Positions 1-64,000 of a stretch of DNA of 64,000 nt are shown piece by piece. The translations under genes were made by a program, and so were the position numbers. Source of the stretch: Agromyces sp. CF514 (lineage in GTDB: Bacteria; Actinomycetota; Actinomycetes; Actinomycetales; Microbacteriaceae). The stretch is taken from the NCBI RefSeq assembly GCF_900113185.1, contig NZ_FOZD01000001.1, positions 186,001 to 250,000 on the forward strand, given 5' to 3'. The first letter of the stretch is position 1; the number at the start of each line of letters is the position of its first letter. The notes under the pieces are model-generated. The model worked only from the letters and a program-made list of their open reading frames with translations, was not told the DNA's origin and did no database searches.

Positions 1-169
1 GCCGCGGATGCCCGGCCGTGATGCCGAGCATCTCCGCGAGCTGCTCCTGCGTGACCGCGTAGACGCCGATCTCGAACGCCTCGAGCTCGACCGTGCGATG
101 GAGCTTGCGACGGGCGTCGTGCAACGTCACCGCACCCGCGGGGATGCGCGCCATCTCGAGGTCGGTCAC
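1..169 (-). CDS. Formylglycine-generating-enzyme (SUMF1) family protein, N-terminal fragment
   Basis: Only the first 56 codons lie in the window; the rest runs off the left edge. The visible protein has MARIPAGAVTL early on, then HRTVELEAFEIGVYAVTQEQ, which follows the opening pattern of the FGE-sulfatase fold (an IPAG strand, then a xVxVxxFxIxxYxVTxxQ segment). Members include formylglycine-generating enzymes and relatives such as EgtB and PvdO, so the exact reaction cannot be called from this fragment; the catalytic cysteines would lie outside. The chosen GTG start overlaps the stop of the upstream MATE gene as GTGA, suggesting translational coupling. An internal ATG at 154 is an alternative start. 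Confidence 0.6.
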   Translation of the reverse strand, partial: MTDLEMARIPAGAVTLHDARRKLHRTVELEAFEIGVYAVTQEQLAEMLGITAGHPR

Positions 170-1647
170 CGAGGCAGTCTCGCACGCCGTTCGCTCTGGC
201 CGGCCGGCTCGACGATCGGGATCGACGACGTGACCACCGCGTCGACGACCATCGAGCCGTCGGTCGGGCCGATGATCGCGATCGCCGTCGTCTCGGTCGG
301 AACCGCGGGCTGCACGGGCAGCTTCGCGAGCCGTCGGTGCTCGCGCACGTAGGCCGGCACGAGCAGCAGGACCGCGCCGACCCACGCGAGCGGGTTGCTC
401 AGCACGACGCCGACGAACCCGATGAGGCTGCCGAGCACGACTGCGGCGGCCACGCGCATGACGAGTTCGACGACGCCCGTCACCGTGGGCACGAGCGTGT
501 GCCCGAGGCCCTGCAGGGCTCCTCGCAGCACGAAGAGCACGCCGAGCGCCGTGTAGCTCAGTCCGTTGATCACGAGCATGAGCGTCGCCTGGTGCACGAC
601 CGCGTCCGATCCGTCGCCCACGAAGAGCCGCACGATCGGCGTGCCGAACGCCACGAGCAGCGCGCCGAGCACGAGCCCGAACGCGATCGACATCCAGGTC
701 GCCTGCACGACACCACGCCGGATGCGGTCGGGCCGCCCGCCGCCGAGGTTCTGGGCGGCGTACATCGACACGGCGAGGCCGAGCGACTGCAGCAGCGCGA
801 CCGCGAGGCCGTCGACGCGCGATGCGGTCGTGTAGGCGGCGACCGCGTCGGAGCCGAGTTCGTTGAGGGCGACCTGCACGGCCAGCGTGCCGATGGCGAT
901 GATCGACGCCTGGAAGCCCATCGGCAGGCCGAGCCGCAGGTGTTCGGCCAGGTCGGCGCGCGTGATGAGCCAGTCGGCCCTGCGCAGGTGCAGCACCGGC
1001 ACGCGGCGCCGCACGTACTCGAGGCACATGAGCACCGAGACGGCCTGGGCGACGACGGTCGCGAGCGCGGCCCCGCCGACGCCCCAGTCGAGCGGGCCCA
1101 CCATGAGCACCACGAGTCCGACGTTCAGGGCGCACGCGATGCTGAGGAAGACGAGCGGTGTACGGGAGTCGCCGATCGACCTGATGATCGCCGACAGGTA
1201 GTTGAACGCCATCATCGTCGAGGCACCGAGAAAGCTGACCTGCGTGTAGATCGTCGCCTCGTCGAGCAGTTCGGGCGGAGTCTGCATGAGCTCGAGCGCC
1301 GGCCGCGCGATGAGCGGTGCGACGACCGTGAGGAGCAGGCTCAGGATGCCGGTGAGCAGCGTCCCGGCCGCGACGGACCGCCGCACGGCCGCGTGGTCGC
1401 GCGCGCCGAACGCCTGCGCGGTCGGGATCGCGAAGCCTGAGGTCACGCCCCAGGCGAACCCGAGCAGCAGGAAGAGGAGGCTGCCCGTCGCGCCGACCGC
1501 GGCGAGCGAGTCGACGCCGAGGTGTCGCCCCACCACGATCGCATCGGCGAACTGGTAGAGCTGCTGCACCACGTTGCCGATCAGCAGCGGGATCGAGAAG
1601 AGGAGGATGACGCGCCAGGGGCGTCCCGTGGTCAGGGCGGTGGACAT
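166..1647 (-). CDS. MATE family efflux transporter
   Basis: A 493-residue multidrug and toxin extrusion-type inner-membrane exporter, expected to swap cations for organic drugs or metabolites. About twelve hydrophobic helices are visible. The N-terminus (RPWRVILLFSIPLLIGNVVQ, then QLYQFADAIVVGRHLG) and the FGARD segment are typical of the DinF/NorM-like MATE fold. Length is a little above the family norm because of a roughly 40-residue hydrophilic C-terminal tail. The reading frame stays open far upstream, but the ATG at 1647 begins just before the first helix and is the sensible start. It is followed by an FGE-family gene with a 4-bp overlap. A 16-bp palindrome lies in its upstream region (1717-1732). 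Substrate unknown. Confidence 0.9.
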   Translation of the reverse strand: MSTALTTGRPWRVILLFSIPLLIGNVVQQLYQFADAIVVGRHLGVDSLAAVGATGSLLFLLLGFAWGVTSGFAIPTAQAFGARDHAAVRRSVAAGTLLTGILSLLLTVVAPLIARPALELMQTPPELLDEATIYTQVSFLGASTMMAFNYLSAIIRSIGDSRTPLVFLSIACALNVGLVVLMVGPLDWGVGGAALATVVAQAVSVLMCLEYVRRRVPVLHLRRADWLITRADLAEHLRLGLPMGFQASIIAIGTLAVQVALNELGSDAVAAYTTASRVDGLAVALLQSLGLAVSMYAAQNLGGGRPDRIRRGVVQATWMSIAFGLVLGALLVAFGTPIVRLFVGDGSDAVVHQATLMLVINGLSYTALGVLFVLRGALQGLGHTLVPTVTGVVELVMRVAAAVVLGSLIGFVGVVLSNPLAWVGAVLLLVPAYVREHRRLAKLPVQPAVPTETTAIAIIGPTDGSMVVDAVVTSSIPIVEPAGQSERRARLPR

Positions 1648-1716
1648 CGGTGGTGGCTTTCGCGGACGGGTGCGGTCGGGATGGGCGGTCCGCTCGGGCA
1701 CCGCATCCCACAGTCT

Positions 1717-1732
1717 ATCGAATCGATTCGAT
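1717..1732. promoter_or_regulatory. 16-bp perfect palindrome, candidate operator
   Basis: ATCGAATC followed directly by GATTCGAT, a perfect dyad with no spacer, sits in the 144-bp gap between the divergent MATE gene (start 1647) and a small plus-strand gene (start 1792). The centred CG with AAT/ATT flanks resembles LacI-family operators in style. No regulator gene for it is adjacent, so the assignment is inference. Confidence 0.45.
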
Positions 1733-1791
1733 TTCGACAGCCCCGGCTCCCACGGGTTTGCGATGTCGGTGGCAGGCCCGATGCTCGCTCC

Positions 1792-2241
1792 ATGAGCGAT
1801 TTCGACTTCCTGTACGGCGAATGGACGGTCGCCAACCGGCGCCTGCGCCACCTGTTCGTCGGCAGCGACGAGTGGGACGAGTTCCCTGCGACCTCGTGGG
1901 CGCGGCCGCTGCTCGACGGGGTCGGCAATGTCGACGAGATGCACTGCCCGACGCAGGGCTGGTCGGGCGCGAGCATCCGGTTCCAGGACCAGCAGACCGG
2001 GGAGTGGTCGATCTACTGGGCCAACAGCAGTACGGGCACGCTCTTTCCGCCCGTCATCGGTCGATTCACCGACGGGCGCGGCGACTTCTACGGCGATGAC
2101 ACCCACGAGGGCCTGCCGATCAAGGCGCACTTCACCTGGTCGGACATCACGCCCGATTCGGCAAGGTGGCAGCAGGAGTTCTCGCGCGACGGCGGCGAGA
2201 CCTGGGAGTGCAACTGGGTCATGGAGTTCAGCCGGGTCTAG
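1792..2241 (+). CDS. Conserved hypothetical protein, DUF1579-like
   Basis: A 149-residue soluble protein with no signal peptide or membrane segment. It opens with MSDFDFLYGEWTVANRRLRH and contains a WSIYWANSSTG segment and the C-terminal pair DGGETWECNWVMEF. The FDFLxGxWxVxNRRL opening and the repeated W-containing strands suggest a lipocalin-like beta barrel of the kind grouped near DUF1579. I do not know its function. It is monocistronic, divergent from the MATE gene and convergent with the next small membrane protein. The upstream frame is open, but the ATG at 1792 fits the family-like start. Confidence 0.7.
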   Translation: MSDFDFLYGEWTVANRRLRHLFVGSDEWDEFPATSWARPLLDGVGNVDEMHCPTQGWSGASIRFQDQQTGEWSIYWANSSTGTLFPPVIGRFTDGRGDFYGDDTHEGLPIKAHFTWSDITPDSARWQQEFSRDGGETWECNWVMEFSRV

Positions 2242-2296
2242 CGTCCGGCCCGGCCATCGTGCGCGGTCGAACCGAGGCGCGGCTCGACCGCACCGG

Positions 2297-2686
2297 TCAC
2301 ATCATCGCGGTCGCGGCCCCGGCGATGTACGGCACGAGCCAGATGATCCAGACGACGAGGCTGAAGCGGTGGAACACCTGCTTCTCGCTCGGCCGGTTGC
2401 GCACCAGCACGATCACCGCCCAGACGAGGTGGATCGCCATGAGCACGATCGCGATCAGCCCCGTCACCGCCATCAGGGTGTCGAGCGGACCTGCGGCGAC
2501 GCCCTCCGCTCGACGTTCACCGGCGATCGCGCTCATCAGGAGCGTTCCCGTGGTGTCTGCGGCAAGGCCGAGGGCGAAGAAGCCCGCGTGCCACCACTTG
2601 AGCGTGCGCTGGATGTGCTCGGCCCAGACACCGACGGTGTAGAACACGAGCGCGAGGGTGATGATGACGATGGCGAGGGTCAGCAT
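2297..2686 (-). CDS. HsmA family (TIGR03987-like) small membrane protein
   Basis: A 129-residue integral membrane protein with four predicted helices: residues about 1-18, 34-52, 70-92 and 108-126. The pattern VITLALVFYTVGVWAEH, a conserved WHAGFFALGLAADTTGT with its DTTGT turn, and a late HLVWA match the small family named after HsmA (TIGR03987). Function of the family is not established. An upstream GTG at 2710 would add eight residues; the ATG at 2686 is preferred because the first helix begins there. It stands alone between a convergent plus-strand gene and the WYL regulator. Confidence 0.65.
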   Translation of the reverse strand: MLTLAIVIITLALVFYTVGVWAEHIQRTLKWWHAGFFALGLAADTTGTLLMSAIAGERRAEGVAAGPLDTLMAVTGLIAIVLMAIHLVWAVIVLVRNRPSEKQVFHRFSLVVWIIWLVPYIAGAATAMM

Positions 2687-2765
2687 GTGGCCGAGCGTAG
2701 TGCGAGGCACCCGCCGCCAGCACCCGACTTTCGGATGACGGCGCGGTTGCGCACCGGGGCCCAGG

Positions 2766-3740
2766 CTACGAGGAGAGGCGTCGATCCGGGCTCGCTGCGG
2801 CGTATCGCCGGGCGAGCGCCTGGATCGCCTCGGTCAGTTCGGCCGGGCCGTCGACGGTGAAGTCCTCGTCGAGCAGGGCGAGGTACACCGCGACGGTCAT
2901 GGGATGGTCGGCGCCGGTGATCAGGACGCAGCGCTCGTCGTCGATCGCCTCGACGAGGCCGACCGAGGGATCGATCTTCTCGGCGACGACGGTGGCCGGC
3001 GCGTGCACGAGGACGCGGGCCCTGAACCGCCACCCGGCTGACGCGACGCCGCGCAGCACGTAGCCGGCGACGTCGTCGGCAGGCAGGCCGCGGGGCTCGA
3101 ACCGTCGCCGGGTCGGCTGACGCAGGGTCATGCGGTCGACGCGGAAGCTGCGCCAGTCGTCGCGCTCGAGGTCGAACCCCACGAGGTACCAGCGGCGGCC
3201 CCAGCTGACGAGCCGGTACGGCTCCACCCGTCGAAGCGAGGCCTCGCCCTGGAACGGCGTGTACTCGAACCTCAGCCACTCGGTGCGCTGCACCGCCTGG
3301 GCGATCGTGGCGAGCGTCGGGGACTCGACGCGCGGCCCGCGGTCGCGGGCCTGCGGGGCGGTCGCCGCGGCCATCGCGTTCACCTGCTCGGCCAACTGAC
3401 GCGGCAGCACGTGCTCGAGCTTCGCGAGAGCCCGCGCCGCGCTCGCGTCGATGTCGGCGACGGCGTTCGAGGTGACCTGGTGCAGCGCGATCGCGACGGC
3501 GATGCCCTCGTCGTCGTCGAGCATCAACGGCGGCAGGTCGGTGGCGCGGTCGAGGCGGTAACCGCCCGCTCGCCCGCTGGTGGCGTCGATGACGTAGCCG
3601 AGTTCGCGCAGGCGCCCGATATCCGAGCGGATCGTGCGGGTCGAGACATCCAGTCGGCCGGCGAGTTCGGTCGCCGACCAGTCGGGCCGCTGCCGGAGCA
3701 GCGCGAGCACCTGCAGCACGCGTGTCGCGGTCTGTTTCAC
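2766..3740 (-). CDS. WYL-domain transcriptional regulator
   Basis: A 324-residue DNA-binding regulator. Residues about 2-60 form a DeoR/HTH_11-type winged helix (KQTATRVLQVLALL, then the helix-turn-helix ATELAGRLDVSTRTIRSDI). A WYL domain follows at about 130-205 with the signature RRWYLVGFD, then a WCX-type C-terminal domain. WYL proteins bind small ligands or nucleic acids and act as repressors or activators. The GTG start at 3740 is chosen over an in-frame ATG at 3779 because MKQTATRVLQ is the usual family opening, a GAGGGA motif precedes it, and this choice leaves an inverted repeat in the shared intergenic region with the divergent epoxide hydrolase, its likely target. Confidence 0.88.
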   Translation of the reverse strand: MKQTATRVLQVLALLRQRPDWSATELAGRLDVSTRTIRSDIGRLRELGYVIDATSGRAGGYRLDRATDLPPLMLDDDEGIAVAIALHQVTSNAVADIDASAARALAKLEHVLPRQLAEQVNAMAAATAPQARDRGPRVESPTLATIAQAVQRTEWLRFEYTPFQGEASLRRVEPYRLVSWGRRWYLVGFDLERDDWRSFRVDRMTLRQPTRRRFEPRGLPADDVAGYVLRGVASAGWRFRARVLVHAPATVVAEKIDPSVGLVEAIDDERCVLITGADHPMTVAVYLALLDEDFTVDGPAELTEAIQALARRYAAASPDRRLSS

Positions 3741-3754
3741 GGGTCCCTCGATTC

Positions 3755-3773
3755 GCGGAAGCCATTCTTCCGC
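3755..3773. promoter_or_regulatory. Inverted repeat between wyl regulator and epoxide hydrolase, candidate operator
   Basis: Perfect 7-bp arms GCGGAAG and CTTCCGC are separated by five bases in the 54-bp gap between the WYL regulator (GTG start at 3740) and the divergent epoxide hydrolase (start 3795). Position and symmetry fit a binding site for the adjacent regulator that controls both genes. If the regulator starts at 3779 instead, the repeat lies inside its coding region. Confidence 0.5.
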
Positions 3774-3794
3774 ATTCATTTCTACCGTGAGGGC

Positions 3795-4991
3795 ATGACG
3801 AACAGCGAGCCGAACGCCGGCATCAACCAGACCAGCTTCCCGACCACCGAGGCGAGCGACGACCAGGTCAGCCCGTTCACGTTCTCGATCCCCGCCGCGG
3901 ATCTCCACGACCTGCACGAGCGTCTCGACCGCACGAGGTACACGACCGAGGTTCCGGGCGGCGACCCGGCGTACGGCGCGAGCCTCACCAAGGTGCGCGA
4001 GATGGCCGAGTACTGGCGAAACGAGTTCGACTGGCGCGCCGTCGAGGCGCGACTCGCCGCGTTCCCGCACTTCACGACGACCATCGACGGGCAGCCGATC
4101 CACTTCCTGCACGTGCGCTCGGCTGAGCCGAACGCCTTCCCGATCGTGCTCACGCACGGCTGGCCGGGGTCGTTCGCCGAGTTCGCCGACATGATCGGGC
4201 CGCTCGTCGACCCGGTCGCGCACGGCGGCCGCGCTGAGGACGCCTTCCACGTGGTGGTGCCGAGCTTCCCGGGCTACGCCTTCAGCGGCCCGGTCACCGA
4301 GGCCGGCTGGGGGTCCGCCCGCGTCGCGAAGGCGTGGGACACGCTCATGCAGCGACTCGGGTACGCGCGGTACGGCGCGCACGGCGGTGACGGCGGATCG
4401 TTCGTCGGTCGGGAGCTCGGAATCCTCGCCCCCGAGGGGCTCGTCGGCACCCACGTGCTGCAGCTGTTCTCCTTTCCGAGCGGCGACCCCGCCGAGTTCG
4501 AGCAGCTCGGACCGAAGGACTTCGAGGCGCTCGAGATCCTGAAGGACTTCGGCGAGATCTCGGCGTTCGCGTCGCTGCAGTCGACCAGGCCGCAGACGCT
4601 CGCGCACGCCCTCGCCGACTCCCCGGTCGGTCAGCTCGCCTGGAACGAGTTGATGGCGACGTTCGACCGGCCGACGGAGCTCAGCCGCGACCAGATCCTC
4701 ACCCACGTCTCGCTGTACTGGTTCACCAACACCGCGGGCTCGTCGGCGCGCCAGTACAAGGAGGACGCGCGGTTCAACGCCGGCGAGGGCGTCGGCGCGC
4801 GGATCAACCACGCACCGACGGGCGTCTCGATCTTCAAGAACGACTTCCGGTCGATCCGCGTGTTCGCCGAGCGCGACAACGATCGGATCGTGTTCTGGAA
4901 GGAGCACGAGGTCGGCGGCCACTTCGCCGCCATGGAGGTGCCCGAGGTGCTCGTCGGCGACCTGCGCGAGTTCTTCCGCCCCCTGCGATGA
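3795..4991 (+). CDS. Epoxide hydrolase family alpha/beta hydrolase
   Basis: A 398-residue soluble enzyme that should open epoxides to diols, or act on a related ester or ether substrate. Residues about 26-135 form the epoxide hydrolase N-terminal domain (VSPFTFSIPAADLHDLHERL). The alpha/beta fold follows, with oxyanion motif HGWPGS at 121-126, nucleophile Asp199 in HGGDGGSF and a catalytic His at about 376 in EVGGHFAAMEVPE. The usual nucleophile elbow is GGDWG; here it is GGDGG. It is transcribed divergently from the WYL regulator over a short gap with an inverted repeat, so substrate-responsive control by that regulator is likely. It converges on dnaB with 28 bp between the stops. Confidence 0.88.
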   Translation: MTNSEPNAGINQTSFPTTEASDDQVSPFTFSIPAADLHDLHERLDRTRYTTEVPGGDPAYGASLTKVREMAEYWRNEFDWRAVEARLAAFPHFTTTIDGQPIHFLHVRSAEPNAFPIVLTHGWPGSFAEFADMIGPLVDPVAHGGRAEDAFHVVVPSFPGYAFSGPVTEAGWGSARVAKAWDTLMQRLGYARYGAHGGDGGSFVGRELGILAPEGLVGTHVLQLFSFPSGDPAEFEQLGPKDFEALEILKDFGEISAFASLQSTRPQTLAHALADSPVGQLAWNELMATFDRPTELSRDQILTHVSLYWFTNTAGSSARQYKEDARFNAGEGVGARINHAPTGVSIFKNDFRSIRVFAERDNDRIVFWKEHEVGGHFAAMEVPEVLVGDLREFFRPLR

Positions 4992-5019
4992 CCTGAAGTC
5001 ACGGCTGGGAGCCGCGGTG

Positions 5020-6399
5020 CTACGCCTGCACCATGTCGGCGAACCGCGAGAAGTGGCCGTGGAACGCGACCGTGATGGTGCGGGTCGGGCCGTTGCGGTG
5101 CTTGGCCACGATCAGGTCGGCCTCGCCGGCACGGGGGCTGTCGCGCTCGTAGGCGGCCTCGCGGTGCAGCAGGATCACCATGTCGGCGTCCTGCTCGATC
5201 GAGCCCGACTCGCGCAGGTCGCTGAGCGCGGGCATCTTGTCGGCGCGCTGCTCGGGGCCACGGTTCAGCTGCGACAGGGCGATGACGGGAACCTGGAGCT
5301 CCTTCGCGAGCAGCTTCAGCGCACGCGAGAACTCCGAGACCTCCTGCTGGCGGCTCTCGACGCGCTTGCCGCTCGTCATGAGCTGCAGGTAGTCGATGAC
5401 CACCATCTTGAGGCCCACGCGCTGCTTGAGACGACGGCACTTCGCGCGGATCTCGACGAGCGTCATGTTGGGGGAGTCGTCGATGTAGAGGGGCGAGTCG
5501 TTGATGCGGCCGCGGGTCGACGCGATGGTGGTCCAGTCGCGGGAGTCGACCGTTCCCTTGCGCATGTTCTGCAGGGGAACGGATGCCTCGGCCGAGAGCA
5601 GGCGCATGGCGATCTCGCTCTTGCCCATCTCGAGGCTGAAGAACACGGCGGGCATGTCGTTGGTGATCGCGGCCGCGCGGGCGAAGTCGAGCGCGAGCGT
5701 CGACTTTCCCATGGCGGGGCGAGCGGCGACGATGATCATCTGGCCGGGATGGAACCCGTTCGTCAGGTCGTCGAGATCGGCGAATCCGGTCGGCACTCCG
5801 GTGAACTTGCCGTCGGTGTGCGAAGCCGCCTCGATCTCGTCGAAGGCCGCGGCCACCGCGTCGGAGAGGGGCACGTAGTCTTCGGTCTCGACCGATCCGG
5901 TGACGGAGTAGATCTCGGCCTGCGCGTTGTTGACGAGGTCGACGACCTCGCCCTCGCCCTGGTAGCCCATCTGCACGATGCGGGTGCCGGCTTCGACGAG
6001 GCGGCGGAGCAGCGCGCGCTCGGCCACGATCGACGAGTAGAAGCCGGCGTTGGCCGCCGTCGGCACGAGGCTCGTGAGCGTGTGCAGGTACTCGACGCCG
6101 CCCGCGCGCTGCAGTTCGCCGGTCTTGGTGAGCTCGTCGGTGACCGCGATGACGTCGGTCGGCTCGCCGTGGGAGTAGAGCGTGAGGATCGCGTTGAACA
6201 CGACCTCGTGCTTGGGCACGTAGAAGTCGACGCCGCGGACCGTCTCGATCACGTCGGCGACGGCGTCTTTCGAGAGCATCATGCCGCCGAGGGCGCTCTG
6301 CTCGGCGAGGAGGTCGTGCGGGGGAACGCGTTCGCCGCGGCGGGCTTCACCGTCGTCGGCCGGTTCGGCGAGCCCGATATGCGCGATCGACAACTCCAT
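5020..6399 (-). CDS. dnaB: Replicative DNA helicase
   Basis: The 459-residue hexameric 5'-3' helicase that unwinds the replication fork. Residues about 27-130 form the N-terminal collar domain (LLAEQSALGGMMLS). The RecA-like motor follows, with Walker A ARPAMGKST at 226-234 and Walker B MVVIDYLQLM, and the conserved DLRESGSIEQDAD late in the protein. No intein is present. The ATG at 6399 follows GGAGG; the frame is open to 6603, but that extension crosses the promoter region. The gene lies downstream of rplI but is separated by 482 bp holding a terminator and several DnaA boxes, so it probably has its own DnaA-sensitive promoter. Confidence 0.97.
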   Translation of the reverse strand: MELSIAHIGLAEPADDGEARRGERVPPHDLLAEQSALGGMMLSKDAVADVIETVRGVDFYVPKHEVVFNAILTLYSHGEPTDVIAVTDELTKTGELQRAGGVEYLHTLTSLVPTAANAGFYSSIVAERALLRRLVEAGTRIVQMGYQGEGEVVDLVNNAQAEIYSVTGSVETEDYVPLSDAVAAAFDEIEAASHTDGKFTGVPTGFADLDDLTNGFHPGQMIIVAARPAMGKSTLALDFARAAAITNDMPAVFFSLEMGKSEIAMRLLSAEASVPLQNMRKGTVDSRDWTTIASTRGRINDSPLYIDDSPNMTLVEIRAKCRRLKQRVGLKMVVIDYLQLMTSGKRVESRQQEVSEFSRALKLLAKELQVPVIALSQLNRGPEQRADKMPALSDLRESGSIEQDADMVILLHREAAYERDSPRAGEADLIVAKHRNGPTRTITVAFHGHFSRFADMVQA

Positions 6400-6760
6400 G
6401 ACCTCCGGTTCCAGCCCTCGGGCCGCATGCGTGCGCGCCCACGACCGAGTCTCGGCGGAACCACTGACATGGGGTTCCGACACTCGAGAATCCAGGTGAT
6501 CGAAGGACGCTGCTTCACGATATGGAAGTGATCTCCACAGCACAACCCAGCCTGTGGATAACTCTGGGGAGAATCTGGGCGAAACGCCGCGGAACATGTG
6601 CAATCAGCCTGTGGATATCTGTGGAAATAGTGTGAATTACACGGGTTGAATTTAGACCTGATCAGGAATTTACGCTTTCCACACCTGTGTGGAAAAAGTT
6701 CTTGAGAACTCCACGTCTCCCCACACCCCACCTGTGCACAACAGTCACAGGCAACACTGA
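6400..6760. promoter_or_regulatory. DnaA-box cluster upstream of dnaB
   Basis: The gap between rplI and dnaB holds many DnaA-box-like 9-mers: ATCTCCACA at 6531, a perfect TGTGGATAA (complement of TTATCCACA) at 6553-6561, TGTGGATAT at 6610, TGTGGAAAT at 6620, a back-to-back TTTCCACAC/GTGTGGAAA pair at 6676-6695 and TGTGCACAA at 6733-6741. The area around 6600-6700 is AT-richer than the surrounding DNA. It likely contains the dnaB promoter under DnaA control, or acts as a DnaA-titrating locus. Confidence 0.6.
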
Positions 6761-6830
6761 AGATTCCTTGCGTTCGGGCACCTGCCGACGCGGGAATCCG
6801 CCGCTTCGAGGCACCACGCGAGGAACGCGA

Positions 6831-6864
6831 AACGGCGGTCCGGGCCGAAGCCCGAACCGCCGTT
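6831..6864 (-). terminator. Terminator of the rpsF-ssb-rpsR-rplI operon
   Basis: Two 15-base arms (6831-6845 and 6850-6864) pair except for one internal mismatch and enclose a 4-base loop that reads TTCG on the minus strand. On the minus strand the hairpin ends in GTTTCGCG. It lies 17 bp after the rplI stop. Confidence 0.75.
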
Positions 6865-6881
6865 CGTCGTGCGTGCGCGAA

Positions 6882-7334
6882 TTACTTCGCGGCGACCACC
6901 TGGAGGGTGATCGTGGCCGAGAGCTCGTCGTGCAGGCGCACGACGGCCTCGTGGTCGCCGATCGACTTGATCGGCGTGGTGATCGTGACCTTGCGCTTGT
7001 CGACCGAGCCGAGGCCTGCGGCCTCGACTGCAGCTGCGACATCCGAGGTCTTGACGGAACCGAAGAGGCGACCGCCGACGCCGGCCTTGACGGCCAGCTT
7101 GACCTTGCCCGACTCGAGCTTGGCCTTGAGGGCCTGCGCGTCTTCGAGCGAGTGCAGAGCGCGAGCCGCACGGGCGGCCTTGATCTGGTCGACCTGCTTC
7201 TCGCCACCGCGGGTCCACGGAGTCGCGAAGCCCTGGGGAACGAGGTAGTTGCGTGCGTAGCCGTTCTTGACCTCGACCACGTCGCCGGCGGCACCGAGGC
7301 CGGAGACCTCGTGCGTGAGAATAACCTTTGCCAT
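6882..7334 (-). CDS. rplI: 50S ribosomal protein L9
   Basis: A 150-residue 23S rRNA-binding protein of the large subunit. It starts [20 protein letters not shown] and continues [18 protein letters not shown], the classic L9 N-terminal domain. The long linker helix and the C-terminal domain ([20 protein letters not shown]) are complete. It is the last gene of the rpsF-ssb-rpsR-rplI operon, 11 bp after rpsR, and is followed by a strong hairpin terminator. Confidence 0.98.
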
Positions 7335-7345
7335 TGTCGTGCTCC

Positions 7346-7606
7346 TTAGCGGCCGGAGCCCGAGTAGGGCAGGAGGGCCATCTCGCGCGCGTTCTTCACG
7401 GCGCGGGCGATGAGGCGCTGCTCCTGCACGGAGACACCGGTGATGCGGCGGGCGCGGATCTTTCCACGCTCCGAGATGAACTTGCGAAGGGTCGCAACGT
7501 CCTTGTAGTCGATGATGCCGACCTTGATCGACTTCGCCGGGGCGGCGTTCTTCGCGCCCTTCCCGCGGCTCGGCTTGCGGCGATCGCCGCTGCTCTTTCC
7601 AGCCAT
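7346..7606 (-). CDS. rpsR: 30S ribosomal protein S18
   Basis: An 86-residue small-subunit protein that pairs with S6 on the platform. The C-terminal half [20 protein letters not shown] and [20 protein letters not shown] is canonical S18; the first 20 residues are a basic tail. The ATG at 7606 is chosen because upstream codons do not resemble the family. Its DYKD segment lacks zinc-binding cysteines, so this is a zinc-free form. It sits between ssb and rplI. Confidence 0.97.
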
Positions 7607-7683
7607 TGGATTTCCTGTCTGATTGAAAAACGATGTGTGATCGGATGCCGCGGCTGGCGGCACACGTTCACCGGCCGTGAGGC

Positions 7684-8205
7684 CTAGAAGGGCGTCTCGT
7701 CGCCGTAGTTCGTTCCGGGCGTGTTCCACACGTCGCCGCCGCCCGACTGGGCTGCAGGAGCGCTGGGGGCCCAAGCGTCGTCGGACTGACCGCCGCCGCC
7801 CCCGTAGGAGTTGCCGCCGCCGCCGACCGCACCGCGGTTGGACTGTGCACGCGTGATGGAAGCCGTTGCGTACCGGAGCGAGGGACCGATCTCGTCGATC
7901 TCCAGCTCGATGGTGGTGCGCTTCTCGCCTTCCTTCGTCTCGTAGGAACGCTGCTTGAGACGTCCGGTAGCGATGACCCGGGAACCCTTGGTGAGTGAAC
8001 CCGCCACGTGCTCGGCGAATTCACGCCAGCAGCTCGCGCGCAGGAACAGCGCTTCGCCGTCCTTCCACTCGTTCGCCTGACGGTCGAACGTACGGGGAGT
8101 GGAAGCGATGGTGAAGTTGGCAACCGCCAGACCGCCCTGCGTGTAACGCAGTTCGGGATCTGCCGTGAGGTTGCCCACCACGGTGATGATGGTCTCGCCT
8201 GCCAT
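7684..8205 (-). CDS. ssb: Single-stranded DNA-binding protein
   Basis: A 173-residue SSB that coats single-stranded DNA and recruits repair and replication partners. The OB fold spans about residues 1-110 ([20 protein letters not shown], then [20 protein letters not shown]). A glycine-rich disordered linker follows ([16 protein letters not shown]) and the protein ends in GDETPF, a variant of the acidic DDDIPF tip that binds partner proteins. It is five bases after rpsF, so translation is probably coupled. Confidence 0.97.
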
Positions 8206-8210
8206 GGGGA

Positions 8211-8582
8211 CTAGGCGTCCTTCTTGGCCGAAGCGGCAGCCTTCTTGGCGGCCTTCTCTTCCTGAGCCTTCGCGTGAGCGGCGACCTGGGCGATGCCCTC
8301 TTCGGCGCGAAGCACCTTCGTGCGCATGACTGCCTCGCTGAGGTTCAGCTGGCGGTCGAGCTCATCGGTGGTCTTGGACTCAGCGGTGAAGTCGACGACG
8401 GCGTAGATGCCTTCGTTCTTCTTGTTGATCTCGTAGGCCAGGCGACGCTTTCCCCAGATGTCGACCTTGTCGACGGTGCCGCCATCATTGCGGATGACGT
8501 TGAGGAACTTGTCGAGGCTGGGAGCAACGGTGCGCTCATCGATCTCGGGATCGAGGATAACCATCAGCTCGTACTGGTGCAT
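8211..8582 (-). CDS. rpsF: 30S ribosomal protein S6
   Basis: A 123-residue platform protein that binds 16S rRNA with S18. [20 protein letters not shown] and [20 protein letters not shown] are canonical, followed by an Ala/Lys-rich C-terminal tail common in actinobacteria. The ATG at 8582 follows a strong AAGGAGGTGGG ribosome-binding site; the frame stays open upstream to 8645, but without family similarity. First gene of rpsF-ssb-rpsR-rplI. A roughly 100-nt leader with a hairpin precedes it. Confidence 0.98.
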
Positions 8583-8611
8583 GACTAACCCACCTCCTTC
8601 GGACTCAAACG

Positions 8612-8630
8612 GCTGCAGGATCTCTGCAGC
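8612..8630 (-). promoter_or_regulatory. Hairpin in the rpsF leader
   Basis: Perfect 7-bp arms GCTGCAG and CTGCAGC with a 5-base loop lie 30 bp upstream of the rpsF start. rpsF leaders in several bacterial groups carry a structure bound by the S6:S18 complex for autoregulation. Whether this hairpin is that element is not shown by the sequence. Confidence 0.35.
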
Positions 8631-8693
8631 AGGAGGGTTGTGCATACGCCGCCCGAGGAGGCCTCACATTCGAGGCGCACGGGCAACCTTGAC

Positions 8694-8699
8694 AGTCTA
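8694..8699 (-). promoter_or_regulatory. Probable -10 box of the rpsF operon
   Basis: On the minus strand TAGACT (plus strand AGTCTA) lies about 112 bp before the rpsF start. It fits the actinobacterial TAnnnT -10 consensus and would give a leader of about 105 nt containing the hairpin at 8612-8630. No clear -35 was identified. Confidence 0.4.
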
Positions 8700-8755
8700 A
8701 CGGATGCTGCGTGCCGACGCCATTCGAGTGCATGGACCCCGTTCGGTGCGCCGGG

Positions 8756-10195
8756 TCAGGCGTCGCGGGCCGCCCACCATGCGCGCAGGCGCTGCTCGGC
8801 GACATCCGCTCCGATGGGGCCCTCGTCGAGCCGCACCTCGAGCAGGTACCGGTAGGCCTCGCCGACGACCGGTCCGGGCGGAATGGCGAGCAGGCGCATG
8901 ATGTCCGCACCGTCGAGTTCGGGGCGCACGGCTGCGAGCTCCTCCTCTTCGGCGAGCACGGCGATGCGCTCCTCGAGGTCGTCGTAGGCGAATCCGAGGC
9001 GGTCCGCCTTGCGCCGGTTGCGGGTCGTGACATCCGCCCGGGTGAGGATGTGCAGGCGCTCGAGCTGGTCGCCCGCGTCGCGCACGTAGCGTCGAACGGC
9101 CGAGTCGGTCCACGCGGCATCCGCATAGCCGAAGAACCGCAGGTGCAACTCGATGAGGCGCGAGACCGCGGCGATCGTGTCGTTGTCGAAGCGCAGCTCG
9201 CGCAGTCGCTTGCGGGCGAGCTTCGCGCCGACGACGTCGTGGTGGTGGAACGACACCGCACCGCCCGACTCGAGGCGGCGCGTGTTCGGCTTGCCGATGT
9301 CGTGGAGCAGCGCCGCGAGGCGCACGACGAGGTCGGGGGAGTCGAGGTTGCCGCGCGAGACCTCGTAGTCGATGGCCTGGTCGAGCACGGTCAGCGAGTG
9401 CTCGTAGACGTCCTTGTGGTGGTGGTGCTCGTCGACCTCGAGGCGAAGGGCCGGCACCTCGGGCAGCACGCGCTCGGCGAGGCCCGATTCGACGAGCAGG
9501 CGGATGCCGCCGCGGGGCGACGACGTGAGCAGCAGCTTCGAGAGCTCGTCGCGCACGCGTTCGGCCGAGATCCGGTCGATCTCGGGAGCGAGGGTCGTGA
9601 GCGCTGCACGCGTGCCCTCCTCGACCTCGAACCCGAGCTGCGCCGAGAAGCGCGCGGCGCGCAGCATGCGCAGCGGGTCGTCGCCGAACGAACGCTCGGG
9701 CGCCGCAGGCGTGCGCAGCGTCTGCGCGAGCAGGTCCTCGACACCGCCCGTCGGGTCGACGAGCTCGAGCTTCGGAAGCCGCAGTGCGAGCGAGTTGACC
9801 GTGAAGTCGCGGCGCACGAGGTCGCCCTCGAGGCTGTCGCCGAAGACCACCTCGGGCTTGCGCGACGCACCGTCGTAGGCGTCGGCGCGGTAGGTCGTGA
9901 TCTCGACCTGCTCGCCCGCGATCTTCGCGCCGATCGTGCCGAAGGCGCGACCGATGTCCCAGTGCGCCTCGGCGATCGGCTTCACGACCGCGAGGATCTC
10001 GTCCGGCGTGGCGTCGGTCGTGAAATCGAGGTCGTTGACCGCCCGGCCGAGGAACGCGTCGCGAACCGGGCCGCCGACGAGGGCCAGCTCGAACCCGGCC
10101 CGCTCGAACGCCGAGGCGAGCTTCGAGACCGTCGGCGACGAGGCGAGCTCGCCCAGACGTTCAAGGGCTGCCGCGACACTCTGCATGTGCTCCAT
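8756..10195 (-). CDS. cca: CCA tRNA nucleotidyltransferase
   Basis: A 479-residue enzyme that adds or repairs the 3' CCA of tRNAs. The nucleotidyltransferase head domain has LVGGPVRDAFLG at about 39-50 and metal-binding aspartates in NDLDFTTD at 54-61, followed by the RRDFTVNSLAL segment. An HD-type domain occupies the C-terminal half, with LLHDIGKP and HHHDVVGAK. Two starts are possible: ATG 10195 (MEHMQS) or ATG 10186 (MQS), the latter behind GGAG. It is the Rv3907c (pcnA) equivalent in the conserved order, facing away from DUF6049-murJ. The three tRNAs in this window lack an encoded CCA, so this activity is needed. Confidence 0.95.
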   Translation of the reverse strand: MEHMQSVAAALERLGELASSPTVSKLASAFERAGFELALVGGPVRDAFLGRAVNDLDFTTDATPDEILAVVKPIAEAHWDIGRAFGTIGAKIAGEQVEITTYRADAYDGASRKPEVVFGDSLEGDLVRRDFTVNSLALRLPKLELVDPTGGVEDLLAQTLRTPAAPERSFGDDPLRMLRAARFSAQLGFEVEEGTRAALTTLAPEIDRISAERVRDELSKLLLTSSPRGGIRLLVESGLAERVLPEVPALRLEVDEHHHHKDVYEHSLTVLDQAIDYEVSRGNLDSPDLVVRLAALLHDIGKPNTRRLESGGAVSFHHHDVVGAKLARKRLRELRFDNDTIAAVSRLIELHLRFFGYADAAWTDSAVRRYVRDAGDQLERLHILTRADVTTRNRRKADRLGFAYDDLEERIAVLAEEEELAAVRPELDGADIMRLLAIPPGPVVGEAYRYLLEVRLDEGPIGADVAEQRLRAWWAARDA

Positions 10196-10322
10196 GTTAA
10201 GCGGGACGGATGCCGCGGGCGGCTCGCTCGCTCGACCGCACCGCCCGCGGGCCTGCCGGCCTGCTGCATCCGCTCCTCGGCGAAGCTGTGCAAACACGCA
10301 CAATCGGGGGCCTGCCACGCCG

Positions 10323-10328
10323 TAGAAT
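10323..10328 (+). promoter_or_regulatory. -10 box of the DUF6049-murJ operon (leaderless start)
   Basis: TAGAAT ends six bases before the ATG at 10335, so the transcript should begin at or next to the start codon. No Shine-Dalgarno motif is present, which supports leaderless translation. Confidence 0.6.
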
Positions 10329-10334
10329 CCCTGC

Positions 10335-12857
10335 ATGGCCGACTCGAATGCTGCGCGTCGTCGCGCCCGCAGGCGAGTCGGTTCCACCGGCGCGACAGGC
10401 GTGCGCCGCACCCTCATCGTCACTGGCGCCTGCGTCGCCGCCGCGACCCTGGCGCTCCTGCCGTTGAGCACGGCCACCGATGCCGACGGGCCCGTGCACG
10501 ATTTCCGAGACGTGCTGTTCGGCACCGAGAACGCCACAGATCCAGAGGCCGCCTCCGACGCCGGCGCTTCGAGCAGCACGTCCATGCTGCGCTCGGTCGA
10601 CCCCGAAGGCGGAGCCGAGGGCGTGGTGCTGAGCATCGCGCCGACGCTGGCCTCGACCTTCACGCTCGGCACCGCAGAGACGCCGGTCACGATCATGGTC
10701 GAACTCGAGAACCGCAGCGGGGGCTCCGTCGCCGCTGGCGAGGTCCGCCTCGTGCGCGCGTCGTCGTCGATCGACGACGACGCCGAGCTCGACGCGTGGC
10801 TCGCCGCCCCGAGCACCGGCTCCGGATTCGGGTCGAGCAGCATCGTCCTCGGTGAGGCGGCATCGCGGCCCGTCGCGGCCGGCGGCACCACCCAGGTCGC
10901 GTTTACGGTTCCCTCCTCGGCGTTCGCCGACATCGCGGGCTCGCCGGTCATCGGCATCGGCGCCGAACTGGTCAGCGGCGAGACGGTCACCTCGACGGGC
11001 ACCGCGTCCTTCGCGAACACGGCCGTCCCCTCGACCGGCACGCCGCTCGCCATGGTCGCGCCGATCACCGTGCCGGCGTCGTCCTCGGGCCTCATCGCCA
11101 GCGAAGACCTCGAGGCCTGGACCTCGGCCACCGGGCTGCTCACGCGACAGCTCGACGCGCTCGACGGCCGCCAGATCGCGATCGGCATCGACCCCCGGAT
11201 CATCGCCTCGATCCGCGCGCTCGGCACCTCCGCCCCGCCGAGCGCCACCGAATGGCTCGGCCGTCTCGCCGCCGTTCCGAACGAGACGTTCCCCCTGGCC
11301 TACGCCGACGCCGACCTCGCGCTGCAGGCCCAGATCGGGCTCTCCGCACCGCTGCTGCCGACTTCGTTCGCCGACGTGCTCGATCCCGACCTGTTCGTCG
11401 CCGACCCGACGACCGAGCAGGGCACCGGGCAAGACGACGCCGAAGCCGCGGCGGCCGAGCCGACCGACCCGACGGCGACCCCGACTGCGCCGCCGACAGA
11501 CGGCGCCCCGACCGTTCCGAGCACCGAAGAGCTGCTCTCCTGGTCGTACACGCGCACCGACATCGCGTGGCCGGGCGACACCACCGTCTCCACCGGCAAC
11601 CTCTCGTTCTTCAACGCCGCTGGACTCACGACCACGGTGCTCGACGCCTCGAACGTCGCCCCGCTCGCGGGGGCCCGCGCCTCCGCCCTGGTCGACGGCG
11701 GCACCGCGATCGTGTCCGACGCGGAGATCACCGAGGCCATCCGGGCCGGGTCCATGGCCGAGACCGACCTCGAGCTGCGCGACGCCGCAGGCGAGGTGCT
11801 GGCACGCGCTGCGCTCGACGCGGACCCGAGCTCCGCGAGTGCGCCGCTGCTCGCGACGTTCGGCCGCCAAGACGGCCAGGTCTCCGACCGCCTCGGCGAC
11901 CTGGTCGATGAGATCGCGACGAACCAGTTCGTGACGCTCACCGGGCTCGCGCAGGCCATCGGCGCCCCGCCGACGCCCCGCACCCTGGTCGACTCGAGCG
12001 AGGCCGAGTCCCGCCGTGCGCTGGCCTCGGACATGGTGTCGGTCGAGACCGAGGTAGACGAGTTCGCCACGGTGCTCGACGAGCCGACCGACCTCACCGG
12101 ACCGGTTCGCCGAGACCTGCTCGCCCTGCTCGACGTCGGCTGGCTCGACCGGTCCACCGAGTGGAGCAGCGCATCCTTCGACTGGCTGGCCGCGCAGCAC
12201 GACGTCGTCGACTCGATCTCGGTCGTGCCGAGCAGCACCGTCCTCGTCGTCGCGAGCGAGACCGGCATCCCGATCACCGTGCAGAACGCCTCGGTGTTCC
12301 CGGTCACGGTCGAGGTCGTCGTCGAGCCCTCCAACGGGCGCCTCGTCGTCGACGAGCCCGTGCAGGTGACCGTCGAGCCCGAGTCCCGCAACACCGTGAG
12401 CGTGCCCGTCGCGGCCGGCGTCGGCAACGGAGAAGTGCGCCTCGCCGTGTCCCTGCGCTCCGTCACCGGCGTATCGGTCGGCTCGACGGTCGTGATCACC
12501 GCCGACGTCCGCGCCGATTGGGAGGGGCTCGGCGCGACGTTCCTCGCAGGCGTCCTCGTGCTCGTCTTCGGCATCGGCCTCTGGCGCAACATCCGCCGCC
12601 GTCGCCGTGCACGGGCAGCGGATGCCTCGACGGCCAAAGGCGCCTCGACCGACGCCGACCCGATCGTCCCCGCCGACGAAACCAGTGACGAGCCCACGCA
12701 CCAACCCGGCGACGAACCCGCCGCGGAGCCGAGCGGCGAAGCGGCGGCGACCGAGGCCGATGCCGAGACGCACGCCGGGGCACCCGCACCGTCCGCGGGT
12801 ACCGCGGCCGTCGACCCTTCCGAACCCACCGAAACGAGCGAACGCCGCGATGACTGA
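10335..12857 (+). CDS. DUF6049 family membrane-anchored protein
   Basis: An 840-residue protein of the family encoded just upstream of murJ in actinobacteria (Rv3909 equivalent). After a short arginine-rich cytoplasmic start there is one hydrophobic segment at about 26-46 (signal peptide or anchor), a large extracytoplasmic region of about 690 residues, and a second helix near 733-753 followed by RNIRRRRRAR and an 85-residue acidic, Pro/Thr-rich cytoplasmic tail. A Pro/Thr linker (TDPTATPTAPPTDG) splits the outer region near residue 385. Function is not established; the constant link to MurJ suggests a role in envelope assembly or MurJ control. The stop overlaps the murJ start by 8 bp. Confidence 0.88.
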   Translation: MADSNAARRRARRRVGSTGATGVRRTLIVTGACVAAATLALLPLSTATDADGPVHDFRDVLFGTENATDPEAASDAGASSSTSMLRSVDPEGGAEGVVLSIAPTLASTFTLGTAETPVTIMVELENRSGGSVAAGEVRLVRASSSIDDDAELDAWLAAPSTGSGFGSSSIVLGEAASRPVAAGGTTQVAFTVPSSAFADIAGSPVIGIGAELVSGETVTSTGTASFANTAVPSTGTPLAMVAPITVPASSSGLIASEDLEAWTSATGLLTRQLDALDGRQIAIGIDPRIIASIRALGTSAPPSATEWLGRLAAVPNETFPLAYADADLALQAQIGLSAPLLPTSFADVLDPDLFVADPTTEQGTGQDDAEAAAAEPTDPTATPTAPPTDGAPTVPSTEELLSWSYTRTDIAWPGDTTVSTGNLSFFNAAGLTTTVLDASNVAPLAGARASALVDGGTAIVSDAEITEAIRAGSMAETDLELRDAAGEVLARAALDADPSSASAPLLATFGRQDGQVSDRLGDLVDEIATNQFVTLTGLAQAIGAPPTPRTLVDSSEAESRRALASDMVSVETEVDEFATVLDEPTDLTGPVRRDLLALLDVGWLDRSTEWSSASFDWLAAQHDVVDSISVVPSSTVLVVASETGIPITVQNASVFPVTVEVVVEPSNGRLVVDEPVQVTVEPESRNTVSVPVAAGVGNGEVRLAVSLRSVTGVSVGSTVVITADVRADWEGLGATFLAGVLVLVFGIGLWRNIRRRRRARAADASTAKGASTDADPIVPADETSDEPTHQPGDEPAAEPSGEAAATEADAETHAGAPAPSAGTAAVDPSEPTETSERRDD

Positions 12858-14475
12858 AGACCGCATCGGGCGCGCGAGCCTGTTCCTCGCATCCGGAACG
12901 ATCGTCTCGCGAGTCCTCGGCTTCGTGAAGGCGATCGTGCTCGCCTCGACGATCGGTGCGGCCGGGGCTGGCGCGAACGCGTTCGCGATCGCCAACCAGC
13001 TGCCGAACACGATCTACGTGGTCGTCGCCGGTGGCGTGCTCAGCGCCGTCATCGTGCCCCTGATCGTTCGCGCCGGTCGACACGACGACGGCGGCGCCGC
13101 GTACATCAACAAGCTCATCACGCTCGGCATGGTGGTCCTGGCCGCAGCGACCCTGCTCGCGCTCGCGCTCGCACCGGTGCTCACGTTCCTGATCGGCGGC
13201 ACGCGCCTGTCGCCCGCGACGCTCGCCCTGGCGATCTCCTTCGCCTGGTGGTGCCTTCCGCAGATCTTCTTCTACGGCCTCTACTCGCTGCTCGGAGAGG
13301 TGCTCAACGCGCGGCGGGTGTTCGGGCCGTTCACCTGGGTTCCGGTGCTCAACAACATCGTGGCCCTGATCGGTCTCGTCGCGATGATCGCCATCTACGG
13401 CGCTGATCCGAGCGGTGCACGAAGCGCGAGCGACTGGTCATCCGGAATGGTCGCCCTGCTCGCAGGGTCGGCAACACTCGGCGTCGCCTCGCAAGCCCTG
13501 ATCCTCTTCGTGTTCTGGCGACGAGCCGGCCTCCACTATCGGCCCGATTTCGGCTGGCGCGGCATCGGCCTTCGCGCCACAGGCAAGCTCGCCGGCTGGA
13601 CCTTCGGCATGCTGCTGCTGTCGACGTTCGCCGGAATCATCGAGACCAACGTCTCGGGCGGTTCCGCTGATTCGCGCGACGAGGCGTCGATCGCGGTGCT
13701 GCAGAACGCCTGGCTGATCTTCATGCTGCCGCATTCGGTGATCACGGTCTCGATCGCGACCGCGTACTTCACGCGGATGAGCGAGCACGCCGCCGTCGAC
13801 AAGCTCGACGAGGTGCGAACCGACGTGTCGAGTGCGATCCGCGGCGTGACGGTCATCATCGCCCTCGCAGCGATCGGCCTCATGGTCGTCGCGTACCCCT
13901 TCGCCTCGTTGTTCACGGACTCGTTCACGCTCACGGCGGCGATGGGCAACGTGATCATCGCCTACGTCGCGGGCCTGGTCGGGTTCAGCATCCTCTTCAT
14001 CTTGCAGCGCACGTTCTATGCCCTCCACGACACGAAGACGCCCTTCTTCTTCACCCTGTTCCAGGTCGTCCTGTTCACGATCGGCGCGCTCTCGTGCATC
14101 GCCCTGCCCAGCGAGTGGACGGCGTTCGGCATCGCCCTCGTCACGACCCTCGCAGGAACGGCCCAGCTCATCCTCGCCGCGTGGCTGCTCCGCCGACGGC
14201 TCGGCACCCTCGACGGCCGTCGGATCGCCATCGCGCTCGGGCGATCGGCGCTCGCGCTCATCCTCCCGGCGATCGCCGGAGTCGCACTGCTCGTGGCGCT
14301 CGGGGGACTGACCTCAGGCGGCTATGCGGTCTCGAGCTTCGTCGGCAGCCTCGTCTCGATGGTCATCATCGGCGTCGTGATGTCCGGCCTCTACTTCGGC
14401 GGACTGTGGTTGCTGCGCTCTCCCGAGTTCCGCGGCTTCGCCGAGCCGGTCATCGCCCGCCTGCGCCGCAGCTGA
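12850..14475 (+). CDS. murJ: Lipid II flippase MurJ (MviN family)
   Basis: A 541-residue polytopic protein that moves lipid II across the membrane for peptidoglycan synthesis. About 14 helices are visible. The opening RASLFLASGTIVSRVLGFVK and the downstream LPNTIYVVVAGGVLSAVIVP are hallmarks of MviN. It is shorter than the mycobacterial homologue (Rv3910), which carries a C-terminal pseudokinase and extracellular domain; here the protein ends right after the last helix. It overlaps the DUF6049 gene by 8 bp, so the two are co-translated. The ATG at 12850 starts the family-like sequence although the frame is open further upstream. Confidence 0.96.
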   Translation: MTEDRIGRASLFLASGTIVSRVLGFVKAIVLASTIGAAGAGANAFAIANQLPNTIYVVVAGGVLSAVIVPLIVRAGRHDDGGAAYINKLITLGMVVLAAATLLALALAPVLTFLIGGTRLSPATLALAISFAWWCLPQIFFYGLYSLLGEVLNARRVFGPFTWVPVLNNIVALIGLVAMIAIYGADPSGARSASDWSSGMVALLAGSATLGVASQALILFVFWRRAGLHYRPDFGWRGIGLRATGKLAGWTFGMLLLSTFAGIIETNVSGGSADSRDEASIAVLQNAWLIFMLPHSVITVSIATAYFTRMSEHAAVDKLDEVRTDVSSAIRGVTVIIALAAIGLMVVAYPFASLFTDSFTLTAAMGNVIIAYVAGLVGFSILFILQRTFYALHDTKTPFFFTLFQVVLFTIGALSCIALPSEWTAFGIALVTTLAGTAQLILAAWLLRRRLGTLDGRRIAIALGRSALALILPAIAGVALLVALGGLTSGGYAVSSFVGSLVSMVIIGVVMSGLYFGGLWLLRSPEFRGFAEPVIARLRRS

Positions 14476-14596
14476 GCACCGCCGCCCGCCCCGAAGGCAC
14501 TCGCGATCGCCGCCTCGGGGTGGTGCTGCCGTCCGACGCGCGTCGAGGCATCCGTCACATACCGCGTGCGCCCCGGGCTCCGGAATACGCGACGCC

Positions 14597-14602
14597 TAGA
14601 CT
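14597..14602 (+). promoter_or_regulatory. Probable -10 box of trxB-trxA
   Basis: TAGACT lies nine bases before an in-frame ATG at 14612 and 78 bases before the TTG start preferred for trxB. Both a leaderless and a leadered reading are possible. Confidence 0.4.
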
Positions 14603-14680
14603 GTGTTGACCATGTCGGTGCCTCCGATCGACTCGATCGATCCGGAAGCCACGAACCACCGAACGACGACAGGAGCTTCC

Positions 14681-15655
14681 TTGCGCGACATCATCATCAT
14701 CGGCTCGGGTCCCGCGGGCTTCACCGCGGCGATCTACGCAGCCCGCGCAGAACTCAAGCCCCTGCTCATCGCGAGCTCCGTCGAGATCGGCGGCGAGCTG
14801 ATGAACACGACCGAGGTCGAGAACTTCCCCGGCTTCCCCGAGGGCATCATGGGCCCCGACCTCATGGGCAAGCTCCAGGCGCAGGCGGAGCGCTTCGGCA
14901 CCGAGGTCGTCTACGACGACGTCGTGTCGCTCGACATCGACGGCCCCGTCAAGCGCGTCACGCTCGGCAACGGCGAGACCCACGAGGCCGCAGCGCTCAT
15001 CTACGCGACCGGCTCGGCCTACCGCAAGCTCGGCCTCCCCGAAGAAGACATCCTCTCGGGCCACGGCCTCTCGTGGTGCGCGACGTGCGACGGCTTCTTC
15101 TTCCGCCAGAAGACCATTGCGGTCGTCGGCGGCGGCGACTCGGCCATGGAAGAGGCGACCTTCCTCACTCGCTTCGCCGACAAGGTCTACGTGATCCACC
15201 GCCGCGACTCGCTCAAGGCGTCGAAGATCATGCAGCAGCGCGCGGCCGACAACGAGAAGATCGAGTTCGTCTGGAACTCCGAGGTCGCCGCGATCCAGGG
15301 TGAGACCGCCGTCACCGGTGTCACCCTTCGCGACACGATCACCGGCGAAGAGCGCCTGCTCGAGCTCGACGGCCTGTTCGTCGCGATCGGCAACGACCCC
15401 CGCACGCACCTCGTGCACGGCAAGCTCGATCTCACGCCCGAGGGCACCATCTGGGTCGACGGGCGCACGTCGAAGACCTCACTGCCCGGCGTGTTCGCCG
15501 CCGGCGATGTCATCGACCCGCACTACCGTCAGGCCATCACGGCCGCCGGCTCCGGCACGGTCGCTGCGCTCGACGCCGAGCACTACCTCGCGGCGCAGGG
15601 CAACACGGTCGCCGCCGAAGCGCTGCTCGAGAACGAATTCGCCGCGGTCGACTGA
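14681..15655 (+). CDS. trxB: Thioredoxin-disulfide reductase
   Basis: A 324-residue FAD/NADPH flavoenzyme that reduces thioredoxin. FAD-binding GSGPAG at 8-13, redox pair CATC at 133-136, NADPH motif GGGDSA at 150-155 and the C-terminal FAAGDVIDPHYRQ are all present. The TTG at 14681 follows AGGAG at a 5-base gap and gives the usual MRDIIIIGSGPAG opening. An in-frame ATG at 14612, just after a -10-like box, would add 23 residues without family resemblance. trxA follows 37 bp later, forming the thioredoxin pair seen in the same place in mycobacteria (trxB2-trxC). Confidence 0.95.
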   Translation: MRDIIIIGSGPAGFTAAIYAARAELKPLLIASSVEIGGELMNTTEVENFPGFPEGIMGPDLMGKLQAQAERFGTEVVYDDVVSLDIDGPVKRVTLGNGETHEAAALIYATGSAYRKLGLPEEDILSGHGLSWCATCDGFFFRQKTIAVVGGGDSAMEEATFLTRFADKVYVIHRRDSLKASKIMQQRAADNEKIEFVWNSEVAAIQGETAVTGVTLRDTITGEERLLELDGLFVAIGNDPRTHLVHGKLDLTPEGTIWVDGRTSKTSLPGVFAAGDVIDPHYRQAITAAGSGTVAALDAEHYLAAQGNTVAAEALLENEFAAVD

Positions 15656-15692
15656 CCCGCGACGTCCAACCGATTCAACCAAGGAGACATCC

Positions 15693-16016
15693 ATGACTGC
15701 ACGTGCCGTGACCGAGGCGACCTTCGAGCAGGAAGTCCTGAACAATGACAAGGCCGTCCTCGTCGACTTCTGGGCCGAGTGGTGCGGACCGTGTCGTGCG
15801 GTCAGCCCGATCCTCGACCAGATCGCGACCGAGCACGCCGACAAGCTTGACATCGTCAAGCTCAACGTCGACGAGAACCCGCAGCTCGCGATGAAGTACC
15901 AGATCACCGCGATCCCCGCGTTCAAGGTCTTCGAGAAGGGCGAGGTCGTCAAGACCGTCATCGGCGCGAAGCCGAAGCCCGCACTCGAGGCCGACCTCGC
16001 CGCCTACATCGCGTAG
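15693..16016 (+). CDS. trxA: Thioredoxin
   Basis: A 107-residue disulfide reductant of the cytoplasm. The active site WCGPC is at 30-34 within VLVDFWAEWCGPCRAVSP, and the cis-proline segment AIPAFKVF lies near 75-82. AAGGAG precedes the ATG by seven bases. It is the last gene of the trxB-trxA unit and ends at a GC-rich hairpin terminator. Confidence 0.97.
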   Translation: MTARAVTEATFEQEVLNNDKAVLVDFWAEWCGPCRAVSPILDQIATEHADKLDIVKLNVDENPQLAMKYQITAIPAFKVFEKGEVVKTVIGAKPKPALEADLAAYIA

Positions 16017-16039
16017 TCGGCAGCCTCGTAACGCTTCGA

Positions 16040-16070
16040 GACCCGCCCGGCACAAGCCGGGCGGGTCTTT
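16040..16070 (+). terminator. Terminator after trxA
   Basis: Perfect 12-bp arms GACCCGCCCGGC and GCCGGGCGGGTC enclose the loop ACAA and are followed by TTTCGC. It lies 23 bp after the trxA stop. Confidence 0.85.
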
Positions 16071-16205
16071 CGCATCTCCAAGGCGCGGTACGCCACGGAT
16101 GCCACGGCATCCCATCTGGCCTGCTTCGCGAAGCGACATCGGGCGGGCTCGCCCGCTCGCGGCAATTAGCATGGAACGATCCCTGAACAGAACGGATGAA
16201 CCCTC

Positions 16206-17528
16206 GTGACCTCTGACGGCGTCCCCCAGCGGACCGGCAACAACCTCGACCCGTGGTACGCGAACTACGCCGAGCGAGCCGCCGGCCTGGCCGCCTCCGA
16301 GGTCCGAGCCCTGTTCGCCGTCGCGTCGCGGCCCGAGGTCGTCTCGCTCGCCGGTGGTATGCCGTTCGTCTCCGCGCTTCCGCAGGATCTCATCGTGTCC
16401 TCGATGGAACGCGTCATGCGCACCGACGGCCCGACGGCACTGCAATACGGCTCGGGCCAGGGGGTTCCCGCCCTGCGCGAGCACATCCTCGACGTCATGG
16501 CGCTCGAGGGCATCCACGGTTCGGTCGACAACGTCGTGACCTCCACGGGATCGCAGCAGGCGCTCGATCTCGTCGCGAAGCTCTTCATCGATCCGGGTGA
16601 CGTGATCCTCGCCGAATCGCCGAGCTACGTCGGCGCGCTCGGCGTCTTCCGGTCCTACCAGGCGAACGTCGTCCACGTCGCCATGGACGAGGACGGCCTG
16701 ATTCCCGAGGCGCTCCGCCAGACGATCGCGCACCTGCGAGGGCAGGGTCGTCGCATCAAGTTCCTCTACACGATCCCGAACTTCCACAACCCGGCCGGCG
16801 TCACGCTGTCGGCCGAGCGTCGACCTGAGATCCTCGAGATCTGTCGTTCCAACGAGATCCTCGTCCTCGAGGACAACCCCTACGGCCTGCTGCACTTCGA
16901 CGAGCCGGCGCCCAACGCCCTGCGCTCGCTCGACCCCGAGGGCGTCATCTATCTCGGCTCGTTCTCGAAGACGCTCGCACCGGGCTTCCGGGTCGGATGG
17001 GCGCTCGCGCCCCACGCGATCCGCGAGAAGCTCATCCTCGCCGCAGAATCGGCGATCCTCTCACCCAGTTCCTTCAGTCAGCTCGTCGTGTCCGAATACC
17101 TCTCGACGACCGACTGGCGGGCGCAAATCGACACCTTCCGCGGCGTCTATCGTGAGCGCAAGGACGCCATGATCGAGGCGTTGGGGGAGTACCTGCCCCA
17201 GTTGAGCTGGACCAACCCCAAGGGCGGGTTCTACGTCTGGGTCACCATGCCCGATGTGCTCGACTCGAAGCAGATGCTTCCGCGTGCGGTGAAGGAACTC
17301 GTCGCGTACACGCCCGGCACGGCCTTCTTCGCCGACGGGCGCGGGCGCCACGCCATGCGCCTCTCGTTCTGCTATCCGACACCCGACGCGATCCGGGTCG
17401 GCATCCGCCGGCTCGCGACCGTCGTCAATGGCGAACTCGATCTGCTCGACACCTTCGCCGGCACCGGCCCACTGCAGCTCCCCACCCAGCCCGGCATCGA
17501 GCTGGCCCCTCCGACCGACCTCAAGTAG
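16206..17528 (+). CDS. PLP-dependent aminotransferase, class I/II
   Basis: A 440-residue fold-type I aminotransferase related to 2-aminoadipate and multi-substrate aminotransferases (LysN/Aro8-like). The Schiff-base lysine is Lys255 in YLGSFSKTLAPGFRVGW; the cofactor-contacting ED-N-PYG is at about 222-227, and YTIPNFHNPAG at 188-198. It has no N-terminal GntR domain, so it is the enzyme rather than the MocR regulator form. It starts at GTG 16206. Its stop is 18 bp before the Ddl-like gene, making a two-gene unit that could link amino-acid supply to D-Ala ligase activity; the substrate is not evident. Confidence 0.88.
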   Translation: MTSDGVPQRTGNNLDPWYANYAERAAGLAASEVRALFAVASRPEVVSLAGGMPFVSALPQDLIVSSMERVMRTDGPTALQYGSGQGVPALREHILDVMALEGIHGSVDNVVTSTGSQQALDLVAKLFIDPGDVILAESPSYVGALGVFRSYQANVVHVAMDEDGLIPEALRQTIAHLRGQGRRIKFLYTIPNFHNPAGVTLSAERRPEILEICRSNEILVLEDNPYGLLHFDEPAPNALRSLDPEGVIYLGSFSKTLAPGFRVGWALAPHAIREKLILAAESAILSPSSFSQLVVSEYLSTTDWRAQIDTFRGVYRERKDAMIEALGEYLPQLSWTNPKGGFYVWVTMPDVLDSKQMLPRAVKELVAYTPGTAFFADGRGRHAMRLSFCYPTPDAIRVGIRRLATVVNGELDLLDTFAGTGPLQLPTQPGIELAPPTDLK

Positions 17529-17546
17529 TGGAGAAAAGCCCAGATC

Positions 17547-18521
17547 ATGAGTGATTCCAGCGGTCTGTACGTCGTCGTCCTCGCAGGTGGCATCTCCCAC
17601 GAGCGAGATGTCTCTCTTCGGTCGGGTCGCCGGGTCGCCGACGCCCTCGCGGCTGCCGGCCACCGTGTCGTGCTTCGCGATCCGGATGCCGGCCTGTTGC
17701 CCTTCCTCGCGAGCGAGCGCCCCGACGTGGTCTTCCCCGCCCTGCACGGCTCGAGCGGCGAAGACGGATCCCTGCTCGGGCTCCTCGATGCCATCGGCAT
17801 CCCGACCGTCGGATCGAACGCCGCCGCGGCGCGGCGCGCCTGGTCCAAGCCCATCGCGAGCTCGCTCATCGGAGCATCCGGCGCTTCGGTACCGGCTTCG
17901 ATCGTGCTCTCGCACGAGTCGTTCCGAGAGCTCGGAGCGTCGGGCGTCCTTCGCGTCGTCCGCGAGGCCCTTCCCGGCGATCTGGTCGTGAAGCCCGCGA
18001 TGGGCGGATCGGCACAGGGTGTGAGCATCGTCACCGATCCGAACGACCTGCCCCGCGCCATGGTCGATGCCTTCACGTACGCCGACATCGTGGTGATCGA
18101 GCGTCGCATCGTCGGCACCGAGATCGCAGTCGGTGTCGTCGACACCGGCGATGGGCCAGTCGCACTCACCCCCGTCGAGATCCAGCCCACCAACGGGATC
18201 TACAGTTTCCAGGCGAGGTACAACGCGGGGGAGACCACGTTCTACGCGCCTTCACGCCTCGACCCTGCTGCCATCGAGACCGTCGCCGCGGCCGCGATCC
18301 ATGCCCATCTCACGCTCGGCCTTCGCGACATCTCACGCGTCGACTTCATCGTCGACGCAGCGGGTGTGCCGTGGTTCCTCGAAGCGAACGTGCTGCCGGG
18401 GCTGACGGAGACCTCGCTCGTTCCGCTCGCGATCGAGGCGTCCGGTACCGATGCCGCGACGACGTACTCCGGTCTCGTTCACGTGGCTGCCGCTCGGGCC
18501 GTGCGGACCGCGAACGTCTGA
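17547..18521 (+). CDS. D-alanine--D-alanine ligase family ATP-grasp protein
   Basis: A 324-residue ATP-grasp ligase. The N-terminal LAGGISHERDVSLRSGRRVA and ALHGSSGEDGSLLGLLDAIG are Ddl motifs; the ATP-binding core has VVKPAMGGSAQGVSIV, and the C-terminal metal site is DFIVDAAGVPWFLEANVLPG with LPGLTETSL. It is somewhat shorter than typical Ddl (about 350-370), and microbes of this group usually keep a second ddl elsewhere, so this may be a paralogue of narrower role. It follows the aminotransferase by 18 bp and ends at a bidirectional terminator shared with convergent parB. Confidence 0.85.
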   Translation: MSDSSGLYVVVLAGGISHERDVSLRSGRRVADALAAAGHRVVLRDPDAGLLPFLASERPDVVFPALHGSSGEDGSLLGLLDAIGIPTVGSNAAAARRAWSKPIASSLIGASGASVPASIVLSHESFRELGASGVLRVVREALPGDLVVKPAMGGSAQGVSIVTDPNDLPRAMVDAFTYADIVVIERRIVGTEIAVGVVDTGDGPVALTPVEIQPTNGIYSFQARYNAGETTFYAPSRLDPAAIETVAAAAIHAHLTLGLRDISRVDFIVDAAGVPWFLEANVLPGLTETSLVPLAIEASGTDAATTYSGLVHVAAARAVRTANV

Positions 18522-18556
18522 GTCGACTGAGCCGCGCACGGAACTCCCGCGCTAAG

Positions 18557-18597
18557 GAGAATGGCACCCGATCGGTTCAGATCGGGTGCCATTTCTC
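18557..18597. terminator. Bidirectional terminator between ddl-like gene and parB
   Basis: Perfect 13-bp arms (18561-18573 and 18580-18592) enclose a 6-base loop, flanked by GAGA on the left and TTCTC on the right that extend the stem around a one-base bulge. It lies between convergent stop codons and can serve both strands. Confidence 0.85.
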
Positions 18598-18641
18598 GTT
18601 GATTTCAGTTCGTCAGGAACGATCCTGAGCGCGAACTCGAG

Positions 18642-19625
18642 TCACACGCCATCGAGCTCCTCGCCCAGATCCGTGAGAATCCGGCGGAGGTCCTGCACTG
18701 TGGCGAAATCGATGCTGATCTGGCCTTTTCGCGCACCGAGCGCGATCCTGACACGCGTGTTGAGTCGATCGCCCATGCGTGTGGCCAAGTCATCGAGAAA
18801 GTCCTGTCGCTTGCCGGCGGCCGGCTTGATGCGCGGCGCAGTCGGAGCCTGCGTCGTCGCGGCGGCTTCGGCCGCTCGAACGGAAAGTTCCTCGTTCACG
18901 ATCTTGTCTGCGAAACGCTGCATGGTCGTGGTGTCGCCGCCGGTCGCCAGGATCGCCCGGGCGTGACCCGCGCTCAAGACGCCTGCTGCGACTCGAAGTT
19001 GCACCGGCTCGGGGAGCTTCAGGAGCCGGAGGGTGTTGGAGATCTGAGGACGCGACCGACCGATGCGCGTCGCGAGCTCCTCTTGGGTGATGCCGAAGTC
19101 CGCGAGGAGTTGCTGATACGCGGATGCCTCTTCGAGCGGATTGAGCTGCGAGCGGTGCAGATTCTCGAGGAGGGCATCGCGAAGCATGTCCTCGTTCGCA
19201 GTGTCCTTGACGACCGCGGGGATCGAGTCGAGGCCGGCTGCCTTGGTGGCCCGAAGTCGGCGCTCGCCCATGACGAGCTCGTACTTGCCTGCCAGGTCGG
19301 GGTGGGGCCGCACGACGATCGGCTGGAGCACGCCGAACTCGCGCACGGAGTGCACGAGCTCCGCGAGGTCGTCGGGATCGAACACACTTCTCGGCTGCAC
19401 CGCGTTGGGAACGATGTCTTCGGGGTTCAGTCGGGCGAGGTGAGCCCCGGGAACAGCGAGCAGTTCGGATTCGACAGCCTGCTCGATCACGGCAACAGAT
19501 GCCACGGGGGCTGCATCGGCACCCGGGAAGAAGACATCGACCGGTCGCGCGGCCCCTTCCTGAGTGTCGCTGGAGGGAATGAGCGCCCCGATGCCCCGCC
19601 CGAGACCAGTTCGCTTCGTGGCCAT
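18642..19625 (-). CDS. parB: Chromosome partitioning protein ParB
   Basis: A 327-residue CTP-dependent clamp that loads at parS and spreads. It starts MATKRTGLGRGIGALIPS, the usual ParB N-terminus that contacts ParA. The CTP-binding domain includes QPIVVRPHPD and the GERR motif at 120-123. The helix-turn-helix EELATRIGRSRPQISNTLRL lies near 176-195, with a C-terminal dimer domain. The ATG overlaps the parA stop by one base (TGATG), so the two are co-translated. Five perfect parS sites lie in the next 5.2 kb upstream. Confidence 0.98.
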   Translation of the reverse strand: MATKRTGLGRGIGALIPSSDTQEGAARPVDVFFPGADAAPVASVAVIEQAVESELLAVPGAHLARLNPEDIVPNAVQPRSVFDPDDLAELVHSVREFGVLQPIVVRPHPDLAGKYELVMGERRLRATKAAGLDSIPAVVKDTANEDMLRDALLENLHRSQLNPLEEASAYQQLLADFGITQEELATRIGRSRPQISNTLRLLKLPEPVQLRVAAGVLSAGHARAILATGGDTTTMQRFADKIVNEELSVRAAEAAATTQAPTAPRIKPAAGKRQDFLDDLATRMGDRLNTRVRIALGARKGQISIDFATVQDLRRILTDLGEELDGV

Positions 19626-21658
19626 CAGATTCCTTCCTTCTGCGCTTCGAGTGCCGCGATCGCCGCTCGCTGGGCGATCTCCGCGGCGGCCTCACGGTAC
19701 GACAGTGACCCAGATGATGAGTAGTCGTAGCTGATGACGCTCTGGCCGTAGCTCGGCGCCTCGGAGACACGCACTGAGCGGGGGATGATCGTCTCGAGTG
19801 TCTGCTCGGGGAAGTGGTCGCGCACTTCCTGCGCCACCTGCTGCGCCAGATTCGTCCTCGAGTCGTACATCGTCAAGAGGATGGTCGAGAGTCGCAGCTC
19901 AGGATTCAGGTGCTTCTCGATCAGCTCGATGTTGCTGAGCAACTGCGACAGACCCTCGAGCGCGTAGTACTCGCACTGGATCGGGATCAGAACCTCACGG
20001 GCTGCGACGAAGGCGTTGATCGTCAGCAGGCCGAGCGACGGCGGACAGTCGATGAAGACGTAGTCGTACGGACGGCTCATCTGCGCGAGGTGCTTGTCGA
20101 TCGCGCGACGCAAGCGCTGCTCGCGGGCAACGAGTGAAACGAGTTCGATCTCGGCTCCGGCGAGATGGATGGTGGCCGGCACGCAATCGAGGCGTTCGTG
20201 TTCGGTCGACGGTCGAACGACCTCGGCGAGTTCGAGATCGGCGACCAGCACTTCGTACACGCTCTTCTGATCCGAACGGTGATCGACGCCCAAGGCTGTC
20301 GAGGCATTGCCTTGGGGGTCGAGGTCGACCACGAGCACGTGCGCTCCCGACCGGGCGAGTGCTGCAGCCAGGTTCACCGCCGTGGTCGTCTTGCCGACTC
20401 CGCCCTTCTGGTTCGAGATCGTGAAGACACGCGTATTCGCCGGCAGCGGCAGCACCGCGGTTTCGAGAGCGATGCGCCGACGAGTCTCGTCGGCAATCTG
20501 GTCAGCCAGGGGAGTTCCTCCGTATTCGGAAGGCGTTTCACGTGAAACGCCCGGTGCATGCGTGCCCTGTGACTGCGGCAGCAGGACTGCCGGCACAGGC
20601 GCGAGTGGTGAGTGAGGGTCGACGAGTGCGCCGCCCAGAGTCTGCGGGTCGACCTCAGGGTCGTGAAGTTCGTCAGTCGTTTCACGTGAAACGTCGACGA
20701 CCAGAGCGTTCGGTGTGACATCGAGTGCCTCAGGGACGATGGCGTCTTCGTCCACGGGGCTGGTGTCCACGGAACTGGCGTCCACGGAACTGGCGTCAAC
20801 AAGGGTAGTCTCGACAGGCCCAGAACCAGGGAAGGGCGCGGGCTGCCTCTGATCGCCGACGACAGAGGACTCAGATTCGGTGGCGTTGGGAGTGGACTCG
20901 ATGAGCGACTCATCGACCAGTGCGCTCTCGTCGCGCTGCTCGGTGTTGGTCTCCACTGTGACTGCGGTCGGGGCAGTGGGGGGGAGTGTCGTGCTGAGCT
21001 CGACGTACTCGACTGTCGCTGCGCTGCGGGCCACCGCCGGAGTTGAGTCCGCCGCAGCGCGGGCGGAATGAAGCGAGCTGACCGTCTCGACTGCGGCGTC
21101 ACCAACGATCTCGCGGATGATGTCCTCGAGCAGGCGGTCCGGTTCGCTGGTGGAATGTGGAACGGAGACCGGCGCCGACTGCACCGGCACATCGGAATCA
21201 GCGAACGCGGCAGCCGTGGCCGCATCCCAGTCATACGAGGCTTCACGTCGTCGCTGCGAGGCGGGTTCCGTCGGCTCGTCCGCAGCGGAGTCAGTGGGCC
21301 CCGTTGCGGTTCCAACCGCGGGTGCCGCCGGAGCTGTCGAGTCGCGGTCGTGCGCTGACGGGACTGCAAGCGCAGGGCCGACACTCGGCGCAACGCTGTC
21401 GCGCGAAGGTGGGGTCGCATCGGGCTGTCGCTGCCAGACGGGCGTCGCTTGAGTGGAAGGTGCGGCGGCGGGCGGTGAGGTGACCGTCCAGGGGGCGGCC
21501 CCTGTCACGTCGGTCGGACTCGATGGAGGGGATGAGTCCAGGGGTTGCGGCACAGGTTGATCCGAGTTCGTTCGAGGCGTGATTGGTTCATTCTGGGAGA
21601 CCGGCTCTGGCTGCGGTCGACGCCGATGGAACCATCCGCGTCCTCCGCCCTGCGCCAT
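19625..21658 (-). CDS. parA: Chromosome partitioning ATPase ParA with long N-terminal extension
   Basis: A 677-residue protein, far longer than the usual 260-330. The ParA/Soj ATPase occupies about residues 408-665: deviant Walker A KGGVGKTT at 418-425, VVDLDPQGNAST, and VFIDCPPSLGLLTINAF. The first 407 residues are Pro/Ser/Thr/Ala/Glu-rich with no recognised domain, include a VDASSVDASSVDTSPVDE repeat, and hold two VSRET segments that are exactly the parS sites at 20535 and 20679 read in this frame. A GGAGAG motif seven bases before ATG 21658 supports the long start, and there is no internal Met before the ATPase. ParA uses ATP-driven nucleoid binding to move ParB-parS. Confidence 0.95.
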   Translation of the reverse strand: MAQGGGRGWFHRRRPQPEPVSQNEPITPRTNSDQPVPQPLDSSPPSSPTDVTGAAPWTVTSPPAAAPSTQATPVWQRQPDATPPSRDSVAPSVGPALAVPSAHDRDSTAPAAPAVGTATGPTDSAADEPTEPASQRRREASYDWDAATAAAFADSDVPVQSAPVSVPHSTSEPDRLLEDIIREIVGDAAVETVSSLHSARAAADSTPAVARSAATVEYVELSTTLPPTAPTAVTVETNTEQRDESALVDESLIESTPNATESESSVVGDQRQPAPFPGSGPVETTLVDASSVDASSVDTSPVDEDAIVPEALDVTPNALVVDVSRETTDELHDPEVDPQTLGGALVDPHSPLAPVPAVLLPQSQGTHAPGVSRETPSEYGGTPLADQIADETRRRIALETAVLPLPANTRVFTISNQKGGVGKTTTAVNLAAALARSGAHVLVVDLDPQGNASTALGVDHRSDQKSVYEVLVADLELAEVVRPSTEHERLDCVPATIHLAGAEIELVSLVAREQRLRRAIDKHLAQMSRPYDYVFIDCPPSLGLLTINAFVAAREVLIPIQCEYYALEGLSQLLSNIELIEKHLNPELRLSTILLTMYDSRTNLAQQVAQEVRDHFPEQTLETIIPRSVRVSEAPSYGQSVISYDYSSSGSLSYREAAAEIAQRAAIAALEAQKEGI
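20535..20548. other. parS site 1 (inside parA)
   Basis: A perfect GTTTCACGTGAAAC core, the bacterial parS consensus; the palindrome extends to 20 bp here (20532-20551). It lies in the coding sequence of the ParA N-terminal extension, where it encodes VSRET. Confidence 0.95.
20679..20692. other. parS site 2 (inside parA)
   Basis: A perfect GTTTCACGTGAAAC core 144 bp from site 1, read in the same codon phase, so it again encodes VSRET in ParA. Confidence 0.95.
20748..20792. repeat. 15-bp tandem repeat inside parA
   Basis: Three tandem copies of a 15-bp unit around GTCCACGGAACTG, with a decayed fourth copy, encode the VDASS/VDASS/VDTSP repeat in the ParA extension. The period is a multiple of three, so the frame is kept. 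Confidence 0.8.
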
Positions 21659-21868
21659 GCCGAACTCTCCAAACCTGATCCGTCATTCCCCACGACCCGG
21701 TGCCCCACCCTGCCAGACCCTCGTTGCCGAGGCGCCAGACAGAGTCAAGCTTAACTGTCAGCACCGACGTCGATCGACGGATCGCGGCGGATTCGCACCT
21801 TCAAGGCCCCGAGACGAACGGATGGCTCTGTGGTGCGGGTCGAGTGCGATGCGTCGATACAACCTTCC

Positions 21869-21882
21869 GTTTCACGTGAAAC
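21869..21882. other. parS site 3 (upstream of parA)
   Basis: A perfect GTTTCACGTGAAAC core 211 bp upstream of the parA start, in the gene-free island and near the expected parAB promoter. Confidence 0.95.
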
Positions 21883-21968
21883 GAGCCGGCCTCATCGCAA
21901 ACTCCGGGCGCACCGACACCGGCACCTTGGCTGTCCTATCCATACAGAATCGTCGTCCAAACAGATTT

Positions 21969-22032
21969 GTCGGCTCGTCGGTTTGTCGGCTCGCCGGTTC
22001 GTTGGCTCGCCGGGTCGCCGGCTCGCCGGACG
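21969..22032. repeat. 8-bp tandem array, eight units
   Basis: Eight consecutive octamers of the pattern G(T/C)CGGCTC: GTCGGCTC, GTCGGTTT, GTCGGCTC, GCCGGTTC, GTTGGCTC, GCCGGGTC, GCCGGCTC, GCCGGACG. Copies have diverged by one to three bases while keeping the 8-bp phase. Not coding. Confidence 0.75.
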
Positions 22033-22224
22033 TTTCGACTCGCCGGCGCCTCCGCCCGTCAGCGCATCGTCCGTCAGTGCGTCGCCGGTCGATGCATGGC
22101 TCCCTTGGCGCACGGCTCCATCGGTTCATTGGATGCTCGCTCGGTTCAGGGGAGTGAGCGTCAAGGACACCGTGGTCGCCAGCGAGGTGCGCGCCTAGCA
22201 GGCGCCAGAGTGCTCGCAGCCTGG

Positions 22225-22528
22225 CCCTACAAGCCCTACAGCCCTACAGCCCTACAGCCCTACAGCCCTACAGCCCTACAGCCCTACGAGACCTACGAGA
22301 CCTACAGCCCTACAGCCCTACAGACCTACAGCCCTACAGCCCTACAGCCCTACAGCCCTACAGCCCTACGAGACCTACGAGACCTACGAGACCTACGAGA
22401 CCTACGAGACCACGAGACCACGAGACCTACGAGACCACGAGACCTACGAGACCTACGAGACCACGAGACCACGAGACCTACGAGACCTACGAGACCTACA
22501 AGACCTACAAGACCTACAAGACCTACAA
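22225..22528. repeat. Composite 8/9-bp minisatellite, 36 units
   Basis: A head-to-tail array of 36 short units built from a few variants: CCCTACAG (8 bp, runs of six, two and four), ACCTACGAG (9 bp), ACCACGAG (8 bp) and ACCTACAAG (9 bp, at the right end). Variants are grouped in blocks, so the array grew by local duplication. Mixed unit lengths keep no reading frame, so it is not protein-coding. The minus strand has GGG every eight bases in the CCCTACAG blocks (GGG with CTGTA spacers), a canonical G-quadruplex pattern. Confidence 0.92.
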
Positions 22529-23059
22529 ACGCATTCCGTCGGCCAGGGTGACCACCTGTCCACACGCAGAGGACGACGGCGCTCCCAGTCGTAGCTGTCA
22601 TGGCACGAACAGCGCATCTCGCCTTGTCGCCTGCGGCCCTCCGTTCAAGCGACCACGTGTTGCGGACCGCCGACGCGCGCACGCTTCCGGCCCAGTCGGC
22701 CGAGTGTCCCACCGAGCAGCTTGGCGTAGCTCGCTCTTGCACCGCGCTCGAGTCGATCCCCACTCGCCGCAGCTCGCCTCGGCCCCTGGAACGAGACCGA
22801 AGCCACCACCCAGCCTCAAGCGACTGGGGACGGACTCCATCTCTCCTTGTTCGCCTTGGGTCGAGCTGTGACGACGAACGTGGTGTGCGATGATCCCCGG
22901 ACGTGTTGCCCACATCTGCAGTTGGAGCGGCGGCGGCAACCACGACAACTCATCGACGTCAACGTATCGAGCGCGTTCAGTGAGTGGAGGGCAGAGCACG
23001 TGCATGCAGCCGCATCGCCGCCGTGTCGCGCCAATATCCCTCACGCAACACCCGACTGC

Positions 23060-23073
23060 GTTTCACGTGAAAC
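23060..23073. other. parS site 4 (in the gene-free island)
   Basis: A perfect GTTTCACGTGAAAC core, flanked by C on the left and A on the right. It lies 1,191 bp from site 3, in sequence with no gene. Confidence 0.95.
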
Positions 23074-24038
23074 ATCAGATGCGGCGAATGTCTCTTTCGT
23101 TGGTGTCGAACCCTCACGGTGAACCCGCGATTGGCCGTACTGCCAGAGGAAGGCAGACCGGCACGAGGATGCGGTCCGATGCAAGCAGGTTGTCGTCCTG
23201 AGTACATCCGGCAGTGGCGATCGGTTGGAACGAGCACGCCAGGGTGGGCGAAGCCCCGCCGAGCAGAGCAGGCCAGCGCGCGGCGGACACCCAAGCCCAC
23301 GACCACGCCCACGCCCAGCAAAGCGAGGCGAGCAAGACGGCGCTCAACGGCGCGGAGGGGAATCGACGGCTGAACCCGTCGAACGGCCTGCTGAAGACCA
23401 GCCTCGAAGCCGAAGCAGCCCACCGAGCGACGGGCACCGGATCGCCGCTGATTGCCCGCGGCTCCAAGCGACGCGAACCCACTCCACACGTGGGCGCCCG
23501 TCGGTGCAGCAGTGCCAGTGTCGAGCGTCGAGAGCTGCCCTCAACACGAAGGCAGTATGGTCGCGTCGGCCAAGACCCATGCATGAAGGCTCCGTGCGAG
23601 CCAGAACCATGATCGCACCAGCCTGAACCTCGCGTACCGGCAAGTGCTCGGCTCGATCGCACGACCATGTTGCTCGGCTCGACCAGACGAGACATCCAGG
23701 CCGTCCCTCCGATTTGCGGGTCGGCGCGCGCAATTCGGTCGACCCATTGGTCGTCGCAGAGGTGGTGCGCAGCGCAAACAACTCATCACTTGGAGCCCGG
23801 GACCACCGCCACACACAGACCAGGCAGGCGTTCATGCCGATTGGATCTCTCTCAGAACTCCGGCATGATCCACGCGCGGGGTCGTCCGACAGCCGATGCC
23901 TCCCGAACTCGAAATGGCGAAGCCTTGAAAATCGCGACCAATGCACCGTGCCGATCATCGACCTGGCGTTCAGAGCACGGATCCCAAGGCGCGGGTCCGG
24001 GCGCTCGCTACTGATACGCCGAACGGTGGGTGAAACGA

Positions 24039-24074
24039 CTTCGGGCGGCGCACCAACTGGTGCGCCGCCCGAAG
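24039..24074 (-). terminator. Terminator after rsmG
   Basis: Perfect 17-bp arms (24039-24055 and 24058-24074) with a 2-base centre, followed on the minus strand by TCGTTTC. It ends the rpmH-to-rsmG transcript 25 bp after the rsmG stop, so parA-parB needs its own promoter. Confidence 0.88.
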
Positions 24075-24099
24075 GGAGACTGGCTCGGTCGAGTCGGCT

Positions 24100-24777
24100 T
24101 CAGCCGCTGGTGACCCGAGCGCGAAAGACGCGGGTGATCTCGGTACCGTGATCGCCGCCGAGCTCCAACACCTCGGGGTCGATGACGCGATACTTGCGGA
24201 ACACCTTGTCGGCGGCCCCGATCTCGCCTGCGACTCCGGCGCCCTTGAGGAGCACGAACTCCCCGCCGGGCTTGAGCAGGGGAGCGGTCACGGGAACCAG
24301 GGTGCGCAGCGCACTCACCGCACGGGCGGTGACCTGATCGAACTGGTGCTTGAAGCCTGAATCTTCAGCGCGAGCGCGCTCGACGACCACGTTCTCGAGT
24401 CCGAGTTCGCTGACCTGACGTGACAGCCAATCGACCCGGCGTTCCATGGGCTCGATCAGCGTGAACGAGACATCGGGCCGGATGATCGCAAGCACGATGC
24501 CGGGGAGGCCAGCACCCGAACCGACATCCGCAACTCGTCCGGGCCGCAGCAGGGGAGCGACCAGTCCTGAATTCACGATGTGCCGCGTCCAGAGACGGGG
24601 GAGTTCGAGCGGCCCGATGAGGCCCAACTCCTCGCCGTGGCGGGCGAGGGAGTCGGTGAATCGGCGGCCGAGTTCGAGGTGGTCGCCGAAGACTGCGGCC
24701 GCGGAGGCGGGCTCGACCTCGAGCGTCGCGATCGTCGAATCTTCGCCCCGCTCCGGGGTCGTCTGATCTGAGGTCAT
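24100..24777 (-). CDS. rsmG: 16S rRNA (guanine-N7)-methyltransferase
   Basis: A 225-residue SAM-dependent enzyme that methylates N7 of G527 (E. coli numbering) in 16S rRNA. The SAM site VADVGSGAGLPGIVLAI lies near 82-98, preceded by LWTRHIVNSG and followed by VTARAVSALRTLVP. Loss of this enzyme is a known route to low-level streptomycin resistance in other bacteria. There is no Shine-Dalgarno motif: a parS palindrome fills the 17-bp gap from the jag stop. It is the last gene of the rpmH-rnpA-yidD-yidC-jag-rsmG series. Confidence 0.97.
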   Translation of the reverse strand: MTSDQTTPERGEDSTIATLEVEPASAAAVFGDHLELGRRFTDSLARHGEELGLIGPLELPRLWTRHIVNSGLVAPLLRPGRVADVGSGAGLPGIVLAIIRPDVSFTLIEPMERRVDWLSRQVSELGLENVVVERARAEDSGFKHQFDQVTARAVSALRTLVPVTAPLLKPGGEFVLLKGAGVAGEIGAADKVFRKYRVIDPEVLELGGDHGTEITRVFRARVTSG

Positions 24778-24778
24778 C

Positions 24779-24792
24779 GTTTCACGTGAAAC
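24779..24792. other. parS site 5 (between jag and rsmG)
   Basis: A perfect GTTTCACGTGAAAC core within a 20-bp perfect palindrome (24776-24795). It occupies the whole 17-bp gap between the jag stop and the rsmG start codon and overlaps both by one or two bases. Confidence 0.95.
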
Positions 24793-24794
24793 GA

Positions 24795-25292
24795 TCAGGC
24801 CGTGCGCGTGATCACGGTGTGACGATCAGCGCCTTCACCCCGCGAGGCGGAGTGGAAACCACGCTCGCCGACGAGATCGTGCACGAGCTTGCGCTCGTAC
24901 GAGGACATCGGGGGGAGTGATGCTTCCGCCGAGCCCGCCTCGATGCGCTCGACCGCGCGATCGACCAGGCGTGCGAGCTCATCGCGACGTGCATCGCGCG
25001 AACCGCCGATGTCGAGGATGAGGCGGGAGAATGCTCCGGTCTTCGTCTGCACCGCAAGACGCGTGAGTTCCTGCAGCGCGGTCACGGTCTCGGGCTTCGA
25101 GAGCAGGTTCAGGTTCGCACCGTCGCCGGCGTTCACCGAGATGTAGGCGCGGCCGTTGCGGGCATCGATGTCGATGTCGCCGTCGAGATCGCAGATGTCG
25201 AGGAGTTCCTCGATGTAGTCCGCGGCGATGTCGCCCTCTTCTTCGAGCTGCGGAACGGTGCGCTCGTCATTCACGTGTTGGACGTCGGTCAT
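24795..25292 (-). CDS. jag: KhpB/Jag family RNA-binding protein
   Basis: A 165-residue cytoplasmic RNA-binding protein with a KH-type domain (about 40-95) and a C-terminal R3H domain (about 100-160; SSYERKLVHDLVGERGFHSA then HTVITRTA). The N-terminal Jag-N domain of firmicutes is absent, as usual in actinobacteria. Homologues (KhpB/EloR) bind mRNAs and influence cell elongation. The ATG at 25292 is two bases after the yidC stop, so coupling is likely. Confidence 0.93.
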   Translation of the reverse strand: MTDVQHVNDERTVPQLEEEGDIAADYIEELLDICDLDGDIDIDARNGRAYISVNAGDGANLNLLSKPETVTALQELTRLAVQTKTGAFSRLILDIGGSRDARRDELARLVDRAVERIEAGSAEASLPPMSSYERKLVHDLVGERGFHSASRGEGADRHTVITRTA

Positions 25293-25294
25293 GG

Positions 25295-26248
25295 TCACTT
25301 TCCACCCTGCTTCTTCGCGCGGTTCTTGCCCACGGGCTGCTGACGCTGCGTCGTCTTCTTCTCTTCGATGACGATGGTCGTCGATTCCTGGTCTTCGACC
25401 ACGAGCTTGCCGCGCTTGGCGAGGCGGGCCTCGCGGGCCTTGGCAGCCTCGCTGCCCGGAGTCGGCATGTTGCGGATGACGAGGAACTGCTGGCCCATGG
25501 TCCAGAAGTTCGAGACGAGCCAGTAGAACATGACGCCGATGGGGAACGCGACACCCGAGAACGCGAACACGAGGGGGAGCAGGTAGAGCATGATGCGCTG
25601 CTGACGGAACATCGGGCTCGCCTTGGTCTCGGGCGACATGTTCTTCGACACGATCTGCAGCTGCGTGATGAACTGCGAAGCGGTCATCAGGACGATCATC
25701 GTGGCCGCGATGACCATGACCTGCCAGGGGTACTCGCCGTTCATCGCGCCGATGAACGTGCCCTTGAGGGGAGCACCGAGGAACTCGGAGTTCGCGAAGG
25801 AGTTCGCGAGTTCCTGCGTGAACACGCCCACGCCGGCCTTGTCGTGCTGCGCGTCGTTGAGCACCGAGAAGAGACCGAAGAAGATCGGCATCTGCAGAAG
25901 CAGGGGGAGGCAGGACGAGAGCGGGTTGGTGCCCGTCTTCTTGTAGAGGTCCATGGTCTCGCGAGACATCGCCTCGCGAGAGAACTGGTCCTTCTTGCCC
26001 TTGTACTTCTCCTGGATCTTCTTCAGCTGCGGCGCGACCTCGAGCATGCGGCGCTGGCTCTTGATCTGGCGCACGAAGATCGGGATCAGCGCGGCACGCA
26101 CCACGATGACGAGGCCGACGATCGACAGGATCCAGGTGAGGCCGGCATCGGGGTCGAGCCCGGTGAAGGTCCACAGCGAGTGGAACGCGACGAGGATCAG
26201 CTCGATGACCCATTTGATGGGCCACAGAAGCAGGCTGATGATATCCAT
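25295..26248 (-). CDS. yidC: Membrane protein insertase YidC
   Basis: A 317-residue Oxa1-type insertase that places membrane proteins in the bilayer with or without Sec. About five helices are visible, with VVRAALIPIFVRQIKSQRRM carrying the hydrophilic-groove arginine, a cytoplasmic coiled region (PQLKKIQEKYKGKKDQFSRE) and NPLSSCLPLLLQMPIFFGLF. The basic C-terminal tail (KNRAKKQGGK) can bind ribosomes. No lipobox is present, so it starts with a membrane segment. It lies nine bases after yidD. Confidence 0.97.
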   Translation of the reverse strand: MDIISLLLWPIKWVIELILVAFHSLWTFTGLDPDAGLTWILSIVGLVIVVRAALIPIFVRQIKSQRRMLEVAPQLKKIQEKYKGKKDQFSREAMSRETMDLYKKTGTNPLSSCLPLLLQMPIFFGLFSVLNDAQHDKAGVGVFTQELANSFANSEFLGAPLKGTFIGAMNGEYPWQVMVIAATMIVLMTASQFITQLQIVSKNMSPETKASPMFRQQRIMLYLLPLVFAFSGVAFPIGVMFYWLVSNFWTMGQQFLVIRNMPTPGSEAAKAREARLAKRGKLVVEDQESTTIVIEEKKTTQRQQPVGKNRAKKQGGK

Positions 26249-26257
26249 TGCTGCGGG

Positions 26258-26719
26258 TCAGTCCTTTCGGGACAGTGCGGGGGAGACCGTGAGCACCGGC
26301 TCAGCATCGAGCGGGTGAAGTGTGGGGGAGTCGATGCCTGACGCATCTACGGCAGCGGCGAGATGCGCCTGCTCGTGCGCGAAGCGTGCCGCCGCGGCAT
26401 CCGCTTCGGCCTTGGGGAACATGCCCTTCGGCACGACCCAGCCGAACGTCGTCGTTCGGTAGCGATCATGCGCGGGCGGCCGGACGTCATCGATGCCGCC
26501 GGCGGTCCAGGGGTTGCAGCGCAGGATGCGCCACGCAGTGAGGGCGCTTCCGATGAGGAGTCCGCGTTGCTGGACGGATCCGAGTCCGTACGCGGAACAC
26601 GAGGGGTAGTACCGACACACGTCGCCGTAGAGCGGCGAGATCGCGGCCCGGTATCCGCGAAGGAGCAGGACTCCGAGATTGCGGGGGACGAGTCCGATGA
26701 AGAGCACGGCGTCACGCAT
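26258..26719 (-). CDS. yidD: Membrane protein insertion efficiency factor YidD
   Basis: A 153-residue small membrane-associated protein that aids YidC-dependent insertion. The conserved core RGYRAAISPLYGDVCRYYPS and CSAYGLGSVQQRG, with RILRCNPWTAGGIDDV, is intact. It is longer than the usual 70-120 residues because of an Ala/acidic C-terminal tail from about residue 100. It overlaps the end of rnpA by 8 bp. Confidence 0.94.
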   Translation of the reverse strand: MRDAVLFIGLVPRNLGVLLLRGYRAAISPLYGDVCRYYPSCSAYGLGSVQQRGLLIGSALTAWRILRCNPWTAGGIDDVRPPAHDRYRTTTFGWVVPKGMFPKAEADAAAARFAHEQAHLAAAVDASGIDSPTLHPLDAEPVLTVSPALSRKD

Positions 26720-27155
26720 CGTGCACCGCCTTCGAAGCGGGCGTGGGCGTCACCGTCGGCGTGCCACCTGGCATGCCCGATCCGGTGACGGGAAGCGACG
26801 ACTCGAGTCGAGACATCTCGATCACGTGACGACGAGCCAGCGCGGTGAGCACCTCGGACCGGAGTTGGGGCCAAGTCACCTCGGCCGCTCCAGGAAGGGC
26901 GCGCACCACCACGTCGACATCGCGCGCGCCGGCGAGCAGCGCTTCACGGCTCAACGCCTTGAGGCGGCGGCGCACACGATTGCGACGCACCGCGGTGCCG
27001 ACCTTCTTCGACACGATGAAGCCGAATCGCGCGTCGCTGTCAGCGACGCGCGATCGGACGTAACTCACCGTATGCGGGGTCGCCACCTTCGCACCACGGC
27101 GCACGACGACTCGATAGTCATCGGCACTCGTGATGCGATTGCCCTTGGCGAGCAC
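26712..27155 (-). CDS. rnpA: Ribonuclease P protein component
   Basis: A 147-residue basic protein that helps the RNase P RNA cut tRNA 5' leaders. MLAKGNRITSADDYRVVVRR and the RNR motif in KKVGTAVRRNRVRRRLKALS are diagnostic. A Pro/Thr-rich tail of about 30 residues follows the folded domain. It sits 8 bp after rpmH and overlaps yidD by 8 bp, keeping the universal rpmH-rnpA-yidD-yidC order. Confidence 0.96.
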   Translation of the reverse strand: MLAKGNRITSADDYRVVVRRGAKVATPHTVSYVRSRVADSDARFGFIVSKKVGTAVRRNRVRRRLKALSREALLAGARDVDVVVRALPGAAEVTWPQLRSEVLTALARRHVIEMSRLESSLPVTGSGMPGGTPTVTPTPASKAVHDA

Positions 27156-27163
27156 CGAACGAC

Positions 27164-27301
27164 TTATGCGGAGAGTTCGGTGCGACCCTTGGCGCGACGT
27201 GCCGAGAGGATGGCACGGCCGGCGCGGGTGCGCATGCGAAGGCGGAAGCCGTGCTTCTTGGCGCGACGACGGTTGTTCGGCTGGAACGTACGCTTGCTCA
27301 T
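27164..27301 (-). CDS. rpmH: 50S ribosomal protein L34
   Basis: A 45-residue, very basic large-subunit protein: [20 protein letters not shown], then [20 protein letters not shown] and TELSA. It is complete, with a TAA stop at 27164. The leader carries a GGAG-like site. It begins the minus-strand operon that runs to rsmG, and its promoter region backs onto the dnaA promoter and DnaA boxes. Confidence 0.98.
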
Positions 27302-27740
27302 TCTTCTTCTCCGACTTTCGGATCTCCGCGTCTCACAGGACGGTCGGCGTGAGCCGAACCGGGCGGTGACGGGAAAACTGGGTGCCCAAGCGGGCTGGGG
27401 TCAACTGATTAAAACTACGGCCTCGAGGCCACATGGTCAAACCGGGCGGTAATCGAATCGGCGTAGCGCAAACGAAAGAGTATCGCGCGATCCTTCGGAA
27501 TGCCTGTGGATAGACACGCCGGGAACGCCGAATCCCTCGACCGGCATTTGTCCACAGGCCCGACTTTCGCTACCGTTTGAGACCAGTTATCCCCAGCCTC
27601 GGGCGCGGAATCACGGGCTTCGCCCAGAATCTCCCCACAGCCAGTGGATAACACTGTGAATACTTCGCCTCGCGCCGCTCGCTCCGTCGTCCGGGGGGAC
27701 GACGAGCGGATTGACGAGAGCACCGAGATTGCGGGGAAAG
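27302..27740. promoter_or_regulatory. rpmH-dnaA intergenic region with DnaA boxes
   Basis: A 439-bp divergent promoter region. It holds a perfect TTGTCCACA at 27548-27556 (the actinobacterial preferred box), TGTGGATAG at 27505-27513, TTATCCCCA at 27587-27595 and AGTGGATAA at 27643-27651. Known bacteria use such boxes for DnaA autoregulation and, in some, as part of a bipartite origin. A TTGACC on the minus strand near 27400 may belong to the rpmH promoter. Confidence 0.75.
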
Positions 27741-29171
27741 ATGACCGAACAGCCCGTCGGGGACACGTGGGCATCCGTGCTCGATCGACTCTCCGAGGAC
27801 GCAGCGATCACGCCGATGCTGCAGGGCTTCCTCAGCCTGGTCGAGCCGAAGGGCATCGCCGGCGGCACGTTCTACCTCGAGGTGCCGAACGACTTCACGG
27901 CGACCATGCTGAACCAGCGCATGCGCGTGTCGCTCCTGTCGGCCATGAGCGTGATCGTCGATCCGGCCCCCGTGACCTCGTTCTACGTCGTCGTGAATCC
28001 CGAACTCGAGGAGACCCGTGCGCCTGAGCCAGAACCGCTCTCGCCTGCGACGCTGACCGCGGTCCAGGACCGCGTCGACCTGCCGGCCTCACCGCAGTCC
28101 GTGTTCGAGAACACCAGCCCCGACCGGCCGGGCGACACCCGGCTGAACCCGAAGTACGCCTTCGAGAGCTTCGTCATCGGCCAGTCCAACCGGTTCGCGC
28201 ACGCCGCGGCGGTCGCCGTGGCCGAGGCGCCGGCGAAGGCATACAACCCGCTCTTCATCTACGGCGACTCCGGCCTCGGCAAGACCCACCTGCTGCACGC
28301 CATCGGCCACTACGCGATGAGCCTGTATCCCGGCATCCGGGTTCGGTACGTGAGTTCCGAGGAGTTCACGAACGACTTCATCAACTCGATCGCCAACAAC
28401 CGCGGTTCGCTGTTCCAGCAGCGCTACCGCAACATCGACATCCTGCTCATCGACGACATCCAGTTCCTCCAGGGCAAGGCGGAGACGCAGGAGGCGTTCT
28501 TCCACACCTTCAACACGCTGCACGACCACAACAAGCAGGTCGTGATCACGAGCGACGTGCCGCCCAAGCACCTCACCGGCTTCGAGGACCGCATGCGAAG
28601 CCGCTTCGAGTGGGGCCTCATCACCGACGTGCAGGCGCCCGACCTCGAGACCCGCATCGCGATCCTCCGCAAGAAGGCGCAGTCCGAACGCCTGCAGGTG
28701 CCCGACGAGATCCTCGAGTACATGGCGTCGAAGGTGTCGAGCAACATCCGCGAGCTCGAAGGCACCCTGATCCGCGTGACGGCGTTCGCGAGCCTGAACC
28801 GCACGCCCGTCGACATGCCCCTGGTGCAGACGGTGCTGAAGGACCTCATCACCGACGACGCGGACAACGTGGTGGCGCCGGTCGACATCATCACCGCGAC
28901 CGCCGACTACTTCAAGCTCACGGTCGACGACCTCTACGGCTCGAGCCGCTCGCAGGCCGTTGCGACGGCACGGCAGATCGCGATGTACCTGTGCCGTGAG
29001 CTCACGAGCCTGTCGCTGCCGAAGATCGGGCAGCTGTTCGGCAACCGCGACCACACCACGGTGATGTACGCGAACAAGAAGATCTCCGAGCTCATGAAGG
29101 AGCGCCGGTCGATCTACAACCAGGTCACGGAGCTGACCGCGCGCATCAAGCAGACGAGCCGATACCGCTGA
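27741..29171 (+). CDS. dnaA: Chromosomal replication initiator protein
   Basis: A 476-residue AAA+ initiator. Domain I is at about 1-85, a Pro/Glu-rich domain II linker at about 90-130, and domain III has Walker [10 protein letters not shown] at 175-183 and Walker [11 protein letters not shown]. Domain IV carries the DNA-binding signature [18 protein letters not shown] 27741 follows GGGGAAAG and gives [10 protein letters not shown]; an in-frame codon at 27711 would add ten residues. DnaA boxes lie on both sides of the gene. Confidence 0.98.
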
Positions 29172-29654
29172 TCGGATGTCGCGGCACGGCGTCGACCACC
29201 CACGCCGACGGTGTCCGTCGACCCTTCGAGAGCTCCTCGACACGGCCGGACACGCCCGAAATGCGCCCGGCCGCGGCATCCGATCGCGGATTCCCCACCT
29301 GTGGACAGCTTGTGGATTGTTAACGAGCAACCGCCTGAACACTGTGAACCTTTCGCACAGGCCTGTGGAGAACTGCAGACGTCGTGCAGAAATCACGAAC
29401 CGGCTCGGCCCCTGAATCCACACACCGTGCACAGATGCGATGGCCTCCGATCGGCACGGTTCCGGGCATCTCCGAACACCATCCACAGTTTCCACAACGG
29501 TTAACACCGTTAAGAGAACTGGTTAATCCCGAAGGGCTCCACAACATGTGCGGTCGTCGGGCGCTCCGCGCACCCCTCGGCGGAATCACTCGGCGTCCGC
29601 CCGCGCCCTGCGGATAGCATGGGAGCCACCCAGCACCTCCACGACGGGAGAACC
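29172..29654. other. oriC: Chromosomal replication origin oriC (dnaA-dnaN intergenic)
   Basis: A 483-bp gap between dnaA and dnaN holds many DnaA-box-like 9-mers: TGTGGACAG at 29300, TGTGGATTG at 29311, TGTGGAGAA at 29364, GAATCCACA at 29414, CCATCCACA at 29479 and GTTTCCACA at 29488. Right after the last box is a low-GC stretch with three GTTAA elements (29498-29527), the best candidate for the unwinding element in this GC-rich DNA. The position matches origins in Streptomyces and Mycobacterium. Confidence 0.88.
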
Positions 29655-30803
29655 GTGAAGTTCCAGGTCAATCGCGACGTCTTCAGCGAAGCCGTATCGT
29701 TCGCCGTCAAGCTGCTGCCCCAGCGCACCACGCTCCCGATCCTGTCCGGCGTGCTCATCCAGGCGAACGACGACGGTCTCGTCCTCTCGTCCTTCGACTA
29801 CGAGGTGTCGTCGCAGACCGAGATCCAGGCCGACGTCGAGGAGCCCGGCACCGTGCTCGTCTCGGGCCGACTGCTCGCGGAGATCGCGGGCCGCCTCCCG
29901 AACGCCCCCGTGCGCATCGCGACCGAGGAATCGCGCATCACGGTGAGTTGCGGTTCGGCCAACTTCACGCTGCTCTCGATGCCGGTCGAGGAGTACCCCT
30001 CGATCCCCGAGATCGGCGAGCAGTCCGGCGTCGTCCCTGCAGAGGAGTTCGCGGCCGCCGTCGCGCAGGTCGCGGTCGCCGCATCGCGCGACGACGTGAC
30101 CCCGGTCATCACCGGCGTGCAGCTCGAGGTGCGCGAGAACAACCTCGGACTCGTCGCGACCGACCGCTACCGCGTCGCCGTGCGCGAGATCGACTGGGAC
30201 GGCGGCACCGTCGCCTCCGAAGAGACGGTCACCGCCCTGGTGCCGGCCCGCACCCTGCAGGAGGTCGGCAAGACCTTCGGCCATTCGGGCACGATCTCGG
30301 TTTCGATCACGAGCCGCGACGACCGCGAGCTCATCGCGTTCAGCGCCGACAAGAAGACCGTGACGAGCCTGCTCATCAAAGGCAACTTCCCGCCCGTGCG
30401 CCGGCTCTTCCCCGAGACGGTCGACAACTACGCGGTCATGAACACCGGCGAGCTCATCGAGGCGACCCGGCGCGTCGCCCTCGTGCTCGAGCGCGAGGCC
30501 GCCCTGCGGTTCACCTTCACGGCCGACGGACTCACGCTCGAGGCGATCGGCAGCGAGCAGGCCCAGGCCCAAGAGAGCATCGACGCGATCCTCACGGGCG
30601 ACGACACCATCGTCTCGCTGAAGCCGCAGTTCCTGCTCGACGGACTCGGTGCCGTCAACTCCGAGTTCGTGCGCATCTCGTTCACGAAGACCGAGAATCC
30701 CAACAAGCCCGGTCCGGTGCTCATCACGAGCCAGACCTCGCGCGAGCAGGCCGGCGCCGACACCTACCGATACCTGCTGCAGCCGAACCTGCTGCTGCGC
30801 TGA
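29655..30803 (+). CDS. dnaN: DNA polymerase III sliding clamp (beta subunit)
   Basis: A 382-residue clamp that tethers the polymerase to DNA. MKFQVNRDVFSEAVSFAVKL at the start, SRLLAEI-type strands, the central RYRVAVREIDWD and the C-terminal ADTYRYLLQPN are typical; three beta-clamp domains of about 120 residues each are present. The GTG at 29655 follows GGGAGAA; an upstream ATG at 29619 adds 12 unlike residues. In several related actinobacteria a gnd gene follows dnaN; here recF is next, 189 bp on. Confidence 0.98.
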   Translation: MKFQVNRDVFSEAVSFAVKLLPQRTTLPILSGVLIQANDDGLVLSSFDYEVSSQTEIQADVEEPGTVLVSGRLLAEIAGRLPNAPVRIATEESRITVSCGSANFTLLSMPVEEYPSIPEIGEQSGVVPAEEFAAAVAQVAVAASRDDVTPVITGVQLEVRENNLGLVATDRYRVAVREIDWDGGTVASEETVTALVPARTLQEVGKTFGHSGTISVSITSRDDRELIAFSADKKTVTSLLIKGNFPPVRRLFPETVDNYAVMNTGELIEATRRVALVLEREAALRFTFTADGLTLEAIGSEQAQAQESIDAILTGDDTIVSLKPQFLLDGLGAVNSEFVRISFTKTENPNKPGPVLITSQTSREQAGADTYRYLLQPNLLLR

Positions 30804-30992
30804 GTCGCTTCCGCCCGGCAACCGTCATGAGGCATCGGGATTCGAACCATGTCGATGACGGATGCCGGTGGCAGGCGCACTCGCGATCGACCCGATGCCC
30901 GTTCGGCCGCCGTCCGTCGGATGCGACGCGGGGCCCCCGAGGTGTCGGCGGGCGCCGGTAGCGTTGATCGAGATCAGTCGAAGGGAGCCCAA

Positions 30993-32300
30993 GTGCACGT
31001 CGTGCGGCTCTCGTTGACCGACTACCGCAACTACGCGCGCGCCGAACTCGAGCTCGGCCCCGGCACCACGGTGTTCGTCGGCCGCAACGGCCAGGGCAAG
31101 ACGAACCTCGTCGAGGCCATCGGCTACCTGGCGACCTTGAGCTCGCACCGGGTGTCGAACGACCAGGCCCTCATCAGAGCCGGCGCCGACGCGGCGATCG
31201 TCCGTGCACTGCTCGCCCACGCCGAACGCGAGCTGCTGCTCGAACTCCAGTTGAACCGCAAGGGCGCGAACCGCGCTCAGGTCAACCGGTCGCCGGCGAA
31301 GACCCGCGACCTGCCGCGATATGCGCACAGCGTGCTCTTCGCGCCAGAAGACCTCGCCATCGTGCGCGGCGAGCCTTCGGTTCGCCGTCGGCTGCTCGAC
31401 GAACTGCTCGTGCAGCGCACCCCGCGACTCGCGGGCGTGATGGCCGACTACGACCGCGTGCTCCGTCAGCGCAACACGCTGCTGAAGAGCGCGCGGGCGC
31501 GCGGGCTCGCGGCCGACAAGCTCACCACGCTCGACATCTGGGACGAGCGTCTCGTGCAGTTCGGTTCCGAGATCATCGACAGACGTGCAGCGCTGGTCGA
31601 CGAGCTCACCGGTCCGCTCGCGGCCGCGTACATGTCCATCGTCGACGCCGATCATGCGCCGGCGCTGCGGTCCCTGCTCTCGATCGACGGCGCCGATCCC
31701 GACGCTGAAGCCGGCGAAGTCGGGAGGCAGACGTCGGGGGGCGAGCCCGATTCGGATGTCGCCGCGCAACTCCCGGGCTCCGGCACGGGTCAATCGGGTG
31801 ACGCGGTCGCGGTCACCGTCTCGGCGACCGAGCAGCGCTTCACCGACGCGCTCCGCACGCTCCGCGCGAAGGAACTCGAGCGCGGCGTCACGCTCGTCGG
31901 TCCGCACCGCGACGACGTGCTGCTCATGCTCAACGGCCTGCCGGCGAAGGGCTACGCCAGTCACGGTGAATCGTGGTCGTTCGCGCTCGCGCTGCGACTG
32001 GCATCCGCTGAGCTCCTGCGCCGTGATTCGGCCACGGGCGACCCGGTGCTCGTGCTCGACGACGTGTTCGCCGAGCTCGACCGTGCCCGACGCGAACGCC
32101 TGGCCGCTGCCATCGGCGACTACGAGCAGGTCCTCGTCACAGCCGCCGTGCTCGAGGACGTGCCCGAGCATCTCGTCGCTCGGGTGATCCGCATCGACCA
32201 CGGCACGATCGAACCCGAGCCCGAGCCCGAACCCGAACACCAACCCGAACCCGAGCCCGAAGCTCCGGCCGCTGCTACTGGGGGTGGGACCGATGCCTGA
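30993..32300 (+). CDS. recF: DNA replication and repair protein RecF
   Basis: A 435-residue SMC-like ATPase that loads RecA at gaps. It opens MHVVRLSLTDYRNYARAELE with Walker A GRNGQGKTN at 30-38; the signature and Walker B (VLVLDDVFAELD) are near the end. A Gly/Asp/Ser-rich insert (about residues 238-270, including TSGGEPDSDVAAQLPGSGTG) and a C-terminal tail of Glu-Pro repeats lengthen it beyond the usual 360-390 residues. GTG 30993 follows AAGGGAG. Its stop overlaps the next gene by 8 bp. Confidence 0.96.
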   Translation: MHVVRLSLTDYRNYARAELELGPGTTVFVGRNGQGKTNLVEAIGYLATLSSHRVSNDQALIRAGADAAIVRALLAHAERELLLELQLNRKGANRAQVNRSPAKTRDLPRYAHSVLFAPEDLAIVRGEPSVRRRLLDELLVQRTPRLAGVMADYDRVLRQRNTLLKSARARGLAADKLTTLDIWDERLVQFGSEIIDRRAALVDELTGPLAAAYMSIVDADHAPALRSLLSIDGADPDAEAGEVGRQTSGGEPDSDVAAQLPGSGTGQSGDAVAVTVSATEQRFTDALRTLRAKELERGVTLVGPHRDDVLLMLNGLPAKGYASHGESWSFALALRLASAELLRRDSATGDPVLVLDDVFAELDRARRERLAAAIGDYEQVLVTAAVLEDVPEHLVARVIRIDHGTIEPEPEPEPEHQPEPEPEAPAAATGGGTDA

Positions 32301-32790
32301 CCAGCCGGCCGAGTCCGAGTCGCTGCGCGTGTACCAGCATTTCCGCGAGGTCTTCGGCGGCCAACCGCGCACTGGCGGCGCTCGCGCACGCCGCCGTGTG
32401 CGCGAGCGCTCGGGCGGCGAGCCGTTCACGCCCGGTCGCGACCCGCGGCCGCTCGGCGACGCGATCGACGGACTGACCTCGCAGCTCGGGTGGAGCGCAC
32501 CGCTCTCGCAGCACGAACTGCTCGCATCATGGGCGACGCTCGCCGGCGAGGAGATCGCCCAGCACTCCGAGCCGATCGGCGTCGAGCACGGCGTGCTGCA
32601 GGTTCGCTGCGAGTCGACGGCATGGGCGACGCAACTGCGTCTGCTTCGCGCCGACCTCGTCACGCGCATCCTCGACCGATACCCCGAGGCGGGGGTCGAG
32701 AGCATCCGCTTCCAAGGACCCGACGCCCCCACCTGGAAAAGGGGCCCCAGATCGATTCCAGGGCGCGGTCCACGCGATACCTACGGCTGA
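32293..32790 (+). CDS. dciA: DciA family helicase-loading protein (DUF721)
   Basis: A 165-residue protein of the DUF721 family (Rv0004 equivalent). DciA proteins load or assist the replicative helicase DnaB in bacteria without DnaC or DnaI. The N-terminal third is basic and probably disordered (ARARRRVRERSGG); the conserved core runs from about 50 to 145 (LSQHELLASWATLAGEEIAQ, then VRCESTAWATQLRLLRADL). An alternative GTG start lies nine bases upstream. It overlaps recF by 8 bp and precedes gyrB by 123 bp. Confidence 0.9.
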   Translation: MPDQPAESESLRVYQHFREVFGGQPRTGGARARRRVRERSGGEPFTPGRDPRPLGDAIDGLTSQLGWSAPLSQHELLASWATLAGEEIAQHSEPIGVEHGVLQVRCESTAWATQLRLLRADLVTRILDRYPEAGVESIRFQGPDAPTWKRGPRSIPGRGPRDTYG

Positions 32791-32829
32791 GACGGCAAAT
32801 TCGGTCGCCGAAGGTGCGAGATCGTCTGA

Positions 32830-37552
<4,723 letters not shown>

Positions 37553-37558
37553 TCGTCT

Positions 37559-37963
37559 ATGAGTAGCGTTGCCGAGAAGCTCGCACGCAAATCGAATCGC
37601 CGACCGCAGGCGAAGCAAGTTCGCCTGCGCCTGGTCTACGTCGACTTCTGGTCGGCCGTCAAGCTGTCGTTCCTCATCGCGGTGGCCCTGGCGGTCGTGA
37701 GCATCGTGGTGACGTTCCTCGTGCACACGGTGCTCAGCTCGACGGGCATCTTCGAGAACCTGAACTCCCTGGTTCAGGATGTCGCGGGCGCCGGCACCGA
37801 CCTGACGGCCGTACTCTCGCTCGGCAATGTCATGGGCTTCGCGATCGTCGCGGCGCTGTTGAACCTCGTCGTGACCACCGCGCTCGGCGCGATCCTGGCC
37901 GTGCTCTACAACCTGAGCGTCAAGATCACCGGCGGAATCCTCGTCGGTTTCACCAACAACTGA
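37559..37963 (+). CDS. DUF3566 family membrane protein
   Basis: A 134-residue membrane protein always found downstream of gyrA in actinobacteria. After a basic cytoplasmic lead (LARKSNRRPQAKQVRLRLVY) there is VDFWSAVKLSFLIAVALAVV, then helices at about 34-57 and 83-120 with an outer loop between. The function is not established; the position suggests an envelope or division role. It starts 6 bp after gyrA and is co-transcribed. The tRNA pair follows. Confidence 0.88.
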   Translation: MSSVAEKLARKSNRRPQAKQVRLRLVYVDFWSAVKLSFLIAVALAVVSIVVTFLVHTVLSSTGIFENLNSLVQDVAGAGTDLTAVLSLGNVMGFAIVAALLNLVVTTALGAILAVLYNLSVKITGGILVGFTNN

Positions 37964-38038
37964 CGGCATCGGCCTCGGGGGAACAGCCTCGATTCGGAGT
38001 TTCGCGAATCGTCATGTAGCCTATCCAAGGCCGAAAAC

Positions 38039-38112
38039 GGGGATATAGCTCAGGCGGTTAGAGCGCTTCGCTGATAACGAAGAGGTCCGAGGTTCAAGTC
38101 CTCGTATCCCCA
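38039..38112 (+). tRNA. tRNA-Ile (GAT anticodon)
   Basis: A 74-nt cloverleaf: acceptor arms GGGGATA and TATCCCC, anticodon stem CTTCG/CGAAG with loop CTGATAA (anticodon 38073-38075), and T-loop GTTCAAGTC. The discriminator is A and no CCA is encoded. It lies just after gyrA and the DUF3566 gene, as in mycobacteria. Confidence 0.97.
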
Positions 38113-38153
38113 CTCCACAACTCCACAACCCGGATGCCGGCGGCATCCGATCC

Positions 38154-38226
38154 GGGGCCTTAGCTCAGTTGGTAGAGCGCCTGCTTTGCAAGCAGGATGT
38201 CAGGAGTTCGAATCTCCTAGGCTCCA
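38154..38226 (+). tRNA. tRNA-Ala (TGC anticodon)
   Basis: A 73-nt cloverleaf: acceptor arms GGGGCCT and AGGCTCC (one G-U pair), anticodon stem CCTGC/GCAGG with loop TTTGCAA (anticodon 38187-38189), and T-loop GTTCGAATC. The discriminator is A and no CCA is encoded. It is 41 bp after tRNA-Ile and likely co-transcribed. Confidence 0.97.
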
Positions 38227-38231
38227 CAGTC

Positions 38232-38266
38232 AAGCCGGGTCAGATCTGCGATCTGATCCGGCTTTC
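38232..38266 (+). terminator. Terminator after the tRNA pair
   Basis: Arms of 15 bases (38232-38246 and 38250-38264) with one G-T pair enclose the loop TGC and are followed by TCGTG. It is five bases after tRNA-Ala. Confidence 0.8.
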
Positions 38267-38325
38267 GTGTACCGTCCTTCGGCCTGCGTCTGGTTGCCGT
38301 ACCAGACGGTCACCGATGCACCGGC

Positions 38326-38331
38326 TACAGT
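38326..38331 (+). promoter_or_regulatory. -10 box of the NUDIX gene (leaderless start)
   Basis: TACAGT ends six bases before the ATG at 38338, leaving no room for a ribosome-binding site. Confidence 0.4.
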
Positions 38332-38337
38332 GTGCGG

Positions 38338-38805
38338 ATGGACATCCGCATCGCTGCGTACGCCGTGATCATCCACGACGGGGAGATCCTGCTCTCGCAC
38401 TGGAACGAGCACGGCAGATCGGCCTGGACCCTTCCAGGCGGTGGCGTCGAGGGCGAGGAGCACCCCGCGACCACTGTGGTGCGCGAGGTCCGCGAGGAGA
38501 CCGGCTTCGATGCGGCCGTCGATCGACTGCTCGGCATCGACACGATGATCGTTCCAGCGGGCAAGCGCCTGCATGGCACCGCACCCCTCTACGGCATGCG
38601 GGTCGTCTACCGCGCCCATGTCACGGGCGGCGTGCTGCGGAACGAGGTCGGCGGCTCGAGCGACGAGGCTCGATGGTTTCCGCTCGAGGCGTTGGGCTCG
38701 CTGAAGACGGTCAGCCTCGTCGACGTCGCCCTGCAGCTGAACGCCGAAGAACCGGCCGACGGCGTGCCGTCGCCTCTGTGGCCGCAGGCGCGCGAGCTGC
38801 GCTGA
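38338..38805 (+). CDS. NUDIX hydrolase
   Basis: A 155-residue nucleoside-diphosphate-linked hydrolase. The Nudix box is complete: GGGVEGEEHPATTVVREVRE followed by ETGF. The beta-strand opening MDIRIAAYAVIIHDGEILLS is typical of ADP-ribose or house-cleaning Nudix enzymes. Substrate cannot be told from sequence. A MutT-like gene (mutT4) lies near cca in mycobacteria but is missing there in this window; this one is in a different place and is not an obvious replacement. GTG 38332 is an alternative start. Confidence 0.9.
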   Translation: MDIRIAAYAVIIHDGEILLSHWNEHGRSAWTLPGGGVEGEEHPATTVVREVREETGFDAAVDRLLGIDTMIVPAGKRLHGTAPLYGMRVVYRAHVTGGVLRNEVGGSSDEARWFPLEALGSLKTVSLVDVALQLNAEEPADGVPSPLWPQARELR

Positions 38806-38967
38806 ACCCGGTCGCTGATCGTGAATCGGTCGGCGCGTGACAAGGCACCGTCCCGACAACGCAGCGACGTGGGTCGCTTCGCTCTCGGCGCGGTGCCGTC
38901 GTGGCGTTCCTGCTTCACAGGAGCGTGCTTCGACCGGGGGCGTTCCTGCCTCGACAGAGGTAGTGCC

Positions 38968-39007
38968 ACGGATCGGACCGGTTCGGTATGAACCGGATCC
39001 GATCCGT
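38968..39007. terminator. Hairpin between NUDIX gene and small minus-strand gene
   Basis: Arms of 17 and 18 bases (38968-38984 and 38990-39007) pair with a single bulged A around a 5-base loop. There is no T-tract. It lies between convergent genes (ends 38805 and 39038), so a bidirectional terminator role is likely. Confidence 0.6.
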
Positions 39008-39037
39008 GACGAATCTCGGAGTGGGTTGCGGTGGCCA

Positions 39038-39289
39038 TTAGACCAGCGGGCTTCCGAGCGTGCCGAGCTGACGCTGCAGCTCCGCCATGGCGTGCTGTGC
39101 CTCCTGCTCCGCACGACGGCGCAGCAGCACGGTCTCGGGGGAGCGAAGCGCCTCGCGGCGTCGGCTCCAATCGAGCAGGGCCAGACCGAGACGACGCGCG
39201 GCGCGTTCCTGCAGCCCGAGGGCACGCGGTTGGTAGATGGACGCGCGACCCGGAACGGGGCGAGCGGCGGTGAGTGACGTGGTATTCAC
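39038..39289 (-). CDS. Small hypothetical protein with basic amphipathic core
   Basis: An 83-residue protein that I do not recognise by name. The first part is basic and Pro-rich (AARPVPGRASIYQPRALGLQ), then ERAARRLGLALLDWSRRREA and a predicted helical tail (LLRRRAEQEAQHAMAELQRQ). The RLGLALLDWSRR pattern resembles short uncharacterised proteins common in this bacterial family. The GTG at 39289 follows GAAGGAAA at a suitable gap. It stands alone between a hairpin and a 560-bp gap. Confidence 0.5.
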   Translation of the reverse strand: MNTTSLTAARPVPGRASIYQPRALGLQERAARRLGLALLDWSRRREALRSPETVLLRRRAEQEAQHAMAELQRQLGTLGSPLV

Positions 39290-39605
39290 GGTGATGATTT
39301 CCTTCGTTGGAGTGGTGGTGCATCGAGGATCCGCTCGGCTGGATACCGCGCGGAGAGATCCTTCGAGTGCCTCCGGTGGGCGCGAGCAAGAAGCACGCAT
39401 CCGACTGGACGGCACGGAGTGGCCGGGCGGCACGAGACGTCGCGCGGCGGGGGAGGGTGGCCGATCCGCCGACTTCGGCGAGGGCCGCGCATGATCAGCG
39501 GGTGAAGTCGAACCTGGTCGCGACCGGAGTCGCGCGGTTCGAACGCATCACGCCTGATCAGGCGGAGGGACGATCACCTACCGGAGCAGGTGAGGTCGGG
39601 GCGGT

Positions 39606-39668
39606 TCAGCAGGCCGGAGACACGAGGAGGAATCCGGTGTGAGGCTGCGTGTACGTGAGCTTGTTCAT
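39606..39668 (-). CDS. Candidate 20-residue leader peptide
   Basis: A short frame reads MNKLTYTQPHTGFLLVSPAC then TGA. GAGGAG lies eight bases before its ATG, one of the strongest ribosome-binding sites in the area. It is 316 bp upstream of the small gene at 39038-39289, on the same strand. It could be a regulatory leader or chance; nothing in the sequence proves translation. The rest of 39290-39810 shows no gene. Confidence 0.25.
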   Translation of the reverse strand: MNKLTYTQPHTGFLLVSPAC

Positions 39669-39810
39669 AGGACTCAACTCCTCTCTCAATCGGTGGCGCT
39701 GTCGCCGAGACACGAACCTACCGGGAGATTCACAGTGAGCGCAAGTGCGAATCGCAGGATTCTTCGAAGATCAGTGTCAGCACCGAGACCCGTGCGTGTT
39801 CCGGGCATGC

Positions 39811-39839
39811 GAAAGGCCCCGCCGATGGCGGGGCCTTTC
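39811..39839 (-). terminator. Terminator after the gene at 39854-40375
   Basis: Perfect 13-bp arms GAAAGGCCCCGCC and GGCGGGGCCTTTC with loop GAT, ending in CTTTC on the minus strand, 14 bp after the stop codon. Confidence 0.8.
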
Positions 39840-39853
39840 ACCTCTCTGAAGCG

Positions 39854-40375
39854 TTACAGGGCGGGCGACGACGGCGCAGGACCGGGCTCGTCATCGGCGA
39901 CCCAGAGTTCGTCGTCGGCTCGGAAGGTCTGCCAGACGGCGTAGGCGATGCCGGCCGCGACCGCGATGCCCGCGCCGATCGCGAGCACGGCGCCGAAGCC
40001 CGGGCCGCTCTTCGTGGCCGCAGGTGCGACCGCCTTGGGAGAGACGCGCTCGACGGCGCGACGCACTCGCGTGTCGTTGGCGATGTCGCCGATCGAGAGC
40101 ACCGATCCGAGTGCGGAGCCGAGTGCACGTTCGACCCCGTCTCCGGCGGTCGATGCGAACTCGCGGGCCTGGCTCAGTCCAGGGCGCACGTAGCTCTCGT
40201 AGCCGGAGCGCACGCGCGGAACGACCTCTTCGTGGTGGAGTGCGCTCAGCTGACGGCTCGCCTCGCGTGCGACGGCGTTCGCGCGATCGAGTACCTGCTG
40301 CTGATCTCCCCACAGATCTTCAGCAGTGGCGCGCAGCCGCTTGAGTTCCTTCTGGCGCTTGCGTGACAGGCTCAT
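39854..40375 (-). CDS. Hypothetical membrane-anchored coiled protein
   Basis: A 173-residue protein of unknown function. The N-terminal half is charged and helical (MSLSRKRQKELKRLRATAED, QQQVLDRANAVAREASRQLS), then a region rich in small residues and one C-terminal helix at about 133-153 (GAVLAIGAGIAVAAGIAYAV), followed by an acidic tail. The topology suggests a soluble cytoplasmic domain tethered by a tail helix. ATG 40375 follows GGAGGG at five bases. It is divergent from ppiA. Confidence 0.7.
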   Translation of the reverse strand: MSLSRKRQKELKRLRATAEDLWGDQQQVLDRANAVAREASRQLSALHHEEVVPRVRSGYESYVRPGLSQAREFASTAGDGVERALGSALGSVLSIGDIANDTRVRRAVERVSPKAVAPAATKSGPGFGAVLAIGAGIAVAAGIAYAVWQTFRADDELWVADDEPGPAPSSPAL

Positions 40376-40494
40376 CTGACCCTCCATCGATGTGCAGCGA
40401 ATCACTCCATCTTGCCACCGAAACAGCTGGAAGCGAGGTGAGAGTCGCAAACGTGCATTCCCCTTGACGAATCCACGCGTGACAGAATAAAGAA

Positions 40495-41034
40495 ATGCCG
40501 ATTCACACCGCAGTCGCGACGCTCAACACCAACCTCGGACCCATCAAGGTCGACCTCTACGGCCACCACGCGCCGAAGACGGTCAAGAACTTCGTCGGCC
40601 TCGCGACCGGCGAGATCGAGTGGACCCACCCGACCACCGGTCAGAAGACCAACGACCCGCTGTACGACGGCGTCGTCTTCCACCGCATCATCCCCGGCTT
40701 CATGATCCAGGGCGGCGACCCGCTCGGTCAGGGCATCGGCGGTCCCGGCTACCAGTTCGACGACGAGATCAACCCCGAGCTCGACTTCACCGAGCCCTAC
40801 GTGCTCGCGATGGCGAACGCCGGCATCCAGGGCGGCCGCGGCACGAACGGGTCGCAGTTCTTCATCACCGTCGGACCGACCACCTGGCTGCAGGGCAAGC
40901 ACAGCATCTTCGGCAAGGTGACGGATGCCGCCAGCCAGGCGATCGTCGACAAGCTCGCATCCGTGCCGACCGACGGCCGTGACCGACCGCTCGACGACGT
41001 GGTGATCGAGAGCGTCACCGTCGAGCAGGTCTGA
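40495..41034 (+). CDS. ppiA: Peptidyl-prolyl cis-trans isomerase, cyclophilin type
   Basis: A 179-residue cytoplasmic cyclophilin (Rv0009 equivalent) that speeds proline isomerisation. Active-site residues are in VVFHRIIPGFMIQGGDP, and ANAGIQGGRGTNGSQFFITV and HSIFGKV follow. No signal peptide is present. TTGACG at 40464-40469 and an AT-rich stretch just before the ATG form a plausible promoter with a very short or absent leader. The rhomboid gene follows after 7 bp. Confidence 0.96.
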   Translation: MPIHTAVATLNTNLGPIKVDLYGHHAPKTVKNFVGLATGEIEWTHPTTGQKTNDPLYDGVVFHRIIPGFMIQGGDPLGQGIGGPGYQFDDEINPELDFTEPYVLAMANAGIQGGRGTNGSQFFITVGPTTWLQGKHSIFGKVTDAASQAIVDKLASVPTDGRDRPLDDVVIESVTVEQV

Positions 41035-41041
41035 CGATCAG

Positions 41042-41905
41042 GTGACGGATGCCGGCGCAGAACGCGCGAACTTCTGCTACCGGCATCCCGACCGTCAGAG
41101 CTTCGTGCTCTGCCAGCGTTGCGGGCGCACGGTCTGCGGCGAATGCCAGACCGCTGCGCCCGTCGGCGTGATCTGCCCCGAGTGCATGCGCGAGCAGCGC
41201 GCTTCGGCGCCTCGGACCAAGCCCGCGGCCTCCACCCGCCTGCGTTCGGCAGCGGATCGTGGTGCGCCCGTGGTCACGTATTCCCTCATCGGCATCACTG
41301 CCTTCGTGTACCTCCTGCAGTGGATCCCCGGACTCGGGGTGACGAACGCCCTGTTCTTCAGCCCGGTCTTCATGACCGAGGTGTTCCCCGAGCCGTGGCG
41401 CGCCCTGACCTCGGTGTTCCTGCACTCGACGTCGTTGCTCTTCCACATCCTGCTGAACATGTACACGCTCTGGATCTTCGGGCGTCTCCTCGAGCCGATG
41501 CTCGGCCGCGGTCGGTTCCTCGCGTTGTACCTGATCAGCGGCATCGCCGGATCCATCGGAGTCGTGGTGTTCGCCGACCCGGGGTCCCAGGTGCTGGGCG
41601 CATCCGGCGCGATCTTCGGGCTCATGGGCGCCTTCGTCGTCATCCAGCGACGGCTGGGCGGCAACATGACCCAGCTCTACATCCTGCTGGCCGTCAACCT
41701 CGCGATCGGATTCATCCCAGGCGCGAACATCTCATGGCAGGCGCATCTCGGCGGCCTCATCGGCGGCGCGCTCGTGGGTCTCGTGCTCCTCGAGACGCGT
41801 TCGCGCGCCCGCCTCGGCATCCAGATCGGCCTGCTCATCGGGCTCACGGTGGCGTTGCTCGCGATCGGCTGGCTCGTGGCCACCTGGAAGATCGGCGCCT
41901 TCTAG
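41042..41905 (+). CDS. Rhomboid family intramembrane serine protease with zinc-finger head
   Basis: A 287-residue membrane protease (Rv0010c-region position). The N-terminal 55 residues carry four Cys pairs (CYRH, CQRC, CGEC, CPEC), a B-box-like zinc-binding head common in actinobacterial rhomboids. The six-helix core has HILLNMYTLW, catalytic Ser in LGASGAIFGLMGA and His in QAHLGGLIGG. Substrate unknown. It starts at GTG 41042, 7 bp after ppiA, and is likely co-transcribed with it. Confidence 0.92.
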   Translation: MTDAGAERANFCYRHPDRQSFVLCQRCGRTVCGECQTAAPVGVICPECMREQRASAPRTKPAASTRLRSAADRGAPVVTYSLIGITAFVYLLQWIPGLGVTNALFFSPVFMTEVFPEPWRALTSVFLHSTSLLFHILLNMYTLWIFGRLLEPMLGRGRFLALYLISGIAGSIGVVVFADPGSQVLGASGAIFGLMGAFVVIQRRLGGNMTQLYILLAVNLAIGFIPGANISWQAHLGGLIGGALVGLVLLETRSRARLGIQIGLLIGLTVALLAIGWLVATWKIGAF

Positions 41906-41953
41906 TTGTCCACATCTCTCTCCACAACTGGGGAGAGAGTTACACGCGTGTAA
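41906..41953. promoter_or_regulatory. DnaA box and TTACACGCGTGTAA palindrome after the rhomboid gene
   Basis: A perfect TTGTCCACA (41906-41914) begins directly after the rhomboid stop, with a second box-like CTCTCCACA at 41918-41926 and a perfect 14-bp palindrome at 41940-41953. The site lies in the convergent gap to crgA, not at a promoter. Confidence 0.5.
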
Positions 41954-41993
41954 TTGCGACGGGGTGAGCCGCAGCATGCGCGCGCGGGCATGC

Positions 41994-42024
41994 GAAACGG
42001 GCGGATGTCGCATCCGCCCGTTCG
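41994..42024 (-). terminator. Terminator after crgA
   Basis: Perfect 12-bp arms AACGGGCGGATG and CATCCGCCCGTT with a 3-base loop; on the minus strand the stem ends in GTTTCGC. It is 20 bp after the crgA stop. Confidence 0.8.
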
Positions 42025-42044
42025 AGTGAGATCAGTGGTGCCGG

Positions 42045-42284
42045 TCAGCGCCAGCGCGTCGTCATCAGGAAGCCGACGAACGCGATGCCGAAGCCGATGA
42101 GGATGTTCCACGAGCCGAGGTCTGCGATGGGCAGCTTGCCCTGGCTCACGTAGAAGACGATGATCCAAGCGAGTCCGAGCAGCATGAAGCCGAACATGAC
42201 GGGCTTGAACCAGACCGGGTTCGGCGCTTCTTCGCCGCTCGCCTGCTCCGCTCGTGCGGGCTTCGATGATTTCGTACGTGCCAT
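42045..42284 (-). CDS. crgA: Cell division protein CrgA
   Basis: A 79-residue two-helix membrane protein (Rv0011c equivalent) that recruits septal proteins and modulates FtsZ-ring function in actinobacteria. The cytoplasmic lead is basic; NPVWFKPVMFGFMLLGLAWI, the loop QGKLPIADLGSWN and IGFGIAFVGFLMTTRWR match the family. TAGAAT lies seven bases before the ATG, so translation is probably leaderless. Confidence 0.95.
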   Translation of the reverse strand: MARTKSSKPARAEQASGEEAPNPVWFKPVMFGFMLLGLAWIIVFYVSQGKLPIADLGSWNILIGFGIAFVGFLMTTRWR

Positions 42285-42291
42285 GCGGGTG

Positions 42292-42297
42292 ATTCTA
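42292..42297 (-). promoter_or_regulatory. -10 box of crgA (leaderless start)
   Basis: TAGAAT on the minus strand ends seven bases before the crgA ATG; no ribosome-binding site can fit in between. Confidence 0.6.
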
Positions 42298-42342
42298 TCC
42301 GAGACGGCGCGGGACTCACAGCCGAGCGTTGCGCCGGCGGAA

Positions 42343-42348
42343 TAGAAT
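42343..42348 (+). promoter_or_regulatory. -10 box of the sortase operon (leaderless start)
   Basis: TAGAAT ends seven bases before the ATG at 42356. It is 45 bp from the divergent crgA -10 box, so the two promoters share upstream DNA. Confidence 0.6.
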
Positions 42349-42355
42349 CGACCCC

Positions 42356-43180
42356 ATGTCCGAGTCGCCGTCCGAAGGCCGACGCCGCGACCGAGGGCCG
42401 AGCAACGCCCAGGCCGACGGCGCGAAGCCGCGACACCGCGTGAGCGTGGTCGGCGTGATCGGCGAGTTGCTGCTCACGGCCGGCGTGCTGATCCTGCTGT
42501 TCCTCGGCTGGCAACTCTGGTGGAACGACGCGATCATGGCCGGGCAGCAGTCGGCCGCGGCATCCGCCCAGAGCGCCGACTGGGCCGAGCAGGCCCGCGC
42601 CGAGCGCGGCGATGCACCCGCACCGGCTCCCGCCGACTACGGCGAGCCCGTGGTCGGGCCGGCCGATTATCCGAACGGCGAGGCGTTCGCGGTCATGTAC
42701 GTGCCACGATTCGACTCGCCCGGAACCCACGACTCGGTGCGCCAGATCGCCGAGGGCTACGGGCTCGACGTGCTGAACAGCTTCGAGACGGGCGTCGGCC
42801 ACTATCCCGGAACGCAGATGCCGGGCCAGGTCGGCAACTTCGCGATCGCGTCGCACCGCAGCGCGTACGGCGGCGGCATGCACGAGATCGAGCAGTTCCA
42901 GCTCGGCGACCCGATCTACATCCAGACGAAGGACGGCTGGTACACGTACCGCTTCCGTGACTTCGAGTACGTCACGCCCGACACGGTCGACGTGCTGGCC
43001 GCCGTGCCGCGCCAGCCCTCGGTGGCGCCGACCGATCGCCTGATCACGCTGACGACGTGCAATCCGCTCTACTCGACGGCCGAGCGGCTCGTCGCCTACG
43101 GCGTGCTCGACGCGTGGCAACCTGCGTCAGCCGGCCCGCCGGCCGAGATCGCCGACATCGTCGCAACCTGGGGGTCCTGA
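42356..43180 (+). CDS. srtE: Class E sortase
   Basis: A 274-residue membrane-anchored transpeptidase that fixes secreted proteins to the cell wall, preferring LAxTG-type signals in class E. One helix at about 32-55 anchors it; the catalytic domain has His167 in ASHRSAYGG, Cys235 in LITLTTCNPLYSTAERLVAY and Arg244. A polar Ala/Pro linker follows the helix. It begins a short operon with a tiny membrane protein and an amidotransferase, the same order as in other actinobacteria. Confidence 0.93.
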   Translation: MSESPSEGRRRDRGPSNAQADGAKPRHRVSVVGVIGELLLTAGVLILLFLGWQLWWNDAIMAGQQSAAASAQSADWAEQARAERGDAPAPAPADYGEPVVGPADYPNGEAFAVMYVPRFDSPGTHDSVRQIAEGYGLDVLNSFETGVGHYPGTQMPGQVGNFAIASHRSAYGGGMHEIEQFQLGDPIYIQTKDGWYTYRFRDFEYVTPDTVDVLAAVPRQPSVAPTDRLITLTTCNPLYSTAERLVAYGVLDAWQPASAGPPAEIADIVATWGS

Positions 43181-43339
43181 ATGTACGGAGCTCTCTGGCG
43201 GGTCCTTCCCGGCCCGGTCTGGCTGCGCATCATCCTGCTGCTGCTGCTCATCGCGGCAGCGGTCTACGCCCTCTTCACGTGGGTGTTCCCCTGGGTCGAC
43301 GGAATCGTCAACCCGATCGACGTCACGGTGGACCAATGA
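43181..43339 (+). CDS. Tiny conserved membrane protein between sortase and amidotransferase
   Basis: A 52-residue protein starting at the base after the sortase stop and overlapping the amidotransferase start as ATGA. It reads MYGALWRVLPGPVWLRIILL with one helix at about 15-37 and FTWVFPWVDGIVNP after it. Short proteins with the YGxLWRxLPGPxWLR and FPW motifs occupy this place in many actinobacteria. Function unknown. Confidence 0.8.
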   Translation: MYGALWRVLPGPVWLRIILLLLLIAAAVYALFTWVFPWVDGIVNPIDVTVDQ

Positions 43340-43977
43340 CCCGAATCCTCGTCATCGACAACTACGACAGCTTCGTCTACACGCTGAACGGCTACCTGCA
43401 GGAGCTCGGCGCCGAGACCGAAGTGCTTCGCAACGACGCGTTCCCCGAGGCCGAGGTCGCCGACCGCATCGCGGAGTACGACGCCGTGCTGCTCTCGCCC
43501 GGGCCCGGAAAGCCTTCGGATGCCGGCGTCTCGATCCCGTTCGTGCGCGCTGCACTCGAGTCCGGCACGCCGCTGCTCGGTGTCTGCCTCGGCCACCAGG
43601 CGATCGCAGAGGCCTTCGGCGGCGTCGTGACGAACGCCGAGGAACTCATGCACGGCAAGACCTCGAGCGTCGAGCACGACGGGAGCGACTTCTACGTCGG
43701 GGTACCGCAGCCGTTCACCGCGACGCGCTATCACTCGCTCGCCGTCGTCGACGGCACCCTGCCCGACGAGCTCGAGGTCACGAGTCGTACGCACGGCGGG
43801 GTCATCATGGGCCTCCGCCATGTCGAGGCGCCCATCTACGGCGTGCAGTTCCATCCCGAGTCCGTGCTCACCGAGGGCGGCTACCGCATGCTCGGCAATT
43901 GGCTCGCAGTCGCGGGCCTCCCCGAGGCGCCCGAGCGGGCTGCCGGCCTGAATCCCCTGTTGCGCGCTGCCGACTGA
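43336..43977 (+). CDS. pabA: Glutamine amidotransferase, anthranilate/aminodeoxychorismate synthase component II
   Basis: A 213-residue class I glutamine amidotransferase (Rv0013 trpG equivalent) that supplies ammonia to chorismate-using synthases. It has ILVIDNYDSFVYTLNGYL, the oxyanion motif LSPGPGKP, nucleophile Cys84 in GVCLGHQAIAEAFGG and the HPES triad near 177. Tryptophan or folate supply cannot be separated from sequence alone, since no trpE or pabB is adjacent. ATGA overlap with the tiny upstream gene suggests coupling. It converges on pknB. Confidence 0.9.
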   Translation: MTRILVIDNYDSFVYTLNGYLQELGAETEVLRNDAFPEAEVADRIAEYDAVLLSPGPGKPSDAGVSIPFVRAALESGTPLLGVCLGHQAIAEAFGGVVTNAEELMHGKTSSVEHDGSDFYVGVPQPFTATRYHSLAVVDGTLPDELEVTSRTHGGVIMGLRHVEAPIYGVQFHPESVLTEGGYRMLGNWLAVAGLPEAPERAAGLNPLLRAAD

Positions 43978-44028
43978 CCCTGCGGTCGAGCGCTCGCGAA
44001 CCGACGGGCTCGCGATCGGGCAGCGCGA

Positions 44029-44057
44029 CCGTCTGTGAGGCTCCGCCTCACCGACGG
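44029..44057. terminator. Hairpin between pabA and pknB
   Basis: Arms of 13 bases (44029-44041 and 44045-44057), one internal mismatch, and a 3-base loop. It sits between convergent stop codons without a T-tract; bidirectional termination is likely. Confidence 0.6.
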
Positions 44058-44066
44058 CTCAGCGCG

Positions 44067-45761
44067 TCAGCCCGCGCAGTACGTGAGCTCGACCGAGGAG
44101 TGCTGCGGAACGTCGCCGGGCGCCAACGACTGATGCGTCACCGGCGACCCGGGCTGGGCCTTGCAGCCGGCATCGGGCTTCGGAACGGGCGTCAGCTGCA
44201 GGTTCTCCGCCGACAGCAACGACGAGGCGGCGTCGAGCGCCTGCTCGGTGAGGTCTGGCAGCGTGACCATGCCGTTCGAGATCGTGAAGTTCACGGTCGA
44301 CCCGGACTCGACCGAGGTGCCGGCCTCGGGATCCGTGCCGAGCACGACGTCGACGGCCACGGTCGGCGAGGTGGTGCGTGTCTCGGAGCCGGCGACCAGG
44401 CCGGCATCGGTCACCATCTTCTTGGCCGTGTCGATCGTGGCGTTCCGCGCATCGGGGACCTTGATCGATTCACGGCCTGCCGACACGTAGACCGTGATCG
44501 GCTGGTTCGCGTCGACGATCTCACCTGCCGGCGGATCGGTCCGGATCACCAGACCGGCCTCGACATCAGGACTCGTCTCGTCGATGCGCGTTGCGGGCAG
44601 ACCGAGTTGCTGCAACTGCTCGACGGCGTCTTCGTACGTGGTGTCGACGAACGCGGGAACCTCGCGCGCGTTGGAGGGCACCTCGACCGTCGGTTGCAGG
44701 TTGAAGGCCCAGTACATGACCGCGATCACGATCACGATGACGCCGATGATGCCCGACCAGATCCAGACCGCCGGAGGGCGACGCTGGGTGCGGTTCATGG
44801 TCTCGTCTTCGGTGAGCTGGCGAAGGGCCAACTCCGATGTCGAGAGCGAACCGGTCGGCGCTCCGAAGAGCATGGTCGACTCGTCGGACCGCTGGTGCAC
44901 CGGGATCCGTCCGGATGCCGCGGTGTCGATGTCGGCCCGGAACTCGGCCGCGGTCTGGTATCGACCCTCCCTGGTCTTCACGAGCGCGTGCATGACCACC
45001 GCGTCGAGTGCAGGCGAGACCTTGGGGTTGATGACGCTCGGCTTCACCGGGCGCTCGCTGACGTGCTGATAGGCCACGGCGACCGGGGTATCGCCACGGA
45101 ACGGGGGGCGTCCCGTGAGCATCTCGAAGAGCACGACGCCCGTCGAATAGAGGTCGGTGCGCGCATCGACGGTCTCGCCCTTCGCCTGCTCGGGCGAGAA
45201 GTACGAGGCGGTTCCGAGGATCGCCGTCGTCTGGGCGACCGTCGTCGACGAGTCGGAAACGGCGCGGGCGATGCCGAAGTCCATGACCTTCACCTGGCCG
45301 GTGGTGGTGATCATGATGTTGCCGGGCTTGATGTCGCGGTGCACGACCCCGGCGCGGTGGGAGTATTCGAGCGCCGTGAGCACGCCGTCGATGACGCGAA
45401 CGGCTGCCGCGGGTTCGAGCGGCCCGTCGTGGATGATGTCCTTGAGCAGGCGGCCTTCGACGAACTCCATCACGATGAACGGGAGCTGCACCTCGTGACC
45501 CGACGCGTCGGCGACGGTCTCCTCGCCGGCGTCGAACACGCGGACGATCGTCGGGTGCGCCATCCGGGCCGCCGACTGCGCCTCTTGGCGGAACCGCATG
45601 CGGAACGCCGGGTCGGTGGCGAGCTGCGGCTTCAGCAGCTTGATCGCGACCTGGCGACCGAGACGCGTGTCCTGGCCCTCGTGCACGTCCGACATGCCGC
45701 CTCGCCCGATGAGCTGGCCCACGCGGTAGCGCCCGGCGAGAATCTGTCCTTCGTCAGTCAC
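44067..45761 (-). CDS. pknB: Serine/threonine protein kinase with three PASTA domains
   Basis: A 564-residue transmembrane kinase that senses peptidoglycan fragments or lipid II. The kinase domain (about 10-275) has GRGGMSDV, Lys41 in VAIKLLK, HRDIKPGN at about 141-148 and DFGIARA, then the activation loop TTAILGTASYFSPEQ. One helix lies near 332-352; three extracellular PASTA repeats fill about 360-564. This is fewer than the four of M. tuberculosis PknB. The GTG start lies 81 bp after pknA. It is the last gene of the fhaA-to-pknB operon. Confidence 0.96.
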   Translation of the reverse strand: MTDEGQILAGRYRVGQLIGRGGMSDVHEGQDTRLGRQVAIKLLKPQLATDPAFRMRFRQEAQSAARMAHPTIVRVFDAGEETVADASGHEVQLPFIVMEFVEGRLLKDIIHDGPLEPAAAVRVIDGVLTALEYSHRAGVVHRDIKPGNIMITTTGQVKVMDFGIARAVSDSSTTVAQTTAILGTASYFSPEQAKGETVDARTDLYSTGVVLFEMLTGRPPFRGDTPVAVAYQHVSERPVKPSVINPKVSPALDAVVMHALVKTREGRYQTAAEFRADIDTAASGRIPVHQRSDESTMLFGAPTGSLSTSELALRQLTEDETMNRTQRRPPAVWIWSGIIGVIVIVIAVMYWAFNLQPTVEVPSNAREVPAFVDTTYEDAVEQLQQLGLPATRIDETSPDVEAGLVIRTDPPAGEIVDANQPITVYVSAGRESIKVPDARNATIDTAKKMVTDAGLVAGSETRTTSPTVAVDVVLGTDPEAGTSVESGSTVNFTISNGMVTLPDLTEQALDAASSLLSAENLQLTPVPKPDAGCKAQPGSPVTHQSLAPGDVPQHSSVELTYCAG

Positions 45762-45842
45762 GTGCGCGCGGTTCCTCTCTCGTTCAGTCGCGGTCGATGC
45801 GATGCGATCCGCCCGCCTTGCGGAGAGGCGGGCGGATCGGCG

Positions 45843-47570
45843 TCAGTTGTTGGTGGTGCCGGTACCGGTGCCGTCGGGGTCGGGCTCCACCGCGGGTGCG
45901 TCGACGGTGACCTGGGCGGCAGGCGAGGCGGCCGAGCTCAGGGCACCGCAGAAGTACAGGTAGCTGATGTTGATGACCGCGCCGTCGGCGGCATCGGCGT
46001 TCACCGTGATCGTCACGTTCGTGGCGTCGGCACCGAGCGGCGGAGCCGCCGAAGCCGGCCCGTCGACGTTCACCTGGTAGCCCGAGCGGGTCTGGCCGGC
46101 CGGGCACTGCGCGCTCGGCCAGGAGACCTGGATCGATGCTCCGGGAGCAGCGGACGACGGGGAGACGTTCGGCGCGGCACCCGGCGCTGCCGGGGTCTCA
46201 GGAGCCGCGTAGTACGTCACCGTCACCTCGGCACCGATCGGCACCGGTCCGGTCGGGTTCACCTCGTAGACGATGCCCGTGCCCGACGGATCGGCCGCGG
46301 GGTTGCCCTCGACACCGTTCGCGACCATGCCGAGCTCGCCGAGCTTGGCTCGGGCGTCGTCGACCGAGAGACCCACGAAATCGGCGGCGTTGATCTGCGC
46401 GGTCGTCGGCGCCTCGGACGTCGGCGGGGCCGAGCTCGGCGGAGCGCTTCGCGAGGTGGGAGGCTTCGACGTCGAGGGGGTCTTCTCGCCGCCGTTGTTG
46501 AGCGAGAGCGCGATGATCGTGCCGATGAGCACGATCGCGAGCACGGCGATGAGGACGATGAGCGGCCAGGTCCAGGGACTCCGCTTCTTCTCTTCGGCCT
46601 CTTCTTCGGCGGTCTCGTCGCCCGGGGCGGCCTCGCCGGTGGCGAGCACGGTCGTCGCCGCGGTGGCGCCCTGCTGCGGCATGAGCATCGTGGCGGCCGT
46701 GGCGCCTGCGGCACCGAGCACGGCGGGCACTGCGACTGCGGCGCCCTGCACGTCGCCCCGACGCAGCGCGGAGGCGGCCCTGGCGAGGTGGGAGGCCGTC
46801 TGCGGTCGTTCTGCGGGGTTCTTGGCGATGCACGCGTACACGAGGTTGCGCACGGGCTCGGAGACGGTGACGGGCAGGTCGGGCGGCGTCTCGTTGATCT
46901 GCGCCATGGCGATCGCGACCTGGGACTCGCCCGTGAAGGGACGACGGCCCGCGAGGGCCTCGTACGCCACGATGCCGAGCGAATAGATGTCGGTCGTCGG
47001 CGAGGCCGGGTGACCCGATGCCTGCTCGGGCGAGAGGTACTGCACCGTGCCCATGACCTGACCGGTGGCGGTGAGCGGCACCTGGTCGGCGATCCGCGCG
47101 ATGCCGAAGTCGGTGATCTTCACGCGCCCGTCGGGCGTGATGAGCAGGTTGCCGGGCTTGATGTCGCGGTGCACGAGGCCGGCCGCGTGGGCCGCCTGGA
47201 GCGCGTTCGCGGTCTGCGCGACGATGTCGAGCACCTTGTCGGTCGAGAGCACGTGCTCCCGCTCGAGGATCGTCGAGAGCGCCTCGCCGGGCACGAGCTC
47301 CATGACGAGGTACGCGCTGCCCTCTTCTTCGCCGTAGTCGAAGACGTTGGCGATGCCCTCGTGGTTCACGAGCGCAGCGTGACGGGCCTCGGCGCGGAAG
47401 CGCTCGAGGAACCCGGGGTCGCCGAGGTATTCGTCCTTCAGGATCTTGATCGCGACCTGTCGGCCGATGACGAGGTCGGTGGCCTGCCACACCTCGCCCA
47501 TCCCGCCGATCGCGATGCGGGATTGCAGTTCGTAGCGCCCCCCGAAGGTGAGCCCTGCGCTCGGTCTCAT
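45843..47570 (-). CDS. pknA: Serine/threonine protein kinase with C-terminal PASTA region
   Basis: A 575-residue transmembrane kinase. Kinase motifs are IAIGGMGEV, Lys42 in VAIKILK, HRDIKPGN near 136, DFGIARIA and the TATGQVMGTVQYLSPEQ loop. An Ala-rich cytoplasmic linker leads to a helix at about 343-365. Outside there is a Pro/Ser/Thr stretch, one PASTA domain (ADFVGLSVDDARAKLGELGM) at about 400-460, and a terminal beta-rich domain of about 90 residues ending in a Gly/Thr tail. M. tuberculosis PknA lacks PASTA domains. The ATG overlaps the pbpA stop (ATGA). Confidence 0.94.
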   Translation of the reverse strand: MRPSAGLTFGGRYELQSRIAIGGMGEVWQATDLVIGRQVAIKILKDEYLGDPGFLERFRAEARHAALVNHEGIANVFDYGEEEGSAYLVMELVPGEALSTILEREHVLSTDKVLDIVAQTANALQAAHAAGLVHRDIKPGNLLITPDGRVKITDFGIARIADQVPLTATGQVMGTVQYLSPEQASGHPASPTTDIYSLGIVAYEALAGRRPFTGESQVAIAMAQINETPPDLPVTVSEPVRNLVYACIAKNPAERPQTASHLARAASALRRGDVQGAAVAVPAVLGAAGATAATMLMPQQGATAATTVLATGEAAPGDETAEEEAEEKKRSPWTWPLIVLIAVLAIVLIGTIIALSLNNGGEKTPSTSKPPTSRSAPPSSAPPTSEAPTTAQINAADFVGLSVDDARAKLGELGMVANGVEGNPAADPSGTGIVYEVNPTGPVPIGAEVTVTYYAAPETPAAPGAAPNVSPSSAAPGASIQVSWPSAQCPAGQTRSGYQVNVDGPASAAPPLGADATNVTITVNADAADGAVINISYLYFCGALSSAASPAAQVTVDAPAVEPDPDGTGTGTTNN

Positions 47571-49024
47571 TTGTTCAGCACCGCCTCTAGTACCTGCTTT
47601 GCGATGGGTGCGGCGATGAGATTGCCGTACCCCTCCTGACCAAGTCCCCCGCCATCCTCCACGAGTACCGTGATCGCATACTGAGGGTTGTCTGCGGGGG
47701 CAAAACCGGTGAACCACAAGGTGTAAGGGTCGTCCTCGCCGTTCTCCGCTGTACCCGTCTTACCGGCCACGCTGACGCCGTCTATTCTTGCATTACTCGC
47801 GGCCCCGGATTCGACGCCGTTCACCATCATCTCGGTCATGGTCTTGGCGGTATCCTCACTGATCGCCCGGCCGAATTCGGATGTCTCGAACTCCTGCAGC
47901 GGCGTGAAGTCGGGCGCCGTGATCTGGTCGACGAGGTTCGGGTTCATGACGATGCCGCCGTTGGCGATCGCGGCGGAGACCACGGCCATCTGCAGCGGGG
48001 TCGCCCGCACCGTGTACTGTCCGAACGCGCTGAGCGCGGTCTGCGGCTCGTCGAGACCGCGGGGGTAGACGCTGGCCTCGGTCGCGGTGGGGATCTCGAA
48101 CTCGTGGTTGAAGCCGAACTTCTCGGCCTGCTCGCGGATCGCGTCGTCGCCGAGTTCCATGCCGAGCTCGGCGAAGGGGATGTTGCACGAGAACCGCAGG
48201 GCGTCCGCGAGGGTGACGGTGCTGCCGCCGCTGCCGCAGGTGCCGCCGCCGGAGTTGATGACGACCGAGTCGGTTCCGGGAAGCGTCAGCGTGCCGGGGT
48301 TCGGGAACGTGCTCTCGGGCGTGTAGCGGCCCGACTCGAGCGCGGCGGCGGTGACGACGAGCTTGAACACCGAGCCGGGAGGGTTCATGTCGCCGCCGGT
48401 CGCCCGGTTGATGAGCGGCTCGCTCGGGTCGGCGAGGAGTCCCTCGTACGTCGCCTGGACCTCTGCGCCGTCGTGCACGACCATCGAGTTCGGGTCGAAC
48501 GTGGGCTTGGTGACCATCGCGAGGATGCGGCCGGTCGCGGGCTCGGTCACGACGACGGCCCCGGAGTAGTCGCCGAGGGCGTCCCAGGCGGCCTGCTGGG
48601 CGACCGGGTCGATCGCGACATCCACCGAGGCACCCATCGGGTCCTGGCCGGAGATCAGGCGGTTGATCTTGTCGAAGAACTGCGACGACGACTGTCCGCT
48701 CAGGTAGTCGTTCAGCGAGCTCTCGAGTCCGGTGGCCTCGCCGTTCACGGGGATGTACCCCGTGATGCCCGCGTAGAGCGGGCCGTTCGGGTAGACGCGG
48801 AGGAACTTGTAGTCGTCGTCGGACGGCTGCGAGAACGCGACCGGCGTGCCGCCGACGAGGATCGGGCCGCGTTCGACCGAATAGCTGGCGTACAGCGTGC
48901 GCGCGTTGCGCGGATCGGCCGCCAGGGAATCGGCGCTGAAGTACTGGATCACCGTCGTCGAGACGAACAGGGCGACGAACATCAGCAGGGCGAAGATGCT
49001 GACGCGCTTGAGTTCGCGATTCAT
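47567..49024 (-). CDS. pbpA: Penicillin-binding protein, transpeptidase (PbpA)
   Basis: A 485-residue class B PBP that cross-links peptidoglycan with RodA. One anchor helix at about 8-28, a pedestal domain, then the transpeptidase domain with Ser218 in PPGSVFKL (SxxK), SCN at 279-281 and KTG at 422-424. ATGA overlaps link it to rodA upstream and pknA downstream, so the elongation enzymes and their regulating kinases are made together. Confidence 0.96.
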   Translation of the reverse strand: MNRELKRVSIFALLMFVALFVSTTVIQYFSADSLAADPRNARTLYASYSVERGPILVGGTPVAFSQPSDDDYKFLRVYPNGPLYAGITGYIPVNGEATGLESSLNDYLSGQSSSQFFDKINRLISGQDPMGASVDVAIDPVAQQAAWDALGDYSGAVVVTEPATGRILAMVTKPTFDPNSMVVHDGAEVQATYEGLLADPSEPLINRATGGDMNPPGSVFKLVVTAAALESGRYTPESTFPNPGTLTLPGTDSVVINSGGGTCGSGGSTVTLADALRFSCNIPFAELGMELGDDAIREQAEKFGFNHEFEIPTATEASVYPRGLDEPQTALSAFGQYTVRATPLQMAVVSAAIANGGIVMNPNLVDQITAPDFTPLQEFETSEFGRAISEDTAKTMTEMMVNGVESGAASNARIDGVSVAGKTGTAENGEDDPYTLWFTGFAPADNPQYAITVLVEDGGGLGQEGYGNLIAAPIAKQVLEAVLNK

Positions 49025-50454
49025 CCGTCGATCACCAGCCTCGGATGGTTGCGGACCGTATCGGACAACCGCAGGAGCAGCGCGATGATGATCCAGTTGG
49101 CCACGAGCGACGAACCGCCCGCGGCCAGGAACGGTGTGGTCAGGCCCGTGAGCGGGATCACGCGCGTCACGCCGCCGACCACGATGAAGACCTGCAGGGC
49201 GATCACGAACGCGAGGCCGACGCCGAGCAGCTTGCCGAAGTCGTCCTGGCCGGCGAAGCCGATGCGGAACCCGCGCGCGACGAGCAGCACGTAGAGCGCG
49301 AGGATCGCGAACAGGCCCGCGAGGCCGAGCTCCTCGCCGAGGCTGGCGATGATGTAGTCGCTCTGCGGCACCGGCGTGAGCTCGGGGCTGCCGCGCCCCC
49401 ATCCGGTGCCGATGAGGCCGCCGTTGGCCAAGCCGAACAAGCCCTGCACGAGCTGGTAGCTGCCGCCCGGATCGGCGTTGTACCGGGCGTCGCTCAGCGG
49501 GTCGAGCCAGTTCTGGAAGCGGTTGTTGACGTAGTCGAGGGTTTGGCTCGCGATGAGGGCGCCCGCGATGAACAGCCCGAGGCCGAGCACGACCCACGAG
49601 AGCCGGCTCGTCGCGACGTAGAGCATGACGAGGAACAGGCCGAAGTAGAGCAGCGCGGTTCCGAGGTCGCGCTGGAACACGATGACGCTCATCGAGAGCG
49701 CCCACACGATGAGCAGCGGGCCGAGGTCGCGGGCGCGCGGGAACCGCATGCCCAGGAACTTCTTGCCGACCATCGAGAGCGAGTCGCGGTTGCGCACGAG
49801 GTATCCGGCGAAGAAGACCGCGAGGGCGATCTTCGCGATCTCACCCGGTTGGAACGTGGCGATGTCGCCGATGCCGATCCACACCCGTGCGCCGCCTCGC
49901 GATTGTCCGAGTCCGGGCACGAGCGGCAGCATGAGCAGGATGATCGCGACGAATCCGGCGACGTAGGTGTAGCGGAAGAGCACCCGGTGGTTGCGGATCA
50001 GGAGCATCGTCGCGATGGCGCAGATGATCGCGATCGCGCTCCACGCGATCTGACGGACCGCTGCGCTCTGCCACCCGGTCTCGCCGTCGGCGATGTCGAT
50101 GCGGTAGATCATGGCGATGCCGAGCCCGTTGAGCAGGGTCGCGATCGGGAGCAGGAAGGGGTCGGCGTCGCGCGCGACGAACCGCATCGCGATGTGCAGC
50201 CCGAACACCAGCACCGAGAGTCCGGCGCCGAGCAGCACCAACTGGGTGTCGATGCGACCGAGCGCGCCCAGTTGCACGAGCACGATCGCACCGGCGTTGA
50301 TGACGCAGGCCATGAGGAGCAGCCACAGTTCGAGGTTGCGCAGTCGCTGCGGCATCCGGATGCGACGGATGCCGGTCGGCGGCGTGCTCGTGGGGGCCTG
50401 ACCGGTGGCGGCCGTACCGGCGCCCGCGCGTCCGCCGAAGCCGTCGTCACTCAA
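49021..50454 (-). CDS. rodA: FtsW/RodA/SpoVE family peptidoglycan glycosyltransferase
   Basis: A 477-residue SEDS polymerase that extends glycan strands from lipid II. About 12 helices follow a 33-residue polar Gly/Thr/Pro lead. VWIGIGDIATFQPGEIAKIA contains the family PSE-like segment (here QPGEIAK), and DYIIASLGEELGLAG and TPFLAAGGSSLVANW are conserved near the end. It starts at TTG 50454, overlapping the pstP stop by 8 bp, and overlaps pbpA as ATGA. Likely a substrate of PknA/B signalling. Confidence 0.95.
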   Translation of the reverse strand: MSDDGFGGRAGAGTAATGQAPTSTPPTGIRRIRMPQRLRNLELWLLLMACVINAGAIVLVQLGALGRIDTQLVLLGAGLSVLVFGLHIAMRFVARDADPFLLPIATLLNGLGIAMIYRIDIADGETGWQSAAVRQIAWSAIAIICAIATMLLIRNHRVLFRYTYVAGFVAIILLMLPLVPGLGQSRGGARVWIGIGDIATFQPGEIAKIALAVFFAGYLVRNRDSLSMVGKKFLGMRFPRARDLGPLLIVWALSMSVIVFQRDLGTALLYFGLFLVMLYVATSRLSWVVLGLGLFIAGALIASQTLDYVNNRFQNWLDPLSDARYNADPGGSYQLVQGLFGLANGGLIGTGWGRGSPELTPVPQSDYIIASLGEELGLAGLFAILALYVLLVARGFRIGFAGQDDFGKLLGVGLAFVIALQVFIVVGGVTRVIPLTGLTTPFLAAGGSSLVANWIIIALLLRLSDTVRNHPRLVIDG

Positions 50455-51679
50455 GGGACTCCTCCAATCGCGACACGATCTTCATCGCATCGGCGAGCGA
50501 CCCGGCCGTGATCGTCTTCTCGACGCGCTGCTGGTCGTAGGTTCGCAGTTCGGAGACGTCGACCGCGGTCTCGCGGTAGAGCTCGTGCAGCGAGAAGGGT
50601 CCGAGGTCTTGCTGGATGCCTTGGAAGATGGCCACGCGACCGTTCGACTCGCCGACGTAGTAGCGGGTCTGGGTCCACTGGTAGCCGAGCACGACGACCG
50701 CGACGATGGCCGCGATCAGCGCGAACATCCAGAAGCCCCAGACCCAGCGGCGTCGACGTCGGCGCCGGGCGTCCTCTTCGAGGATCTCGTCGAAGAAGTC
50801 CTCGGAGTCGGGCTCGAAGTGGGTCTCCTGCACCGGGTGCGGACGGAACGGCGTGAGGCGGATCGGGCGGGCACGAACCGGCTCGGACGGCGCCCCGAAG
50901 GCGAGCGGCGCGGCCGCGGAGCCCACGATGAGCGGCGGCGTCGCGGGTGCGGGCGGATCGCCGATGTCGACGATCACGACCGTCACGTTGTCGGGCGCAC
51001 CGCCGTCGAGCGAGGCCTTCACGAGCCGGTCGGCGACCTGCTTCGCGCCTGCGTCGGCTGACAGCTGCTCGTGCAGGTCGTCGAACGACACGACGCCGGA
51101 GAGCCCGTCGGAGCAGATCAGCCAGCGGTCGCCCGGCCTGGTGTCGAGCACCATCGAGTCGATCTCGGGTGAGGCCTCGACGTCGCCGAGCACGCGCATG
51201 AGCACGGAACGGCGCGGGTGCACCATGGCCTCTTCGGCGGTGATCCGACCGGCGTCGACGAGCCGCTGCACGAACGTGTGGTCGGTGGAGATCTGGCTGA
51301 GCTCGCCCGAGCGCAGCAGGTAGATACGCGAATCGCCGATGTGCGCGATGACCACGCGGTCTTCATGGAGCAACAGGGCGCTTGCGGTGGTACCCATGCC
51401 GGTGAGCTCCGAGTGCTCGGCGACGGTCTCGGCGAGTCGCCGGTTGGCCGAGATCAGGGCGCCCTCGAGCGCGGCGGCGGCCTCGGGAGCGGACTGGTAG
51501 TCGGCGTCGGCGTCGGCGACGCGCTGGGTGACGATCGCGCTCGCGACGTCACCGCCGGCGTGCCCGCCCATGCCGTCGGCGACGAGGAACAGCCGTCGGC
51601 CGGCGTACCCGGAGTCCTGGTTGTTGGAGCGGATGCGTCCGACGTGCGAGACCGCGGCGCTCGCCTTGATCGACACCAT
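50447..51679 (-). CDS. pstP: PP2C-type serine/threonine phosphatase
   Basis: A 410-residue membrane phosphatase that reverses PknA/PknB phosphorylation. Metal-binding motifs are FLVADGMGGHAGG, HIGDSRIYLL, CSDGLSGVV and APDNVTVVIVD. The catalytic domain covers about 1-240; a Pro-rich acidic linker, an RRRRRRWVWGF stop and one helix near 308-328 follow, with an extracellular domain of about 80 residues ending at the C-terminus. It lies 3 bp after fhaB. Confidence 0.96.
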   Translation of the reverse strand: MVSIKASAAVSHVGRIRSNNQDSGYAGRRLFLVADGMGGHAGGDVASAIVTQRVADADADYQSAPEAAAALEGALISANRRLAETVAEHSELTGMGTTASALLLHEDRVVIAHIGDSRIYLLRSGELSQISTDHTFVQRLVDAGRITAEEAMVHPRRSVLMRVLGDVEASPEIDSMVLDTRPGDRWLICSDGLSGVVSFDDLHEQLSADAGAKQVADRLVKASLDGGAPDNVTVVIVDIGDPPAPATPPLIVGSAAAPLAFGAPSEPVRARPIRLTPFRPHPVQETHFEPDSEDFFDEILEEDARRRRRRRWVWGFWMFALIAAIVAVVVLGYQWTQTRYYVGESNGRVAIFQGIQQDLGPFSLHELYRETAVDVSELRTYDQQRVEKTITAGSLADAMKIVSRLEESLE

Positions 51680-51682
51680 GGG

Positions 51683-52222
51683 CTACCGCCGCAGCTCGAA
51701 CGTCGTCGCCCCGACCTTGATGGTCGCTCCGAGTGGGATCTGCACGGGCACGGTCACGCGGGCGCCGTTGAGGAAGGTGCCGTTCGTCGAGTCGAGGTCC
51801 TGCAGCATCCACTGCCCGTTCCAGAGCATCATGCGCGCGTGGTGCGTCGAGGTGTAGTCGTCGCGGATGATGATGGCCGAATCGCTCGAGCGGCCGATCG
51901 TGATCTCGTCGCGGCCGAGCGGGAACTCGGTGCCGGCCTTCTGGCCGCTCGTGATCACGAGCTTCATGGGGCCGTCACCGGATGCGGGCGCCGGAGCAGC
52001 GGGTCGCGACACCGGCGAAGTGGGCACTGCTGCGGCTGCGACCGGCGCTGCGGCCGGGAACGCCGCGGCAGGAGCGGGCGTCGCCGCGGCGGCGTCGGGC
52101 TGGAGCTTGCGCACGCGCTGCCCGAACAGGTCGCTGCGCAGCGCGTAGACGATCGCGAAGATGAACGCCCACAGCAGCAGCAGGAACCCGAGTTGCAGGA
52201 CGAGCAGCGTCAGTTCGCTCAT
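51683..52222 (-). CDS. fhaB: FHA domain membrane protein FhaB
   Basis: A 179-residue phosphothreonine-binding protein (FipA/FhaB, Rv0019c equivalent). An N-terminal helix at about 5-28 anchors it; an Ala/Pro linker follows; the FHA domain at about 105-177 has IGRSSDSAIIIRDDYTSTHH and LDSTNGTFLNG. Homologues tie PknA/B signalling to division proteins. The ATG overlaps the fhaA stop (ATGA). Confidence 0.95.
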   Translation of the reverse strand: MSELTLLVLQLGFLLLLWAFIFAIVYALRSDLFGQRVRKLQPDAAAATPAPAAAFPAAAPVAAAAVPTSPVSRPAAPAPASGDGPMKLVITSGQKAGTEFPLGRDEITIGRSSDSAIIIRDDYTSTHHARMMLWNGQWMLQDLDSTNGTFLNGARVTVPVQIPLGATIKVGATTFELRR

Positions 52223-52956
52223 TCGGCCGGCCCCCAGAACCCGCCGACGTCGTGACGTTCGGTCGCTGGGTCGACGCGGGGTGCGGGGGTTGCGGCTTGG
52301 GCGAGCACCCGGAACACGATACGCGAGCGCCCGATCGTGATCACGGAGTCGGGCTCGAGGATCGCCTCGGTGATGCGGGCGCCGTTGAGCTGGGTGCCGT
52401 TCGTCGACCCGAGGTCGCGCACGCGTGCACGCGAGCCGTCCCATTGCACCTCGGCATGCCGGCGCGAGGCGCCCGAGTCGTCGATCGTGACGTCGGCCTC
52501 GCTGCCCCGGCCGATGACGGTGCGGCCCTTGATGATCGGATGCCGCGTGCCGCCGATGTCGAGCACGGGGGTCCAGGCGACCTGGCCCTTGACGTTGCGC
52601 GAGTCGACCTGCACGAGACCCTCGGACAGGCCCTCGTCGGACTGGAGCGAGATGGTGATGCCGCCGGCGAACTGGAAGTGCTGGCTCGCGGCGTGCTTCT
52701 GCACGAGGTCGACCAGTTCGTCGGTGAGCGCCGGGCCCAGCGCGGTCATGCGCGCGTGGTCTGCCGGAGACATCCGCACGACGAACTGGTTCGGCACGAG
52801 CACGCGGTCGCGCGAGACGACCGCCGCCTTGGTGTCGATCTCGCGCTTCAGCGCCGCGGTGATCTCGACGGGCTGCAGCCCCGAGCGAAAGGTCTTCGCG
52901 AAGGCGCCGTTGACGGCGCGCTCGAGACCTTTCTCGAAGTTGTCCAGTAGGCCCAC
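52219..52956 (-). CDS. fhaA: FHA domain protein FhaA (DUF3662-FHA)
   Basis: A 245-residue cytoplasmic adaptor. The N-terminal DUF3662 domain (about 1-120) opens MGLLDNFEKGLERAVNGAFA; the FHA domain (about 148-222) has VIGRGSEADVTIDDSGASRR and LGSTNGTQLNG. M. tuberculosis FhaA has a long disordered linker (527 residues in all); here the two domains are joined directly. First gene of the seven-gene signalling operon, behind a TAGCAT -10 box. Confidence 0.95.
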   Translation of the reverse strand: MGLLDNFEKGLERAVNGAFAKTFRSGLQPVEITAALKREIDTKAAVVSRDRVLVPNQFVVRMSPADHARMTALGPALTDELVDLVQKHAASQHFQFAGGITISLQSDEGLSEGLVQVDSRNVKGQVAWTPVLDIGGTRHPIIKGRTVIGRGSEADVTIDDSGASRRHAEVQWDGSRARVRDLGSTNGTQLNGARITEAILEPDSVITIGRSRIVFRVLAQAATPAPRVDPATERHDVGGFWGPAE

Positions 52957-52989
52957 AGGTCTCCCGATCCGGTTCCGTGATTGTGTGAC

Positions 52990-52995
52990 ATGCTA
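52990..52995 (-). promoter_or_regulatory. Probable -10 box of the fhaA-pknB operon
   Basis: TAGCAT on the minus strand lies 34 bp before the fhaA start, leaving a short leader that includes GGGAG before the ATG. It fits the TAnnnT consensus; no clear -35 was seen. Confidence 0.45.
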
Positions 52996-53021
52996 GCCCG
53001 CTCGACTGGGAACGGGATTCC

Positions 53022-55538
53022 TCAGTCCACCGGGATGGCGGTTTCGTCGGCCTCGAGGTCGAGCGAGAGCGTCGGGATGGAGGCCGTCAGCAGGGTGCCG
53101 TCGGAACGGCGGGATCCCGTGACGTCGCGCATGTGCGGCGCCCCGGTGAGGCGCGGGCCCTGGCCGTCGAGCGGCACCGAGACATCCGCACCGTCCTTGA
53201 CGAGCACCTTGCGGCCGCGCACCGAGACCTCGGCGAAGTCGCCGGCCTCGACGTGGAACGAGATCGCGTCGGACTCGAGGGAGACGCGCAGGCGCGTGCC
53301 GCGCAGCGTGACACGGAACTCGAGGCGCGACCACCCGTCGGGCAGGCGCGGGTCGAAGGTGAAGACGCCGCCGTGGTCGCGGAACCCGCCGAACCCGTTG
53401 ACGAGCGCGCCCCACACGCCGCCGGTGGACGCGACGTGCACGCCGTCGGCCGCGTTGTGGTGCAGGTCGGCCAGGTCGACGTAGAGCGCCGAGCGGAAGT
53501 AGCGGAGCGCGAGGTCGTGGTACCCGACCTCGGCCGCGATGATCGACTGCACGACCGCGGACAGCGTCGAGTCGCCCGTGGTCAGCGGGTCGTAGTACTC
53601 GAAGTCGGCGAGCTTCTGCTCGGCCGAGAACCGGTCGCCCTGCAGGAAGAGCGCGAGCACGACATCGGCCTGCTTCAGCACCTGGAAGCGGTAGATCACC
53701 AGCGGGTGGTAGTGCAGCAGCAGCGGTCGTCGCGTGTCTGGCGTGTTCTCGAGGTCCCACAGCTCCTTCTCGAGGAACGCCGCGTCCTGCGGGTGCACGC
53801 CGAGCTGCTCGTCGTAGGGGATGTGCATGTGCGCTGCCGCACGGCGCCATTCGCCCACCTCGCCGGGCGTCACGCCGAGGCGGGCGACGAGCTTCGCGTA
53901 CGCGACCGGGTCGCGCATCTGCAGGGAGTCGACGGCGGATGCCGCGGAGGCGAGGTTCGCCCTCGCCATGACGTTCGTGTAGAGGTTGTCGTTCACGACC
54001 GTCGTGTACTCGTCTGGGCCCGTCACGCCGTGGATGTGGAAGACGTCGTCGGTCGTCGCGCCGGAGCGCCAGAAGCCCAGGTCCTCCCACATGCGGGCGG
54101 TCTCGACGAGGATGTCGATCGCGCCGCGGCCCATGAAGTCGGTGTCGCCCGTCGCGGCCACGTACTGGCACAGCGCGAAGGAGATGTCGGCGTCGATGTG
54201 GTACTGCGCGGTGCCGGCCGCGTAGTAGGCCGACGACTCGAGCCCGTTGATCGTGCGCCACGGGAACAGGGCGCCGCGCTGGTTCAGCTCGAGGGCGCGG
54301 GCGCGCGCGTTGTCGAGCATGCGCTGACGGAACCGCAGCACGTTGCGCGCCACGATCGGCGCCGTGAAGCTGAGGAACGGCATCACGTAGATCTCGGTGT
54401 CCCAGAAGTAGTGTCCGCCGTAGCCCGAGCCGCTCACGCCCTTCGCCGCGACGCCGTCGCCGTCGGTGCGGGCGGTCGCCTGCGCGAGCTGGTAGAGGTT
54501 CCACCGCACGGCCTGCTGGAGCTCGGGCTCACCGTCGATCGCGACATCCGATCGCTCCCAGAAGTCGTCGAGCCACGCGCGCTGGTGCTCGAACAGCTCG
54601 GCGACGCCCAGCTCGGCGCCACGGTCGAGGGTGCGGTCGCAGCGGTCGACGAGCTCGCGCGCGGGCACCTTGCGGGCCGTGTGGTAGCTGATGTACTTCG
54701 TGACGCGGATCGGCTTGCCCTGCTCGGCGCGCACCCGGTAGATGTGCTTGGCGAGGTCCTCGCCGATGCTGCCGGACTCGGTGAACGCGTTCTCGGTCGC
54801 GATCGAGTGCTCGACGCCGACCGCGATGGTCATGCCCGAGTTCGTGCACTGGTAGCCGAGCATGTACCGGCCGCCCTCGTGGCGCTGCACCCGCGGCTGC
54901 AGCACGCGGTCGGCGAAGGACTCAGCCTTGCGAGGGTCGAACGCGCTCGGAGTCTCCTGCACGCCCGAGCGGTACTCGTCGCGGCCGTCCTGGCGGTTGA
55001 GGATCTGGCTCGAGATCGTGACCGCGGCGTCGGCGTCGAGCATCTCGACCTCGTAGTCGAGCACCGCGAGGTGGCGGTCGGTGAACGAGACCATGCGTCG
55101 GCTCGTGATGCGCACGTGCTTGCCCGAGGGCGTGCGCCAGTCGATCGATCGCGAGAGCGCACCCTGGCGGAAGTCGAGCCGACGGTCGTAGTCGACCAGT
55201 TCGGCGATCGTGACCACGAGCGGCTCGTCGTCGACGTAGAGGCGGATCACCTTCGCATCGGGCGCGTTGACGATCGTCTGCCCGACGCGAGCGAACCCGA
55301 ACGCCTCTTCGGCGTGGCGGATCGGCCACGTCTCGTGGAACCCGTTCACGAACGTGCCGTGGAGGTGCCCGTCGCGGCCCTCCTCGATGTTGCCGCGCAG
55401 GCCCAGGTAGCCGTTGCCGACGGCGAACAGCGTCTCGGTCGTGCCCATGTCGTCGAGTCCGAACTCGGTCTCGACGAGCGCCCACTCGTCGATGGGGAAC
55501 CGGTTGCGGTCGAGGGGATCGGTGTCGGCGAACCTCAT
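53022..55538 (-). CDS. Glycoside hydrolase family 65 protein (maltose/trehalose-type phosphorylase)
   Basis: An 838-residue inverting disaccharide phosphorylase-like enzyme. The N-terminal beta-sandwich runs to about residue 280; the (alpha/alpha)6 barrel has KGVSGSGYGGHYFWDTEIYV and the general acid Glu510 in HGVTGPDEYTTV, then the C-terminal beta domain. GH65 members cleave maltose, trehalose, kojibiose or nigerose with phosphate to give beta-glucose 1-phosphate. The upstream gene encodes a beta-phosphoglucomutase, which would turn that product into glucose 6-phosphate; the two overlap as ATGA. The exact disaccharide is not evident. Confidence 0.94.
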   Translation of the reverse strand: MRFADTDPLDRNRFPIDEWALVETEFGLDDMGTTETLFAVGNGYLGLRGNIEEGRDGHLHGTFVNGFHETWPIRHAEEAFGFARVGQTIVNAPDAKVIRLYVDDEPLVVTIAELVDYDRRLDFRQGALSRSIDWRTPSGKHVRITSRRMVSFTDRHLAVLDYEVEMLDADAAVTISSQILNRQDGRDEYRSGVQETPSAFDPRKAESFADRVLQPRVQRHEGGRYMLGYQCTNSGMTIAVGVEHSIATENAFTESGSIGEDLAKHIYRVRAEQGKPIRVTKYISYHTARKVPARELVDRCDRTLDRGAELGVAELFEHQRAWLDDFWERSDVAIDGEPELQQAVRWNLYQLAQATARTDGDGVAAKGVSGSGYGGHYFWDTEIYVMPFLSFTAPIVARNVLRFRQRMLDNARARALELNQRGALFPWRTINGLESSAYYAAGTAQYHIDADISFALCQYVAATGDTDFMGRGAIDILVETARMWEDLGFWRSGATTDDVFHIHGVTGPDEYTTVVNDNLYTNVMARANLASAASAVDSLQMRDPVAYAKLVARLGVTPGEVGEWRRAAAHMHIPYDEQLGVHPQDAAFLEKELWDLENTPDTRRPLLLHYHPLVIYRFQVLKQADVVLALFLQGDRFSAEQKLADFEYYDPLTTGDSTLSAVVQSIIAAEVGYHDLALRYFRSALYVDLADLHHNAADGVHVASTGGVWGALVNGFGGFRDHGGVFTFDPRLPDGWSRLEFRVTLRGTRLRVSLESDAISFHVEAGDFAEVSVRGRKVLVKDGADVSVPLDGQGPRLTGAPHMRDVTGSRRSDGTLLTASIPTLSLDLEADETAIPVD

Positions 55539-56410
55539 TCGGCGTCCCTTTCTTCTGCGGTGTCGTGGTGCGGGCCTTCGGAGGCGGATGTCTCGGCTGC
55601 AGCGCGCGCGGTGGCGGCGGTGGCGGCGCGGGCGACGGCGGGCAGCAGCTCGTCGAGCTCGTCGACGATGACGTCGGCGCCGAGCTCGCGCAGGGCGGCG
55701 CGGCCCACGCCGCGGTCGACGCCCACCACGAGCGCGAAGTCGCCGTCGGCGCCGGCCTTGATGCCCGACTCGGCGTCTTCGACCACGGCGCACGCCGTCG
55801 TCGGCAGGCCGAGCAGTTCGGCCGCCCGATCGAACATGTCGGGCGCGGGCTTTCCGCGGATGCCCTCGCGAGCTGCCACGAGCCCGTCGACCACGACGGT
55901 GAAACGGTCGTCGATGCCCGCGGCGGCCAGCACCGAGGGGGCGTTCTTCGAGCTCGAGACGACGGCCACGCGGCATCCGCTCGCGATGACCGCGTCGAGG
56001 AACGCGACGCTCGCCGGGTACGGGGCGACGCCCTCGTCGGCGAGCGTGGCGTTGAAGGCGCCGTTCTTGCGGTTGCCGAGCCCGTGCACCGTGTCTTCGT
56101 CGGGGGAGTCGGTCACCTCGCCCTCGGGAATGCGGATGCCTCGGCTCTCGAGGAGGCTCCGCACGCCGTCGTACCGCGGCTTGCCGTCGATGTACGCGAA
56201 GTAGTCGCCCTCGACGTAGGGCGCGACGCCGTGCGCCTCGAGGTACGGGGTGAACAGGCGCGACCACGCATGCATGTGCACGATCGCGGTCGGCGTCAGC
56301 ACGCCGTCGAGGTCGAAGAGCCAACCCTCGATGCCGGTCAGGTCGAGCTCTGCGGGATCGGGGTCTGCGGGGGAGCCGGGGCGGGTTTCGGGGGTGTCTG
56401 GCGAGGTCAC
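55535..56410 (-). CDS. Beta-phosphoglucomutase family HAD hydrolase
   Basis: A 291-residue HAD-superfamily protein. The catalytic aspartates are Asp33 and Asp35 in WLFDLDGVLTPT; VAVVSSSKNAPSVLAAAGI, KPAPDMFDRAAELLG and CAVVEDAESGIKAGADG give motifs II-IV. A helical cap lies at about 45-120. It converts beta-glucose 1-phosphate to glucose 6-phosphate, working with the GH65 phosphorylase it overlaps. GTG 56410 follows GAAAGGA; the tail is Ala/Glu-rich. Confidence 0.9.
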   Translation of the reverse strand: MTSPDTPETRPGSPADPDPAELDLTGIEGWLFDLDGVLTPTAIVHMHAWSRLFTPYLEAHGVAPYVEGDYFAYIDGKPRYDGVRSLLESRGIRIPEGEVTDSPDEDTVHGLGNRKNGAFNATLADEGVAPYPASVAFLDAVIASGCRVAVVSSSKNAPSVLAAAGIDDRFTVVVDGLVAAREGIRGKPAPDMFDRAAELLGLPTTACAVVEDAESGIKAGADGDFALVVGVDRGVGRAALRELGADVIVDELDELLPAVARAATAATARAAAETSASEGPHHDTAEERDAE

Positions 56411-56672
56411 GGCCGTCCTTTCGTCGTGCCGGTCGCGGCGCTGGGGCCAGCCGTTCGATGCTATTGCGCCGGGGTGCGCGAACGCGAGGGCGGATGCCGC
56501 GGTTCGGAGCATTCACGGAGGGTTCAGGGTGCGCCCGGTCGAGGTTCCGGTGGGGTTGCCTGCGCCTCGGACGGCGACGGATTCGGGCCGGGGTCGGCTC
56601 GAATGGCCTTTGGTCTTGCAAGATGTTAGGCTCTCGTGGCTGGTCACACTTCGGTGCGACCGACTCACAGAT

Positions 56673-56756
56673 GCGCGAGTGGCGGAATTGGCAGACGCGC
56701 TGGCTTCAGGTGCCAGTACTCGCAAGGGTGTGGGGGTTCAAGTCCCCCCTCGCGCA
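56673..56756 (+). tRNA. tRNA-Leu (CAG anticodon)
   Basis: An 84-nt class II tRNA: acceptor arms GCGCGAG and CTCGCGC, anticodon stem CTGGC/GCCAG with loop TTCAGGT (anticodon 56707-56709), a long variable arm and T-loop GTTCAAGTC. The discriminator is A and no CCA is encoded. A tRNA-Leu lies near the fhaA cluster in mycobacteria too. The 262 bp before it hold only its promoter (TTAGGCT near 56625). Confidence 0.96.
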
Positions 56757-56766
56757 CGACGAACAG

Positions 56767-56803
56767 AACGGCCCGGATCCTCGATGAGGACCCGGGCCGT
56801 TTC
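56767..56803 (+). terminator. Terminator after tRNA-Leu
   Basis: Arms of 16 bases (56767-56782 and 56786-56801) with one mismatch around GAT, then TCTCG. It lies ten bases after the tRNA. Confidence 0.8.
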
Positions 56804-56968
56804 TCGTTCGCGGGTGCTCGTGACATTTCCGGAGATCACGGGGACTGTGGTCGTGCGGGGCGGATGGAAGGCCGAGTTCTCCTGAATGCCGGCACGCCGA
56901 CCGCATCGGGCAGGGATCATCGGGTGCGGAGGCATCCGCTCGACGAGGCTCGTGGTGAAGGAGGGAAC

Positions 56969-57844
56969 GTGATCGGGACCCTGAACCGCATCGTCGAGCG
57001 CATCGAGCTCGACCTGACCGAGGTCGTCGACGTCGCGGCCTTCGCGGCCGGGCTCGGCACCACCGAGTACCACGTGCGCCGGATGTTCTCGTCGCTCGCC
57101 GGCATGCCGCTGTCGGAGTACGTGCGGCGCCGCCGCATGACCGTCGCTGCGGCCGACCTGCTCGGCGAAGGGAGCCTGCTCGACATCGCGGTCCGCTACG
57201 GCTACGGCTCCACGGAGGCGTTCAACCGGGCGTTCCGCGCGGTGCACGGCGTGAGTCCCGCTGACGTCCGTCGCGACGGCGGCCCCCTTCGTTCGCAACC
57301 GCAGCTCAGGTTCCGCCTGACCGTCGAAGGGAATTCGCCCATGGACACCCGTATCTCCGACCGACCCGCCTTCCGTCTCGTGGGGCACGCTGCTCGCGTG
57401 CCGCTCGTGCACCAGGGCGCCAACCCGCACATCCAGGCGCACATCGCGTCCATCCCGATGGAGGAGCACGCCCGTCTGAAGGGGCTCGGCGACACCGAGC
57501 CCGCCGGGCTGCTGCAGGTGAGCGCAGACGTCGACCCCGACTACGAGGAGGGCAGCGAGCTCACGTACCTGCACGGTGTCGCCGTGCGCGCCGAGACCTC
57601 CGTCGCCGACGACCTCGACGCGATCGAGGTGCCCGCGGGGGAGTGGGCGGTGTTCCGGATGTCGGGGCCGTACCCGGCCGCGCTGCAGGAGACCTGGGCG
57701 GCGACCGCGACCGACTGGTTCCCGTCGAACCCGTGGCGCCTTCGGCCCGGACCCTCGATCGTTGCCGTGCTCGAGCGTTCCGCGGACTTCAGCACCGCGA
57801 CCTGCGAGCTGTGGCTGCCGGTGGAGCGCGCGCAGAAGGTGTGA
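56969..57844 (+). CDS. AraC family regulator with GyrI-like effector domain
   Basis: A 291-residue regulator. The two AraC helix-turn-helix motifs occupy about 1-105 (EVVDVAAFAAGLGTTEYHVR, then LLDIAVRYGYGSTEAFNRAF and GVSPADVRR). The C-terminal half (about 120-288; RISDRPAFRLVGHAARVPLV) is a GyrI-like/SOUL-type small-molecule-binding domain, as in Rob- or BmrR-like drug-responsive regulators. GTG 56969 follows GGAGGG. No adjacent target is obvious; it converges on the DeoR gene. Confidence 0.9.
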   Translation: MIGTLNRIVERIELDLTEVVDVAAFAAGLGTTEYHVRRMFSSLAGMPLSEYVRRRRMTVAAADLLGEGSLLDIAVRYGYGSTEAFNRAFRAVHGVSPADVRRDGGPLRSQPQLRFRLTVEGNSPMDTRISDRPAFRLVGHAARVPLVHQGANPHIQAHIASIPMEEHARLKGLGDTEPAGLLQVSADVDPDYEEGSELTYLHGVAVRAETSVADDLDAIEVPAGEWAVFRMSGPYPAALQETWAATATDWFPSNPWRLRPGPSIVAVLERSADFSTATCELWLPVERAQKV

Positions 57845-57906
57845 CCGGCAGCGTCGCTCACCGGGCACCGCCCGGTCGACGGCGGCCCGCGTCGACGACG
57901 CCGGCC

Positions 57907-58680
57907 TCAGCTCGCCTGGGCGGGATCGAGGAGCACGAGCTCGATGCCCGCCGCCCTGGCGTCGTGGACGAGCGCAGGCGGCGCGTCGCTCGTGGTGATG
58001 ATCGTGTCGACGTCGTCGAGGGTGCCGAACCGGTGGGCCGCGGTGCGCCCGAACTTGTCGGCCGTCGCGACCAGGACGACGTGCCGCGAAGATGCGAGGG
58101 CGGCCTTCTTGACCTGCGCGTCTCCCCAGGTCGCGACGGTCAGCCCGGTGTCGGGGTCGGCGGCGCACGCGCCGATGATCGCGATGTCGAACCGCATGGC
58201 CCTGACGGCGTCGGCCGCGCCGGCATCCGTGAAGGAGAGGTCGTCGTGGCCGACGGTGCCGCCGGGCACCACGACCTCGTTGCCGGGCTTGGCGGCGAGT
58301 GCGGCGGCGGCGTGGAGCGAGAGCGCCAGCGCGGTGATGCCGAGCCCGGCGAGCTCACGCGCGACCGCGAGGGCGGTGGTGCCGTTGTCGATGAGCACGG
58401 CATCTCCGGGCTGGATGAGCGAGGCCGCGTGACGGGCGAGGGTGCGCTTGACCTCGGTGTCCTCCGAGGTGCGGAGCCCGAACGGATACTCGGAGCCGCG
58501 ACTGACCACGGGCGCCGCACCGCCGCGGATGCGCTGCACGGCTCCCTGCTCGGCGAGTTCGGCGAGGTCGCGACGGATGCTGATGGGGGAGACGCCCGTC
58601 AGCTCGGCGAGTTCGTCGATCGTGCGCCGACCGGAGTCGACCGCTCGGATGATCACTTTCTGGCGTTCTGATCGTTGCAC
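57907..58680 (-). CDS. DeoR family transcriptional regulator
   Basis: A 257-residue repressor. The N-terminal winged helix (QRSERQKVIIRAVDSGRRTI, TGVSPISIRRDLAELAEQGA) is followed by a sugar-phosphate isomerase-like sensor domain with IDNGTTALAVARELAG and the late LVATADKFGR. It is divergent from an MFS transporter across 30 bp, so that gene is its likely target. The GTG start has CAGAAT six bases before it, suggesting a leaderless transcript. Confidence 0.92.
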   Translation of the reverse strand: MQRSERQKVIIRAVDSGRRTIDELAELTGVSPISIRRDLAELAEQGAVQRIRGGAAPVVSRGSEYPFGLRTSEDTEVKRTLARHAASLIQPGDAVLIDNGTTALAVARELAGLGITALALSLHAAAALAAKPGNEVVVPGGTVGHDDLSFTDAGAADAVRAMRFDIAIIGACAADPDTGLTVATWGDAQVKKAALASSRHVVLVATADKFGRTAAHRFGTLDDVDTIITTSDAPPALVHDARAAGIELVLLDPAQAS

Positions 58681-58710
58681 GTGATCATTCTGACTCCTAT
58701 CGTTCCGGAC
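58681..58710. promoter_or_regulatory. Overlapping divergent promoters of the deoR and MFS genes
   Basis: In 30 bp, CAGAAT (minus strand, 58687-58692) ends six bases before the deoR GTG and TATCGT (plus strand, 58698-58703) ends seven bases before the MFS ATG. Each promoter's upstream element lies inside the other gene's start, so one regulator can block both. Confidence 0.5.
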
Positions 58711-59922
58711 ATGTCGATCGAGATGAAGACCGGAGTACGCGCGTCGGCCGGAGTGGGGGTGATGTTCGCGAGCAACGGCGCGATCTTCGCGGGGCTGCTG
58801 CCCTGGTATCCGCTGCTCGCCGAGCGCCTCGGCCTCGGCGTCGTGGAGTTCGGCTTCATCGTCGCCTCCTTCGCGGTCGGCGCGATCGTCTCGTCGGCCC
58901 TGCCCGCGCCCCTGATCGCGAGGTTCGGGCCGGTGCGCGTCGCGGTCGTCGGCACCGTGCTGCTCGCGGTCGCGATCGCGGGAGCCGCATGGGCGAGCGT
59001 CGGCTGGGTGTTCGCGCTGGCCGTGTTCTTCGCCGGCTTCTTCGACGCGGTCGTGGATGTCGCGCAGAACGTCGCCGGCATCCGCGTGCAGGATGCGGTG
59101 GGTCGCTCGATCCTCTCGTCGATGCACGCGCTGTGGAGCCTCGGAGGCGTGGTCAGCGGAGCCCTCTCGACCGCGGCCGCCGTCGCGGGCATCGACATGC
59201 GGCTCTACCTGGCCCTCGTCGGCGTCGCGTGCGTGGCGCTCGTCGGCACCGGCGGCCTCATGATCGGCCGGCTCGCATCGGCGCCCGAACCGGTGGCGTC
59301 CGAAGACGCCGAGGCGTCGGGTCGTGGCCAGCGGTGGCGCGTGGTGTTCCTCGCGGCGCTGCCGCTCGTGGTGATCGCGATCTGCGGAACGATGGTCGAG
59401 GACATCGCCAACAACTGGGCCGCGATGGCGGGCGTGCAGGTCGGCGGCCTCTCGCCGCAGGTCGCCGGCATCGCGTTCACGGTCGTGCTCGGCAGCCAGT
59501 GCATCGGCCGCTTCACCGGCGACCTGTTCATCCAGCGTTTCGGCCGCGTCGCGGTCGCACGCGTCGGCGGAGCCCTGATCGCCGCCGGCGGACTGCTGGT
59601 GGTCACCACGAGTGCGTTCCCGGCCACGCTGTTCGTGGGCCTCGCGCTCGCCGGATACGGCTCGGCCACGCTCGTGCCGAGCGCACTGACGGCGGCCGCC
59701 AAGCTCCCGGGCGTCAGCGAGGGTGCCGGCGTCACCATCGTGAGTTGGCTCATGCGCATCGGGTTCCTCGTCACGAGCCCGCTCATCGGCACCATCACCG
59801 GCGCGGCCGGCCTGCGGTGGGGCCTCACGGTGCTGGTCGTCGTCGGCGTCGCCGCGTTCCTGCTCGCGGGAGCGCTCGCCGAGCGCCGGACGCGGGCGCC
59901 GCTCCAGCCCGTGCAGGTCTGA
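58711..59922 (+). CDS. MFS transporter
   Basis: A 403-residue major facilitator with about 12 helices and a central cytoplasmic loop (SAPEPVASEDAEASGRGQRW). The FMSTAR-like N-half (ERLGLGVVEFGFIVASFAVG) and the DVAQNVAGIRVQDAVGRSIL segment resemble FucP/YbjJ-type sugar or drug MFS proteins. It is controlled in all likelihood by the divergent DeoR protein, which favours a sugar or sugar-derivative substrate. ATG 58711 has no ribosome-binding site and is probably leaderless. Confidence 0.88.
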   Translation: MSIEMKTGVRASAGVGVMFASNGAIFAGLLPWYPLLAERLGLGVVEFGFIVASFAVGAIVSSALPAPLIARFGPVRVAVVGTVLLAVAIAGAAWASVGWVFALAVFFAGFFDAVVDVAQNVAGIRVQDAVGRSILSSMHALWSLGGVVSGALSTAAAVAGIDMRLYLALVGVACVALVGTGGLMIGRLASAPEPVASEDAEASGRGQRWRVVFLAALPLVVIAICGTMVEDIANNWAAMAGVQVGGLSPQVAGIAFTVVLGSQCIGRFTGDLFIQRFGRVAVARVGGALIAAGGLLVVTTSAFPATLFVGLALAGYGSATLVPSALTAAAKLPGVSEGAGVTIVSWLMRIGFLVTSPLIGTITGAAGLRWGLTVLVVVGVAAFLLAGALAERRTRAPLQPVQV

Positions 59923-59932
59923 GAGCGCTCTC

Positions 59933-59962
59933 CACAAAACCGACATGTATGTCTGTTTTGTG
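59933..59962. promoter_or_regulatory. 30-bp near-perfect palindrome, candidate operator of the phosphotransferase-MATE-tetR operon
   Basis: Two 14-base arms (59933-59946 and 59949-59962) centred on GT pair with a single mismatch; the right arm reads ATGTCTGTTTTGTG. A TAGAGT -10-like box follows at 59965-59970, so a bound repressor would cover the -35 region. The operon it precedes ends in a tetR gene, the best candidate regulator. AT-rich compared with its surroundings. Confidence 0.7.
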
Positions 59963-60056
59963 TGTAGAGTGCCGTGCAGCGGCACCGCAGGTCGCTCGCC
60001 TGCCGCTCGAGCGGCGGCACCCGACATCCGTCACACACACATCATGAGAGGGCTCG

Positions 60057-61055
60057 ATGGAGAGCATCACGAAGAACCGGCAGACCCCCGAGGTGCTGCG
60101 ACGCCTGATCGAACGGGCCTACGGCCCCGAACGAGTGCCCGTCGACGACGGATTCGCGTTCGAGATCACCGAGGGCTGGTTCAACGTCGCCTACCGCATC
60201 ACGCTCCGCGACGGTGAGCAGGTCGTGCTCAAGATCGCACCGCCCGCGGAGATCGCGGTGCTCACGCGCGAGATCGGCATGATGCGCGCCGAGATCGAGG
60301 CCATGCGCCTGGTCGCCGAGCGCACGAGCGTGCCCGTGCCCCGCATCGACCACGTCGACCTCACGCACGAGGTGGTCGACGCCGACCTCTTCTTCATGGA
60401 GTTCGTCGACGCCGACAACTTCGGCTTCACCGCCGGCGCAGGCCTGCTCGATGACGAGGTCGTCGCCTCGGGCAACCGGCAGTTGGGCGAGCTCAACCGC
60501 GAGATCAACACGATCGTCGGTCCGCACTTCGGTCCGCTGCTCGGCGAAGGGTCGCCGACCTGGCGCGAGGCGTTCACGAAGATGATCGAGGACACGCTCG
60601 CCGACGGCGAACGGGTCGGCATCGACCTCGGCTGGAGCTCCGCCGACATCCGCGACGTGCTCGTCGCGAACGCCGATGCACTCGACGAGGTGACCGAACC
60701 GCGGCTCGTCGAGCTGGACCTGTGGGCCAAGAACTCGATGATCCGCGACGGACGCATCGTCGCGGTGCTCGACCACGAACGTGCCGTGTACGGCGACCCG
60801 CTCATCGAGGCCGGGCTCACGGGCATCGACATGCCCTCGTTCGGCGATCCGACCGACTTCATGGTCGGATTCGGCATCACGACGTTGACCGAACCCGAAC
60901 GCGCGCGCCGCCGCCTGTACTCGCTCTACCTGGCCATGATCATGGTCGTCGAGACGAAGTACCGGGGTCACACCGACACCGAGGTGTACGACTGGGGCCG
61001 CCGCGAACTCGACGGCGTCATGGCCGCGCTCGGCCGCGTGCGCGTGTCCGGCTGA
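60057..61055 (+). CDS. Aminoglycoside phosphotransferase-like (APH) family protein
   Basis: A 332-residue kinase-fold enzyme. The ATP lysine is Lys59 in EQVVLKIAPP, and the catalytic loop reads LVELDLWAKNSM: Asp221 and Asn226 are present, but the family histidine two residues before the Asp is Glu219. The metal-binding DFG-equivalent is LDHERAVYGDP at 238-248. APH-fold proteins phosphorylate antibiotics, choline, homoserine or other hydroxyls; the substrate here is unknown. It is first in an operon with a MATE exporter and a TetR regulator, behind a 30-bp palindrome. Confidence 0.85.
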   Translation: MESITKNRQTPEVLRRLIERAYGPERVPVDDGFAFEITEGWFNVAYRITLRDGEQVVLKIAPPAEIAVLTREIGMMRAEIEAMRLVAERTSVPVPRIDHVDLTHEVVDADLFFMEFVDADNFGFTAGAGLLDDEVVASGNRQLGELNREINTIVGPHFGPLLGEGSPTWREAFTKMIEDTLADGERVGIDLGWSSADIRDVLVANADALDEVTEPRLVELDLWAKNSMIRDGRIVAVLDHERAVYGDPLIEAGLTGIDMPSFGDPTDFMVGFGITTLTEPERARRRLYSLYLAMIMVVETKYRGHTDTEVYDWGRRELDGVMAALGRVRVSG

Positions 61056-61073
61056 TCCGGACCGGGAGCTCCA

Positions 61074-62459
61074 TTGACCGACGTCACCGCCCCGGACCGC
61101 TCCGAAGACCTGGCCACGCGCCCGGTCGGCCGGCTGCTGCTGTGGGCGGGCACGCAGACCACGCTCTCGGTGGGCGTCTACGGCGTCTACGCGTTGACCA
61201 ACGCGTGGTTCGTCGCCCGCGGAGTCGGCGAGACGGCCCTGGCTGCCGTGAACCTCGTCGCCCCGCTGCTGCTGCTGCTCGGCGCGGTCGCCACGACCGT
61301 CGGCGTGGGCGGTGCGTCGCTCGTCTCACGCGGCCTCGGTGCGCGGGACACGGATGCCGCGGCGCGCGCGGCCGGCAACGCGTTCGTCGTGTACTGGGTC
61401 ACCGCGGTCGTCGTCACGGCCACCGGCCTCGTGTTCCTCGAACCGCTGCTGCGCCTGATGGGGGCGACCGACGAGACCCTGCCTGATGCGCAGGCCTACG
61501 GCGCCGTCATCATCGGCGGCGCGATCTTCGCGACCGGCTTCTCGGCGCTCGTGCGGGCAGAGGGTCGGATGCTGTTCTCGACGCTGCTCTGGGTCGTGCC
61601 CGTCGTCGTGCAGATCGTGCTCGACCCGATCCTGATCTTCGGGTTCGACCTCGGCGTCGTCGGAGCAGGGCTCGGCACGGTCACCGGGCAGGCCGTGTCG
61701 GCGGCGATGGCGGTCTGGTTCTTCTTCGTTCAGCGACGTCGGCCCTACCGGATCGGGCTCCGGCACCTGCGCCCGCGGTGGACGACCGTCGGCGCGCTGC
61801 TCTCGATCGGGGCGCCGTCGTTCCTGCTCGGCATCGGGGCGACGGTGCTGGCCGTGCTCGTCAACGCGCTGCTCGCCGCCGCCGGCACGGTCGTGCTCGC
61901 CGCCTACGCGGTCTGCACCCGCGTGCAGACCTTCGTCACCATGCCGCAGATGGGCATCACGCAGGCGGTCCAGCCGATCGTCGGGTTCAACGCGGGCCGA
62001 GGACTCGATGCGCGTGCGGACCGGGCCCGCACGTTGGCGCTGCGCGCGACGATCGGCGTCGGAGCCGCGGCATCCGCGATCGTCGCCATCGCGGCCGAGC
62101 CGCTCGCCTCGCTCTTCCTCTCCGATCCCGAGAGCGTCTCGATGGCAGCCGCCGCGCTGCGCGTCATCGCGATCGGGTTCGTCTTCTCGGGCGTCGCACC
62201 GCTCATCTCGGCGACCTTCCAGGCCCTGGGGCGACCTGCGCCGTCGTACGCGATCTCGATCGGCACGCTCGTCGCAGTCAAGGCGCCGCTCGTGCTGCTG
62301 CTGGCGCCGTTCGGACCCATCGGCGTCCTCGTCGCCCTGCCCGTCGGCGATGCGGTCTCCGCAGCCTTGGCGTGGGTGGTCTTCCGGCGCAACCGGGTGC
62401 GGTCGTCAGCGCTCTCGTCGGGGGCGGCGTCCTCGTCGGTATCCTCGAGACGACCATGA
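61074..62459 (+). CDS. MATE family efflux transporter
   Basis: A 461-residue exporter with about 12 helices. PVGRLLLWAGTQTTLSVGVY, the VSRGLGARD segment, and the repeat-half motifs MPQMGITQAVQPIVGFNAGR and RAEGRMLFSTLLWVVPVVVQ fit the DinF/NorM-like MATE fold. It starts at TTG 61074 behind GGGAG, 18 bp after the phosphotransferase gene. Its end overlaps the tetR start as ATGA. It is a different subtype from the MATE gene at 166-1647. Inferred to export the compound sensed by the TetR protein. Confidence 0.92.
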   Translation: MTDVTAPDRSEDLATRPVGRLLLWAGTQTTLSVGVYGVYALTNAWFVARGVGETALAAVNLVAPLLLLLGAVATTVGVGGASLVSRGLGARDTDAAARAAGNAFVVYWVTAVVVTATGLVFLEPLLRLMGATDETLPDAQAYGAVIIGGAIFATGFSALVRAEGRMLFSTLLWVVPVVVQIVLDPILIFGFDLGVVGAGLGTVTGQAVSAAMAVWFFFVQRRRPYRIGLRHLRPRWTTVGALLSIGAPSFLLGIGATVLAVLVNALLAAAGTVVLAAYAVCTRVQTFVTMPQMGITQAVQPIVGFNAGRGLDARADRARTLALRATIGVGAAASAIVAIAAEPLASLFLSDPESVSMAAAALRVIAIGFVFSGVAPLISATFQALGRPAPSYAISIGTLVAVKAPLVLLLAPFGPIGVLVALPVGDAVSAALAWVVFRRNRVRSSALSSGAASSSVSSRRP

Positions 62460-63091
62460 CCCGAGTCTCCGACGCACCGAGCCCTGCCGCCTCGCGCGCC
62501 TCCCCGAAGGGCGAACGCCGCCGAGCCGAGATCATCGCCGCCGCGTTCGCCGCATTCGCCGCGGGCGGCTACCGGGGCGCGAGCATGGTTCAGATCGCCG
62601 CGGCCTGCGGAGTCTCGCGGGCGGGACTGCTGCACCACTTCCCGGCGAAGGAGCTGCTGCTCGCGGCGGTGCTCGAGGAACGCGACCGGGTGAACGGCGA
62701 ACTCTTCTTCGTCGACGTCGACCCCCGGCGCGACGGCGTCGAGCACTTCGAGCACCTGATTCGGCTCGTCGCCCACAATGCCGGCCAGCGCGAGCTCGTG
62801 CAGCTCTTCGCGACGCTGTCGGCCGAGGCCGCCGACCCGGCGCATCCCGCGCACGCCTACTTCGTCGATCGGTACCGCCTGCTCGAGGCGGACTTCGACC
62901 TCGCGCTCCGCGAGATCGCCGAGCGGGGGCTGCTGAGGCCGGGTGTCGTGCTCGACGGCGCGGCGCGCGACCTCATCGCCCTCATCGACGGGCTGCAGGT
63001 GCAGTGGCTCCTCGACCCCGCGGGCATCGACATCGTCGCCCGCCTGCGCCGTCGACTGCGCGAGGTGGTCGATGCCGAGTTCGCTCCCTGA
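62456..63091 (+). CDS. TetR/AcrR family transcriptional regulator
   Basis: A 211-residue repressor. The N-terminal helix-turn-helix (about 20-66) reads AEIIAAAFAAFAAGGYRGAS, MVQIAAACGVSRAGLLHHFP, AKELLLAAVLEE; the rest is an all-helical ligand-binding and dimer domain resembling TetR_C-type domains. ATGA overlap with the MATE gene shows co-translation. Its likely operator is the 30-bp palindrome in front of the operon, giving autoregulation and induction by the exported compound. Confidence 0.92.
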   Translation: MTRVSDAPSPAASRASPKGERRRAEIIAAAFAAFAAGGYRGASMVQIAAACGVSRAGLLHHFPAKELLLAAVLEERDRVNGELFFVDVDPRRDGVEHFEHLIRLVAHNAGQRELVQLFATLSAEAADPAHPAHAYFVDRYRLLEADFDLALREIAERGLLRPGVVLDGAARDLIALIDGLQVQWLLDPAGIDIVARLRRRLREVVDAEFAP

Positions 63092-63136
63092 GCCCCTCCG
63101 TCGTGCGGCGTCGGACGGCTGCGCCCAGCGGCCCGC

Positions 63137-63142
63137 TAGCGT
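63137..63142 (+). promoter_or_regulatory. -10 box of the small HTH gene (leaderless start)
   Basis: TAGCGT ends six bases before the ATG at 63149. Confidence 0.45.
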
Positions 63143-63148
63143 TGGGCC

Positions 63149-63412
63149 ATGCCCCGCACCTCGCGCCCGACTCCCGCGGAACTCGCGCCCGGCTGGCCTG
63201 ACGCACCGTCGGCGGATGTCGCCGGCGAGGCCGCGAGGCGGTTCGCGATCCGGCTTCGCGCGGCGATCGGCGATCGCAGCATCCGAGCCGCGGCGCGGGA
63301 TGCCGGCCTGAGCCACGCTGCGCTGCTCGGCTACCTGAACGGCTCGACCTGGCCCGACCTTTACGCCATCTCGCGCCTGCAGGCCGCACTCGGGCAGCGG
63401 CTCACCGAGTAG
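63149..63412 (+). CDS. Small helix-turn-helix protein
   Basis: An 87-residue protein with one XRE-like helix-turn-helix at about 32-80: RFAIRLRAAIGDRSIRAAAR, DAGLSHAALLGYLNGSTWPD, LYAISRLQAALGQRLTE. The first 25 residues are Pro/Ala-rich. Similar short HTH proteins are frequent in actinobacteria. It is monocistronic, with a leaderless-type start, and converges on the thiolase gene. Targets unknown. Confidence 0.78.
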   Translation: MPRTSRPTPAELAPGWPDAPSADVAGEAARRFAIRLRAAIGDRSIRAAARDAGLSHAALLGYLNGSTWPDLYAISRLQAALGQRLTE

Positions 63413-63469
63413 CGCCGACCGGCTCACAGCCCGCCGACCGGCTGGCGAACCCGTCGACCGGCGTGAGAC

Positions 63470-64000
63470 TCACACCCGCTCGAAGACGGCCGCCAGCGCC
63501 TGCCCCCCGCCGATGCACATGGTCTCGAGCGCGAGGGTGCCGTCGAGCGCCGGGAGCTCGTGGGCGAGCGTGGCGAGCATGCGGAGCCCGGTGGCGGCGA
63601 TCGGGTGGCCGATCGAGATGCCCGAGCCGCGCGGGTTGAGGCGGGGATCCTCGGCGTCGAGGCCCCAGTCGGCGAGGCAGGCGAGCACCTGCACGGCGAA
63701 CGCCTCGTTGAGCTCGAGCACGTCGAGGTCGGCGAAGCCGAGGCCGGCCCGCTCGAGGGCGCGGTTCGCGGCGGGCACCGGGGCGACGCCGAAGTGCTCG
63801 GGGTCGGTGCCGGCGACCGCCCACGACCGCAGGCGCAGCATGGGCACGAGTCCGAGTTCGGCGGCCCGCTCGGGCGTGGTCACGATCGCCGCCGCCGCGG
63901 CGTCGTTCTGCCCCGACGCGTTGCCCGCGGTCACGGTCGCCGCGGCATCCGATCGTCCGAGGATCGGGCGCAGGGCGGCGAGCGAGTCGAGCGAGGTGTC
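63470..64000 (-). CDS. Thiolase (acetyl-CoA acyltransferase), C-terminal part
   Basis: The last 176 codons of a thiolase whose start lies beyond the right edge. The conserved VTAGNASGQNDAAAA, LELNEAFAVQVLA, the catalytic His in SGISIGHPIAATG and the second catalytic Cys in ETMCIGGGQA are all present. GHPIAATG is a slight change from the common GHPxGATG. Thiolases cleave 3-ketoacyl-CoA or join two acetyl-CoA; the direction cannot be told from this fragment. No neighbour in the window explains the pathway. Confidence 0.93.
   Translation of the reverse strand, partial: DTSLDSLAALRPILGRSDAAATVTAGNASGQNDAAAAAIVTTPERAAELGLVPMLRLRSWAVAGTDPEHFGVAPVPAANRALERAGLGFADLDVLELNEAFAVQVLACLADWGLDAEDPRLNPRGSGISIGHPIAATGLRMLATLAHELPALDGTLALETMCIGGGQALAAVFERV

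What the first reader, a model, noticed from the sequence alone, without database searches (positions are those of the whole stretch)
21659..24099. 2.4-kb gene-free island wedged between rsmG and parA in an otherwise packed origin region
The sequence shows no credible gene on either strand for 2,441 bp, while neighbouring gaps are mostly under 100 bp. In related genomes rsmG and parA are normally adjacent. The island contains two parS sites and two tandem arrays and is bounded by the rsmG terminator and the parA start. It may be a structured centromere-like spacer, a decayed insertion, or a site for a non-coding RNA.
Basis: partly seen in the sequence, partly recalled or inferred. Interest (0 to 1): 0.72.

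Follow-up and report, generated by a model that had tools for sequence, protein, structure and literature searches.

The report
Gene-free centromere region in Agromyces
In this soil bacterium most of the sites that its chromosome-segregation machinery should grip sit in or beside a 2.4-kb stretch without genes, which relatives of its genus keep at the same place although its sequence is rewritten each time, much as a centromere would be.

Summary
In detail: 21,659-24,099 has no credible gene, two perfect parS sites and two main tandem arrays. The genome is an Agromyces (Microbacteriaceae). The island is not peculiar to it: all 44 Agromyces loci measured have a gene-poor rsmG-parA spacer of 1.15-5.97 kb (median 2.66 kb). 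Position and kb-scale length persist while sequence turns over; against the window's nearest relatives only parS sites and about 50-170 nt next to parA stay recognisable. In 36 genomes 190 of 192 perfect parS sites lie in one block from the rsmG start region to the ParA ATPase domain, 123 of them in the spacer. The spacers are rich in tandem arrays. Most other Microbacteriaceae lack it (median rsmG-to-ParA-domain distance 243 nt in 141 genomes), but in 29 of the 141, in 19 genera, the distance is at least 1 kb, and these hold 105 of their 131 parS sites there. Distance and parS number correlate after phylogenetic correction. Best reading: a gene-free chromosomal centromere region, kept as a platform for loading and sliding of ParB. 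The layout is shown; the reason for it is inferred. Decayed gene and conserved RNA are not supported. Neutral expansion remains a live rival. My searches listed no paper that describes it.

The parts
21659..24099 (.). gene-free rsmG-parA spacer (the island)
21869..21882 (.). parS, perfect GTTTCACGTGAAAC, parA-proximal; 32 of 44 Agromyces spacers have a parS 140-300 nt upstream of the parA ATG
23060..23073 (.). parS, perfect, inside the spacer at a position that varies between species
20535..20548 (.). parS inside the parA coding region (read VSRET), 114 nt before the ATPase domain as in most Agromyces
20679..20692 (.). second parS inside the parA N-terminal extension
24779..24792 (.). parS at the rsmG start; outer edge of the block
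21969..22029 (+). tandem array, 8/16-nt unit
22226..22526 (+). tandem array, about 36 copies of an 8/9-nt unit, strongly strand-asymmetric
23290..23317 (+). minor tandem array, 6-nt unit
21746..21755 (-). promoter-like motif GTTAAGCTTG upstream of parA; the motif is present near parA in 34 of 44 Agromyces loci and was not found in the rest of the spacers
   Evidence: its role as a -10 element is inferred
21659..21705 (-). parA leader, the stretch alignable with nearest relatives (46-47 nt at 93-94% in two; 139 and 170 nt at 76% and 73% in two more)
24039..24074 (-). 17-bp hairpin after rsmG, terminator-like; not shared by the genus
19625..21658 (-). parA, with about 408-aa low-complexity N-terminal extension before the ATPase domain
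18642..19625 (-). parB
24100..24777 (-). rsmG (gidB)

Best explanation
The island is the gene-free core of the chromosomal centromere of Agromyces. Shown: nearly all perfect parS sites of the genome are gathered in one block from the rsmG start region to the ParA ATPase domain; the spacer in it is largely non-coding, keeps its place and a kb-scale length across the genus, loses its sequence quickly, and is rich in tandem arrays; in most species a promoter-like motif sits right before parA. Inferred: ParB-CTP clamps load at the scattered parS sites and slide over kilobases of DNA without genes, where RNA polymerase and transcription factors do not stand in the way, building the partition complex that ParA moves and that recruits condensin (SMC). 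Selection keeps the length and the parS sites, not the letters between, so slippage and duplication rewrite the filler.
For: 44 of 44 Agromyces spacers 1,151-5,971 nt against a median gene gap of 89 nt in 464 kb of this genome. 190 of 192 genome-wide perfect parS in the block in 36 genomes: 123 spacer, 40 ParA extension, 27 rsmG start region. Spacer codon score -0.10 against 0.28 (rsmG) and 0.39 (ParA domain). Turnover: spacer alignments of 16 close pairs 45-77% identical, shuffled pairs 41-45%; blastn of the window's spacer finds only parS, short repeats and the parA leader. Tandem arrays in 32 of 44 spacers, 6.1% of bases, against 0.4% and 0.3% in the two flanks and 3 of 44 simulated spacers, and 2.1% in 43 other gaps of this genome. 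Some repeated units carry parS (L077, L120). Partly anchored sites: parS 140-300 nt upstream of the parA ATG in 32 of 44, uniform placement mean 8.6, maximum 19 (the 140-300 range was chosen after seeing the positions). Repeated elsewhere: in 29 of 141 other Microbacteriaceae genomes, 19 of 83 genera, the rsmG-to-ParA-domain distance is 1 kb or more; these hold 105 of 131 genome-wide parS in it, against 23 of 68 in the 17 genomes with 500-999 nt and 11 of 44 in 14 fetched genomes below 500 nt. Independent contrasts: r = 0.45, p = 5e-7 with 116 tips; r = 0.46, p = 6e-5 with 72 non-Agromyces tips. ParB spreading is attenuated by a DNA-bound regulator in vitro and, as cited there, by RNA polymerase in vivo (PMC7053999, passages).
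Against: No binding, transcription or segregation data. Most Microbacteriaceae do without it: 88 of 141 have under 300 nt between rsmG and the ParA domain. ParB can bypass roadblocks, and that paper states that in vivo ChIP-seq shows no strong change near genes (PMC9242446, passages), which weakens the need for gene-free DNA. 12 of 44 Agromyces spacers hold an ORF with coding signal, so gene-free is not absolute. Length varies fivefold and 3 of 44 spacers have a single parS. One genome with a 6.9-kb gap has only 2 perfect parS (G132). The ParA coding extension is nearly as rich in arrays as the spacer (4.3% of bases), so array content does not single out the non-coding part. The rsmG terminator that would insulate the spacer is not genus-wide.
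Confidence: 0.6

Rival explanations
1. Neutral expansion. The region beside parS is not needed but tolerated: slippage and duplication of parS-bearing units lengthen it, ParB-covered DNA is a poor place for genes, and nothing selects its length.
For: Fast turnover, arrays with differing units, parS inside repeated units, length from 1.15 to 5.97 kb, ORFs with coding signal in 12 of 44.
Against: Bacterial deletion bias (general knowledge, not tested here) should remove it, yet none of 44 falls below 1.15 kb, and long distances recur in 19 other genera with parS inside.
Confidence: 0.27
2. A regulatory region of parA: the parS roughly 115 nt upstream of the promoter-like motif in the window lets ParB control parA transcription, and the rest is by-product.
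For: Partly anchored parS in 32 of 44 spacers and promoter-like motif in 34 of 44.
Against: Explains about 300 nt, not kilobases, and not the remaining parS of the block.
Confidence: 0.08
3. Decayed gene or inserted element.
For: Gene-free stretch in a packed region; some relatives carry single ORFs with coding signal in the spacer.
Against: No Pfam remnant in ten ORFs, negative codon scores, same place in the 44 loci measured and recurrent in other genera.
Confidence: 0.03
4. Locus of a structured non-coding RNA.
For: A strong 17-bp hairpin at 24039-24074.
Against: No Rfam family, no sequence shared with close species outside parS, short repeats and the parA leader, no such hairpin in most relatives.
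Confidence: 0.02

Closest known systems
Chromosomal ParABS centromeres (oriC-proximal parS clusters)
   Same: Same perfect 14-nt parS core, beside parA and parB and close to what I take from the sequence to be dnaA (27711-29171).
   Different: As far as I recall, parS sites elsewhere sit in genes or ordinary intergenic gaps; here nearly all are packed around kilobases of gene-free, repeat-rich DNA.
Corynebacterium glutamicum parS cluster
   Same: An actinobacterium with nearly all parS intergenic: 9 of 10 (PMC7083940, passages).
   Different: Its ten sites spread over 35 kb; here one block of a few kb between two genes.
Caulobacter crescentus parS cluster
   Same: Compact cluster about 8 kb from ori; ParB spreads up to about 2 kb around one parS (PMC5815017, passages), the scale of this spacer.
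   Different: Its parS sites lie within essential or high-fitness-cost genes (same passages).
Plasmid partition centromeres such as F sopC (recalled, not looked up)
   Same: Dedicated non-coding DNA beside the par operon.
   Different: sopC is a short array of identical repeats bearing the binding site; here parS are scattered (1,191 nt apart in the window) and the window's arrays lack parS.
Regional repeat-rich centromeres of eukaryotes (analogy only, recalled)
   Same: Conserved position and role with fast-changing repetitive sequence.
   Different: No homology; marked here by a conserved DNA site (parS).

Membership tests
Chromosomal ParABS centromere | Perfect parS palindromes | tested here: met
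   5 in the window, chance expectation 0.02; 5 in the whole genome, the same ones
Chromosomal ParABS centromere | Next to parA and parB, near the origin genes | tested here: met
   Pfam for ParA, ParB, RsmG, YidC; dnaA named from the look of the ORF at 27711-29171, no family search run on it
Chromosomal ParABS centromere | ParB binds and spreads there | not testable with these tools
   needs ChIP-seq
Gene-free centromere spacer (proposed) | Kept in position and kb-scale length across the genus | tested here: met
   44 of 44 loci, 1.15-5.97 kb; one further genome, G011, split between contigs and not measured
Gene-free centromere spacer (proposed) | Non-coding | tested here: met
   window spacer; genus mean score negative, but 12 of 44 hold an ORF with coding signal
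Gene-free centromere spacer (proposed) | Length itself is under selection | tested here: inconclusive
   retention and recurrence suggest it; no direct test
Tandem-iteron plasmid centromere | ParB sites repeated in tandem | tested here: not met
   two spacer parS 1,191 nt apart; the window's arrays have no parS. In two relatives, L077 and L120, a repeated unit does carry parS
Decayed gene or mobile element | Recognisable protein remnant | tested here: not met
   ten ORFs overlapping the island, Pfam
Known RNA family | Rfam match | tested here: not met

The most novel reading that the evidence does not exclude
A bacterial counterpart of a regional centromere: kilobases of transcription-free, satellite-like DNA selected for length and for scattered parS seeds but not for sequence, arisen repeatedly in Microbacteriaceae as a loading and sliding platform for ParB and SMC, with a co-evolved ParA that carries a long low-complexity arm.
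Probability: 0.38. Interest if true: 0.8.

Novelty: new variant of a known kind. Interest (0 to 1): 0.62.

Why it matters
How far ParB must spread from parS in a living cell, and whether genes and transcription hinder it, is an open matter. A family with lineages that have about 0.2 kb or up to about 7 kb of DNA at the same parS locus is a natural experiment. If length is selected, bacteria have dedicated centromere DNA whose sequence is free, a principle that I know only from eukaryotes.

Tried and rejected
Decayed gene: ten island ORFs against Pfam, none above cut-off (B12D at E 0.098 is noise). RNA family: none. Genus-wide terminator after rsmG: rejected, 2 of 44 with stems of 9 bp or more against 32 of 880 control windows. 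tblastx between spacers was uninformative because the shown output held only self-matches. My codon-based gene caller misses the ParA N-terminal extension, so I tested that separately: over 16 pairs, 75 of 134 indels are multiples of three against 124 of 563 in spacers, and 15 of 16 pairs differ most at third positions (my sums), so the extension is coding. The runner-up gap in the window (8583-10400) was a caller artefact; that stretch is among the 43 control gaps, the other 42 were not checked one by one.

In the family survey 3 of 150 genomes had no match and 3 were split between contigs; 60 of the 141 remaining were fetched: all 29 with 1 kb or more, all 17 of 500-999 nt, and 14 of the 95 under 500 nt (one per genus in handle order, not at random), so the fetched set and the tree over-represent long gaps. 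The first tree (117 tips) held one identical pair, L137 and L205; one search repeats it with 116 tips and without Agromyces, with the same outcome. The family distances run to the ParA ATPase domain and so include the ParA N-terminus (open frame of at most 247 codons in the 29 long cases); only in Agromyces was the parA start set. The promoter-like pattern and the 140-300-nt range were chosen after looking at these same sequences.

Full report
What is there. The interval 21,659-24,099 lies exactly between the start of parA (19625-21658, - strand) and the stop of rsmG (24100-24777, - strand); parB follows parA. The window is part of a 4.30-Mb genome (G000). Named close relatives are Agromyces allii (RsmG 87% identical in the matched part), A. 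salentinus and A. terreus (84%), so the genus is Agromyces.

No gene. The longest ORF in the island is as long as in shuffled sequence (204 aa, shuffle mean 202; but 5 of 150 aa or more against a mean of 2). Its 21 closed ORFs of 60 aa or more have negative codon scores (best -15, against +71 for rsmG), and ten ORFs that overlap it match no Pfam family above cut-off. Rfam has no match there at gathering threshold and one chance-like one at E 0.63. In 464 kb of the same genome the median gap between called genes is 89 nt and the stretch with the island is the longest (caller errors are told in Tried and rejected).

parS. The genome holds five perfect GTTTCACGTGAAAC sites and all lie in this window: two in the island, two in the parA coding region, one at the rsmG start.

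Genus comparison. I measured 44 Agromyces loci: the window, 35 genomes fetched by handle, 8 further named ones. The parA start was set by a conserved N-terminal peptide with the core RGWF, found by pattern in 43 of 44 (the 44th, L080, reads MAGWFQRRR and was set by hand). The spacer is 1,151-5,971 nt, median 2,662, in every one. Mean codon score is -0.10 in spacers, 0.28 in rsmG, 0.39 in the ParA domain. ORFs with coding signal occur in 12 of 44 spacers and differ between groups (from the look of the sequences, not tested: LD-carboxypeptidase-like, glyoxalase-like, phosphatase-like), so the spacer now and then takes in a gene.

Turnover. By blastn the window's spacer shares with other spacers only parS surroundings, short repeats and the parA leader (46-47 nt at 93-94% in two species, 139 and 170 nt at 76% and 73% in two more). 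Global alignments of 16 close pairs give 45-77% identity; six shuffled pairs give 41-45%, so many pairs are near the floor. Tandem arrays cover 6.1% of spacer bases (32 of 44 spacers) and 4.3% of the ParA extension (18 of 44), against 0.4% and 0.3% in the flanking regions, and occur in 3 of 44 simulated spacers; they cover 2.1% of 43 other gaps of this genome (369 of 17,595 bases). The units of the stronger arrays listed differ between species; I made no systematic search for shared units. In L077 a 222-nt unit and in L120 a 51-nt unit carry parS.

parS distribution. In 36 genomes with an intact locus, 192 perfect parS were found genome-wide: 123 in the spacer, 40 in the ParA extension, 27 in the rsmG start region (143 nt before to 21 nt after the start of the RsmG match), 2 elsewhere. 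Sites are partly anchored. In 40 of 44 loci one lies 114-123 nt before the ATPase domain, 37 of them at 114. In 32 of 44 one lies 140-300 nt upstream of the parA ATG, where uniform placement gives a mean of 8.6 and at most 19 in 5,000 trials (range chosen after the fact). A promoter-like motif GTTA(A/G)GCT(T/G)G lies 65-97 nt upstream of the parA ATG in 34 of 44 and was not found in the rest of the spacers. Within Agromyces, spacer length and parS number correlate weakly (Spearman 0.43, p 0.004).

Family comparison. Of 150 Microbacteriaceae genomes, 141 outside Agromyces could be measured (83 genera). The distance from the RsmG match to the ParA domain, which includes the ParA N-terminus, has a median of 243 nt, is under 300 nt in 88 and at least 1 kb in 29, in 19 genera. 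In those 29, 105 of 131 genome-wide parS lie in the gap and 3 of 29 have an ORF with codon score above 12; in the 17 genomes with 500-999 nt it is 23 of 68 (my sum), and in 14 fetched genomes below 500 nt 11 of 44. Named cases are Pseudoclavibacter sp. AY1H1 (7.2 kb), P. terrae (6.4 kb) and Gulosibacter sp. 10 (7.1 kb), with 4, 7 and 8 parS. Of 38 long gaps outside Agromyces scanned for tandem arrays, 17 have one, 3.8% of bases. On the tree the 44 Agromyces loci are monophyletic; long against short distance changes about 12 times by parsimony, and contrasts of log distance and parS number correlate (r 0.45, p 5e-7, 116 tips; r 0.46, p 6e-5 in the 72 non-Agromyces tips). The tree sample over-represents long gaps.

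Mechanism. Shown: position, near absence of genes, turnover, gathering of parS. Inferred: that the block is the centromere and that the spacer serves as a platform on which ParB clamps slide without meeting transcription. ParB spreading is attenuated by a DNA-bound regulator in vitro and, as cited there, by RNA polymerase in vivo (PMC7053999, passages), and in Caulobacter reaches about 2 kb from one parS (PMC5815017, passages), the scale seen here. Against: ParB can bypass roadblocks and ChIP-seq is said to show no strong change near genes (PMC9242446, passages), and most of the family does without the spacer. Neutral expansion with tolerance of ParB-covered DNA is the main rival.

Literature. 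'Microbacteriaceae' with 'parS', 'ParB' and 'chromosome segregation' gave no paper. 'Agromyces' with 'parS' gave 61 papers by word-start matching, 10 listed, none of these about segregation by title. Searches on intergenic parS, tandem repeats at centromeres, ParA extensions, parS distribution, roadblocks and non-coding centromere DNA listed none that by title and abstract start describes such a spacer (capped lists). Passages of seven papers were read, no paper in full. The library is open-access only, and the comparative parS survey cited in PMC5815017 was not read.

Noticed in passing
window 20438-21658 (- strand): ParA has a long low-complexity N-terminal extension in the genus (120-611 aa in 44 loci; A, P, S, E, T, D-rich, 0.5% K) that starts with a conserved basic-aromatic peptide (MAQGGGRGWFHRRRP in the window) and, in an alignment of 11 species, holds conserved inner motifs DWDAATAAAL and LLEDIIREIVGDAA; similar starts (RGWFHRK, RGWFHKK) occur in two other genera. 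It is coding but fast-evolving. It could be a tether to the pole; passages of PMC9298525 mention only 20-25-aa extensions in actinobacterial ParA.
   Followed up: partly
spacers of L049, L057, L059, L062, L063, L065, L066, L067, L068, L071, L085, L109: Single ORFs with coding signal, unrelated between groups by eye, have entered the spacer in some Agromyces lineages, as if it were a tolerant landing site.
   Followed up: no
window 22200-22649 and 23100-23549: The main array is strongly strand-asymmetric (AT skew +0.48, GC skew -0.35 over 22200-22499); a second stretch with A in excess of T on the + strand lies at 23100-23549, with only the minor array in it.
   Followed up: no
window 24039-24074: A perfect 17-bp hairpin just after rsmG; comparable stems are lacking at this place in 42 of 44 loci.
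   Followed up: partly
L129, L130, L140, L143, L149, L152: In short-gap Microbacteriaceae the first GTG of the parA frame lies inside parS itself (gtttcacGTGAAAC), so parS and a possible parA start overlap there; the true start was not tested.
   Followed up: partly
L225 (G085), rsmG-parA gap: A non-Agromyces 3.4-kb gap holds long tandem units of 180/366 nt.
   Followed up: no
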